NCBI GenBank assembly: GCA_026393175.1
Contig: JAPLAT010000133.1
Location: 1 to 36,140 of the forward strand
Reading direction: 5' to 3'
Length of the DNA stretch: 36,140 nt
DNA from: Pseudonocardiales bacterium
GTDB lineage: Bacteria; Actinomycetota; Actinomycetes; Mycobacteriales; Pseudonocardiaceae
Part shown: positions 1 through 36,140 of the stretch, piece after piece
Layout: every line of letters starts with the position of its first letter
Position numbering within the stretch: position 1 is the first letter of the stretch
The notes under the pieces: generated by a model
Seen by the model: only the letters and a program-made list of their open reading frames with translations
Database searches by the model: none
What the model was told of the DNA's origin: nothing
Translations under genes and position numbers: made by a program

Positions 1-654
1 CACGAGGTTGGCCGACGCCTCCTCCGACCAGACCTGCCGGGCCAGCCGGTCCGGCGCGACGACCTGGCCCGGCGCCTCGAGCAGCGCCTTGAGCAGCGCG
101 AGCTCCGTGGGCGAGAGCGACACGGGGCGGCCGGCGATGCTCACCTCGTCGTGCTCGACGTCGACGACCAGGTCGCCGTGGCGCAGGACCAGGTCGTTGC
201 CGCCGGCGTGCAGCCGCAGCCGGATCCGCGCGGCGAGCTCGTCGACGGCGAACGGACGCAGCAGGTAGTCGTCCCGGTCGCCGCGCAGGAGGCCCAGCAG
301 CGACGAGCGCCGCTCACGGGGCGTGACCGCGATGACGGGCAGGTGGGCGGCCTCGTTGTGCAGCGCGGCGAGGAGGGCGGACTGGTCGGGGCCGGGGAGC
401 TCGACGTCGAGGACGACGAGCGCGGGGTCGCGGGCGCGCACGGCGTCCAGCACGCCGATGCCGTCGCCGACGGCGCTCACGCTCACCCCCTCGGCACGCA
501 GGCTGCGCAGCACGGCGGCCGAGGTGGCCGTCGGGGGCAACGCCAGCAGGACGTGGGCGACCGGGGCGACAGGGGTCTCGTTCAGGGGCGCGCGGGCGTG
601 CGGGATCACCGGCACGGCCGTGGACGCACCCCCCGGGGGAGCAGCGGGGAGCAT
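1..654 (-). CDS. OmpR/PhoB-type response regulator, atypical receiver (C-terminus cut by window edge)
   Basis: The visible 218 residues are a receiver domain (about 33-140) followed by a winged-helix DNA-binding domain that runs off the window; LSPTELALLKALLEAPGQVV is typical of the OmpR/PhoB family. The phospho-acceptor Asp is present (D83 in LVVLDVELPG). The paired acidic residues usually found at the end of the first strand are replaced by LLALPP, and the conserved Lys before the Pro-Phe pair is Arg (LLRPF). This suggests weak or absent phosphorylation control, which is an inference. No histidine kinase is visible; one may lie beyond the left edge. ATG at 654 is preceded by AAGGTG as a possible ribosome site. 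The recognition helix and target are outside the window. Confidence 0.85.
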   Translation of the reverse strand, partial: MLPAAPPGGASTAVPVIPHARAPLNETPVAPVAHVLLALPPTATSAAVLRSLRAEGVSVSAVGDGIGVLDAVRARDPALVVLDVELPGPDQSALLAALHNEAAHLPVIAVTPRERRSSLLGLLRGDRDDYLLRPFAVDELAARIRLRLHAGGNDLVLRHGDLVVDVEHDEVSIAGRPVSLSPTELALLKALLEAPGQVVAPDRLARQVWSEEASANLV

Positions 655-981
655 CGCCGCACACCTTGCCCGACCACCGTGGCAGTAACAATCCGCTAAC
701 GGAGCGACATCACCTGTTCGAGTGGCCCAATCACGCAGTGCTGAGAAATGCTGAGAGCTCCGCTGGGCCGAACGGAGTACTCACTCGGCGTGGCGCCCCG
801 CCGGAGTGCTTTCCGGCGCGCGGGGACCACCGGTCGGCGCGCACGCGTATCCCACGCTCTCAGTTCTCTCGATCACACCGCAGCATCTTCTCTAGGGTCG
901 CCCCCGCGCGACACACCTCCTGCGGTGACCCGTCCCGCCCGGCGCTCCCCACCGGGCGGGACGGGTCGTGTCGGGCCCCGA
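655..981. other. Intergenic stretch between iclR-like gene and response regulator
   Basis: This 327-base gap has no convincing gene. It holds the terminator hairpin of the iclR-like gene at 928-966. Nearer the response regulator, about 690-705, is a relatively AT-rich patch (minus-strand GTTAGCGGATTGTTACT) that could hold its promoter. An imperfect direct repeat of TGCTGAGA occurs near 738-755, with no assigned role. Confidence 0.6.
928..966 (-). terminator. Hairpin terminator after the iclR-like gene
   Basis: Two perfect 15-base arms (928-942 and 952-966) are separated by a 9-base loop and start 16 bases after the stop codon of the iclR-like gene. There is no clear U tract, as is common for actinobacterial terminators. 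Confidence 0.75.
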
Positions 982-1728
982 TCAGGCCAGCAGCGGCACC
1001 AGCCGGTCCGCGTGCTCGCGCATCGTCCGGACCAGCTCCTCGTTCGGTTCGGCCACCCGGGTGGCGGGCCCGCAGAGCGCCAGGCCGGCGACGAGCGCGC
1101 CGGTGGCGGGGTCCCGGACGGGCACCGCGAGGCAGCCCTTCTCCCCGCGCACCTCCCCGCACTGCCGCGCCAGCCCGGTGCGGGCGACCTCGGCGAGCCG
1201 GGCGTCCAGCTCGGCGGCGGCGGTGACCGTGTGCGGGGTCAGCCCGCGCAGGTCGCGCGCGAGGGCCCGCCAGTCCGCCTGCTCGGCGAGCAGCAGCCGG
1301 CCCAGCGCGGACGCGTGCGGGTGCCGGGCGAGCACGGCGGCGTCGGTGGGCGGGTGGTCCGGGTCGGCGTCGACGAGCGTGAGCTGCCCGCCGCGGAACG
1401 ACGCCAGGTGCACGCCCCAGCGCACCATCCCGCGCAGGTGCTCGACGACGGCGCGCGCGGCGGCGGGCGGCACCGGGACGACCGGCGTGGCCAGGCGGGC
1501 GGCCCGGCGGCCCAGTGCGAAGCCGCGCAGGTCCGGCAGCCGCACCAGGTACTCCTCGCCGACGAGCAGGTTGAGCAGCCGGTAGGTGGTGGCCTGCGGC
1601 AGCTTGAGCGCGGCCGAGATCTCCTTCGCCGTGACGCCGGGCCCCGCGGCGACGACCTCCTCCAGCACCGCGAGCGCGCTGCGCACCGCGCGCGGCTGGC
1701 GCCCGGACAGCGGGAGCGGGTCCGTCAC
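982..1728 (-). CDS. IclR-family transcriptional regulator
   Basis: A 248-residue protein with an N-terminal winged helix (helix-turn-helix about 33-52, TAKEISAALKLPQATTYRLL) and a C-terminal IclR-type effector domain. IclR proteins usually sense a small metabolite and control nearby catabolic genes. The GTG start at 1728 overlaps the TGA of the upstream permease (GTGA), so the two are translationally coupled. The adjacent divergent unit encodes a second permease and a copper amine oxidase, so an amine or its aldehyde or acid product is the likely effector. The 28-base tandem repeat between the divergent units is a candidate operator. Family assignment is firm; the ligand is inferred. Confidence 0.88.
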   Translation of the reverse strand: MTDPLPLSGRQPRAVRSALAVLEEVVAAGPGVTAKEISAALKLPQATTYRLLNLLVGEEYLVRLPDLRGFALGRRAARLATPVVPVPPAAARAVVEHLRGMVRWGVHLASFRGGQLTLVDADPDHPPTDAAVLARHPHASALGRLLLAEQADWRALARDLRGLTPHTVTAAAELDARLAEVARTGLARQCGEVRGEKGCLAVPVRDPATGALVAGLALCGPATRVAEPNEELVRTMREHADRLVPLLA

Positions 1729-3122
1729 GGGGCCACCAGCACGTCGTCGCGCGTGGTCTCGTCGTACGCGCCGATCGCGGCCAGCCGTTCGGGACGGAGC
1801 CTGCGCAGCGCCACGAACCAGACCAGCCCGCCCAGCGCGCACGACCCGATCACCAGCGGCACCGCGCCGCCCCAGGCCTGCGCCACGAACGCGGCGAGGA
1901 CGGTGAGCAGCACGGGGGCGACGACGGCGGTGGCGACGACCGGCCAGCGGGTCAGCTCGCCGATGCGGCGCAGGAACAGCGGGGCGGCCACGCAGACCAG
2001 CAGGTAGGCGACGAGGTACCCGGCGGTGGCGACGGTGAGCAGCTCGGCCAGCACCCGCTGCCCGGGCAGGCCCGCGGCCAGCAGCAGCCCCGGCACCGCC
2101 GCGACGACCGGCAGCGCGACGGCCGCCGCGACCCACGGCGTGCGCAGCACCGGATGGGTGGCGCCGAGCGCGCGCGGCACGATGCGGTCGCGCGCCATCG
2201 AGAACACGACGCGGACCAGCGCGTTCAGCGTCGCGAGGGCGCAGGCGGCGAACGACGTCGCGATGCCGACGTCGAGCAGCACCGCCAGCCACCGCTCGCC
2301 CGTCACGAGGTCCAGCACCGGGGCGGGCACGCCGGGCCCGGCCGCCCGCGACACCTGCGTCCAGGCCGCGAACAGGTAGAGCACCCCGGCCGCGCCCGCC
2401 GTCCACAGCACGACGCGGGGCACCGTCCGGAACGGCCGCCGCGCCTCCACCCCGAGCGCCGTCGCGGCCTCGAACCCGATGAAGGCGCCCAGCGCGGGCA
2501 GCACCCCGGCGGCGACGCCGGTGAGCCCGGCGTCCGGCACGGTGCCGACGGTGCCGGGCGCCGGGGACGCCAGCAGCACGAGGAACACCACCGTCATCAC
2601 GCTGATCGACGCGGCCTCGGTCAGCAGGACGACCCGCGCGGAGAGCCGCACCCGCACGAGCACGCCGGCCGTCGCCAGCACCGCGAGCAGGCAGGTGGCC
2701 GCCACCAGCACGGCGCGCGAGCCCGGCGGCGCGATCCCGAGCCGGGCGACGAGCGCGTCGAGGTAGATGGCCGCGCCGGTGAGCGCCGCCATCACGAGCA
2801 CCGCGTAGCCGACGAGCAGGGCGACACCGCAGGTGAACGCCCCGGCCGGGCCGAGGCCCTGCGCGGTGAGCGAGTACAGCGACCCGGCCACGGCCATCCG
2901 TCGGGTGAACTGCGCGATGCAGCTGCCGATCAGCAGCGCCACCGCGGTGGCGACGGCGAACGACCACAGCGTGCCCGGCCCGGCGGTCGACGCGACGATC
3001 GCCGGCACCGTGGCCATCGCGGCGGCGGGCGCGGCGCTGGACACCGACTGGGCGAGCACCCCGGCCGGCCCGAGCGCGCGGCGGTCCAGCCCGTGGACGG
3101 GCGAGCGGTGGCGCAGGCGCAC
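1725..3122 (-). CDS. APC-superfamily amino acid/amine permease
   Basis: A 465-residue integral membrane protein with about 12 hydrophobic segments. It begins with an APC-like first helix (LAQSVSSAAPAAAM) and has the GFEAATALGVEARRP loop after helix 6, as in amino acid-polyamine-organocation permeases. GTG at 3122 is chosen because GGAAGGAG (3128-3135) lies five bases upstream; longer in-frame starts give an implausible Arg/Pro-rich leader. It overlaps the downstream IclR regulator by four bases and diverges from a second APC permease. With the amine oxidase nearby, import of a primary amine or the related amino acid is likely. The substrate cannot be read from the sequence. Confidence 0.88.
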   Translation of the reverse strand: MRLRHRSPVHGLDRRALGPAGVLAQSVSSAAPAAAMATVPAIVASTAGPGTLWSFAVATAVALLIGSCIAQFTRRMAVAGSLYSLTAQGLGPAGAFTCGVALLVGYAVLVMAALTGAAIYLDALVARLGIAPPGSRAVLVAATCLLAVLATAGVLVRVRLSARVVLLTEAASISVMTVVFLVLLASPAPGTVGTVPDAGLTGVAAGVLPALGAFIGFEAATALGVEARRPFRTVPRVVLWTAGAAGVLYLFAAWTQVSRAAGPGVPAPVLDLVTGERWLAVLLDVGIATSFAACALATLNALVRVVFSMARDRIVPRALGATHPVLRTPWVAAAVALPVVAAVPGLLLAAGLPGQRVLAELLTVATAGYLVAYLLVCVAAPLFLRRIGELTRWPVVATAVVAPVLLTVLAAFVAQAWGGAVPLVIGSCALGGLVWFVALRRLRPERLAAIGAYDETTRDDVLVAP

Positions 3123-3150
3123 GGCGACTCCTTCCGGCGGGTGCCCAGGA

Positions 3151-3206
3151 GGATCGGGCCGGCGGGACCGGCCCGGCGGGATCGGCCCAGCGGGACCGGC
3201 GCAGCG
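3151..3206. repeat. Two tandem 28-base repeats between divergent permease genes, operator candidate
   Basis: Units at 3151-3178 and 3179-3206 both begin GGATCGG and share the core GCGGGACCGGC, with four differences in 28. A partial third start (GATCGGCCGGGA) follows at 3209. The position, just upstream of the left permease and between two divergent units next to an IclR gene, suggests a repeated regulator site. No binding evidence can be seen directly. Confidence 0.6.
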
Positions 3207-3352
3207 TAGATCGGCCGGGACGCGCGCGGAACACGTCCGGGCGTCGAATGAGAATCCCCGCCGTGCCGTTCCCGGGCGGTGAGAGCGGCGGTTGTCACGG
3301 GCGGGGCGCTGACGGACCGTGCCCGGCGTCACCCGTCCGCTGGAGGTCGCTC

Positions 3353-4756
3353 GTGAACGACCGTACGCACACCCTGTCCGGATCCCTCGGGGTCGGTCCC
3401 ATCGTCTTCATGGTCGTCGCGGCCGCCGCGCCGCTGACCGTCATCGCCGGGACGGTGCCGCTGGGCATCGCCATCGGCAACGGGCCCGCGTTCCCCGCCA
3501 CGTTCGCCCTGTCCGCCGTCGTGCTCCTGCTCTTCGCCGTCGGGTTCTGCGCGATGACCCCGCACGTGCCGACCGCGGGGGCCTTCTACGCCTACGTCGA
3601 GCGCGGGCTGGGCCGCGTCACCGGGATGGGCACCGCGTTCCTGGCGCTCGCCACCTACACCGCCGTGCAGCTCGCCGTGTACGGCTACATCGGCGCCGTC
3701 GTGGACGGGCTGGTGCAGAACTACGGCGGCCCGGCCCTGCCGTGGTGGCTGTGGTCGCTCGTCGCGATGGCCGTCGTCGCCGTGCTCGGCTACCGGCGCA
3801 TCGAGCTATCCAGCCGCGTGCTGGGCGTGCTGCTCGTCGCCGAGGTCGCGATCGTGCTCGTGTTCGACCTCGTCGTGGCCGCGTCGGGCGGGCCGGAGGG
3901 CCCGTCGACGGCGTTCCTCGTGCCCGCGCAGATCACGTCCGGCTCGCTCGGCGTCGCGCTGATGTTCGCCGTGGCCGGGTTCATCGGGTTCGAGGCGACG
4001 GCGGTGTTCCGCGACGAGGCCCGCGACCCCGAGCGCACCGTCCCGCGCGCGACGTACCTGGCGCTCGTGCTGATCGGCGTGTTCTACACGGTGTCCGGCT
4101 GGGCCGTCGTCACCGCGTGGGGCGACGCCGGGGCGGTCGCCGCGGCCGGGGAGGACCCCGGCGGCATGCTCGTCACGACGATCACGAACGCGCTCGGCGT
4201 CGTCGGCGGCGACATCGCCCAGGTGCTGCTCGTGACCAGCCTGTTCGCCGCGCTGCTGTCCTTCCACAACGTGCTGGCGCGCTACCTGTTCGTGCTCGGC
4301 GGCAGCGGCGCGCTGCCCGCGGCGTGCGGGCGCAGCCACGCCCGCCACGGCTCGCCGCACGTCGGCTCGCTCGCCCAGTCCGGCTCGGCGCTGGTCCTCG
4401 TGGCCGCGTTCGCGCTGGCCGGGATGGACCCCGTCACCCAGGTCTTCGCCTGGATGGCCGGCACGGCGACGCTCGGGGTGCTCGCCCTGATGGCGCTGAC
4501 CTGCCTGGCGGTGGTGGTGTTCTTCCGCCGCACCCGGGTGGACCAGCGGCCGTGGCAGACGGCCGTCGCCCCCGCGCTCGGCCTGGCCGGGCTGCTCGTC
4601 TTCCTCTTCCTGACGATCTCGAACTTCCCGACACTGATCGGCGGGTCCCCGGGGCTCGCCACGGCGATCGGGTCCGTGCTCGTCGTCTTCTTCGCCGCGG
4701 GCGCCCTGTGGGCCCGCCGCACCCCGTCCGCCTCGCCGACGCTGGAGATGTCATGA
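3353..4756 (+). CDS. APC-superfamily amino acid/amine permease
   Basis: A 467-residue membrane protein with about 12 hydrophobic segments. The N-terminal GSLGVGPIVFMVVAAAAPLT and the GFIGFEATAVFRDEARDPER loop are typical of APC permeases. GTG at 3353 follows TGGAGG (3341-3346) by six bases; upstream in-frame codons give an atypical hydrophilic leader. The stop overlaps the ATG of the copper amine oxidase (ATGA), so import and oxidation are probably coupled, with the substrate a primary amine. It is distinct in sequence from the divergent permease, so the pair is not a recent tandem duplication. Confidence 0.9.
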   Translation: MNDRTHTLSGSLGVGPIVFMVVAAAAPLTVIAGTVPLGIAIGNGPAFPATFALSAVVLLLFAVGFCAMTPHVPTAGAFYAYVERGLGRVTGMGTAFLALATYTAVQLAVYGYIGAVVDGLVQNYGGPALPWWLWSLVAMAVVAVLGYRRIELSSRVLGVLLVAEVAIVLVFDLVVAASGGPEGPSTAFLVPAQITSGSLGVALMFAVAGFIGFEATAVFRDEARDPERTVPRATYLALVLIGVFYTVSGWAVVTAWGDAGAVAAAGEDPGGMLVTTITNALGVVGGDIAQVLLVTSLFAALLSFHNVLARYLFVLGGSGALPAACGRSHARHGSPHVGSLAQSGSALVLVAAFALAGMDPVTQVFAWMAGTATLGVLALMALTCLAVVVFFRRTRVDQRPWQTAVAPALGLAGLLVFLFLTISNFPTLIGGSPGLATAIGSVLVVFFAAGALWARRTPSASPTLEMS

Positions 4757-6642
4757 CCCTCGCGGAAACGCGCACCGACCACCCGCTGGAGATGACGACC
4801 GCCGAGGAGGTCGACGCCGTCCGTGAAGTCCTGACCGGCGCCGGGCTGCTCACCGAGACCGTGCGGTTCGCGTTCTTCGCCCCCGAGGAGCCGCCGAAGG
4901 CCGACGTGCTGGCCGGCGCGTCCGTCGACCGGCGGTTCCGCACCGTGCTGCTCGACCTCGCCACCGGCCGCTCGTGGGACACCGTCGTGTCCGCGACGGC
5001 GGGCGAGGTCGTCTCCTCCTGCGAGCTCGACCCGCCGGTGGACGGCCAGCCGCCGATCATCGACTCCGAGTTCGAGGTGATCGAGGACATCCTCAACGCC
5101 GAGCCGGCCTGGCTGGAGGCGCTGGGCAAGCGCGGCATCGAGCCGGCGTCGGTCCGGGCGGTCCCGCTGTCGGCGGGCGTCTACGACTACCCCGGCGAGG
5201 TCGGGCGGCGGGTCGTGCGGGCCTTCGGGTTCCGCCAGGACCACGAGGCGGACCACCCCTGGGCGCACCCGATCGACGGGCTCGTCGCCTACGTCGACCT
5301 GACCGCGCGCACCGTCGACCAGGTGATCGACGAGGCCGTCGTGCCCGTGCCGAGCACGTCGGGCAACTTCGACGACCCCGAGGTTCAGGGCCCGCCGCTG
5401 GACTCGCTCAAGCCCATCTCGATCACCCAGCCCGAGGGGCGCTCGTTCACCGTCGAGGGCAACCGGGTGCGCTGGGGCAAGTGGGACCTGCGCGTCGGGT
5501 TCAACGAGCGCGAGGGCCTGACCCTGCACCAGATCGCGTTCGACGGCCGCCCGGTCGTCTACCGCGCGTCGGTGGCCGAGATGGTGGTGCCCTACGCCGA
5601 CCCGTCGCCGGTGCGGTTCTGGCAGAACTACTTCGACTGCGGCGAGTACATGTTCGCCCGCTACGCCGACTCGCTGCAGCTGGGCTGCGACTGCCTGGGC
5701 GACATCCACTACCTCGACGCCGTCATCGCCGACGACTTCGGCAGGCCGAAGACGATCCGCAACGCGATCTGCATGCACGAGGAGGACTACGGCGTCCTCT
5801 GGAAGCACTCCGACATCTTCACCGGCAGCGCCGAGACCCGCCGCCAGCGACGGATGGTGTTCTCGTTCTTCACCCCGATCGGCAACTACGACTACGGCTT
5901 CTACTGGTACCTCTACCTCGACGGCACCATCCAGCTGGAGGTCAAGGCCACCGGCATCGTGTTCACCGCGGCCGCGCCGTCGGAGTACGGCACGGAGGTC
6001 GCGCCGGGGCTGATGGCGCCGTTCCACCAGCACCTGTTCTCGGCGAGGCTCGACATGACCGTCGACGGCGTGCGCAACGCCGTCGAGGAGGTGGAGGCGG
6101 TCCGGGTGCCGATGGGCGAGGGCAACCCGTACGGCAACGCGTTCGCCCGCCGCCGCACGCGGCTGACCCGCGAGTCGGAGGCGCGGCGCTCCGCCGACGG
6201 CTCGGTCGTGCGGAGCTGGCACGTCGTCAACCCCGACGTCACCAACGCGCTGGGCCAGCCGGTGGGCTACGCGCTGATCCCCGAGGGCAAGGCGACGATG
6301 CTCGCCGACGACGCCAGCTCGATCCACGCCCGCGCCACGTTCGCCACCCACCACCTGTGGGTCACGCGGTACGACCACGCCGAGCGCTACCCCGCCGGGG
6401 ACTTCGTGAACCAGAACCCGGGCGGGGCCGGCCTGCCGGCGTGGGTGGCCGCCGACCGGTCGATCGACGGCGAGGACGTGGTGCTCTGGCACACCTTCGG
6501 CACCACCCACTTCCCGCGGCCCGAGGACTGGCCGGTGATGCCGGTCGACTACACCGGCTTCACGCTCAAGCCGGTCGGCTTCTTCGACCGCAACCCGGCC
6601 CTGGACGTCCCGAAGCCGACAGGGGGCCACTGCAGCAGCTGA
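4753..6642 (+). CDS. Copper-containing primary amine oxidase (TPQ cofactor)
   Basis: A 629-residue enzyme of normal bacterial copper amine oxidase length. It oxidises primary amines with O2 and water to aldehyde, ammonia and H2O2. All key residues are visible: catalytic base D295 (NYFDCGEY), the Tyr that self-processes to topaquinone, Y379 (GNYDYGFYW), and copper ligands H425 and H427 (FHQHLF) and H586 (TTHFPRPEDWPVMP). The N2/N3 domains precede the catalytic beta-sandwich. No signal peptide is seen, so it is probably cytoplasmic, as in Arthrobacter. It is coupled by ATGA to the permease upstream. Closest known types are phenethylamine, tyramine or histamine oxidases; the substrate is not determined. 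A hairpin follows at 6680. Confidence 0.95.
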   Translation: MTLAETRTDHPLEMTTAEEVDAVREVLTGAGLLTETVRFAFFAPEEPPKADVLAGASVDRRFRTVLLDLATGRSWDTVVSATAGEVVSSCELDPPVDGQPPIIDSEFEVIEDILNAEPAWLEALGKRGIEPASVRAVPLSAGVYDYPGEVGRRVVRAFGFRQDHEADHPWAHPIDGLVAYVDLTARTVDQVIDEAVVPVPSTSGNFDDPEVQGPPLDSLKPISITQPEGRSFTVEGNRVRWGKWDLRVGFNEREGLTLHQIAFDGRPVVYRASVAEMVVPYADPSPVRFWQNYFDCGEYMFARYADSLQLGCDCLGDIHYLDAVIADDFGRPKTIRNAICMHEEDYGVLWKHSDIFTGSAETRRQRRMVFSFFTPIGNYDYGFYWYLYLDGTIQLEVKATGIVFTAAAPSEYGTEVAPGLMAPFHQHLFSARLDMTVDGVRNAVEEVEAVRVPMGEGNPYGNAFARRRTRLTRESEARRSADGSVVRSWHVVNPDVTNALGQPVGYALIPEGKATMLADDASSIHARATFATHHLWVTRYDHAERYPAGDFVNQNPGGAGLPAWVAADRSIDGEDVVLWHTFGTTHFPRPEDWPVMPVDYTGFTLKPVGFFDRNPALDVPKPTGGHCSS

Positions 6643-6660
6643 CCGGCCCGAGCGCCATAG

Positions 6661-6735
6661 GCGGTCCTCGCACGGCATCGGCGGTCCTCGCACGGGTTCG
6701 GGCCCGTGCGAGGACCGCCCTACCTGTGCGAGGAC
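6661..6735. repeat. GTGCGAGG palindromic repeat, copy A
   Basis: GCGGTCCTCGCACGG occurs twice in a row (6661-6675 and 6681-6695), followed by its complement and then CCTGTGCGAGGAC (6723-6735). The 31 bases at 6705-6735 match 8145-8175 (copy C) with four differences. The right edge covers the last codons and stop of the DUF559-like gene. Confidence 0.8.
6680..6719. terminator. Perfect 17-bp hairpin between convergent genes
   Basis: Arms 6680-6696 and 6703-6719 are perfect complements with a six-base loop TTCGGG. It lies between the amine oxidase stop and the stop of the opposing DUF559-like gene, so it can act as a terminator in both directions. It is also the core of repeat copy A. Confidence 0.75.
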
Positions 6736-7646
6736 AGGACGGCGGCCAGGCGGGCGGCCGTCGGGGCGAAATCCGTCAGGTCCGCCCAGATCCATCTCGC
6801 CACCCACAGGCCCGTCGCCCGGAGGGCGTCCTCCCTCTGCTTCTCCTCCCACAGCACGTCCTCGCCGGATCTGCCGAGGCGGCCGTACTTCACCCGGCCG
6901 TCGAACTCGCCGACCACGCCGTGCCCGGGCCACGCGAAGTCGACGAAGCAGCGGCCGTGGGACGTCGCCACCTCCCACTGCAGCACGGGAGCGGGCAGGC
7001 CGGCCCGGGCGATCGCCACCCGGCTGCGGGACTCCCCGACGCTGCCGCTCCGCCCGTCCGCGAACGCGACGACGCGCCGGGCCGCACCGACACCGGGCCG
7101 GTGCGCCGCCCGGTCCAGCGCCGCCGCGAGCCCGTGCGGCGTCGTCAGCGGCGGGAGGTCGCGGGACGGCCGGGCGAGTGCCGCGTCGGCGACGGCGACG
7201 GCCGCCTCGAACCCGCCCGCCGTCGACGCCACCCCGCGGGCGATGTCCACGACCGTCCGGGCCGGGTCGGTGAGGACCACACCGCCGACGGCGATGATCT
7301 CGCCCGCGTCGAGCGCCGCGGCGTGCACCTGGAGGTCGCGGGTGCGCCGGGCGCCCGAGGACCGGTCCCGGCTCACGTGCACCCGGTCCAGCGGGAGGCC
7401 CCAGGTCGGCAGGCCGAGCACGACGGCGGCCGAGACGTGGCTGACCACCGCCCCCGGCCCGAGCTGCCGGACGGCCGCCGCCACCCGCAGCCGGTGCACC
7501 GCCTCGGCCCGGTCCAGCCGCGGGTCGTCGCCCCCGACGTAGGCCCCGCGGCGGATCCCGACGAGCTCCCCCCGCCGTCGCCTGCGCGCGATCTCGTCGG
7601 CCGACCACCCGCCGGACAGCAGCTCCCGCCGCAACGTCACGTCCAT
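6720..7646 (-). CDS. AbiEi-like winged-helix plus DUF559 nuclease-fold protein
   Basis: A 308-residue protein. Residues about 1-50 form an AbiEi-type winged helix ending in the usual GELVGIRRGAYV segment. The C-terminal part (about 215-300) resembles DUF559, a PD-(D/E)xK nuclease fold: CFVDFAWPGHGVVGEFDGR is followed by VKYG and EEKQRED, providing the Asp, Glu and Lys positions expected of that fold. Such proteins are common and multicopy in actinobacteria, usually annotated as type IV antitoxin-like, but most lack a partner toxin and none is visible here. ATG at 7646 is preferred over longer starts. Palindromic repeats lie on both sides, and copy A overlaps its stop codon. Function unknown; nuclease activity is inferred. 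Confidence 0.8.
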   Translation of the reverse strand: MDVTLRRELLSGGWSADEIARRRRRGELVGIRRGAYVGGDDPRLDRAEAVHRLRVAAAVRQLGPGAVVSHVSAAVVLGLPTWGLPLDRVHVSRDRSSGARRTRDLQVHAAALDAGEIIAVGGVVLTDPARTVVDIARGVASTAGGFEAAVAVADAALARPSRDLPPLTTPHGLAAALDRAAHRPGVGAARRVVAFADGRSGSVGESRSRVAIARAGLPAPVLQWEVATSHGRCFVDFAWPGHGVVGEFDGRVKYGRLGRSGEDVLWEEKQREDALRATGLWVARWIWADLTDFAPTAARLAAVLSSHR

Positions 7647-7717
7647 GGGCCCAGCCCACCCCACCACGGAGGGCCGGCGGACCCGTTCCCCCGAACCTGT
7701 GGACAACTCCCCGACCC

Positions 7718-7779
7718 CGCACAGGTTCGACGGACCTCGCACGGGCCCGAACCGGCGCGAGGCCGGCGGACCCTGTGCG
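7718..7779. repeat. GTGCGAGG palindromic repeat, copy B
   Basis: Outer arms CGCACAGG (7718-7725) and CCTGTGCG (7772-7779) enclose inner arms CCTCGC (7735-7740) and GCGAGG (7757-7762). Read on the minus strand, 7718-7743 matches 8145-8170 of copy C with two differences in 26. A further complementary pair, CGAACCTGTG (7692-7701) and CACAGGTTCG (7720-7729), allows an alternative fold. It lies upstream of the DUF559-like gene. Confidence 0.75.
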
Positions 7780-7887
7780 AGGTGCGGTGGTGCGGGAATC
7801 CGGACGCGGGGTCGGCGGGGGCGGGGCTAGGCTCGCTCGGTGATCCTCTGAGGTCCACCCCCGCCCCGCCGTCCTCGGAGGTCTCCG

Positions 7888-8094
7888 ATGTCCCAGCCCG
7901 ACCCCATCACCGCCGCCGACGAGCCCGCCCCGGAGCCGGCCCTGGAGGACGCTGCCGACCAGCCGCAGCTCAACCGCGCGGAGCGCCGGGCGAAGGCGAA
8001 GGCGGCGGCGAAGCAGGCCGGCCACGCCGGCCCGCCCCCGGACCGGACGCTGCATCGCGGCCGCGGCCCCCGCAGCCACACCAAGCGCATCTAG
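7888..8094 (+). CDS. Small basic hypothetical protein
   Basis: A 68-residue protein: an acidic, Pro-rich N-terminal half (about 1-28), then a highly basic half (LNRAERRAKAKAAAKQAGH), ending PRSHTKRI. There is no signal peptide or membrane segment. A CTCGGAGG ribosome site lies about eight bases before the ATG, and codon use matches real genes. The architecture fits small nucleic-acid-binding or ribosome-associated proteins of actinobacteria, but I do not recognise a family and assign no function. It sits between palindrome copies B and C. Confidence 0.7.
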   Translation: MSQPDPITAADEPAPEPALEDAADQPQLNRAERRAKAKAAAKQAGHAGPPPDRTLHRGRGPRSHTKRI

Positions 8095-8108
8095 CCCTTC
8101 CACGACTT

Positions 8109-8170
8109 CGCACAGGATGCGTCGTGCTCGCACGGGTTCCAGCTCGTGCGAGGACGGTCGAACCTGTGCG
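8109..8170. repeat. GTGCGAGG palindromic repeat, copy C
   Basis: It has the same layout as copy B: outer arms CGCACAGG (8109-8116) and CCTGTGCG (8163-8170), inner arms CTCGCACG (8127-8134) and CGTGCGAG (8145-8152). It lies between the small basic gene and the convergent XRE-cupin regulator, so it may also serve as a terminator. Confidence 0.78.
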
Positions 8171-8199
8171 AGGACGCGCGGGGCTCCGCCGAGCCGGGG

Positions 8200-8748
8200 T
8201 CAGGGGCGCGGGTAGCGGATCAGCAGCACCGCGTGGACGTCGCCGGGGCCGCGGGCGGCGTAGCGGTGCGGCGTGTCCGCGGCCCACTCCGCGTACTCCC
8301 CCGGCCCGGTGCGCCGGGGCGCGTCCTCCGGGCCGGACTCCAGCTCCCCGGCGAACACCGTGACGTGCTCGCTCACCCCCGCGTGGTGGGCCGGGGAGCG
8401 CTGCACCGCGCCGGCCGGCAGGTGCATGTGGTAGAGCTCGAACGTGGCGCCGGGCTCGTCGAAGACGCGCAGCAGGTCCATCTCGGCGGCGGCGCCGCGC
8501 ACCGGGCCGGGGGCCGCGACGAGCGCGGTCAGCGGCAGGCCCAGCGCGGTGGTGACGGCGTAGAGGGTCTCCAGTGTCGGATTGCGGGTGCCGGCCTCCA
8601 GCCCGGAGAGCGTCGCCTTCCCGATCCCGGCCCGGCGGGCGAGCTCGGACAGCGAGAGCCCGCGCTCGCCCCGCAGCGCCCGCACGCGCGGCCCGACCTC
8701 CGCCGCCCCCGCGACGAGCGCCGGGCGCCCTTCCCTCGGCCCGTCCAC
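8200..8748 (-). CDS. XRE-family regulator with C-terminal cupin (SutR/YdcN-like)
   Basis: A 182-residue protein with an XRE helix-turn-helix at about 20-78 (LSLSELARRAGIGKATLSGL, then EAGTRNPTLETLYAVTTALG) and a small cupin at about 100-180 containing EHVTVFAGELESG and a His after DTP. This is the layout of SutR (YdcN) of E. coli, whose gene lies beside ydcO, a BenE-family transporter. Here too a benE-like gene is divergent, 44 bases away, with a perfect 18-base palindrome in the gap. It probably represses itself and the transporter; the ligand is unknown. The start is GTG at 8748; no good upstream alternative. Confidence 0.88.
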   Translation of the reverse strand: MDGPREGRPALVAGAAEVGPRVRALRGERGLSLSELARRAGIGKATLSGLEAGTRNPTLETLYAVTTALGLPLTALVAAPGPVRGAAAEMDLLRVFDEPGATFELYHMHLPAGAVQRSPAHHAGVSEHVTVFAGELESGPEDAPRRTGPGEYAEWAADTPHRYAARGPGDVHAVLLIRYPRP

Positions 8749-8764
8749 CGGGTTATCGTCGCAT

Positions 8765-8782
8765 CGTTCCGTAAACGGAACG
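8765..8782. promoter_or_regulatory. Perfect 18-bp palindromic operator for the XRE-cupin regulator
   Basis: CGTTCCGT-AA-ACGGAACG is a perfect palindrome centred in the 44-base gap between the divergent regulator and transporter genes. A TATCGT -10 box for the transporter is at 8754-8759, placing transcription start inside the palindrome, as expected for a repressor site. The transporter's ribosome site GAGGAGG (8782-8788) follows directly. Confidence 0.8.
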
Positions 8783-8792
8783 AGGAGGACGG

Positions 8793-9917
8793 ATGCTCAA
8801 GCCGGTGCTCGCCGGGATCGTCGCCGCGCTCGTCGGGTTCGCCGGCGCGTTCGCCGTGGTGCTCGCCGGGCTGCGCGCGGCCGGGGCGGACGAGGCGCAG
8901 GCGGCGTCCGGGCTGCTGGCCGTCTGCCTGGCCTCGGGCCTGGTGGCCGTCGTGCTGGGCCTGCGCACCCGGATGCCGGTCTCCATCGCCTGGTCGACGC
9001 CCGGCGCGGCGCTGCTCATCGCGGCCGGACCGCAGCCGGGCGGGTTCGCCGCCGCCGTCGGCGCCTTCCTCGTCTGCGGGGCGCTCATCGTCGTCGCCGG
9101 GCTGGTGCCCGCGCTGGCCCGGCTGGTCGCGGCGATCCCCGCCCCCGTCGCCGGGGCGATGCTGGCCGGCGTGCTGCTGCCGCTGTGCCTCGCGCCGGTG
9201 CGGGCGCTGGCGGAGGTGCCGCTGCTGGCCGCCCCCGTCGTCGCGGTGTGGGCGGTGCTCGCCCGGCTGGCGCGGCCGTGGGCGGTGCCGGCCGCGCTGG
9301 CCGTGGCCGTCGTGCTCATCGCGACGACCGGGCCGGTCGACCTCGGCGGCCCGCCCGTCCTCGTCTGGACGGCGCCGGTGGTCGAGCCCGGCGCGCTGCT
9401 CGCCGTCGCCCTGCCGCTGTTCCTCGTGACCATGGCCGGGCAGAACGTGCCGGGCATGGCGGTGCTCGCCCAGTTCGGCTACCGGCCGGCGCTGCGCCCG
9501 GTGCTCGTGGCGACCGGGCTCGGCACGCTGGCCGGCGCCGGGTTCGGCGGCCACGCGGTGAACCTGGCCGCGATCAGCGCCGCGCTGTCCGCGGGACCCG
9601 AGGCGGGGGACCCGGAGCGGCGCTGGGTCGCCAGCGTCACCAACGGGGTCGCCCTCGCCGTGCTCGGGCTGGGTGCGGGCGTGGCGACCGCGCTGGTGCT
9701 GGCCGCTCCCCCGGTGCTGGTGGAGGCCGTGGCCGGGCTGGCCCTGCTCGGCGCGCTGGCCGCGGCGCTGGGCTCCGCGCTCGCCGAGCCGGCCGGGCGC
9801 GAGGCCGCGATCGTCACCTTCGTGGTGACGGCGGGCTCCGGCTCGGCGATGTGGGGCCTGGCCGCGGGCGCGGCGCTCACCCTGGCGTACCGGCCGGTCA
9901 GGGCACCCGCCCGATGA
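8793..9917 (+). CDS. BenE-family transporter (benzoate/H+ symporter-like, YdcO type)
   Basis: A 374-residue, very hydrophobic protein with about 10-12 membrane segments and BenE-family blocks: MPVSIAWSTPGAALL near residue 65, VTMAGQNVPGMAVL near 213, and GGHAVNLAAISAAL near 253. BenE members are thought to import aromatic acids or other carboxylates by proton symport. The pairing with an XRE-cupin regulator matches ydcO-sutR of E. coli, where the substrate is unclear and the regulator is linked to sulfur use. GAGGAGG precedes the ATG. The 3' end overlaps the opposing TIGR03086 gene by 20 bases. Substrate not determined. Confidence 0.88.
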   Translation: MLKPVLAGIVAALVGFAGAFAVVLAGLRAAGADEAQAASGLLAVCLASGLVAVVLGLRTRMPVSIAWSTPGAALLIAAGPQPGGFAAAVGAFLVCGALIVVAGLVPALARLVAAIPAPVAGAMLAGVLLPLCLAPVRALAEVPLLAAPVVAVWAVLARLARPWAVPAALAVAVVLIATTGPVDLGGPPVLVWTAPVVEPGALLAVALPLFLVTMAGQNVPGMAVLAQFGYRPALRPVLVATGLGTLAGAGFGGHAVNLAAISAALSAGPEAGDPERRWVASVTNGVALAVLGLGAGVATALVLAAPPVLVEAVAGLALLGALAAALGSALAEPAGREAAIVTFVVTAGSGSAMWGLAAGAALTLAYRPVRAPAR

Positions 9918-10458
9918 AGGCCAGCAGCCGGGTCTGCTCGTCGGCGTCGGCGGGCACCGGGGTGCGCGGGCCGTAGTGGCCGCTGGAGCGCAGCACCTCG
10001 TCCATCGGCTCCATGCCCACGAGCAGGCGGTGCACCTCGTCGGGATCGAGGTGCTCGTCCCCGCCGGTGGCGCGGGCGAGGTCCCAGGTGTGCAGGAAGA
10101 CGTCGGTGGTGGCGATCATGTCCAGCGTGGCGGCGAACGTGCTGCGCCCCATCGGGGTGTCCTGCTCGGACCCGGCGACGGAGGGGTCGTCGAGGGCGTC
10201 GCGCAGCGCGACGTCGAGCGCCGCCCAGGCGGCCACCGGGTCCTCGTCGACCGGCGGGCCTGCGACCTTGAGCGGCCACCGGTCGCCGAAGAAGGCCGGG
10301 ATCCACTCCACCAGGTGCCGGACGACGTCGCGGGCCACCCAGCCCTCGCACGGGGCGGGCCGGTCCCAGGCGTCGTCGGGCACGGCGCGGACGCGGTCGG
10401 TGAAGGCGGCGGCGATGCGGTCGTAGCGGGCCGCGGCGGCGGCGGTCGGGTCGTTCAT
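9898..10458 (-). CDS. TIGR03086-family metal-binding protein (mycothiol-dependent isomerase fold)
   Basis: A 186-residue protein of the DinB/MDMPI superfamily. It has the family's RPAPCEGWVARDVVRHLVEW segment (PCEGW 36-40, His48), FLHTWDLARATGG (His123) and a C-terminal YGPRTPVPADADEQTRLLAF block. The two histidines fit a metal site of the four-helix bundle; some members use mycothiol as cofactor. The particular reaction is unknown. ATG at 10458 has a good GAGGAGG site upstream. Its 3' end overlaps benE tail to tail. Confidence 0.85.
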   Translation of the reverse strand: MNDPTAAAAARYDRIAAAFTDRVRAVPDDAWDRPAPCEGWVARDVVRHLVEWIPAFFGDRWPLKVAGPPVDEDPVAAWAALDVALRDALDDPSVAGSEQDTPMGRSTFAATLDMIATTDVFLHTWDLARATGGDEHLDPDEVHRLLVGMEPMDEVLRSSGHYGPRTPVPADADEQTRLLAFIGRVP

Positions 10459-10548
10459 GGCGGGGTCCTCCTCGGGTGTCGCGGGTAGGACGAGCCGGGT
10501 CCCGCGAACTCATCGGTGCCCGGTTCCGCCCCGTTCACCCCGGTCCGC

Positions 10549-12528
10549 TCACCCCAGTCCGCGGCGGGCCAGCAGCGGGCCGATCTCGGGGTCGCGGCCG
10601 CGGAAGGACCGGTAGGCCTCCATCGGGTCGACGGACCCGCCGCGGGAGAGCAGCCCGGCCCGGAACGCGTCGCCGTTCTCCCGGCGCAGGCCGCCGTGCT
10701 CGGTGAACCACTCCACGGTGTCGGCGTCGAGCACCTCCGCCCAGATGTAGGAGTAGTAGGCCGCGCTGTAGCCGCCGCCCCAGACGTGGTTGAAGTAGGT
10801 GGAGCGGTAGCGCGGCGGGGCGCTGGGCAGGTCGACCCCGGCGGCCGCGAGCGCCGCGGCCTCGAAGGCGAGCACGTCGGTGACCTCGTCCGCGGGCCCG
10901 AGGGTGTGCCAGGCCAGGTCGAGCAGCGTCGCCGCCAGGTACTCGGTGGTGGCGAACCCCTCGCCGAACCGGCGCGACTCCCGCAGCCGCGCCACCAGCT
11001 CGGCCGGGACGGGCTCGCCCGTCGCGTGGTGGCGGGCGTAGCGCGCGAGGATCTCCTCGTCCTCCAGCCACATCTCGTTGACCTGCGACGGGAACTCGAC
11101 GAAGTCGCGCGGCACCCCGGTGCCGGCGAACGTCGGGTGCCGCACGTCGGAGAGCAGCCCGTGCAGCGCGTGTCCGAACTCGTGGAACAGCGTGCGCACC
11201 TCGTCGAGGGTGAGCAGCGTCGGCTCGCCGCGCACCAGGTTGCACGTGTTGAGCACGACGGGCCGGGTGCCGAGCAGCCGCGACTGCGTGACGAACGAGT
11301 GCATCCACGCCCCGCCGCGCTTGGACTCCCTGGCGAAGAGGTCGGCGACGAACACCCCGAGCGGCTCGTCCCCGTCGAGGACGTCGAACACGCGGACGTC
11401 CGGGTGGTGGACGGGCAGGTCGTGGCGCTCGGCGAAGCGCAGCCCGTAGAGCCGCCCGGCCGCGTGGAACACGCCGTCGTGCAGCACGCGCTCCAGCTCG
11501 AGGTAGGGGCGCAGCGCGGCGGCGTCGACGGCGTACCGCTCCCGGCGCAGCCGCTCCGCCCAGAACGCGCGGTCCCACGCCTCGATCGGGTACCCGGCCA
11601 GCGCGGAGAGCTCCTCGGCCTCGGCGCGCGCGTTCGCGACGGCGGCGGGGACGAGCCGCCCGAGCATGTCCCGGATCGCGTCGACGGTGCCGGCGGTGCC
11701 GACCTCCACGACCCACGACGCGTGGTGCGGGTGCCCGAGCAGTGCGGCCCGCTCGGCCCGCAACCGGGCGATCCGCAGCACGAGGTCGCGGGTGTCGTGC
11801 TCGTCGCCCGTCGCCCCGCGGGTGACGGACGCGGTGTGCAGCTCCTCGCGCAGCGTCCGGTCGGTCAGGCTCGCCAGCGCCGGCTGGCCGGTCGGGAGGA
11901 CGAGCGTGAGCAGGTATCCGCCGTCGTGGCCGCGCTCGGTGGCGGCCCGGGCCGCGGCGGCGATCGCGTCGGGCGAGAGGCCGTCGAGCCGGGCGACGTC
12001 GGTGACGTGCACGGCGGCCGCGTTCGCCCCGGCCAGCAGCCGGGCGCCGAACTCCGTGGACAGGGCCGAGAGCTCGGCGTTCAGCGCGCGCAGCCGGTCC
12101 TGCTCGGCCGGGCCGAGCCGGGCGCCGGCGCGGACGGCGTCGCGGAGCCGGCGCTCCAGGAGCCTGCGGTCCTCGACGTCGAGCCCGTCCGGGTCGACCG
12201 CCTCCAGCCGGGCGAACAGCGCCGCGTCGAGCAGGATCGCGTCGGCGTGGGCGGCGAGCCGCGGCGCGACCTCCTTCTCGACCGCGCGGACCCCGGGTGT
12301 GCTGCACGAGCCCGTGAAGGTGGAGAACACGGCGCCGACGCGGCGCAGCAGCTCCCCGGAGCGCTCCAGGGCGACGACGGTGTTGTCGAACGTCGGCGGC
12401 GCGGGGTCGGCGGTGATCGCGTCGACCTCCGCCCGGTGCCGCGCGAGGGCCTCGTCGAACGCCGGGAGCAGGTCCTCCTCGGCGATCGCGTCGAGCCGGG
12501 GGTAGGGGCCGAGGAAGGCAGCGGTCAC
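10549..12528 (-). CDS. M3-family zinc oligopeptidase (Dcp/OpdA-like)
   Basis: A 659-residue cytoplasmic metallopeptidase of normal M3A length. It contains the zinc motif HEFGH (H449, E450, H453) and the downstream Glu ligand in RDFVEFPSQVNEMW. C-terminal blocks GGYSAAYYSYIWAEVLDAD and GGSVDPMEAYRSFRGRDP are typical of peptidyl-dipeptidase Dcp and oligopeptidase A. It probably degrades short peptides for amino acid recycling. GTG at 12528 is chosen because a TAGTGT -10 box lies seven bases upstream, giving a leaderless message; longer starts give a non-homologous Arg/Pro-rich leader. It is divergent from a NUDIX gene with only 19 bases between start codons. Confidence 0.92.
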   Translation of the reverse strand: MTAAFLGPYPRLDAIAEEDLLPAFDEALARHRAEVDAITADPAPPTFDNTVVALERSGELLRRVGAVFSTFTGSCSTPGVRAVEKEVAPRLAAHADAILLDAALFARLEAVDPDGLDVEDRRLLERRLRDAVRAGARLGPAEQDRLRALNAELSALSTEFGARLLAGANAAAVHVTDVARLDGLSPDAIAAAARAATERGHDGGYLLTLVLPTGQPALASLTDRTLREELHTASVTRGATGDEHDTRDLVLRIARLRAERAALLGHPHHASWVVEVGTAGTVDAIRDMLGRLVPAAVANARAEAEELSALAGYPIEAWDRAFWAERLRRERYAVDAAALRPYLELERVLHDGVFHAAGRLYGLRFAERHDLPVHHPDVRVFDVLDGDEPLGVFVADLFARESKRGGAWMHSFVTQSRLLGTRPVVLNTCNLVRGEPTLLTLDEVRTLFHEFGHALHGLLSDVRHPTFAGTGVPRDFVEFPSQVNEMWLEDEEILARYARHHATGEPVPAELVARLRESRRFGEGFATTEYLAATLLDLAWHTLGPADEVTDVLAFEAAALAAAGVDLPSAPPRYRSTYFNHVWGGGYSAAYYSYIWAEVLDADTVEWFTEHGGLRRENGDAFRAGLLSRGGSVDPMEAYRSFRGRDPEIGPLLARRGLG

Positions 12529-12535
12529 GTGGTCG

Positions 12536-12541
12536 ACACTA
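12536..12541 (-). promoter_or_regulatory. -10 box TAGTGT for a leaderless M3 peptidase message
   Basis: On the minus strand TAGTGT is followed by seven bases and GTG at 12528, the spacing expected when transcription starts at the start codon. The whole divergent gap is 19 bases, so the opposite NUDIX promoter must overlap it. Confidence 0.6.
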
Positions 12542-12547
12542 GATCGC

Positions 12548-12943
12548 GTGTCGCAGGTGCGGGTGGGGGTCGCGGCGGTGGTCGCGCAGCGGGGTCGGTG
12601 GCTGGTGCTGCGGCGGAGCGGGGCGCACGGCGCCGGCACGTGGGGCCTGCCGGGCGGGCACCAGGAGTTCGGCGAGTCGCCCGAACGCACCGCGGTGCGG
12701 GAGACCGCGGAGGAGACCGGACTGACCGTCGTCGCGACGGCCCGGCTCGGCTTCACCGACGACCCGATGCCCGAGGAGGGACGGCACTACGTGACGCTGT
12801 TCGTCGCCTGCACGCCGGTCGCCGGCACCGCCCGGATCGCCGAGCCGGACAAGGCCACGGACCTGGCCTGGCTCACCCCCGACGAGCTGCGCGGGCGCCG
12901 CACCGAGCTGTTCGCGCCGCTGCGGCGATTCCTCGACGGCTAA
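12548..12943 (+). CDS. NUDIX hydrolase
   Basis: A 131-residue single-domain NUDIX pyrophosphohydrolase. The full Nudix box spans G37-L59 (GHQEFGESPERTAV followed by RETAEETGL), with the metal-binding REtaEE core intact. N-terminal VRVGVAAVVAQRGRWLVLRR and GTWGLPGG resemble the MTH1/NudG-like group that hydrolyses nucleotides or ADP-sugars. The substrate cannot be fixed from sequence. The start is GTG at 12548, probably leaderless. The stop overlaps the stop of the opposing GMC oxidoreductase gene. Confidence 0.9.
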   Translation: MSQVRVGVAAVVAQRGRWLVLRRSGAHGAGTWGLPGGHQEFGESPERTAVRETAEETGLTVVATARLGFTDDPMPEEGRHYVTLFVACTPVAGTARIAEPDKATDLAWLTPDELRGRRTELFAPLRRFLDG

Positions 12944-14340
12944 CCCGCCGCGGGCCCGGCCAGCAGCGCCGCGACCCGCTCCCCGATCGCGACGGCGGTG
13001 GCACCGGGCCCGCGCCGCGGCACGGTCGGGAGCACCGAGGTGTCGGCGACCCGGAGCCCGGCCACGCCGTGCACCCGCAGGTCCGCGTCGACCACGCGCC
13101 CGATGGCGGCGCTGCCGCACAGGTGCACCGCCGTGGTGAGGTGGGCGGCGATCCAGCCGTCGAGCGCCCGGTCGGTGCCGAGCACGTCACCGGGCGGGTC
13201 CAGCCGGATGCCTGCCCCGGCGCGGAGCAGGTCGGCGGCCGTGCGCACGGCGTGGCGCAGGCGGCGCCGGTCGTGCTCGGTGCGCAGGTAGCGGTACTCG
13301 ATCCGCCCGGCGTCGAGCTCGCCGCGGCTGTCCGGCGCCTGCAGCAGGCACATCAGGTGCCGCGGCCCGCCCGGGGTGAACGGGCGGACGAACGCGAGCA
13401 CCTCGACGTCGCCCGCGGGGTCGGCGCCGGCGTCCCAGTTCAGCGCGGCCTGGCTCGACGCCGCGTGCGGGTGCGGGTCCGGGTCGTCGTCGGCGAACGG
13501 GACGAACACGGCGGGGTGGTCGGAGAAGCCCAGCCCCACCGGCAGGTCGACGCGCAGCCCCGGCCCGATCCCGGACGCGAGCAGCAGCCGCGGCGACCCG
13601 ACCGCCCCCGCCGCGAGCACCACCTCCCCGGCCTCGACGACCGACCCGTCGGCCAGCCGCACCCCCCTGGCACGGTCGCCGTCGAGCGCGACCGCCACCG
13701 CGGCCGTCCCCGTCCGCACCGCCACCTCCCCGCGAGTCGGGGTGTGGGTGCGCACGAGTCGGGCGATTCCCGCGTCGCCGAGGTAGGCCGTGGCGACGTC
13801 GACCCGCCCGCCCCCGGCGTTGTTGCCCGGCACCAGCCCGGCCCCGGGCGGGCCGCCGGCGTTCTTGTCCGGCTCGGCGGGGAAGCCGAGCCGGTCGGCG
13901 GCGGCGAGGAACCGCTCCGCGGACGGTTGCAGCAGCGCCCCGGCCGGACGGCGCACGGGGACCGGGCCCGCCGTGCCGTGCAGCGGGCCGCCCAGGTCGT
14001 GGTCGGTCTCGGCGGCGACGTGGTGCGGGAGCAGGTCGTCCCAGGTCCAGCCCGGGCCCCAGTCGTCCGCGCGGGTCGGCCGCACCCAGTTCGCCCCGTT
14101 GACCGCGCTCGACCCGCCCAGCCCGCGCCCCCGCAGCACGTCCTGCGCGGTGCCGGTCCGCAGCAGCGCGGGGTGCGCGGCGGTGCGCGGGTGCCCGGCG
14201 GAGGGCAGGAAGGCGAGGTCGGCCGGGCCGCGCCCGTCCGGGCCCGCCTCCAGCAGCAGCACCGCCCGGCCGTGCCGGGCGAGCCGCGCGGCCGCCGCGC
14301 ACCCGGCCGACCCCGCCCCGACGACCACGACGTCCCACAC
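12940..14340 (-). CDS. GMC-family FAD oxidoreductase (choline dehydrogenase-like)
   Basis: A 466-residue flavoprotein, shorter than the usual 500-560 of the family. It has the N-terminal FAD motif VVVGAGSAGCAAAARL (5-20), the GMC signature GRGLGGSSAVNGANW, the second pattern GAVGSPRLLLASGIGP, and a C-terminal VVDADLRVHGVAGLRVADTS. The catalytic His remains in HLCGSAAIG, but the usual Gly-Asn-x-Asn segment near the C-terminus reads RRGPGATAVA, so the second active-site residue may differ. The substrate is an alcohol of unknown identity. GTG at 14340 starts exactly at the FAD-binding strand; a CATCCT -10-like box six bases upstream suggests a leaderless message. It is divergent from apeB. Confidence 0.85.
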   Translation of the reverse strand: MWDVVVVGAGSAGCAAAARLARHGRAVLLLEAGPDGRGPADLAFLPSAGHPRTAAHPALLRTGTAQDVLRGRGLGGSSAVNGANWVRPTRADDWGPGWTWDDLLPHHVAAETDHDLGGPLHGTAGPVPVRRPAGALLQPSAERFLAAADRLGFPAEPDKNAGGPPGAGLVPGNNAGGGRVDVATAYLGDAGIARLVRTHTPTRGEVAVRTGTAAVAVALDGDRARGVRLADGSVVEAGEVVLAAGAVGSPRLLLASGIGPGLRVDLPVGLGFSDHPAVFVPFADDDPDPHPHAASSQAALNWDAGADPAGDVEVLAFVRPFTPGGPRHLMCLLQAPDSRGELDAGRIEYRYLRTEHDRRRLRHAVRTAADLLRAGAGIRLDPPGDVLGTDRALDGWIAAHLTTAVHLCGSAAIGRVVDADLRVHGVAGLRVADTSVLPTVPRRGPGATAVAIGERVAALLAGPAAG

Positions 14341-14359
14341 CGGGGCAGGATGGCACCCG

Positions 14360-15625
14360 ATGGACGATCTCGCGCACGATCTCGCCGACTTCATCACCGC
14401 CGCCCCGACGCCGTACCACGCCGTCGCGGAGGCCGTCCGCAGGCTGGGCGCGGCGGGCTTCACCGAGCAGCCCGAGACCGGGCCGTGGACCGGGGGCCCC
14501 GGCGGGCGCTACCTGGTGCGCGACGGCACGGTGCTGGCCTGGTTCGTGCCCGAGGGCGTGGCGCCGGGCGCACCGCTGCGGGTCTTCGCGGCGCACACCG
14601 ACTCGCCGACGCTGAAGGTCAAGCCGCGCCCGGACACCGGCGCGGCAGGCTGGCGGCAGGTCGCCGTGGAGGTCTACGGCGGCGCGCTGTGGAACTCCTG
14701 GCTCGACCGCGACCTGGGGCTGGCCGGGCGGCTCGCCCTCTACGACGGCAGCTGCGTCCTCGTCGACGTCCACCGCCCGCTGCTGCGCGTGCCGCAGCTG
14801 GCGATCCACCTCGACCGCGGCGTCAACTCCGAGGGCCTGCACCTCGACCCGCAGGCTCACCTGCTGCCGGTGTGGGGCCTCGGCGTCCCCGAGGAGGGCG
14901 ACCTGCTGGACTTCCTCGCCGCCGAGGCCGGGGTGGACGCCGCCGAGGTCGCCGCCCACGACCTGGTGGTGCACGACGTCGCCGCTCCGGCCACGCTCGG
15001 CGGGTCCGACGAGTTCCTGGCCGCGCCGCGGCTGGACAACCTGGCGTCCGTGCACGCCGGGATCGGCGCCCTGCTCGCCGCCGCGGACGACCCGGGGGGC
15101 GTGGTCCCGGTGTTCGTCGGGTTCGACCACGAGGAGGTCGGCAGCAACTCGGCGACGGGCGCGGCCGGGCCGCTGCTGGAGACCGTGCTGACCCACCTCG
15201 CCGGGGGTTTCGACGCCCGCGGGGCGGCGTTCGCGGCGTCGCGCTGCCTGTCGGTGGACGTCACCCACGCGGTGCACCCGAACTACACCGGCCACCACGA
15301 CCCGGCCCACCGCAGCGTCCCGAACGGCGGCCCGTCGCTGAAGGTCAACGCCAACCAGCGCTACGCCACCGACGCCCCCGGCGCCGCGGCCTGGCGGCGC
15401 GCCTGCCGCGACGCGGGCGTGCCGACGCAGGTGTTCGTCAGCCGCAACACGGTGCCGTGCGGCTCCACGGTCGGCCCGATCCTGTCCACCCGGCTGGGCA
15501 TCCGGACCGTCGACGTCGGCATCCCGGTGCTGTCCATGCACTCCGCCCGCGAGATGTGCGGGGTCAGCGACCCGGCCCACCTCGCCGCCGCCGCGACCGC
15601 GTTCCTCACCGACCCCGTCCCGTGA
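14360..15625 (+). CDS. apeB: M18-family aspartyl aminopeptidase
   Basis: A 421-residue cytosolic zinc aminopeptidase that removes N-terminal residues, typically Asp or Glu, from peptides. M18 motifs are complete: FAAHTDSPTLKVK (metal His79), RLDNLASVHAG (metal Asp), FDHEEVGS (H257, E258, E259), SVDVTHAVHPNY and SMHSAREMCG (metal His394). The length matches the family. ATG at 14360 lies 19 bases from the divergent GMC gene start; CAGGAT at 14346-14351 is a weak candidate -10 box for a leaderless message. It likely works with the nearby M3 peptidase in peptide recycling, though they are not in one operon. Confidence 0.93.
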   Translation: MDDLAHDLADFITAAPTPYHAVAEAVRRLGAAGFTEQPETGPWTGGPGGRYLVRDGTVLAWFVPEGVAPGAPLRVFAAHTDSPTLKVKPRPDTGAAGWRQVAVEVYGGALWNSWLDRDLGLAGRLALYDGSCVLVDVHRPLLRVPQLAIHLDRGVNSEGLHLDPQAHLLPVWGLGVPEEGDLLDFLAAEAGVDAAEVAAHDLVVHDVAAPATLGGSDEFLAAPRLDNLASVHAGIGALLAAADDPGGVVPVFVGFDHEEVGSNSATGAAGPLLETVLTHLAGGFDARGAAFAASRCLSVDVTHAVHPNYTGHHDPAHRSVPNGGPSLKVNANQRYATDAPGAAAWRRACRDAGVPTQVFVSRNTVPCGSTVGPILSTRLGIRTVDVGIPVLSMHSAREMCGVSDPAHLAAAATAFLTDPVP

Positions 15626-15662
15626 GGTCGCGGGGCCGGGCCGGGGGTGTTCTCCTGGTGTC

Positions 15663-16463
15663 ATGTCCGACGACGGCCTGTTCGGTCCCGGCTCCACCAC
15701 CTGGCGCGTGCACGTCGAGCCGGTGATGTGGGTGGGCGGGTTCCGCGCGCTGCTGCTCCAGTCGTTGGAGCCGCGGGTGATGCGCGGGACCTACCAGAAC
15801 TCGGCGCTGTTCGACCCGGCGAAGGCGTGGTCGCGCTTCCAGCGCACCGTCGAGTTCGTCGGCACGCGGACGTTCGGCAGCACCGCCGAGGTGGCGGTCG
15901 CGGGCGAGCGGGTGCGGCGGCTGCACGCCGCGCTGCGCGGGCACGACCCGGACACCGGCGAGACCTTCCGCCTCGACGAGCCGGAGAACCTGCTCTGGGT
16001 GCACAGCACCGAGGTCGAGTCCTACGCGCACGTCGCCCTGCGGGCCGGGGTCGTCGACGCCTACGGGGCCGAGCGCTACCTCGCCGAGAGCATCCGCGCG
16101 GCCCGGGTGGTCGGGCTCGTCGACGCGCCGACCTCGCGGGTGCAGATGGCGGCGTACTACGCCCGGCGCCGCCCCGACCTGCGGCTCACCGACGAGGCCC
16201 GGCGCGCGACGATGAACCTGTTCGCGCCGCGGGGCCGGGCCCCGCAGGCGGTGAAGGTCGCGGTGCCCGCGCTCGCGACGCTGGCCCTGGCCACCCTCCC
16301 CCGCTGGGCCCGGCGGCTCTACGGGCTGCCCGGGCTGCCCACCACCGACCTCGGCACCACCCTGGCCCTGCGCGCCCTGCGCACGGCCACCGACGTGCTG
16401 CCCGACGTGCCGGCCCCGCCGCACATCGACCGGGCGCGGCGGCTGGTGCGGGCGGCGGGCTGA
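15663..16463 (+). CDS. MpaB-type oxygenase family protein (DUF2236)
   Basis: A 266-residue protein of the DUF2236/MpaB group, haem-binding oxygenases related to latex-clearing protein. Typical blocks are GGFRALLLQSLEPRVMRG (25-42), FVGTRTFG (65-72), LLWVHSTEVESYAHV (110-124, a conserved His) and the C-terminal RWARRLYGLPG. There is no signal peptide. Substrate unknown; the family includes proteins proposed to oxidise hydrophobic molecules. The ATG is 38 bases after apeB, so it may be co-transcribed. Its stop abuts the stop of the opposing MFS gene. Confidence 0.82.
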   Translation: MSDDGLFGPGSTTWRVHVEPVMWVGGFRALLLQSLEPRVMRGTYQNSALFDPAKAWSRFQRTVEFVGTRTFGSTAEVAVAGERVRRLHAALRGHDPDTGETFRLDEPENLLWVHSTEVESYAHVALRAGVVDAYGAERYLAESIRAARVVGLVDAPTSRVQMAAYYARRRPDLRLTDEARRATMNLFAPRGRAPQAVKVAVPALATLALATLPRWARRLYGLPGLPTTDLGTTLALRALRTATDVLPDVPAPPHIDRARRLVRAAG

Positions 16464-17582
16464 CTACCGTCCCCCGCGCAGCCACCAGCGCAGGGCCACG
16501 GCCGCGGGCAGCCACACCAGCACGACGGCCGGCAGCCCGCCCAGCGCCCACACCCCGAACAGCGCGAGCCCCCCGACCTCGACGGCGAACCCCGCCACGG
16601 ACGTGACGGTCGCCCGCGCCGGTCCGGTGATCGCCTCCTGCAGCCGGGCGTCGACGACCACCAGCACCACCCGGTAGAGGCCGTAGGCGACGGTGACGAG
16701 CACCAGGCCCGGCGGCTGTGCGAGGGCCGCGGCGGCGCCGAGCAGCAGCAGGACCGTCGCGAACAGGGCGGCGTGGACGAGGGCGGGCAGCCGGGCCGCC
16801 GCCCCCGCGGCGGCCGCGCCGAGCGCCCCGGCCAGGGAGATGCCGAGCATCGCCGGCGGGACGAGGTCCACGGGCACCGTCCACCCTGCGGCGAGCAGCG
16901 GGAAGTACTCCTCGATCGCGTCGAACCCGCCGACGACGGCCACCGCGACCACCGCCGCCCGCACGGCCGGGACGGCCGCGGCCTCGCGCACGCCCTGCCG
17001 GAGCGTCTCGAGGTAGCCGGGTTCCGCGTCGTCCTCCCCGTCGGTCGGGACCTCGTCCGGCCCGGGTGGTCGTGGATCGGGCAGCCGCACCGCGAGCAGC
17101 GCCGTGCCCAGCGCGACGCCGACACTGACGGCCCCGACCAGGCCGAACCCGCCCGCCGCGTACAGCGCGGTCGCGGCGACGGCGGCCGGCACCTGCGCGG
17201 CGAGCCCGGCGGCGGTCACCCAGCCCTGCACGCGGGCGTAGTGCCCGGCGGCGTCGAGCGCGGCGAGGCCGTCGTGCAGCAGCGCCTCCTGCGCACCGGA
17301 CTGCAGCGCGCCGCCCAGCCCCCACACGACGAAGCCTGCGGCGTACCCGGCGAAGCCCGGGAAGGCGATCCAGACGCCGAACGCGGCGGCCTGCAGGACC
17401 CCGGCGACGACGAGGCAGCCGCGGCGGGAGAACCGGTCGGCCACCGCGCCCGAGGGCACCTCGGCCACGATCCCGACCGCGCCCCAGATCAGGAGCAGCG
17501 CGGAGATCTGCGCGTCGTCGAGCCCGTTCGCGGCGAACAGCAGCGCGTAGAGCGGGTACAGGGGGACGGCGTCGGCCAGCAC
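16464..17582 (-). CDS. Major facilitator superfamily transporter
   Basis: A 372-residue protein with about 11-12 hydrophobic segments. The loop 2-3 motif reads SGAVADRFSRRGCLV, the usual MFS signature. A hydrophilic central loop (PDPRPPGPDEVPTDGEDD) separates the halves. GTG at 17582 is the only normal start downstream of the in-frame stop at 17637-17639, and the first membrane helix begins immediately, so the N-terminus is short. It is probably a drug or metabolite exporter; substrate unknown. No operon partner on this strand. Confidence 0.85.
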   Translation of the reverse strand: MLADAVPLYPLYALLFAANGLDDAQISALLLIWGAVGIVAEVPSGAVADRFSRRGCLVVAGVLQAAAFGVWIAFPGFAGYAAGFVVWGLGGALQSGAQEALLHDGLAALDAAGHYARVQGWVTAAGLAAQVPAAVAATALYAAGGFGLVGAVSVGVALGTALLAVRLPDPRPPGPDEVPTDGEDDAEPGYLETLRQGVREAAAVPAVRAAVVAVAVVGGFDAIEEYFPLLAAGWTVPVDLVPPAMLGISLAGALGAAAAGAAARLPALVHAALFATVLLLLGAAAALAQPPGLVLVTVAYGLYRVVLVVVDARLQEAITGPARATVTSVAGFAVEVGGLALFGVWALGGLPAVVLVWLPAAVALRWWLRGGR

Positions 17583-17950
17583 CGCCCACGCCAGCCAGCG
17601 GCGGGCGAGCGGTCGGGCCGGGGGCGGGAGGAGTCGTCAACCGGGCATGCCCGGACGGTAGCGGCCGGCCCGGACACCGCCCACCGATTTCCGGCAGGAT
17701 GCCCGCCGGGGGGTTCCGCCGGGCGGCCGGCGCCACCGGGCGGTGACGCCGGGCCGATCCCCTCGGCGTTCGGCACGACCCGTGTCCGGGGGACGGGCAC
17801 GGCCCCCGGCGCACGGCCCGGCCGGGCGTGCGGCGAACGCGGCCCAGCGTGCCGCCGAACGGGCCCCGCGTCAGGGGGAGAACTGGCCGGATCACCGGTC
17901 GCCGGCCGGTGTCCTTGCCCGGCCGGCGTCCCCGCGTGCAACATCTTGCC
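17583..17950. other. Divergent intergenic region with two palindromes
   Basis: This 368-base gap has no convincing gene; its open frames are Arg/Pro-rich and unlike proteins. It contains the perfect palindrome CCGGGCATGCCCGG (17641-17654), 58 bases upstream of the MFS start. A hairpin with perfect 10-base arms (17900-17909 and 17919-17928) ends 22 bases before the receiver-protein start. Both are candidate control sites. Confidence 0.55.
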
Positions 17951-18685
17951 GTGGACGGCCTGCGCATCCTCGTCGCGTCGCCGCTGGGGTCGATCATCGA
18001 GCCCGCGCTGGCGGCGCGGTTCCCGGCTGGCACCGTCACCGTCGCGCGGGACCGCGACGAGGTGGAGCGCGCCGTCCGCGGGCGGCTGCGCCATGACGTC
18101 GTCGTCTCCGACCTCATGTGGAACTCCGCGGCCGAGTTCACCTTCGACGGCCTCGACGTCCTGGAGGTGCTGCGCGGCGCGGACCGGCTCGCCCCCGTGG
18201 TGATGGCGACGCAGGGCCACGGCATGGAGGCCGACCACCTGGAGGAGGTGCTCGTGCGGCCCGAGGTGCGCGGTGTCCTCCGCAAGTCCGACGGGCCGCA
18301 GGTGCTCTTCGACGCGATCGTGGAGGTGGCGGGCGGCGGCCTCGTCCGGCCGCCGGCCGCGTCCGGCACCGGCCCGACCATCCACGGTTGGTTCGCCCAC
18401 GGGCGCGGCCGGACGGCGGCACGGATGGCCGGGGCCATCGCCTCCGGACGCGCGACGAGCCACGCGACGCTCGCCGAGGCCGCGAACGTCCGCTACGACA
18501 CCGCCGCCAAGATCGGCCGCGAGTACCTGGGCGAGCTGATCTGGCTGCGCGGCGAGCACACGGAGGCGGCCGTGCCGGCGTCCGTGGTCTACCGGTGGTG
18601 CGGCGAGCACGCCCGCTACCTGCTCAGCTGGTGTCGCCGCAACGGCCACGCGGACGTCGCCGACCGGGTCGTCGGACACCGGTAG
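17951..18685 (+). CDS. Orphan receiver-domain protein with C-terminal helix-turn-helix
   Basis: A 244-residue protein. Residues about 4-125 form a receiver domain with Asp54 (VVVSDLMWN), a conserved Thr (VVMATQGHG) and Lys (GVLRKSDG), but the N-terminal acidic pair is missing (LRILVASPLGS). Residues about 145-200 carry a likely helix-turn-helix (ATSHATLAEAANVRYDTAAK) unlike standard OmpR or LuxR domains. The C-terminal part has Cys and Trp residues (YRWCGEHARYLLSWCRRNGH). No kinase gene is adjacent, so it is an orphan. GTG at 17951 begins just before the first beta strand. Targets unknown. Confidence 0.72.
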   Translation: MDGLRILVASPLGSIIEPALAARFPAGTVTVARDRDEVERAVRGRLRHDVVVSDLMWNSAAEFTFDGLDVLEVLRGADRLAPVVMATQGHGMEADHLEEVLVRPEVRGVLRKSDGPQVLFDAIVEVAGGGLVRPPAASGTGPTIHGWFAHGRGRTAARMAGAIASGRATSHATLAEAANVRYDTAAKIGREYLGELIWLRGEHTEAAVPASVVYRWCGEHARYLLSWCRRNGHADVADRVVGHR

Positions 18686-18735
18686 CCGTCTCGTTCTGCG
18701 ACGTCACGGGCGCTGCGGCGGGTTTACCGTGCGGC

Positions 18736-19332
18736 GTGCTCGATGAGGCGAAGCTCTTCGTGATGGCACAGGACGTGATCGTCGAGGTGGTCGGCCGCAT
18801 CCGGGCCGAGCACCGGCATCTCGTCCTGCCCGCTCTGTTCGCGGGGGAGCCGCGGCTCGCGCTGCCCGCCTACGTCGACGCCCTCGCCCGGGAGGACGCC
18901 TGGGTCCCGGACCTGCTGGCGGGGCGCCGGCCGGAGGAGGTCGGCGCCGACAAGTACGACGGCGACCTGCTCGGCGACGACCGTGCCGCCGCCTACGCGC
19001 GGCTGGCGACGGCGGCGGCCGCGGCTGCCCGGGAGGCGGCCGACACCGTCGTCCACACCCCCGGCGGCGACGTCGCCGCGGGCGCCTACCTGGAACTGCT
19101 GACGATCCGCCGCGCGTTCGCCGCGCACGACATCGCCATGCACCTCGGGTCGCGGGCGTGCCCGCTCACCGAGGAGCTGGCGCGGGGGCTGTGGGAGCGC
19201 ACGGAGCCCGACGTCGAGCGCTGGCGGGCGCGGGGCGTGTTCGGCCCGCAGTACGAGCCGATGCCGCCCGACGTCTCGTGGCGCGACCGGTTCCTCACCA
19301 CCGCGGGCCGCAACCCGCACGCGCTGGAGTGA
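18736..19332 (+). CDS. TIGR03086-like protein (MDMPI/DinB fold), divergent
   Basis: A 198-residue protein. The C-terminal part (ARGVFGPQYEPMPPDVSWRD, then RFLTTAGRNPHALE) matches the closing block of TIGR03086 proteins, and AAHDIAMHLGSRA replaces the usual HTWDLARATG segment. The N-terminal PCxGW motif is absent, so this is a divergent member, possibly with an altered metal site. GTG at 18736 is the first plausible start after the receiver gene, 50 bases upstream. No function can be assigned. A hairpin follows at 19347. Confidence 0.65.
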   Translation: MLDEAKLFVMAQDVIVEVVGRIRAEHRHLVLPALFAGEPRLALPAYVDALAREDAWVPDLLAGRRPEEVGADKYDGDLLGDDRAAAYARLATAAAAAAREAADTVVHTPGGDVAAGAYLELLTIRRAFAAHDIAMHLGSRACPLTEELARGLWERTEPDVERWRARGVFGPQYEPMPPDVSWRDRFLTTAGRNPHALE

Positions 19333-19346
19333 CGCGCGACCGTGCC

Positions 19347-19388
19347 CGTGCGTGGCGAGGAGTGCCCTGACCCTTCTCGCCACGCACG
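19347..19388. terminator. 13-bp perfect hairpin after the TIGR03086-like gene
   Basis: Arms CGTGCGTGGCGAG (19347-19359) and its complement (19376-19388) enclose a 16-base loop. It starts 14 bases after the stop codon. It may be a terminator, or another dispersed palindrome, given its likeness to the GTGCGAGG repeats. Confidence 0.6.
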
Positions 19389-19523
19389 ACCCACGGCGGG
19401 CGGTCCCGCCGACGCGGTCGCCGATGCTCCGGATCGCCGTCGATCCCACCGGTGACCGATGAGTCGCGCGCGTCGCCGTCGTCCATCCCGTGACCGCCCG
19501 ACATCCGCCGGAGGAGCGCACCC

Positions 19524-20099
19524 ATGGGAACGATCAAGGTCCACGAGTTCACGACCCTCGACGGGTCGATCGGCGCGCCGATGTGGACGTTCGCCCACCC
19601 CTTCACCGACGAGCAGTCCGCCGCGATCGGCGCGCTGACCGACCCCGACGGCGCGATCCTGCTCGGCCGCCGGACCTGGCAGGACATGGGCCCCGCCTGG
19701 TCGTCGCGGTCGATGGAGGACGACCCGGGCGTCGGGTTCTTCAACGACACCCCGAAGTACGTCGTCTCCTCCACGCTGACCGACGCCGAGGGCTGGGCCC
19801 ACTCGACCGTCCTCGGCGGGTACGACCCCGACGCGATCCGGGCGTTGAAGGACGGCGTCGACGGCGGCATCTACGTCAGCGGCAGCGGGACGCTGGTGCG
19901 CGCCATGCTGGCCGACGGCCTCGTCGACGAGCTGCACCTGTTCGTCTACCCGGTGGCGGTCGGCGAGGGACCGAAGCTGTTCCCCGAGGGCGGCGGGGAG
20001 CGCGCGCTGACGCTCACCGGCTGCGAGTCGTTCACCAACGGCGTCGTGCACCTGTCCTACGCCCCGGCGTCCGCGGGCGCGACCGGCGAGGCGGCGTAG
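19524..20099 (+). CDS. Dihydrofolate reductase-like / RibD C-terminal domain protein
   Basis: A 191-residue single-domain protein of the RibD_C/DHFR-like family. Motifs are KVHEFTTLDGSIGAP (5-19), DGAILLGRRTWQDM, PKYVVSSTL, the NADPH-binding IYVSGSGTLVRAMLADGL, and VDELHLFVYPVAVGEGPKLF. In actinobacteria many stand-alone members are reductases of unknown substrate rather than true DHFR. The ATG follows GGAGGAGCG by a normal distance. It lies upstream of, but is separated from, the NTF2-like/MarR operon, which has its own promoter. Confidence 0.88.
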   Translation: MGTIKVHEFTTLDGSIGAPMWTFAHPFTDEQSAAIGALTDPDGAILLGRRTWQDMGPAWSSRSMEDDPGVGFFNDTPKYVVSSTLTDAEGWAHSTVLGGYDPDAIRALKDGVDGGIYVSGSGTLVRAMLADGLVDELHLFVYPVAVGEGPKLFPEGGGERALTLTGCESFTNGVVHLSYAPASAGATGEAA

Positions 20100-20113
20100 C
20101 CCGGTCCCAGATC

Positions 20114-20132
20114 TATGCGTTTCGCATACACT
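20114..20132 (+). promoter_or_regulatory. MarR operator candidate overlapping a leaderless promoter
   Basis: The palindrome TATGCG-TTT-CGCATA (20114-20128) overlaps the -10 box TACACT (20127-20132), which is followed by six bases and GTG at 20139. A regulator bound here would block RNA polymerase. The operon's second gene is a MarR regulator, so autorepression is likely. Confidence 0.65.
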
Positions 20133-20138
20133 TCCGCC

Positions 20139-20519
20139 GTGGAACCCGAACTGGAGGCGGCGGTCGCGCTGTGGCACGCGGGCGTGAACTCCGGCGACCG
20201 GCGACGCTCGGCGGCCGCGGTGGGCGATCCCGTCGTCGTCCTCGGCCCGAAGGGCGCGGGCCCGATCACCCCCGACCAGTTCGCCGACTGGGTGGAGCGT
20301 TCCGGGATCCGCCTCGTGCCGCGCGCGTGGCACCCGGTCAGCGAGCGCCTCGTGGTGGTCGAGGAGGACGCGACCTGGCCGGACGACCACGAGCCCACCC
20401 GGGTGGCCACGGTCTTCCGGGTCGCCGGGGCGAAGGTGACGGCCGCGCTGCGGTTGCCCGACCTGGGATCGGCGCTGGAACTGGCCCACCTCTGCCACGC
20501 GATGGCCGCGTCCGAATGA
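20139..20519 (+). CDS. SnoaL/NTF2-like small protein
   Basis: A 126-residue protein of the nuclear transport factor 2-like fold (LEAAVALWHAGVNSGDRRRS, PVVVLGPKGAGPI, then DQFADWVERSGIRL). Such proteins are often small isomerases, hydrolases or orphan binding domains; no catalytic assignment is possible. GTG at 20139 is preferred to the ATG at 20115 because that ATG lies inside the palindrome and upstream of the -10 box. Its stop overlaps the ATG of the MarR gene (ATGA), so they are translationally coupled. Confidence 0.75.
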   Translation: MEPELEAAVALWHAGVNSGDRRRSAAAVGDPVVVLGPKGAGPITPDQFADWVERSGIRLVPRAWHPVSERLVVVEEDATWPDDHEPTRVATVFRVAGAKVTAALRLPDLGSALELAHLCHAMAASE

Positions 20520-20953
20520 CCGCGGGGCCGGGACAGCTCCTGTTCACCTTCGTGCGGCACTGGTCGCGCCGCGCCGCGACGGGGGACGCCACCGTCGCGG
20601 AGCAGGGACGGCTCGTCCTGGTGACCGAGGCGGTCCACGCCCTCGCCGCACGCGCGGAACCCGCGACCGTCAACGCCGTCGCCCGGGAGCTCGGCATCGA
20701 CCAGAGCGGGGCGTCCCGCCTGATCAGGAGCGCGGTCGAGGCCCGCTACCTGACGACGACCAGGGGACGCGGCGACGGCCGCCGGCGCGAGGTGTCCGTC
20801 ACCGACACCGGGGCGGCCGCGCTGCGGCACGCCCACGCCTGGCAGGAGGAGGTCTTCGCCGAGCTCACGGCGGGCTGGAGCGGGCGGCGCCGCGAGGACT
20901 TCCGCAGCGCGATGGCCGACCTCCTGAGCCGGTCCGACCGGCTCGGCCCGTGA
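20516..20953 (+). CDS. MarR-family transcriptional regulator
   Basis: A 145-residue winged-helix protein. The helix-turn-helix is VNAVARELGIDQSGASRLIR (about 54-73), followed by the wing TTTRGRGDGRRREVSVTDTG, and the ends form the dimer helices. MarR proteins are usually repressors released by small phenolic or oxidant ligands. It is coupled to the NTF2-like gene and likely controls this operon through the palindrome at 20114-20128. The ligand is unknown. The DNA beyond its stop codon carries a minus-strand riboswitch pointing toward it. Confidence 0.88.
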   Translation: MTAGPGQLLFTFVRHWSRRAATGDATVAEQGRLVLVTEAVHALAARAEPATVNAVARELGIDQSGASRLIRSAVEARYLTTTRGRGDGRRREVSVTDTGAAALRHAHAWQEEVFAELTAGWSGRRREDFRSAMADLLSRSDRLGP

Positions 20954-20984
20954 TCCGGACCGTCCGTGCGCCCGGCGGACCGGA

Positions 20985-21040
20985 TCACCCCGGCCCCCGC
21001 TCGGCGACGAACGCCATCTCCTGCGTGACGATCCCCGCGA
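20985..21040 (-). pseudogene. Possible relic of thiC (internal fragment)
   Basis: Immediately downstream of the TPP riboswitch on the minus strand, about 19 codons read GLAGIVTQEMAFVAERGPG then stop (TGA at 20985-20987). AGIVTQEMAFVAER resembles the AGxITxEMAFIAxR segment found well inside ThiC (about residue 110 in M. tuberculosis ThiC, from memory). There is no room for the rest of the gene, because marR occupies the opposite strand. This suggests that thiC was deleted, leaving its control element and a scrap of coding sequence. The match is short, so chance similarity is possible. Confidence 0.45.
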
Positions 21041-21147
21041 GTCCTCCCTACGCCGGCATGACCCGGACAGGTTCAGGCGGTCGGCGGCACCTGCTCCCCC
21101 GGTGGGGAGAAAGCCGCCCTCTCAGCCCGCTGCGGCGCGGGCTCCGT
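21041..21147 (-). promoter_or_regulatory. TPP (thiamin pyrophosphate) riboswitch, apparently without its gene
   Basis: Minus-strand sequence holds the THI-box signatures: GCCCGC hairpin then GGGCTGAGAGGG, a P3 arm GGCGGC paired with GCCGCC carrying an extra CTCCCC/GGGGAG hairpin, CTGAACCTG, and CCGGGTCATGCCGGCGTAGG at the 3' end. TPP riboswitches normally control thiamin synthesis or uptake genes. Here no thi gene follows: downstream lies only a short thiC-like fragment and then the antisense strand of marR. On the plus strand this DNA forms the region upstream of the P450 gene. Confidence 0.9.
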
Positions 21148-21252
21148 GGCTGTGCAGTTGTCGTCCAAGATCGCAACGGCCACGGTGGCGGGCCGACACC
21201 CGTAGCCTGGAACGGCCTGATCGGCGACTTCCACGCAACGGGCGGGAGCAGC

Positions 21253-22509
21253 ATGGTGACGACGGTCCGCGTCGATCTCGAACGGGAGTTCTCGGACGCC
21301 GGCTCCCGGGCCGACCCGGGCCGGGTCTACGCCCGGCTGCGCGACCTCGGACCGGTCCTGCGGTCCAAGGACATCCTCGGCGACGGGTTCCTCCTGCCTC
21401 GCTACGAGGAGGTCTCCCAGGTGATCAAGGACCCGCGGTTCGCCAGTGACCGCCGCAACGTCGGACGCCGATCCGTGGACCAGTGGTGGACGCCCGGGCT
21501 GTTGCGGCTGCTCGTCTCCAGCATGGTGCTCACGGACCCGCCGGAGCACCGCCGCCTGCGCAACCTCGTCCAGCGGGCCTTCACCCCGGCCCGGGTGGCA
21601 GAGCTCTCCGGACGGATCGACCAGATCACCGGGGACCTGCTCGACGCCGCCGCCGCGAAGCCGGTGATCGACCTCATGGCGGATCTGGCGCTGCCGTTGC
21701 CGCTGACCGTCATCGCGGAGATGCTCGGCGTCCCGCCGGCCGACCGCGACCGCTTCCGCACGCTCTTCGCCTCGCTGCAGAGCACCTCCGAGATGACGCC
21801 CGTCTCCTTCGTGCGCAACTACCCGCGCATGCGCAGGCTCACCGCGTTCCTGCGGGAGCTGGTGCGGCTGCGCCGCGAGCAGCCGGGAGACGACCTGGTG
21901 AGCGCGCTCGTCCACGCCGAGGAGGCCGGCGACCGGCTCGACGAGGACGAGCTCATCTCCATGATCTTCCTCCTGCTCTTCGCCGGCCACGAGACGACGG
22001 TCAACCTCATCGGCAACGGCGTGCTGGAACTCGTCCGCCGGCCCGACCAGCTGCAGAAGCTGCGCGACGACCCGGACCTCATCGGCACCGCCGTCGAGGA
22101 GATGCTGCGGTTCACCAACCCGGTGGGCGTCGTGGCGCCGCGGTTCGCCAAGGAGGACGTCGAGATCGCCGGTGTCCCGATCCCCCGGGGCAGCATGGTC
22201 ACCCTGCTGATCGCCTCGGCGAACCTGGACGAGGCGGCCTTCCCCGACGCGGACACCCTCGACATCACCCGCAGCCCGAACCGGCACGTCTCCTTCGGCC
22301 TGGGCACCCACTTCTGCCTCGGGGCCCCGCTGGCCCGGCTGGAGGCCCGCATCGCCATCCCCGCGCTGCTCCGCCGCTTCGACCACCTCGAACTCGCCGT
22401 CCCGGCCGACCAGCTGCCCTGGAGGCGCCACATCGCCCTGCACGGGGTGGAGCGACTCCCCCTCGTCGTCACGCCTGCGGGCGCGTCGGCCGGGCGGCCG
22501 GCGACCTAG
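21253..22509 (+). CDS. Cytochrome P450 (bacterial class I)
   Basis: A 418-residue haem monooxygenase of typical soluble bacterial length. Motifs are I-helix FAGHETTVN (about 243-251), EXXR in VEEMLRF (E283, R286) and haem loop FGLGTHFCLGAPLARLE with ligand Cys355. It resembles the CYP107-type group, but subfamily and substrate are not determined. Redox partners are not encoded nearby. ATG at 21253 has GGGAG (21244-21248) upstream; a TAGCCT box at 21203-21208 may be its -10. The upstream region overlaps the minus-strand TPP riboswitch. A tRNA gene follows on the opposite strand. Confidence 0.93.
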   Translation: MVTTVRVDLEREFSDAGSRADPGRVYARLRDLGPVLRSKDILGDGFLLPRYEEVSQVIKDPRFASDRRNVGRRSVDQWWTPGLLRLLVSSMVLTDPPEHRRLRNLVQRAFTPARVAELSGRIDQITGDLLDAAAAKPVIDLMADLALPLPLTVIAEMLGVPPADRDRFRTLFASLQSTSEMTPVSFVRNYPRMRRLTAFLRELVRLRREQPGDDLVSALVHAEEAGDRLDEDELISMIFLLLFAGHETTVNLIGNGVLELVRRPDQLQKLRDDPDLIGTAVEEMLRFTNPVGVVAPRFAKEDVEIAGVPIPRGSMVTLLIASANLDEAAFPDADTLDITRSPNRHVSFGLGTHFCLGAPLARLEARIAIPALLRRFDHLELAVPADQLPWRRHIALHGVERLPLVVTPAGASAGRPAT

Positions 22510-22525
22510 GGGGTCGGCGCCGACC

Positions 22526-22613
22526 TGGCGGAAGCGGAGGGATTTGAACCCCCGAGTGGTTGCCCACTGCTCGCTTTCAAGGCGAGTGCATTCGGCCGCT
22601 CTGCCACGCTTCC
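22526..22613 (-). tRNA. tRNA-Ser(UGA)
   Basis: On the minus strand the acceptor arms GGAAGCG and CGCTTCC pair, the anticodon loop is CTTGAAA with anticodon TGA, there is a long class II variable arm (CAGTGGGCAACCACTC), and the T loop GGTTCAAATCC is present. CCA is encoded at the 3' end (22526-22528). The size, 85 nt plus CCA, fits tRNA-Ser. Confidence 0.96.
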
Positions 22614-22643
22614 CTGGCGGGCAGGGTAGTACGCGCCGGCCGC

Positions 22644-23930
22644 TCAGCGCAGGGCGCTCGCCCGGGTCTCGGGGAGGGTCAGGATCGTCAGAAAGGCGAC
22701 CGCCGCGCCCGCCGCGACGTACCAGAAGAACGCCTCGGCCAGGCCCGCGCCGCCCAGCAGCTGGATGACCAGCGGGGCGGTGCCGCCGAAGACGGCGACC
22801 GTGAGGTTGTACCAGGCCCCGATGCCCAGGCCGCGGAGCTCGGTGGGGAACAGCTCGCTCATGATCGCCGGCGCGATGGAGGTCATCATCGTGTACAGCC
22901 CGAGGCCGACGCAGAACACGACGAGCAGGCCGCCGATGCCGGGGCCGATGAGCGTGGACAGCGGCACGATCAGCACGGCCGTGGCCGCCGACCAGACCAG
23001 GAGCTGGGGGCGGCGGCCGAACCGGTCGGACACCGCACCCATCGGGTACTGCAGCAGCACGAACAGGGCCGTGGCCACCGACAGGGCGACGAACACGTCG
23101 TTGGGGTCGGCGCCGCGGCTCCCGGTGGCGAACGGGGTCAGCGCCGAGAAGAACGTGTAGTAGCAGAGCGTCGAGAGCAGGGTGAAGCCGATGAGCTGGC
23201 CGACCGCCTTCGGGTGCTCGCGCAGCGTCGTCAGCAGCGGGTTGCGCAGCGCGCGGGCCTTGTCCTTGTTGTCCTCGAACTGCTCGGTCTCGGGGATCGT
23301 GCGGCGCATCCAGACGCCGATGATCCCGAGCACGCCGCCCACGATGAACGGGATGCGCCAGCCCCACGAGGTGAGCTGGTCGTCGCTCAGCACGGCCGTG
23401 AGCAGCGCCCCCAGCAGCGACGCGACCAGCACCGCGGCCCCGGTGGAGATGTAGAAGAACGCCGAGTAGCGCCCGCGGCGCTCGGCGGGGGCGATCTCGG
23501 CGAGGTAGGCCGAGGCGTTGGAGACCTCCCCGCCCAGGCTCATGCCCTGCGCGATCCGGGCCAGGATCAGCAGGATCGGCGCGAGCCACCCGACGAGGGC
23601 GAACGTCGGCAGGATGCCGATGACGAACGACCCGCCCGCCATCAGCAGGATCGTCACCATCATCGCGGTGCGCCTGCCGCGCAGGTCGGCGAACCGGCCC
23701 AGCAGCATGCCGCCCAGCGGGCGGAAGAAGAACGCCAGCGCGTAGGTGGCGAGCGCGCTGATGATCGGCCCGGCGCCGTCGCCGGGGAAGATCTGCGCCG
23801 CGAAGAAGATGCTGAACGTGGCGTAGATCGTCCAGTCGTACCACTCGACGGCGTTGCCGATCGACGCCGCGACCAGCGTGCGGACGGGCAGGCGGTGCGG
23901 CGTGCTGACGGACGCGGGCGTGCTCGACAT
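22644..23930 (-). CDS. MFS transporter, metabolite:H+ symporter (MHS) family
   Basis: A 428-residue protein with 12 membrane segments. The N-terminal IGNAVEWYDWTIYATFS, FFFRPLGGMLLGRFADLRGR, RIAQGMSLGGE and PAERRGRYSAFF blocks are diagnostic of the MHS family (alpha-ketoglutarate, shikimate, proline/betaine permeases). The second half repeats the motif as GAVSDRFGRRPQLL. It imports an organic acid or compatible solute with protons; which one is not determined. The start is ATG at 23930. A TACCGT box about 30 bases upstream could be its -10. It is a single gene, next to tRNA-Ser. Confidence 0.92.
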   Translation of the reverse strand: MSSTPASVSTPHRLPVRTLVAASIGNAVEWYDWTIYATFSIFFAAQIFPGDGAGPIISALATYALAFFFRPLGGMLLGRFADLRGRRTAMMVTILLMAGGSFVIGILPTFALVGWLAPILLILARIAQGMSLGGEVSNASAYLAEIAPAERRGRYSAFFYISTGAAVLVASLLGALLTAVLSDDQLTSWGWRIPFIVGGVLGIIGVWMRRTIPETEQFEDNKDKARALRNPLLTTLREHPKAVGQLIGFTLLSTLCYYTFFSALTPFATGSRGADPNDVFVALSVATALFVLLQYPMGAVSDRFGRRPQLLVWSAATAVLIVPLSTLIGPGIGGLLVVFCVGLGLYTMMTSIAPAIMSELFPTELRGLGIGAWYNLTVAVFGGTAPLVIQLLGGAGLAEAFFWYVAAGAAVAFLTILTLPETRASALR

Positions 23931-24099
23931 TCCAGGACCCCCCGACGGAGTGCACGGTCAGCGCACGGTAACCGCCGGGGTAATCCCCGTCACCCGGAAG
24001 CGGCCCGGGCCGCGGGGACCGGCGGCGTGGCCGAGCGGCCGGTGTCGCGGCGGCGGACCCGTGTGGTGGGATTCGGCCGACGCCGTACGGGAGGCAGCG

Positions 24100-25059
24100 A
24101 TGCGGTTCAACGAGAACGCCGATCTGGACACCTCGCAGATCGACGACCTCCGGGGCGGCGGGGGCCGGCGCGGCGGGGGCGGGGTCGGCGGGCGCGTCGC
24201 CGCGGGCGGCGGCGGGCTCGGCATCGTCGGCCTGATCCTGTACTTCCTGCTCTCGCAGCTGGGCGGGGGCGGCCTCGGCGGGGGCGTCGACAGCGGCGGG
24301 TTCGGGCTCCCCGAGGGGCTGTCCGGGCTCTCCGGCGGGCAGACGGCCGACACCACCCAGATCGCGCAGTCGTGCCGCACCGGCGCCGACGCGAACACCC
24401 AGCTCGACTGCGAGGTCGTCGCCGTCGTCAACTCCCTCGACGGCTACTGGACCGACGCGTTCGCCCGCTCCGGCCAGACCTACCAGCCGCCGCGCACCAA
24501 CTTCTTCTCCGGCGGCGTCAACACCGCCTGCGGCAGCGCCAGCTCGGCGGTCGGCCCGTTCTACTGCCCCGGCGACAACGAGGTCTACATCGACCTGTCG
24601 TTCTTCCAGGAGCTGGAGACGCGGTTCGGGGCGCAGGGCGGCCCGTTCGCCCGCGCGTACGTCATCGCCCACGAGTACGGCCACCACATCCAGGCGCTGC
24701 TCGGCACCACCAGCCGCGTGCAGTCCGGCGACGTCGGCCCCACCTCGGGCTCGGTACGCCTGGAGCTGCAGGCCGACTGCTACGCCGGGGTCTGGGCCAA
24801 CCACGCCACGACCACGCCGACCTCGTCGGGCGAGCCGCTGATCGTCGAGGTCACGCAGGACGACGTGGCCGCCGCGCTGGACACCGCCGCCCGGATCGGC
24901 GACGACTTCATCCAGACCGAGCTCGGCGGCGGGCGCGTCGACGAGAGCCAGTTCAGCCACGGCAGCTCGGCGCAGCGCGAGCTCTGGTACACCACCGGCT
25001 ACGAGACGGGCGACCCGTCGCGCTGCGACACGTTCGCCCGCGGCGTCGACCTGGGCTGA
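24100..25059 (+). CDS. Membrane-anchored neutral zinc metallopeptidase (YpfJ family)
   Basis: A 319-residue protein of the Zn_peptidase (YpfJ) family. It has an N-terminal cytoplasmic Gly/Arg-rich stretch, one membrane helix (about 37-54), a Gly-rich linker, then an outward-facing catalytic domain with HEYGHHIQ (H191, E192, H195) and ELQADCYAGVWANHA (third zinc ligand region). Family blocks PFYCPGDNEVYIDLSFF and SQFSHGSSAQRELWY are intact. The physiological substrate is unknown. ATG at 24100 follows GGGAGG closely. It converges with a GNAT gene. Confidence 0.9.
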   Translation: MRFNENADLDTSQIDDLRGGGGRRGGGGVGGRVAAGGGGLGIVGLILYFLLSQLGGGGLGGGVDSGGFGLPEGLSGLSGGQTADTTQIAQSCRTGADANTQLDCEVVAVVNSLDGYWTDAFARSGQTYQPPRTNFFSGGVNTACGSASSAVGPFYCPGDNEVYIDLSFFQELETRFGAQGGPFARAYVIAHEYGHHIQALLGTTSRVQSGDVGPTSGSVRLELQADCYAGVWANHATTTPTSSGEPLIVEVTQDDVAAALDTAARIGDDFIQTELGGGRVDESQFSHGSSAQRELWYTTGYETGDPSRCDTFARGVDLG

Positions 25060-25065
25060 GCGGGG

Positions 25066-25704
25066 TCAGGCCGCGCCGAGCAGGCCGCGGCAGCCCTCGA
25101 CGCCCTCGACATCGAGCGTCCACGGCGGCCGCACCAGGTCGGGCGCGTCGAGGAGCAGCCGGACGTCCTGGAGGCTCCGCCCGCGCCGGACCACGGTCGT
25201 CGTGCCGTCGCGGCGGTACCCGAGCCGCGCCGACACGGCGTGCGAGGCGTGGTTGTCGGGGAACGCGTCCGAGCGCGCCCGCACGGCCCCGAGGTGGTCG
25301 AACGCGAACAGCAGCACGGCCGCGCGCATCTCGGTGCCGAGCCCGCGCCCCTGGTGACGCATCCCGAGCCAGGAGCCGGTGCTCACCTCGCGGGTGATCG
25401 CGAAGTCGACGCCCTCCAGGCTCTGCATCCCGATGACCGCGCCCTCGTGGCGCACGAGGAACTGGACCTTCCAGCGCTCCGGGGCGAGCGCGGCGCGCTG
25501 CGACCAGGAGTACTGCAGCACCCCGCGACCCAGGTACGCCGGGTCGGCCTCGGTCCACGGCACCAGGAACGGCATCTCCCCGGGCGGGTGCACGCCGGCG
25601 TAGGCGACCTCCACCAGCTCGGCGAGGCCCGGGTCGTCGTCGGGGCGCAGCTCCAGGCGCGGGGTCCGCAGCACCAGGTCGTGCAGGGGCCAGTGGCGGC
25701 TCAC
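25066..25704 (-). CDS. GNAT-family N-acetyltransferase (RimJ/RimL-like)
   Basis: A 212-residue protein beginning with the typical LVLRTPRLELRPDDD segment. It has a central WLGMRHQGRGLGTEMRAAVL acetyl-CoA loop (RHQGRGLG) and a C-terminal AFPDNHASHAVSARLGYR motif, as in RimJ/RimL ribosomal protein or small-molecule acetyltransferases. It probably transfers acetyl from acetyl-CoA to an amine; the acceptor is unknown. GTG at 25704 is chosen because upstream in-frame sequence is non-homologous and runs into the divergent qor gene promoter. Confidence 0.87.
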   Translation of the reverse strand: MSRHWPLHDLVLRTPRLELRPDDDPGLAELVEVAYAGVHPPGEMPFLVPWTEADPAYLGRGVLQYSWSQRAALAPERWKVQFLVRHEGAVIGMQSLEGVDFAITREVSTGSWLGMRHQGRGLGTEMRAAVLLFAFDHLGAVRARSDAFPDNHASHAVSARLGYRRDGTTTVVRRGRSLQDVRLLLDAPDLVRPPWTLDVEGVEGCRGLLGAA

Positions 25705-25746
25705 ACCGGTCGAGGGTTCCGGATCGCCCGGCGCCCCGCGAGGGAA

Positions 25747-25752
25747 TAGCGT
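25747..25752 (+). promoter_or_regulatory. -10 box TAGCGT for a leaderless quinone oxidoreductase message
   Basis: TAGCGT is followed by seven bases and ATG at 25760, with no ribosome site between, so transcription probably starts at the ATG. Confidence 0.6.
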
Positions 25753-25759
25753 CCCGGCC

Positions 25760-26746
25760 ATGTTTGCGATCACGGTGAGCGAGCCGGGCGGGCCCGAGGC
25801 GATGCGCTGGACGGAGGTGCCCGACCCCGTCGCCGGGCCGGGCGAGGTCGTCATCGACGTGGTGGCGAGCGCGGTCAACCGCGCCGACCTGCTCCAGCGG
25901 CAGGGCAACTACCCGCCCCCGCCCGGCGCGTCGGACATCATCGGCCTGGAGTGCTCCGGACGGGTCGCCGCGCTCGGCGAGGGCGTGACCGGGCCGTCGG
26001 TCGGCGACGAGGTGTGCGCCCTGCTCGCGGGCGGGGGCTACGCGGAGAAGGTGGCCGTGCCCGCCGCGCAGGTGATGCCGGCCCCGCCCGGGGTGGACCT
26101 GGTGACCGCGGGCGGGCTCCCCGAGGTGGCGTGCACGGTCTGGTCGAACGTCGTCATGGCCGGGCGGCTGGCGGCGGGCGAGACGTTCCTCGTGCAGGGC
26201 GGCAGCTCCGGCATCGGCACGCACGCGATCCAGGTCGCGAAGGCGCTGGGCGCGCGCGTCGCGGCGACGGCGGGCGCGCCCGACCGGCTGGAGCGCTGCC
26301 GCGAGCTGGGCGCCGACATCGTCATCGACTACCACGACGACATCCCCGCGGAGCTGCGCAAGGCCACCGACGACCACGGCGCCGACGTCATCCTCGACAA
26401 CATGGGCGCGAAGGGCCTCGCCGCGAACCTGGCCGCGCTGGCGCCGGACGGGCGGCTCGTCATCATCGGGATGCAGGGTGGGGTGAAGGCCGACCTCGAC
26501 ATCGGCGCCCTGCTCCGCAAGCGGGGCAGCATCACCGCGATGGGGCTGCGCGGGCGGCCGGTGGACGGCCCGAACGGCAAGGGCGCGATCTGCGCGGCCG
26601 TCGTGGAGAACGTGTGGCCGATGATCGGCGACGGCCGGGTGCGGCCGATCGTGCACGGCACGGTGCCGATGGAGCGCGCGGCCGAGGCGCACGCGGCGCT
26701 GGAGGCGGGCGGGGTCGTCGGGAAGCTGCTGCTGACGACGGGCTGA
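25760..26746 (+). CDS. NAD(P)H:quinone oxidoreductase, zinc-independent MDR family (PIG3/Qor-like)
   Basis: A 328-residue medium-chain reductase. VNRADLLQRQGNYPPPPGAS near residue 40 is the hallmark of the PIG3-type quinone oxidoreductase group. The cofactor motif QGGSSGIGTHAIQVAKALGA lies near 146-165, and zinc ligands of alcohol dehydrogenases are absent. It reduces quinones or enals using NADPH. It lies next to the aminotransferase-like gene and bpa, as its counterpart Rv3777 lies next to Rv3778c and Rv3780 in M. tuberculosis (from memory). It is leaderless from the TAGCGT box and converges with the aminotransferase-like gene. Confidence 0.9.
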   Translation: MFAITVSEPGGPEAMRWTEVPDPVAGPGEVVIDVVASAVNRADLLQRQGNYPPPPGASDIIGLECSGRVAALGEGVTGPSVGDEVCALLAGGGYAEKVAVPAAQVMPAPPGVDLVTAGGLPEVACTVWSNVVMAGRLAAGETFLVQGGSSGIGTHAIQVAKALGARVAATAGAPDRLERCRELGADIVIDYHDDIPAELRKATDDHGADVILDNMGAKGLAANLAALAPDGRLVIIGMQGGVKADLDIGALLRKRGSITAMGLRGRPVDGPNGKGAICAAVVENVWPMIGDGRVRPIVHGTVPMERAAEAHAALEAGGVVGKLLLTTG

Positions 26747-26759
26747 TCCGCCCTTCCCG

Positions 26760-27953
26760 TCAGTGCAGGCCGGCGAGGGCGTCGGCGAGGGCGCGGGTCT
26801 CCGACCGGGTCGTGTAGTGCGCCAGCCCGACCCGGAGCGCCCCGCCGATCTCCGCGGTGCCCAGGTGCGCGAGCAGGCCGTGGTCGCCGGGGTCGGGGAC
26901 GGCGCAGATGCCGCGCCGGGCGAGGTGCTCGGCGACCTCGGCGGCCGGCCGCGCGTGCGTCAGCGACAGCGCCGGGACCCGGTCGGCGGCCTGGCCGAGG
27001 ACGGTGGCCCCGGTGCCCAGCAGGTCGAGCAGCAGGTCGTCGTGCAGGTCGCGCAGGTGGGTGTGCAGCGAGCGCAGCGAGGTCCGCAGCCGCTGGCGGC
27101 GGGTGCCGGTGGCCCGGTCGTCGAGGTCGGCGAGGTGGTCGACGGAGGCGATCAGGCCCGCCAGCAGCGGCGCCGGGTGCACCCCCAGCTCCAGGCGGCG
27201 CGGGCCGCGGGCGCCCGGGTCGAGGGCGCAGGAGCCGAGCCGGTCGAGCAGGGCGGGCGCGCGGAACACCAGCGCCCCGACGTGCGGGCCGCCCCACGCC
27301 GCCGCGTCCAGCGCGACCACGTCGGCGCCGAGGGCGTCGAGCTGCACGGGGCCGTGCGCGGCGGCCGTCGAGGCGTCGACGACGAGCAGCGCGCCCGCGG
27401 CCCGGGTGCGGGCCGCGATGGCCGGGACGTCGGGCCGGGTGCCGACGTGCGCGGACGCCGCCGTCGTCGCCACGACGCGGACCGGCCCGTCGAGCAGCTC
27501 GTCGTACTGCCACACCGGCAGCTCGCAGGTCTCGATGTCGATCTCGGCCCAGCGGACGTGCGCCCCGGTGCGGTCGGCCGCGCGCAGCCAGGGCAGCACC
27601 CCGGCCGCGTCGTCGAGGCGGGAGACGACGACCGCGTCGCCGGGCGCCCACAGGTCCGCGACGGCGTCGGCCAACCGGGCGAGCAGCACGGCGGGCCCCG
27701 GCCCCAGGACGACGCCGCGCGGGTTCCCGCCCACGAGGTCGGCGACGGCGCGGCGGGCCCCGTCCTCGAGCTCGGCGGCCCGGCGGGACGCGGAGAACGG
27801 CGCCCCCGGCAGCGCGCGGGCCGTGCGGAGCTCGGCCGTCACCGCGGACACGACCGCCTCCGGCGGCTGCATCCCGACGGGGGCGTCCAGGCGCACCCAC
27901 CCGTCCCCGAGTGCCGGGACCAGCCCCCGCACCCGGGCGACGTCGTACGTCAT
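26760..27953 (-). CDS. Class V aminotransferase-fold protein lacking the PLP lysine (Rv3778c-like)
   Basis: A 397-residue protein of the class V aminotransferase/cysteine desulfurase fold. The PLP-stacking region VVDASTAAAH (Asp193) is kept, but where the Schiff-base lysine should be (normally His-Lys before a Gly-Pro turn) it reads LDAAAWGGPHVGALVF (215-230). There is no lysine anywhere in the protein. M. tuberculosis Rv3778c, as I recall it, has the same AHAWGGP substitution, so the loss seems old and conserved. It is therefore probably not a standard PLP enzyme. It is divergent from bpa. ATG at 27953 follows a TACCGT -10 box with six bases between. Confidence 0.85.
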   Translation of the reverse strand: MTYDVARVRGLVPALGDGWVRLDAPVGMQPPEAVVSAVTAELRTARALPGAPFSASRRAAELEDGARRAVADLVGGNPRGVVLGPGPAVLLARLADAVADLWAPGDAVVVSRLDDAAGVLPWLRAADRTGAHVRWAEIDIETCELPVWQYDELLDGPVRVVATTAASAHVGTRPDVPAIAARTRAAGALLVVDASTAAAHGPVQLDALGADVVALDAAAWGGPHVGALVFRAPALLDRLGSCALDPGARGPRRLELGVHPAPLLAGLIASVDHLADLDDRATGTRRQRLRTSLRSLHTHLRDLHDDLLLDLLGTGATVLGQAADRVPALSLTHARPAAEVAEHLARRGICAVPDPGDHGLLAHLGTAEIGGALRVGLAHYTTRSETRALADALAGLH

Positions 27954-27959
27954 CCGGAT

Positions 27960-27965
27960 ACGGTA
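27960..27965 (-). promoter_or_regulatory. -10 box TACCGT for the leaderless aminotransferase-like gene
   Basis: On the minus strand TACCGT, six bases (ATCCGG), then ATG at 27953: the spacing expected for transcription starting at the start codon. The divergent bpa promoter must lie in the same 63-base gap. Confidence 0.6.
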
Positions 27966-28016
27966 GCGGCGGTACCCCATCGACCGGTCATCCGGCAAGC
28001 ACGGAGCGTGAGACAC

Positions 28017-28562
28017 ATGAGCCAACCGCAGAACGGCGCCGAGCAGCAGGTCGTGGTCGTCGGTCCGGACGGCCGACCCGTCGGCATGGCGTCGGTCCCG
28101 CACGGCGAGGAGCAGGGCGGCGACGCGGCCGGCATCGGCGGCATGGTCGAGCAGCCCGCCAAGGTCATGCGGATCGGCACCATGATCAAGCAGCTGCTGG
28201 AGGAGGTCCGCGCGGCGCCGCTGGACGAGGCCTCCCGCGCCCGGCTCCGCGAGATCCACGAGAACTCGATCAAGGAGCTGGAGGAGGGGCTGGCCCCGGA
28301 GCTGCGCGAGGAGCTGAGCCGGCTGTCGCTGCCCTTCACCGAGGAGGTCACCCCGTCCGACGCGGAGCTGCGGATCGCCCAGGCCCAGCTCGTCGGCTGG
28401 CTGGAGGGGCTGTTCCACGGCATCCAGACCGCCCTGTTCGCCCAGCAGATGGCCGCCCGCGCGCAGCTGGAGCAGATGCGCCGCGGCCTGCCGCCGGGGG
28501 CCGGTGCGCAGGGCGGCCCGCCGGAGCCCGGCCTGGGGCGCGGGACGGGGCAGTACCTGTAG
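28017..28562 (+). CDS. bpa: Bacterial proteasome activator Bpa/PafE
   Basis: A 181-residue protein with the strongly conserved Bpa core: VEQPAKVMRIGTMIKQLLEE, PLDEASRARLREIHENSIKE, LEEGLAPELREELSRLSLPF, and AELRIAQAQLVGWLEGLFHG through AARAQLEQMR. It ends GQYL, the C-terminal motif that docks into the 20S proteasome and opens its gate. Bpa forms dodecameric rings and delivers unfolded proteins, such as the HspR repressor, for ATP- and Pup-independent degradation. The N-terminal 45 residues and the Gly/Pro-rich tail are flexible. A proteasome is therefore expected elsewhere in the genome. It is followed by a large inverted repeat and the wzm promoter. Confidence 0.96.
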   Translation: MSQPQNGAEQQVVVVGPDGRPVGMASVPHGEEQGGDAAGIGGMVEQPAKVMRIGTMIKQLLEEVRAAPLDEASRARLREIHENSIKELEEGLAPELREELSRLSLPFTEEVTPSDAELRIAQAQLVGWLEGLFHGIQTALFAQQMAARAQLEQMRRGLPPGAGAQGGPPEPGLGRGTGQYL

Positions 28563-28571
28563 GCGCCGCCG

Positions 28572-28630
28572 CGTTGCAGCAAAGCCACTTTGACGCCACG
28601 AGCTTGCGTGAAAGTGGCTTTGCTGCAACG
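28572..28630. repeat. Long inverted repeat (GTTGCAG family), copy 1
   Basis: Perfect 20-base arms (28572-28591 and 28611-28630). The pairing extends inward after one mismatch by ACGC/GCGT, leaving a nine-base loop. It starts nine bases after the bpa stop and ends 41 bases before the wzm promoter, so it may terminate bpa. Its arms match the repeat at 33715-33771, so it is a dispersed element, not just a local terminator. Confidence 0.88.
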
Positions 28631-28671
28631 GGGACGGGAGGGCGCGGCGCGGGGTCGCCCGGTCGCGCTTG

Positions 28672-28677
28672 TACTCT
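28672..28677 (+). promoter_or_regulatory. -10 box TACTCT for the leaderless wzm-wzt-glfT1 operon
   Basis: TACTCT is followed by six bases (CGTCGG) and GTG at 28684, with no ribosome site. This is the likely promoter of the whole galactan export operon. Confidence 0.65.
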
Positions 28678-28683
28678 CGTCGG

Positions 28684-29562
28684 GTGGCTCAGACGGTGAC
28701 CACCGGCGGCGACCGGGCGGAGGACGCGATCCCCGCACTCGCGGACGAGCCGGGCCCCCGGAGCTGGGCCCGCGCGTTCGGCGACCTGACCCAGGGCTGG
28801 CGGCAGCGCACCCTGTGGGGCTACCTCGGCTGGCAGGACATCAAGCAGCGCTACCGGCGCTCGGTGCTCGGCCCGCTGTGGATCAGCATCACGATGGCCG
28901 TCGTCGCCGTGGCGATGGGCATCCTCTACGGCGCCCTGTTCGGCGAGGACATCGCGACGTTCCTGCCCTACGTCGCCACCGGCCTGCTGATCTGGTACTT
29001 CGTCAACGGCTGCATCCTCGAGGGCAGTGAGGTCTTCATCGCCAACGAGGGCCTCATCCGGTTCCTACCGGCCCCGCTGTCGCTGCACGTCTACCGGCTG
29101 CTCTGGCGTCAGACGCTGTTCTTCGCCCACAACCTCGTGGTCTGGCTCGCGCTCGTGCTGATCTTCCGCACGCCGCTGAACGCGAGCTCGTTCCTGGCGA
29201 TCCCCGCGTTCGGGATCCTGCTGCTCAACGGCGCCTGGATCGCGGTGCTCGCCGGCATCGTCGCCACCCGGTTCCGCGACATCCCGCCGATCATCGCGAG
29301 CCTGAGCCAGCTGCTGTTCTTCATGACGCCGATCGTGTGGCAGTACGACACGCTGCTGAGGAACCCGGCCGTCGCCGAGCGGGCGCGGATCGCCGAGCTC
29401 AACCCGGTCCTGCACTTCGTCGAGATCGTGCGCCAGCCGCTGCTCGGGCAAGAGATCGCCTGGCGGCACTGGGCCATCGCGGGCGTCATCACCGTCGTCG
29501 GCATCGCCGTGGCGCTCGTCGCGCTGCGCAACTACCGCGCCCGCGTGGCGTACTGGGTCTGA
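28684..29562 (+). CDS. wzm: Galactan ABC exporter, membrane subunit (Wzm, Rv3783/RfbD-like)
   Basis: A 292-residue ABC-2 type permease. The N-terminal cytoplasmic part WGYLGWQDIKQRYRRSVLGP is the amphipathic entry motif of O-antigen/polysaccharide exporters, followed by six membrane helices. Conserved blocks include GLIRFLPAPLSLHVYRLLWR and ASLSQLLFFMTPIVW. With Wzt it moves lipid-linked galactan across the inner membrane before arabinan is added. The same set of genes (wzm, wzt, glfT1) is grouped in mycobacteria and corynebacteria. GTG at 28684 is fixed by the promoter. The gap to wzt is eight bases. Confidence 0.93.
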   Translation: MAQTVTTGGDRAEDAIPALADEPGPRSWARAFGDLTQGWRQRTLWGYLGWQDIKQRYRRSVLGPLWISITMAVVAVAMGILYGALFGEDIATFLPYVATGLLIWYFVNGCILEGSEVFIANEGLIRFLPAPLSLHVYRLLWRQTLFFAHNLVVWLALVLIFRTPLNASSFLAIPAFGILLLNGAWIAVLAGIVATRFRDIPPIIASLSQLLFFMTPIVWQYDTLLRNPAVAERARIAELNPVLHFVEIVRQPLLGQEIAWRHWAIAGVITVVGIAVALVALRNYRARVAYWV

Positions 29563-29570
29563 GGTCGTAC

Positions 29571-30335
29571 GTGGTCAGCATCGACATCCGGGACGCCGCC
29601 GTCGACTTCCCCGTCTTCGACGCCAAGACCCGCTCCCTGAAGAAGGCCGTGCTCGGCCGGGCAGGCGGGCGGATCGGCACCGACACGAAGGTGCCGATCA
29701 TCCAGGCGCTGCGCGACATCACGCTGTCGCTGCGTCAGGGCGAGCGGGTCGCGCTGGTCGGCCACAACGGCGCGGGCAAGTCGACGCTGCTGCGCCTGAT
29801 GTCGGGCATCTACGAGCCGACGCGCGGGCGGGCCCAGGTGATCGGCAAGGTCGCGCCGGTGTTCGACCTCGCCGTCGGCATGGACCCGGAGATCTCCGGG
29901 CTGGACAACATCCTCATCCGCGGGCTGTTCCTGGGCATGACCCGCAAGCAGATGGAGGCCCGCGTCGACGACATCGCGGCCTTCACCGAGCTCGGCGACT
30001 ACCTCGACATGCCGCTGCGCACCTACTCCACCGGCATGCGGGTGCGGCTCGCGCTGGGCGTCGTCACCAGCGTCGACCCGGAGATCCTGCTGCTCGACGA
30101 GGGCATCGGCGCCGTCGACGCGGAGTTCCTCGCCAAGGCCCGCGACCGGCTCAAGGAGCTGGTCGAGCGCTCCGGGATGCTCGTGTTCGCGAGCCACTCC
30201 GACGAGTTCCTGGCCGACCTGTGCTCCACGGCGATCTGGATGGAGCACGGCACGATCAAGGAGCACGGCCCGCTGCGCGACGTGCTGCATCACTACAAGG
30301 GCCACGACGTCATCGGCGAGCTGCAGAACCGGTGA
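29571..30335 (+). CDS. wzt: Galactan ABC exporter, ATPase subunit (Wzt, Rv3781/RfbE-like)
   Basis: A 254-residue ABC ATPase. Walker A is GHNGAGKST (64-72), the signature YSTGMRVRLALG starts at 152, Walker B is ILLLDEGIG (D176, E177), and the switch His is in FASHSD. The N-terminal strand (VDFPVFDAKTRSLKKAVL) and the absence of a C-terminal carbohydrate-binding domain match mycobacterial RfbE rather than long O9a-type Wzt. It powers export of lipid-linked galactan through Wzm. GTG at 29571 starts eight bases after wzm; the stop overlaps a GTG of glfT1 (GTGA). Confidence 0.94.
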   Translation: MVSIDIRDAAVDFPVFDAKTRSLKKAVLGRAGGRIGTDTKVPIIQALRDITLSLRQGERVALVGHNGAGKSTLLRLMSGIYEPTRGRAQVIGKVAPVFDLAVGMDPEISGLDNILIRGLFLGMTRKQMEARVDDIAAFTELGDYLDMPLRTYSTGMRVRLALGVVTSVDPEILLLDEGIGAVDAEFLAKARDRLKELVERSGMLVFASHSDEFLADLCSTAIWMEHGTIKEHGPLRDVLHHYKGHDVIGELQNR

Positions 30336-31297
30336 GCCCGCCGTCCGCATCGCAGCGGGGTGACACCGCTCCGATCCCGTCGGAGCAGGGTCACCCCGCT
30401 TCGACGATCGTGGCCGTCGTCGTCACCCGGCACCGTAGCGACCTGCTGCGCGGCGCACTGGACGTGCTCGCGAAGCAGACCCGCGCCGTCGACCACCTCG
30501 TCGTCGTCGACAACGGGCCCGACCGGCCCGCGCGCGAGGTCGTCGAGGGCTGCGGCATCCCGGCCACCTACCTGCCCTCGGAGCGCAACCTCGGCGGGGC
30601 GGGCGGGTTCGCGCTCGGGATGCTGCACGCGCTGGCGCTGGGCGCGGACTGGGTCTGGCTCGCCGACGACGACGGGCGCGCCGCCGACGACACCGTGCTC
30701 GCCACGCTGCTCGACCTCGCGGAGCGGCGCGGCCTGGCCGCCGTCTCCCCCGTCGTGGCCGACCTCGACGAACCCGACCGGCTCGCGTTCCCCGTCCGCC
30801 GCGGGCTGACCTGGCACGCCACCCGCTCCGCGCTGGCCACCGCCGAGGGCGCCGATCCGGAGCTCCTGCCGGGGATCGCCGCGCTGTTCAACGGCGCCCT
30901 GTTCCGGGCGTCCACGCTGGAGGCCGTCGGCGTGCCGGACCTGCGGCTGTTCGTCCGCGGCGACGAGGTGGAGATGCACCGGCGGCTCGTGCGCTCGGGC
31001 CTGCCGTTCGGCACCGCGCTGGGCGCGGCGTACCTGCACCCGCCGGCGCGGCACGAGGACAAGCCGATGCTCGGCGGGCGGCTGCACGCCCGCGACCCCG
31101 AGGACGCGACGAAGCGCTTCTTCACCTACCGCAACCGCGGCTACCTGGTGTCGCAGCCCGGGATGCGCCGGGTCGGGCTGCTGGAGCTGCCGCGGTTCGC
31201 CTGGTACTTCCTCGTCACCCGGCGCAGCCCGGCGGAGTTCCGCCGCTGGCTGGAGCTGGTCCGGGCGGGCCGGGCGGAGCGCTTCACCCGCCCGTAG
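30332..31297 (+). CDS. glfT1: Galactofuranosyltransferase GlfT1
   Basis: A GT2-family enzyme of 321 residues from GTG 30332, or 295 from GTG 30410. It adds the first galactofuranose residues to the lipid-linked linker of arabinogalactan, using UDP-galactofuranose. Motifs are RNLGGAGGFALGMLHALALG, metal-binding WLADDDGRA (D112-D114, long numbering), PGIAALFNGALFRASTLEAV, LRLFVRGDEVEMHRRLVRSG and FFTYRNRGYLVSQPGMRR, all close to Rv3782. The first 26 residues of the long form are encoded partly by a hairpin (30354-30400) and have no match in the family, so the true start may be GTG 30410. It overlaps the wzt stop. Confidence 0.93.
   Translation: MSPPSASQRGDTAPIPSEQGHPASTIVAVVVTRHRSDLLRGALDVLAKQTRAVDHLVVVDNGPDRPAREVVEGCGIPATYLPSERNLGGAGGFALGMLHALALGADWVWLADDDGRAADDTVLATLLDLAERRGLAAVSPVVADLDEPDRLAFPVRRGLTWHATRSALATAEGADPELLPGIAALFNGALFRASTLEAVGVPDLRLFVRGDEVEMHRRLVRSGLPFGTALGAAYLHPPARHEDKPMLGGRLHARDPEDATKRFFTYRNRGYLVSQPGMRRVGLLELPRFAWYFLVTRRSPAEFRRWLELVRAGRAERFTRP
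30354..30400. repeat. 21-bp hairpin inside the 5' end of glfT1
   Basis: Arms 30354-30374 and 30380-30400 pair with two mismatches and a five-base loop (TCCCG). It begins 19 bases after the wzt stop. If translated, it encodes a Ser/Pro/Gly-rich leader absent from other GlfT1 proteins. It differs in sequence from the GTTGCAG and GTGCGAGG repeats. Confidence 0.82.
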
Positions 31298-31381
31298 CCA
31301 CCGCTCAGGGTGCGCGAGATGGTCGGCGGTCGGCCACCTGGCGCATCCGTCCCGTACACCTCGCTGGGTGAGGGTCGCGCC

Positions 31382-32683
31382 ATGTTCGCCCGCCGCATCG
31401 CCGTCGTCGGGGCCGGGTACGTCGGCCTCACCACCGCAGCCTGCCTCGCGTCGCTGGGCCACCACGTCGTGTGCGCCGACATCGACGCCGACAAGATCGC
31501 CCGGCTGCGCCGCGGCGAGGTCGGCATCCTCGAACCGGGCCTGCCGGAGCTGGTCACCGAGGGCGTCGCCGCCGGGCGGCTGTCGTTCGTCGTCGGCGCG
31601 ACGGCGGCGGTGACCCGGCCCGGGCTCCCCGTCGAGATCCTGGTGCTCTGCCTGCCCACGCCGATGGGCGAGGGCGGCGCGGCCGACCTGCGCGCCGTGC
31701 GGGCCGTGGTCGACGAGGTCGGCGCGCTGCTGCCGGCCGGCTGCGTCGTCGTCAACAAGTCGACGGTGCCGGTGGGCACCGCGGCCACCACGGCGGGCCT
31801 GCTCGGCCGCGCCGACGTCGCCGTCGTGAGCAACCCGGAGTTCCTGCGCGAGGGCAGCGCCGTGCACGACTTCCTGCACCCCGACCGGATCGTCGTCGGC
31901 AGCGCGTCGCAGGGCGCCGCGGAGCGGGTGGCGGCCCTGTACGCGCGGCTCGGCGCGCCGGTGCTGCTCACCGACGCGGCCAGCGCCGAGATGGTCAAGT
32001 ACGCGGCGAACTGCTTCCTCGCGATGAAGCTGTCCTACGTCAACGCGCTGGCCGGGCTGTGCGAGCGGCTCGGCGCCGACGTCCTCGAGGTCACCGAGGG
32101 CATGGGCCACGACCGGCGGATCGGCCAGACGTTCCTGTCCCCCGGCCCGGGCTGGGGCGGCTCGTGCTTCCCGAAGGACACCCGGGCGCTGCTGCAGATC
32201 GCGGAGTCGGTGGGCGTCGACATGGAGCTGGTCGCGGCGAGCCTGCGGCAGAACGACACCACCCGCGAGCTGGTCGTCACGAAGGTCCGGGCCGCGGTCG
32301 GCGGGCCGCTGGCCGGGCGCCGGATCGGGCTGCTCGGGCTCACGTTCAAGGCCGGCACGGACGACCTGCGCGACTCGCCCGCCCTCGCCGTCGCCGCGCT
32401 GCTGCGGGCCGAGGGGGCCGAGCTGGTGGGCTACGACCCGGCGCACCCGGCCGCGGTGCCCGGGGTGACCGACGGGATCGAGGTCGTGGACGACCCCATC
32501 GACGTGGCGAAGGGCGTCGCGGCGCTGGTGGTGCTCACCGACTGGCCGCAGTTCCGGGCCCTGGACTGGGCGGCGCTGGCCGGGGTGGCGGACGCGGCCG
32601 CCGTCGTGGACGCCCGCAACCTGCTCGACCCCGACGTCCTGCGCCGCGCCGGCTTCCGCTGGACCGGGCTGGGGCGCGGGTGA
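31382..32683 (+). CDS. ugd: UDP-glucose 6-dehydrogenase
   Basis: A 433-residue enzyme that oxidises UDP-glucose twice to UDP-glucuronate with NAD+. The N-terminal Rossmann motif is VVGAGYVGLTTAACLA (8-23). The catalytic Cys262 sits in GPGWGGSCFPKDTRAL, and the central block SNPEFLREGSAVHDFLHPDR and C-terminal GLTFKAGTDDLRDSPA are complete. UDP-glucuronate may feed acidic wall polysaccharides or glycolipids. ATG at 31382 has GAGGG upstream. An 84-base gap separates it from glfT1, so it could have its own promoter. It converges with gtrA. Confidence 0.93.
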   Translation: MFARRIAVVGAGYVGLTTAACLASLGHHVVCADIDADKIARLRRGEVGILEPGLPELVTEGVAAGRLSFVVGATAAVTRPGLPVEILVLCLPTPMGEGGAADLRAVRAVVDEVGALLPAGCVVVNKSTVPVGTAATTAGLLGRADVAVVSNPEFLREGSAVHDFLHPDRIVVGSASQGAAERVAALYARLGAPVLLTDAASAEMVKYAANCFLAMKLSYVNALAGLCERLGADVLEVTEGMGHDRRIGQTFLSPGPGWGGSCFPKDTRALLQIAESVGVDMELVAASLRQNDTTRELVVTKVRAAVGGPLAGRRIGLLGLTFKAGTDDLRDSPALAVAALLRAEGAELVGYDPAHPAAVPGVTDGIEVVDDPIDVAKGVAALVVLTDWPQFRALDWAALAGVADAAAVVDARNLLDPDVLRRAGFRWTGLGRG

Positions 32684-32686
32684 GGG

Positions 32687-33088
32687 TCAGGCGCGGAAGA
32701 CGACCGTGCGCAGCATGACGAAGTTGACGGCCGTGGCCGTGCCCTGGGCGAGCACCCAGGCCAGGCTGGTGCGCAGCGGCATGGCGGGCAGCAGGGCCAG
32801 CGCGAGGGTGTTCACGCCGACGTTGAGCGCGAACGTCGTGCCGTAGAGGGCGACGAACCCGGCGAACCGGCCCCGGCCGCCCTTGCTCGCGGTGAACGTG
32901 AAGCGCCGGTTGAGCAGGTACGCGGTGGTGGTGCCGAGGATGAAGCTGATCCCCTTGGCGACCGGCGCCCACGTGCCCACGGCCAGCAGCAGGTGGTAGA
33001 CCCCGAAGTCGACGACCGCCGACACGAGCCCGACCGCGACGAACCGGCCGAGCTGGCCGCGCAGGCCGGGGGCCTCGGTGCTGGTCAC
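32687..33088 (-). CDS. GtrA-family membrane protein (Rv3789-like)
   Basis: A 133-residue protein with four predicted membrane helices. It has GtrA-family features: RFVAVGLVSAVVDFGVYHLL (first helix), KGISFILGTTTAYLLNRRFT and VNFVMLRTVVFRA at the C-terminus. M. tuberculosis Rv3789, next to dprE1, has been proposed to flip decaprenyl-phospho-arabinose or to anchor AftA. The location here, close to dprE1/dprE2, supports the same role, but it is on the opposite strand. GTG at 33088 follows a TACCCT -10 box by six bases. Confidence 0.88.
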   Translation of the reverse strand: MTSTEAPGLRGQLGRFVAVGLVSAVVDFGVYHLLLAVGTWAPVAKGISFILGTTTAYLLNRRFTFTASKGGRGRFAGFVALYGTTFALNVGVNTLALALLPAMPLRTSLAWVLAQGTATAVNFVMLRTVVFRA

Positions 33089-33094
33089 CCGGGA

Positions 33095-33100
33095 AGGGTA
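33095..33100 (-). promoter_or_regulatory. -10 box TACCCT for leaderless gtrA
   Basis: On the minus strand TACCCT, six bases, then GTG at 33088. It lies between the DUF1707 stop codon and gtrA, so gtrA has its own promoter. Confidence 0.6.
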
Positions 33101-33105
33101 GCGAC

Positions 33106-33696
33106 TCAGAACCGCCAGCCCCCGAGCTGGTACCGGCGCCGCACGACCACCGTGCCCATGCCGGTGCGGCCGTGCACGACGAAGTGCGGCTGCCCGGGCC
33201 GCTGCCGCGAGGGCACGCTGCTCTTCACGGTGCCCATGCTCGTGGCGACCGCGTCGATGTCGGCGGTGGCCTCGTCGGGCAGCAGCAGGCGCACGGTCCC
33301 GGCCCCCAGCTCCACCTCGACGTCGACGACGGGGTGCCGGATCGTCGTGTCGCAGAAGTCGAGCACGATCGTGCCCATGCCGCTCTGCAGCCGCAGCCGG
33401 GCCGGCACGTCCCAGTCGCCGGAGCGCTTGAGCGTGGACATGCCGGCCTTGAGCACCAGCGGCTTCCCGGTCGGCAGCGTCGGGGCGACGGGAGCCGGGG
33501 CGTCGGAGGGCAGGTCGGCCAGCGGCGGGCGGAGGTCGGCCTCGTAGCGCGCCGCGTAGACGACGGCCAGGCGCTCCTCCAGCTCGGCGAGGCTGATCCG
33601 GCCCTCGGCCATGGCCCGCTGCAGGCGTGCGGCGGCTCGTTCGCGGTCGGCGTCGGCGATCCGGATCCCCGGCGGATCGGGGGGCTGGAGGGTCAC
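33106..33696 (-). CDS. DUF1707 protein with C-terminal beta-repeat domain
   Basis: A 196-residue soluble protein. The N-terminal DUF1707 domain (about 9-62) has the typical IRIADADRERAAARLQRAMA and GRISLAELEERLAVVYAARY. The C-terminal part is a beta-rich region with a recurring Met-Gly-Thr motif (SGMGTIVLD, TSMGTVKSS, TGMGTVVVR) resembling the repeats of DUF2154/LiaF-type cell-wall stress proteins. In actinobacteria such proteins are often linked to envelope stress, but no function is established. GTG at 33696 follows a TATCCT -10 box by seven bases. It is divergent from dprE1 with a long inverted repeat between. Confidence 0.85.
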   Translation of the reverse strand: MTLQPPDPPGIRIADADRERAAARLQRAMAEGRISLAELEERLAVVYAARYEADLRPPLADLPSDAPAPVAPTLPTGKPLVLKAGMSTLKRSGDWDVPARLRLQSGMGTIVLDFCDTTIRHPVVDVEVELGAGTVRLLLPDEATADIDAVATSMGTVKSSVPSRQRPGQPHFVVHGRTGMGTVVVRRRYQLGGWRF

Positions 33697-33703
33697 GATG
33701 GCG

Positions 33704-33709
33704 AGGATA
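33704..33709 (-). promoter_or_regulatory. -10 box TATCCT for the leaderless DUF1707 gene
   Basis: On the minus strand TATCCT, seven bases (CGCCATC), then GTG at 33696. The long inverted repeat copy 2 begins six bases beyond, so it occupies the -35 region. Confidence 0.65.
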
Positions 33710-33714
33710 GTGCC

Positions 33715-33771
33715 GTTGCAGGAAGGCCACCTTCAGGCAATCTCCTGGCGTGAAGGTGGCTTTCCTGCCAC
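33715..33771. repeat. Long inverted repeat (GTTGCAG family), copy 2
   Basis: Arms 33715-33735 and 33751-33771 pair with two mismatches around a 15-base loop. The right arm, including its lead-in GCGTGAAGGTGGCTTTCCTG, matches the right arm of copy 1 at a few differences. It sits between the divergent DUF1707 and dprE1 promoters, so it is not a simple terminator. Confidence 0.86.
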
Positions 33772-33785
33772 CGGCCGGGCCCGCG

Positions 33786-33791
33786 TAGCCT
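33786..33791 (+). promoter_or_regulatory. -10 box TAGCCT for dprE1-dprE2
   Basis: TAGCCT, eight bases, then ATG at 33800, with no ribosome site: a likely leaderless promoter just beyond the inverted repeat. Confidence 0.55.
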
Positions 33792-33799
33792 GGCCGCCG

Positions 33800-35146
33800 A
33801 TGGCCACCACCACTCTGCGGGGCTGGGGACGCACCGCCCCCACGCGCGCCACCGTCGTCCGTCCCGGGTCCCCCGCGGACGTCGCCGCCGCGGTCACCTC
33901 GGCCGGGCCCCGCGGCGTGATCGCCCGCGGGCTGGGCCGCTCCTACGGCGACCCGGCCCAGAACGCCGGCGGCACCGTCCTGGACATGACCGGGCTCGCC
34001 GCGATCCACTCGATCGACCGCGACTCCGGCCGCGTCGACGTCGACGCCGGCGTCAGCCTGGACACCCTCATGCGCCGCGCCCTGCCGTTCGGGCTGTGGC
34101 TGCCGGTGCTGCCCGGCACCCGGCAGGTCACGGTCGGCGGCGCGATCGGCGCGGACATCCACGGCAAGGCCCACCACGTCGTCGGCAGCTTCGGCAACCA
34201 CGTCGAGTCGCTGGACCTGGTCACCGCCGACGGCGCGCTCACCACGCTGACCCCCGAGGACGAGCTGTTCTGGGCCACCGTCGGCGGCATGGGGCTCACC
34301 GGCGTCGTCGTGCGGGCGACGCTGCGGCTGCACCACGTGGAGACCGCCTACTTCACCGTCGACACCGAGCAGATCGGCAACCTCGACGAGCTGATGGCCC
34401 GCCAGAGCGTCGACGACGACAAGTACGCCGAGACCGTGTCCTGGTTCGACGCCGTGACGACGGGCGCCCACTTCGGCCGCGGCCTGCTCATGCGCGCCAA
34501 CCACTCCACGCTCGACGAGCTGCCGCCCAAGCTGCGCCGCGACCCGCTGAAGTTCGACGCCCCGCAGCTGCTCACCGTGCCCGACGTGTTCCCGCCCGGG
34601 CTGCTCAACCGGCTGACCGGCCGGCTGTTCAGCGAGCTCTGGTACCGCAAGTCGCCCACGCGGGCGGGCGCCATCCAGAACATCACGCAGTTCCTGCACC
34701 CGCTCGACATCGCCGGCGAGTGGAACCGCGTCTACGGCCCGCACGGCTTCCTGCAGTACCAGTTCGTGGTGCCGCTCGACCGCGGCGACGTGATCCGCAC
34801 CGTGCTCGAGCGGATGACGGCGGCCGGGCAGGTGTCGGCGCTCAACGTGCTCAAGCGGTTCGGCGCGGGCAACCGCGCGCCGCTGTCGTTCCCCATGCCG
34901 GGCTGGACGCTGTGCGTCGACATCCCGGTGAACCCCCGGCTCGGCGCGCTGTGCGACGAGCTCGACGCGATCGTGCTCGACGCCGGGGGGCGCCACTACC
35001 TCGCCAAGGAGTCGCGGACCACGCCCGAGGCGATCCGCCGCGGCTACCCGCGGCTCGACGAGTGGCGCACGGTCCGCGACGCCGCCGACCCCCGCGGCGT
35101 GTTCGTCTCCGACATGGCCCGACGGCTGGAGCTGACCACCACATGA
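33800..35146 (+). CDS. dprE1: Decaprenylphospho-beta-D-ribose 2-oxidase DprE1
   Basis: A 448-residue FAD enzyme of the vanillyl-alcohol oxidase family. It oxidises decaprenyl-phospho-ribose to the 2-keto intermediate, which DprE2 reduces to decaprenyl-phospho-arabinose, the sole arabinose donor for wall arabinan. The FAD segment GLGRSYGDPAQNAGG and VGGAIGADIHGKAHHVVGSF are intact. Cys372 (GWTLCVDIP) corresponds to Cys387 of M. tuberculosis, the benzothiazinone target, and Lys403 (YLAKESRT) to Lys418, both at an offset of 15. Thus the site is of the drug-sensitive type. It acts at the inner membrane or cell envelope. It is coupled to dprE2 by ATGA. Confidence 0.97.
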   Translation: MATTTLRGWGRTAPTRATVVRPGSPADVAAAVTSAGPRGVIARGLGRSYGDPAQNAGGTVLDMTGLAAIHSIDRDSGRVDVDAGVSLDTLMRRALPFGLWLPVLPGTRQVTVGGAIGADIHGKAHHVVGSFGNHVESLDLVTADGALTTLTPEDELFWATVGGMGLTGVVVRATLRLHHVETAYFTVDTEQIGNLDELMARQSVDDDKYAETVSWFDAVTTGAHFGRGLLMRANHSTLDELPPKLRRDPLKFDAPQLLTVPDVFPPGLLNRLTGRLFSELWYRKSPTRAGAIQNITQFLHPLDIAGEWNRVYGPHGFLQYQFVVPLDRGDVIRTVLERMTAAGQVSALNVLKRFGAGNRAPLSFPMPGWTLCVDIPVNPRLGALCDELDAIVLDAGGRHYLAKESRTTPEAIRRGYPRLDEWRTVRDAADPRGVFVSDMARRLELTTT

Positions 35147-35898
35147 TCGACGCACTGGGCAACCCGCAGAGTGTGCTGCTGCTCGGCGGCACCTCCGAGA
35201 TCGGCCTGGCCACCGTCGAGGCGCTCGCGTCGGACCGCCCGCTGCGGGTGGTGCTGGCCGGGCGCCCGTCCGAGCGGCTCGACGCCGCGACCGCCCGGCT
35301 GACCGCCCGCGGGTGCGCCGTGCAGGTCGTGGAGTTCGACGCGCGCGCGGTCGAGACCCACGCCGATGTCGTCAAGGCGGCGTTCGCGCACGGCGACGTC
35401 GACGTCGCGCTGGTGGCGTTCGGGCTGCTCGGCGACAACGAGCAGGCCTGGACCGACGCGTCCACGGCCGTCGAGCTGGCGCAGGTGAACTACACCGCGG
35501 CCGTCTCCGTCGGAGTGGCGCTGGGCGAGCACATGTCGGCCCAGGGGCACGGCGCGCTCGTCGCGTTCTCCTCGGTGGCCGGCGAGCGCGCGCGGCGCTC
35601 CAACTTCGTCTACGGCTCCACCAAGGCCGGCATGGACGCCTTCTACACCGGCCTGACCGAGGCGCTGCGCCCCGCGGGCGTCACGGTCACCGTCGTGCGG
35701 CCCGGCTTCGTGCACACCCGGATGACGGAGGGCCTGAAGGCCGCCCCGCTGTCCACGACGCCCGAGGCCGTCGCCGCCGTGGTGGTGGACGCGATCCGCA
35801 CCCGCAAGGAGCTCGTGTGGGCGCCCGGGGCGCTGCGCTACGTCATGAGCGTCCTGCGCCACGTCCCGCGCCCGCTGTTCCGGCGCCTGCCCGTCTGA
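35143..35898 (+). CDS. dprE2: Decaprenylphospho-2-keto-ribose reductase DprE2
   Basis: A 251-residue short-chain dehydrogenase that uses NADH to finish the DprE1 epimerisation to decaprenyl-phospho-arabinose. The Rossmann loop is LLLGGTSEIGLA (12-23), catalytic Ser lies in VAFSSVAGERARRSN, Tyr157 and Lys161 in YGSTKAGMD, and the C-terminal part contains RHVPRPLFRRLP as in mycobacterial DprE2. Its ATG overlaps the dprE1 stop. In mycobacteria aftA follows; here a strong hairpin and an opposite-strand gene come next. Confidence 0.95.
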   Translation: MIDALGNPQSVLLLGGTSEIGLATVEALASDRPLRVVLAGRPSERLDAATARLTARGCAVQVVEFDARAVETHADVVKAAFAHGDVDVALVAFGLLGDNEQAWTDASTAVELAQVNYTAAVSVGVALGEHMSAQGHGALVAFSSVAGERARRSNFVYGSTKAGMDAFYTGLTEALRPAGVTVTVVRPGFVHTRMTEGLKAAPLSTTPEAVAAVVVDAIRTRKELVWAPGALRYVMSVLRHVPRPLFRRLPV

Positions 35899-35905
35899 GA
35901 CGCGT

Positions 35906-35953
35906 CCGCCCCTCCCGCCGCGTGGTGAAGGGGGCCACGGGCGGGAGGGGCGG
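35906..35953. terminator. Long bidirectional hairpin after dprE2
   Basis: Perfect 14-base outer arms (35906-35919 and 35940-35953). After one unpaired G they continue as CGTGG/CCACG, with loop TGAAGGGGG. It starts eight bases after the dprE2 stop and faces a converging gene end at 35969, fitting a two-way terminator. Confidence 0.8.
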
Positions 35954-35968
35954 GTCCACCGCTCCCTG

Positions 35969-36140
35969 CTAGCTCCCCACTTGCAGGATCGTGGAGCGCA
36001 CACGTGCGGTGCGCCGGAGGGCGGCCACGGCGTCGGCGCGGTGCGCCGGCGGGCGGCGCTGCGCGTTGACCAGTGCCGCGGCCAGGGTCGGCTGCCGGGT
36101 CGGGCCGGCGGCGTGCCGCGGGGCGGGCGGGGCGCCCGCC
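35969..36140 (-). CDS. C-terminal end of an unidentified protein (cut by window edge)
   Basis: A minus-strand frame open from the window edge to TAG at 35969-35971 encodes 57 residues ending LRRTARVRSTILQVGS. Third codon positions are almost all G or C and the residue mix is protein-like, and the hairpin at 35906-35953 would terminate it. The part seen is Ala/Arg/Pro-rich with no recognisable domain. It is not the aftA start found after dprE2 in mycobacteria, since it lies on the other strand. Confidence 0.5.
   Translation of the reverse strand, partial: AGAPPAPRHAAGPTRQPTLAAALVNAQRRPPAHRADAVAALRRTARVRSTILQVGS

Follow-up and report, generated by a model that had tools for sequence, protein, structure and literature searches.

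A TPP aptamer joined to a short piece of thiC in a Pseudonocardiales bacterium, the probable relic of a lost thiC gene

Introduction

Bacterial pseudogenes and gene remnants left after the loss of a pathway are a familiar kind of genomic relic, and the described system closest to the locus treated here is the thiC TPP riboswitch (THI element, RF00059). One study deals with TPP regulons (PMC3766115), and another deals with the use of FAMP and AmMP, including a search for ThiY, TenA, and other proteins (PMC10470507). Among the papers listed in our literature searches, no title or abstract opening describes an aptamer left by a deleted thiC. Here, we analyzed a window of 36,140 nucleotides from a Pseudonocardiales bacterium (GenBank assembly GCA_026393175.1, contig JAPLAT010000133.1, positions 1 to 36,140 of the forward strand), where the minus strand carries a thiC-type aptamer with no more than about 15 thiC codons behind it. 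Considering the comparisons with relatives given below, the aptamer and these codons are very probably what is left of the 5' end of a thiC gene that has been lost, persisting as a nonfunctional relic.

Results

The initial annotation of the window, made from the sequence alone, had placed a complete-looking THI-box aptamer on the minus strand, and a covariance search bore this out: RF00059 matched at 21156-21028 (minus strand) over the full model (positions 1 to 105 of 105), with 35.9 bits and an E value of 2.7e-5 in a scan of 701 bases. Together with the alignment to the thiC leaders of 43 genomes of the genus, this match defined a predicted aptamer at 21028..21156 (minus strand), of the type found in thiC leaders and with its P3 arm extended, whose core is largely intact in the covariance alignment and whose leader retains the SD-like AGGGAGGA. 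The 35.9 bits lie below the RF00059 gathering score, a curated threshold of 54.3 bits, and a scan of the whole window against Rfam at gathering scores returned a tRNA as its sole entry, with the aptamer at 21156-21028 absent. Taken by itself, the low score does not indicate decay, because 7 of the 40 genus thiC leaders scored (range, 32.3 to 61.5 bits) do no better, and 34 of the 40 likewise stay under the gathering score; the three leaders outside this count are those of G005 (48.7 bits), G062 (49.6 bits), and G017 (no listed score). Within its own subtype, the window aptamer is the weakest, at 35.9 bits versus 42.2 to 59.5 bits in the eight genus leaders with a long P3, a subtype delimited by our own cut of ≥46 nt separating CTGAGA from GAACC (51 nt in the window). 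By alignment score, the nearest of the 43 leaders were those of G018, G067, G062, and G083, with 80 to 84% identity over the aligned bases.

Comparison with the same leaders revealed a one-base deletion on a P2 strand at 21143..21144 (minus strand), where the window is short of one G and reads CGGAGC, versus the GGGAGC conserved in all 43. Farther upstream, at 21170..21175 (minus strand), alignments read by eye gave TGCGAT in place of a -10-like TANNNT, possibly reflecting promoter decay. The altered element makes a weak argument because TANNNT is missing in 15 of the 43 leaders too; it is present in the other 28 and in five of the eight with a long P3. Mispairing in P1 was discarded as evidence of decay, since the genus leaders displayed in the alignment also have an unpaired P1, and an MFE fold, which gave a z score of 0.20 for the aptamer, was set aside as well.

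No thiamin-related gene stands directly downstream of the aptamer; instead, about 15 thiC codons are followed by a stop codon and then by DNA antisense to marR. The short frame behind the aptamer reads G-L-A-G-I-V-T-Q-E-M-A-F-V-A-E-R-G-P-G-stop, closed by a TGA read directly from the sequence at 20985..20987 (minus strand). That these approximately 19 codons resemble an internal segment of ThiC had also been proposed in the initial annotation, and two rankings within the window agree with it. The peptide LAGIVTQEMAFVAER came first among the 63,438 stop-free 15-aa windows of the six-frame translation when scored with a profile of the ThiC N terminus (41.5, with 33.3 for the next unrelated window). 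Of the 72,212 35-mers of the whole window on both strands, the one starting at 21038 agreed best, on average, with the thiC 5' ends of 43 congeners, with 26.63 compared to an all-window mean of 19.39 (standard deviation, 0.93) and to 24.33 for the first 35-mer outside the relic stretch. Its best match fell at one orthologous place in all 43 genus thiC loci, with 22 to 30 of 35 bases identical (mean, 26.0), and CTGAGA occurred upstream of thiC in every one of them; three of the 43 genes, those of G029, G034, and G075, are split in two by a frame or contig break. From the 35-mer and peptide comparisons, the relic of internal thiC codons was placed at 20996..21041 (minus strand), corresponding to approximately residues 92 to 106 of the 549-aa ThiC of G005, and its homology to thiC follows the order to be expected after a leader of the thiC type.

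The identity of the relic rests on this repeated orthologous position and not on a single E value, because in a plain BLAST search of the 35-nt match a non-thiC stretch of G007 that overlaps the query scored 49.1 bits versus 48.2 bits for the best thiC. The stretch in question (contig C72, locus L043, 5015-5071) is 57 nt long, is 81% identical to window positions 21025-20973, and belongs to a genome without thiC. It was rejected as thiC, lying inside a long open frame without a ThiC motif, and the match was taken as chance.

The least probable of the readings weighed here is that the leader still functions as a riboswitch, controlling either a very short peptide or some other gene on the minus strand. 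The retained SD-like sequence speaks for such a role, but the head of the frame lacks ATG, GTG, and TTG, an in-frame ATG would yield a product of only 10 residues, and what follows downstream is the antisense strand of marR.

The distance from the end of the aptamer (past the AGGGA core) to the thiC piece is 7 nt in the window, compared to 262 to 301 nt (median, 289 nt) in all 43 relatives; therefore, thiC has lost its start codon here, together with about 90 codons. The predicted deletion joint between aptamer and relic lies at 21041..21044 (minus strand), with approximately 255 to 294 nt missing, the start codon included. On the far side, thiC sequence beyond approximately codon 107 of 549 (G005 numbering) was not seen at the locus. 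Functional thiC is absent at this place, where the start codon is gone and only about 15 of approximately 549 codons are left. An objection foreseen in the initial annotation, that relatives might carry a full-length thi gene behind such a leader and that the codons might not align to ThiC, turned out half true: the relatives do have full-length thiC there, yet the codons align to ThiC.

The relic is flanked by a MarR-family regulator gene at 20516..20953 (plus strand; PF12802, 36.9 bits) and a cytochrome P450 gene at 21253..22509 (plus strand; PF00067, 104.4 bits; 90% identical to a P450 of G005). Since both genes occupy the plus strand, the minus strand beyond the short frame runs antisense to marR, and the P450 gene has the leader in its upstream region, as the initial annotation had it. 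A riboswitch serving the P450 gene was rejected, being on the wrong strand; the P450 gene has its own -10-like element, TAGCCT at 21203-21208, resembling the TAACCT that G005 has in that place (by eye). Just past the marR stop, at 20950..20988, there is a strong hairpin without a T-run (48-nt fold, -29.5 kcal/mol on the minus strand and -27.7 kcal/mol on the plus strand), a probable 3'-end structure of marR.

The initial annotation had left two alternatives, of which the first, that thiC was deleted and its leader survives, is well supported by these comparisons, and the second, a TPP-responsive short or antisense RNA, found no positive evidence. Were the leader still transcribed, as a short RNA or as a read-through transcript antisense to marR, then marR and perhaps the P450 gene would follow thiamin status, which we regard as highly improbable. 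The largely intact aptamer core and the orientation antisense to marR are what such transcription could build on. Against it, neither a sigma-70-like promoter (by a consensus that may miss actinobacterial promoters) nor an intrinsic-terminator-like site was found at 20850-21350, the -10-like element is altered, a conserved P2 base is deleted, and the hairpin of -29.5 kcal/mol stands between relic and marR. Moreover, among the matches listed in a search for the joint across 60 genomes, its own included (12 candidates scored per genome), only the window's own spans the joint. A search of the GTDB collection for the exact fusion pattern, in which the window's own or near records were possibly left out, gave three matches, none of them such a fusion: two were Sphingomonas thiC leaders with thiC behind, and one was a Bradyrhizobium place not tied to a TPP aptamer. 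Even less is to be expected of a variant in which the orphaned aptamer is kept as a stand-alone RNA that binds TPP and, by reading through or terminating, adjusts marR expression from the other strand.

To place the relic within the thiamin metabolism of its host, we considered the assembly as a whole (5.5 Mb in 712 contigs, 90.45% complete, 5.66% contamination). The complete thiC that the initial annotation had suggested looking for elsewhere did not appear: neither PF01964 nor the ThiC of G005 gave a ThiC match at an E value of ≤10 in this approximately 90% complete assembly. The PF01964 search was positive in 13 of 14 control genomes, and the search with the G005 ThiC had no control of its own. 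Because about a tenth of the genome may be missing from the 712 contigs, an intact thiC could still lie elsewhere. The genome retains thiE, thiO, and thiG (profile-confirmed), thiD, a ThiY-like transporter protein (NMT1/THI5-like by profile, which we take to be ThiY), and TenA, a set that fits pyrimidine salvage. Besides the orphan aptamer, TPP matches precede thiO and thiG with a divergent thiE (58.3 bits), the ThiY-like NMT1 protein with its ABC partners (53.8 bits), and thiD (24.5 bits, degenerate). In the element before thiD (G000:C550, locus L081, 3212-3321), the P4/P5 part looks shortened by eye.

Across the genus, thiC was found in 43 of 62 genomes and not found in the other 19. ThiY-like proteins (E ≤ 1e-60) occurred in 55 of the 62, namely, in 17 of the 19 genomes without thiC and in 38 of the 43 with it; the two thiC-less genomes without a ThiY match, G006 and G028, each consist of more than 1,000 contigs. 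The distribution looks as if every genome of the genus had retained one pyrimidine source or more, apart from these two, which are fragmented assemblies. Five genomes had thiC without a ThiY match, the counterpart of the 17 thiC-less genomes in which ThiY is present. All of the 34 TPP-like sites counted in thiC-less genomes other than the window's own (G000) had a thiO, ThiY, or thiD match behind them, with G028 as the exception in having a thiO piece only. Of these sites, 31 came from the RF00059 matches and three from weak DNA matches; the two sites of G084 (a near-copy of G024) and weaker sites in G023, G028, G074, G080, and others fall outside the count. In a tree built from the ThiY of 21 genomes (the window genome, better-scoring relatives, and G074), the window genome grouped with six others in a clade supported at 95/92; thiC is missing from five of the seven and present in two. 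The presence of thiC requires at least three changes on this tree by well-supported branches and four by parsimony, as read on one gene rather than on a species tree.

A separate observation concerns G028, where a TPP aptamer (contig C292, locus L040, approximately 1740-2043) is followed by only about 66 thiO codons. This locus has no thiG match within 7 kb and a divergent thiE match of 198 residues, and neither ThiC nor ThiY was found in the genome. The aptamer with its cut-off thiO is either a second leader with a truncated gene or an assembly fault.

The backbone of the window elsewhere matches contig C39 of G005, and the segment 19325-22516 beside a tRNA-Ser gene is not common to that contig. 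The tRNA-Ser(UGA) at 22526-22613 flanks this variable segment (window 19325-22613). The P450 gene of G005 (90% at the amino acid level) is common as DNA to window positions 21221-22512 only, the leader not being included, and the P450 is similar to Streptomyces plasmid genes. The G005 copy likewise has a tRNA close to its end, which by eye looks like tRNA-Asn. In the neighborhoods of the same tRNA in seven relatives, no match was found to the RibD_C, 134-aa, and MarR proteins of the window or to six thi proteins, and the only P450 match (34%) was in G017. A second copy of the tRNA end was not found in the window.

The arrival of the relic in a syntenic block together with thiC was also considered and is unsupported, the neighboring proteins having no convincing match near thiC. 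None of the relative loci fetched has thiC next to marR or to a close relative of this P450, and the MarR, RibD_C, and 134-aa proteins lacked any match in the surroundings of thiC in the fetched loci, which include nine thiC regions (the window's own excepted). P450s of approximately 42% identity lie about 6 kb from thiC in G075 and G025, which is by rough estimate near the chance level for so large a family, and weak neighbor matches near thiC comprise an MFS protein (33%) in G018 and a 31% match in G073. An MFS protein (PF07690) of G032 (contig C227, locus L030, 7387-8496) is 55% identical to the protein encoded at window positions 16464-17582. About 3 kb separate its gene from the thiC leader, and the gene is on the opposite side compared to the window and away from the place of the window's backbone. 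The flanks of the G005 thiC sit on two contigs of the window genome, C127 and C487, without adjoining thiC; the old thiC place, if the same as that of G005, appears to have been broken up.

Such a setting raises the question of an assembly artefact, that is, a chimeric contig that joined another organism's thiC leader to this genome. The assembly, presumably of metagenomic origin, is fragmented with 5.66% contamination, and the site lies in a variable segment adjoining a tRNA gene, both of which would suit a chimera. However, an artefact would need two joints within about 60 bases around the 15-codon piece, the leader bears a lesion of its own, and the donor thiC was not found in this genome. 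We therefore consider a chimeric origin quite unlikely and retain the loss of a resident thiC as the preferred reading.

Discussion

The loss of thiC may be reconstructed as follows. The ancestor would have carried thiC behind a TPP aptamer, as in the 43 thiC loci of the genus, and a deletion or rearrangement would then have taken approximately 255 to 294 nt between the aptamer and about codon 92, plus everything past about codon 107. The extent of the deletion was established by comparison with relatives; the order and mechanism of events are our reading of the same alignments. The gene would have become dispensable, most likely through pyrimidine salvage by the ThiY-like transporter, TenA, and ThiD, with the thiazole half still being made; the salvage genes are present in the genome, and flux through them is presumed. 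The remnant would persist between marR and the P450 gene, in the variable segment beside tRNA-Ser, without a present function, and the stretch at 20985..21156 probably does nothing now.

The locus presents the loss of thiC with its scar still readable, a regulatory leader having outlived its gene, and the lesions of this leader can be compared with the 43 leaders of relatives. Considering that no ThiC was found in 19 of the 62 genomes and that multiple changes fall on the ThiY tree, the genus is a fair system for studying the loss of vitamin biosynthesis, suited to asking how such a pathway is abandoned once salvage is in place. The locus also advises caution in annotation, in that a TPP-riboswitch match does not imply a regulated gene.

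Compared with the thiC TPP riboswitch, the locus shares the aptamer core, the SD-like end, and the thiC codons behind, and its extended P3 is as in eight genus thiC leaders. It differs in lacking a start codon, the body of thiC, and one conserved P2 base and in its altered -10-like element; its score under the gathering threshold is a departure from the model but one shared with 34 of the 40 scored genus leaders. The aptamer with a cut-off thiO in G028 is similar in that a leader is kept and the coding part truncated, but G028 retains about 66 codons from near the beginning of thiO, whereas in the window the start of thiC is gone. Like the pseudogene remnants that follow the loss of a pathway, the locus has an absent gene, a fragment left behind, and salvage genes kept in the genome; unlike them, its survivor is mainly a regulatory leader, to which an internal island of 15 codons has been fused.
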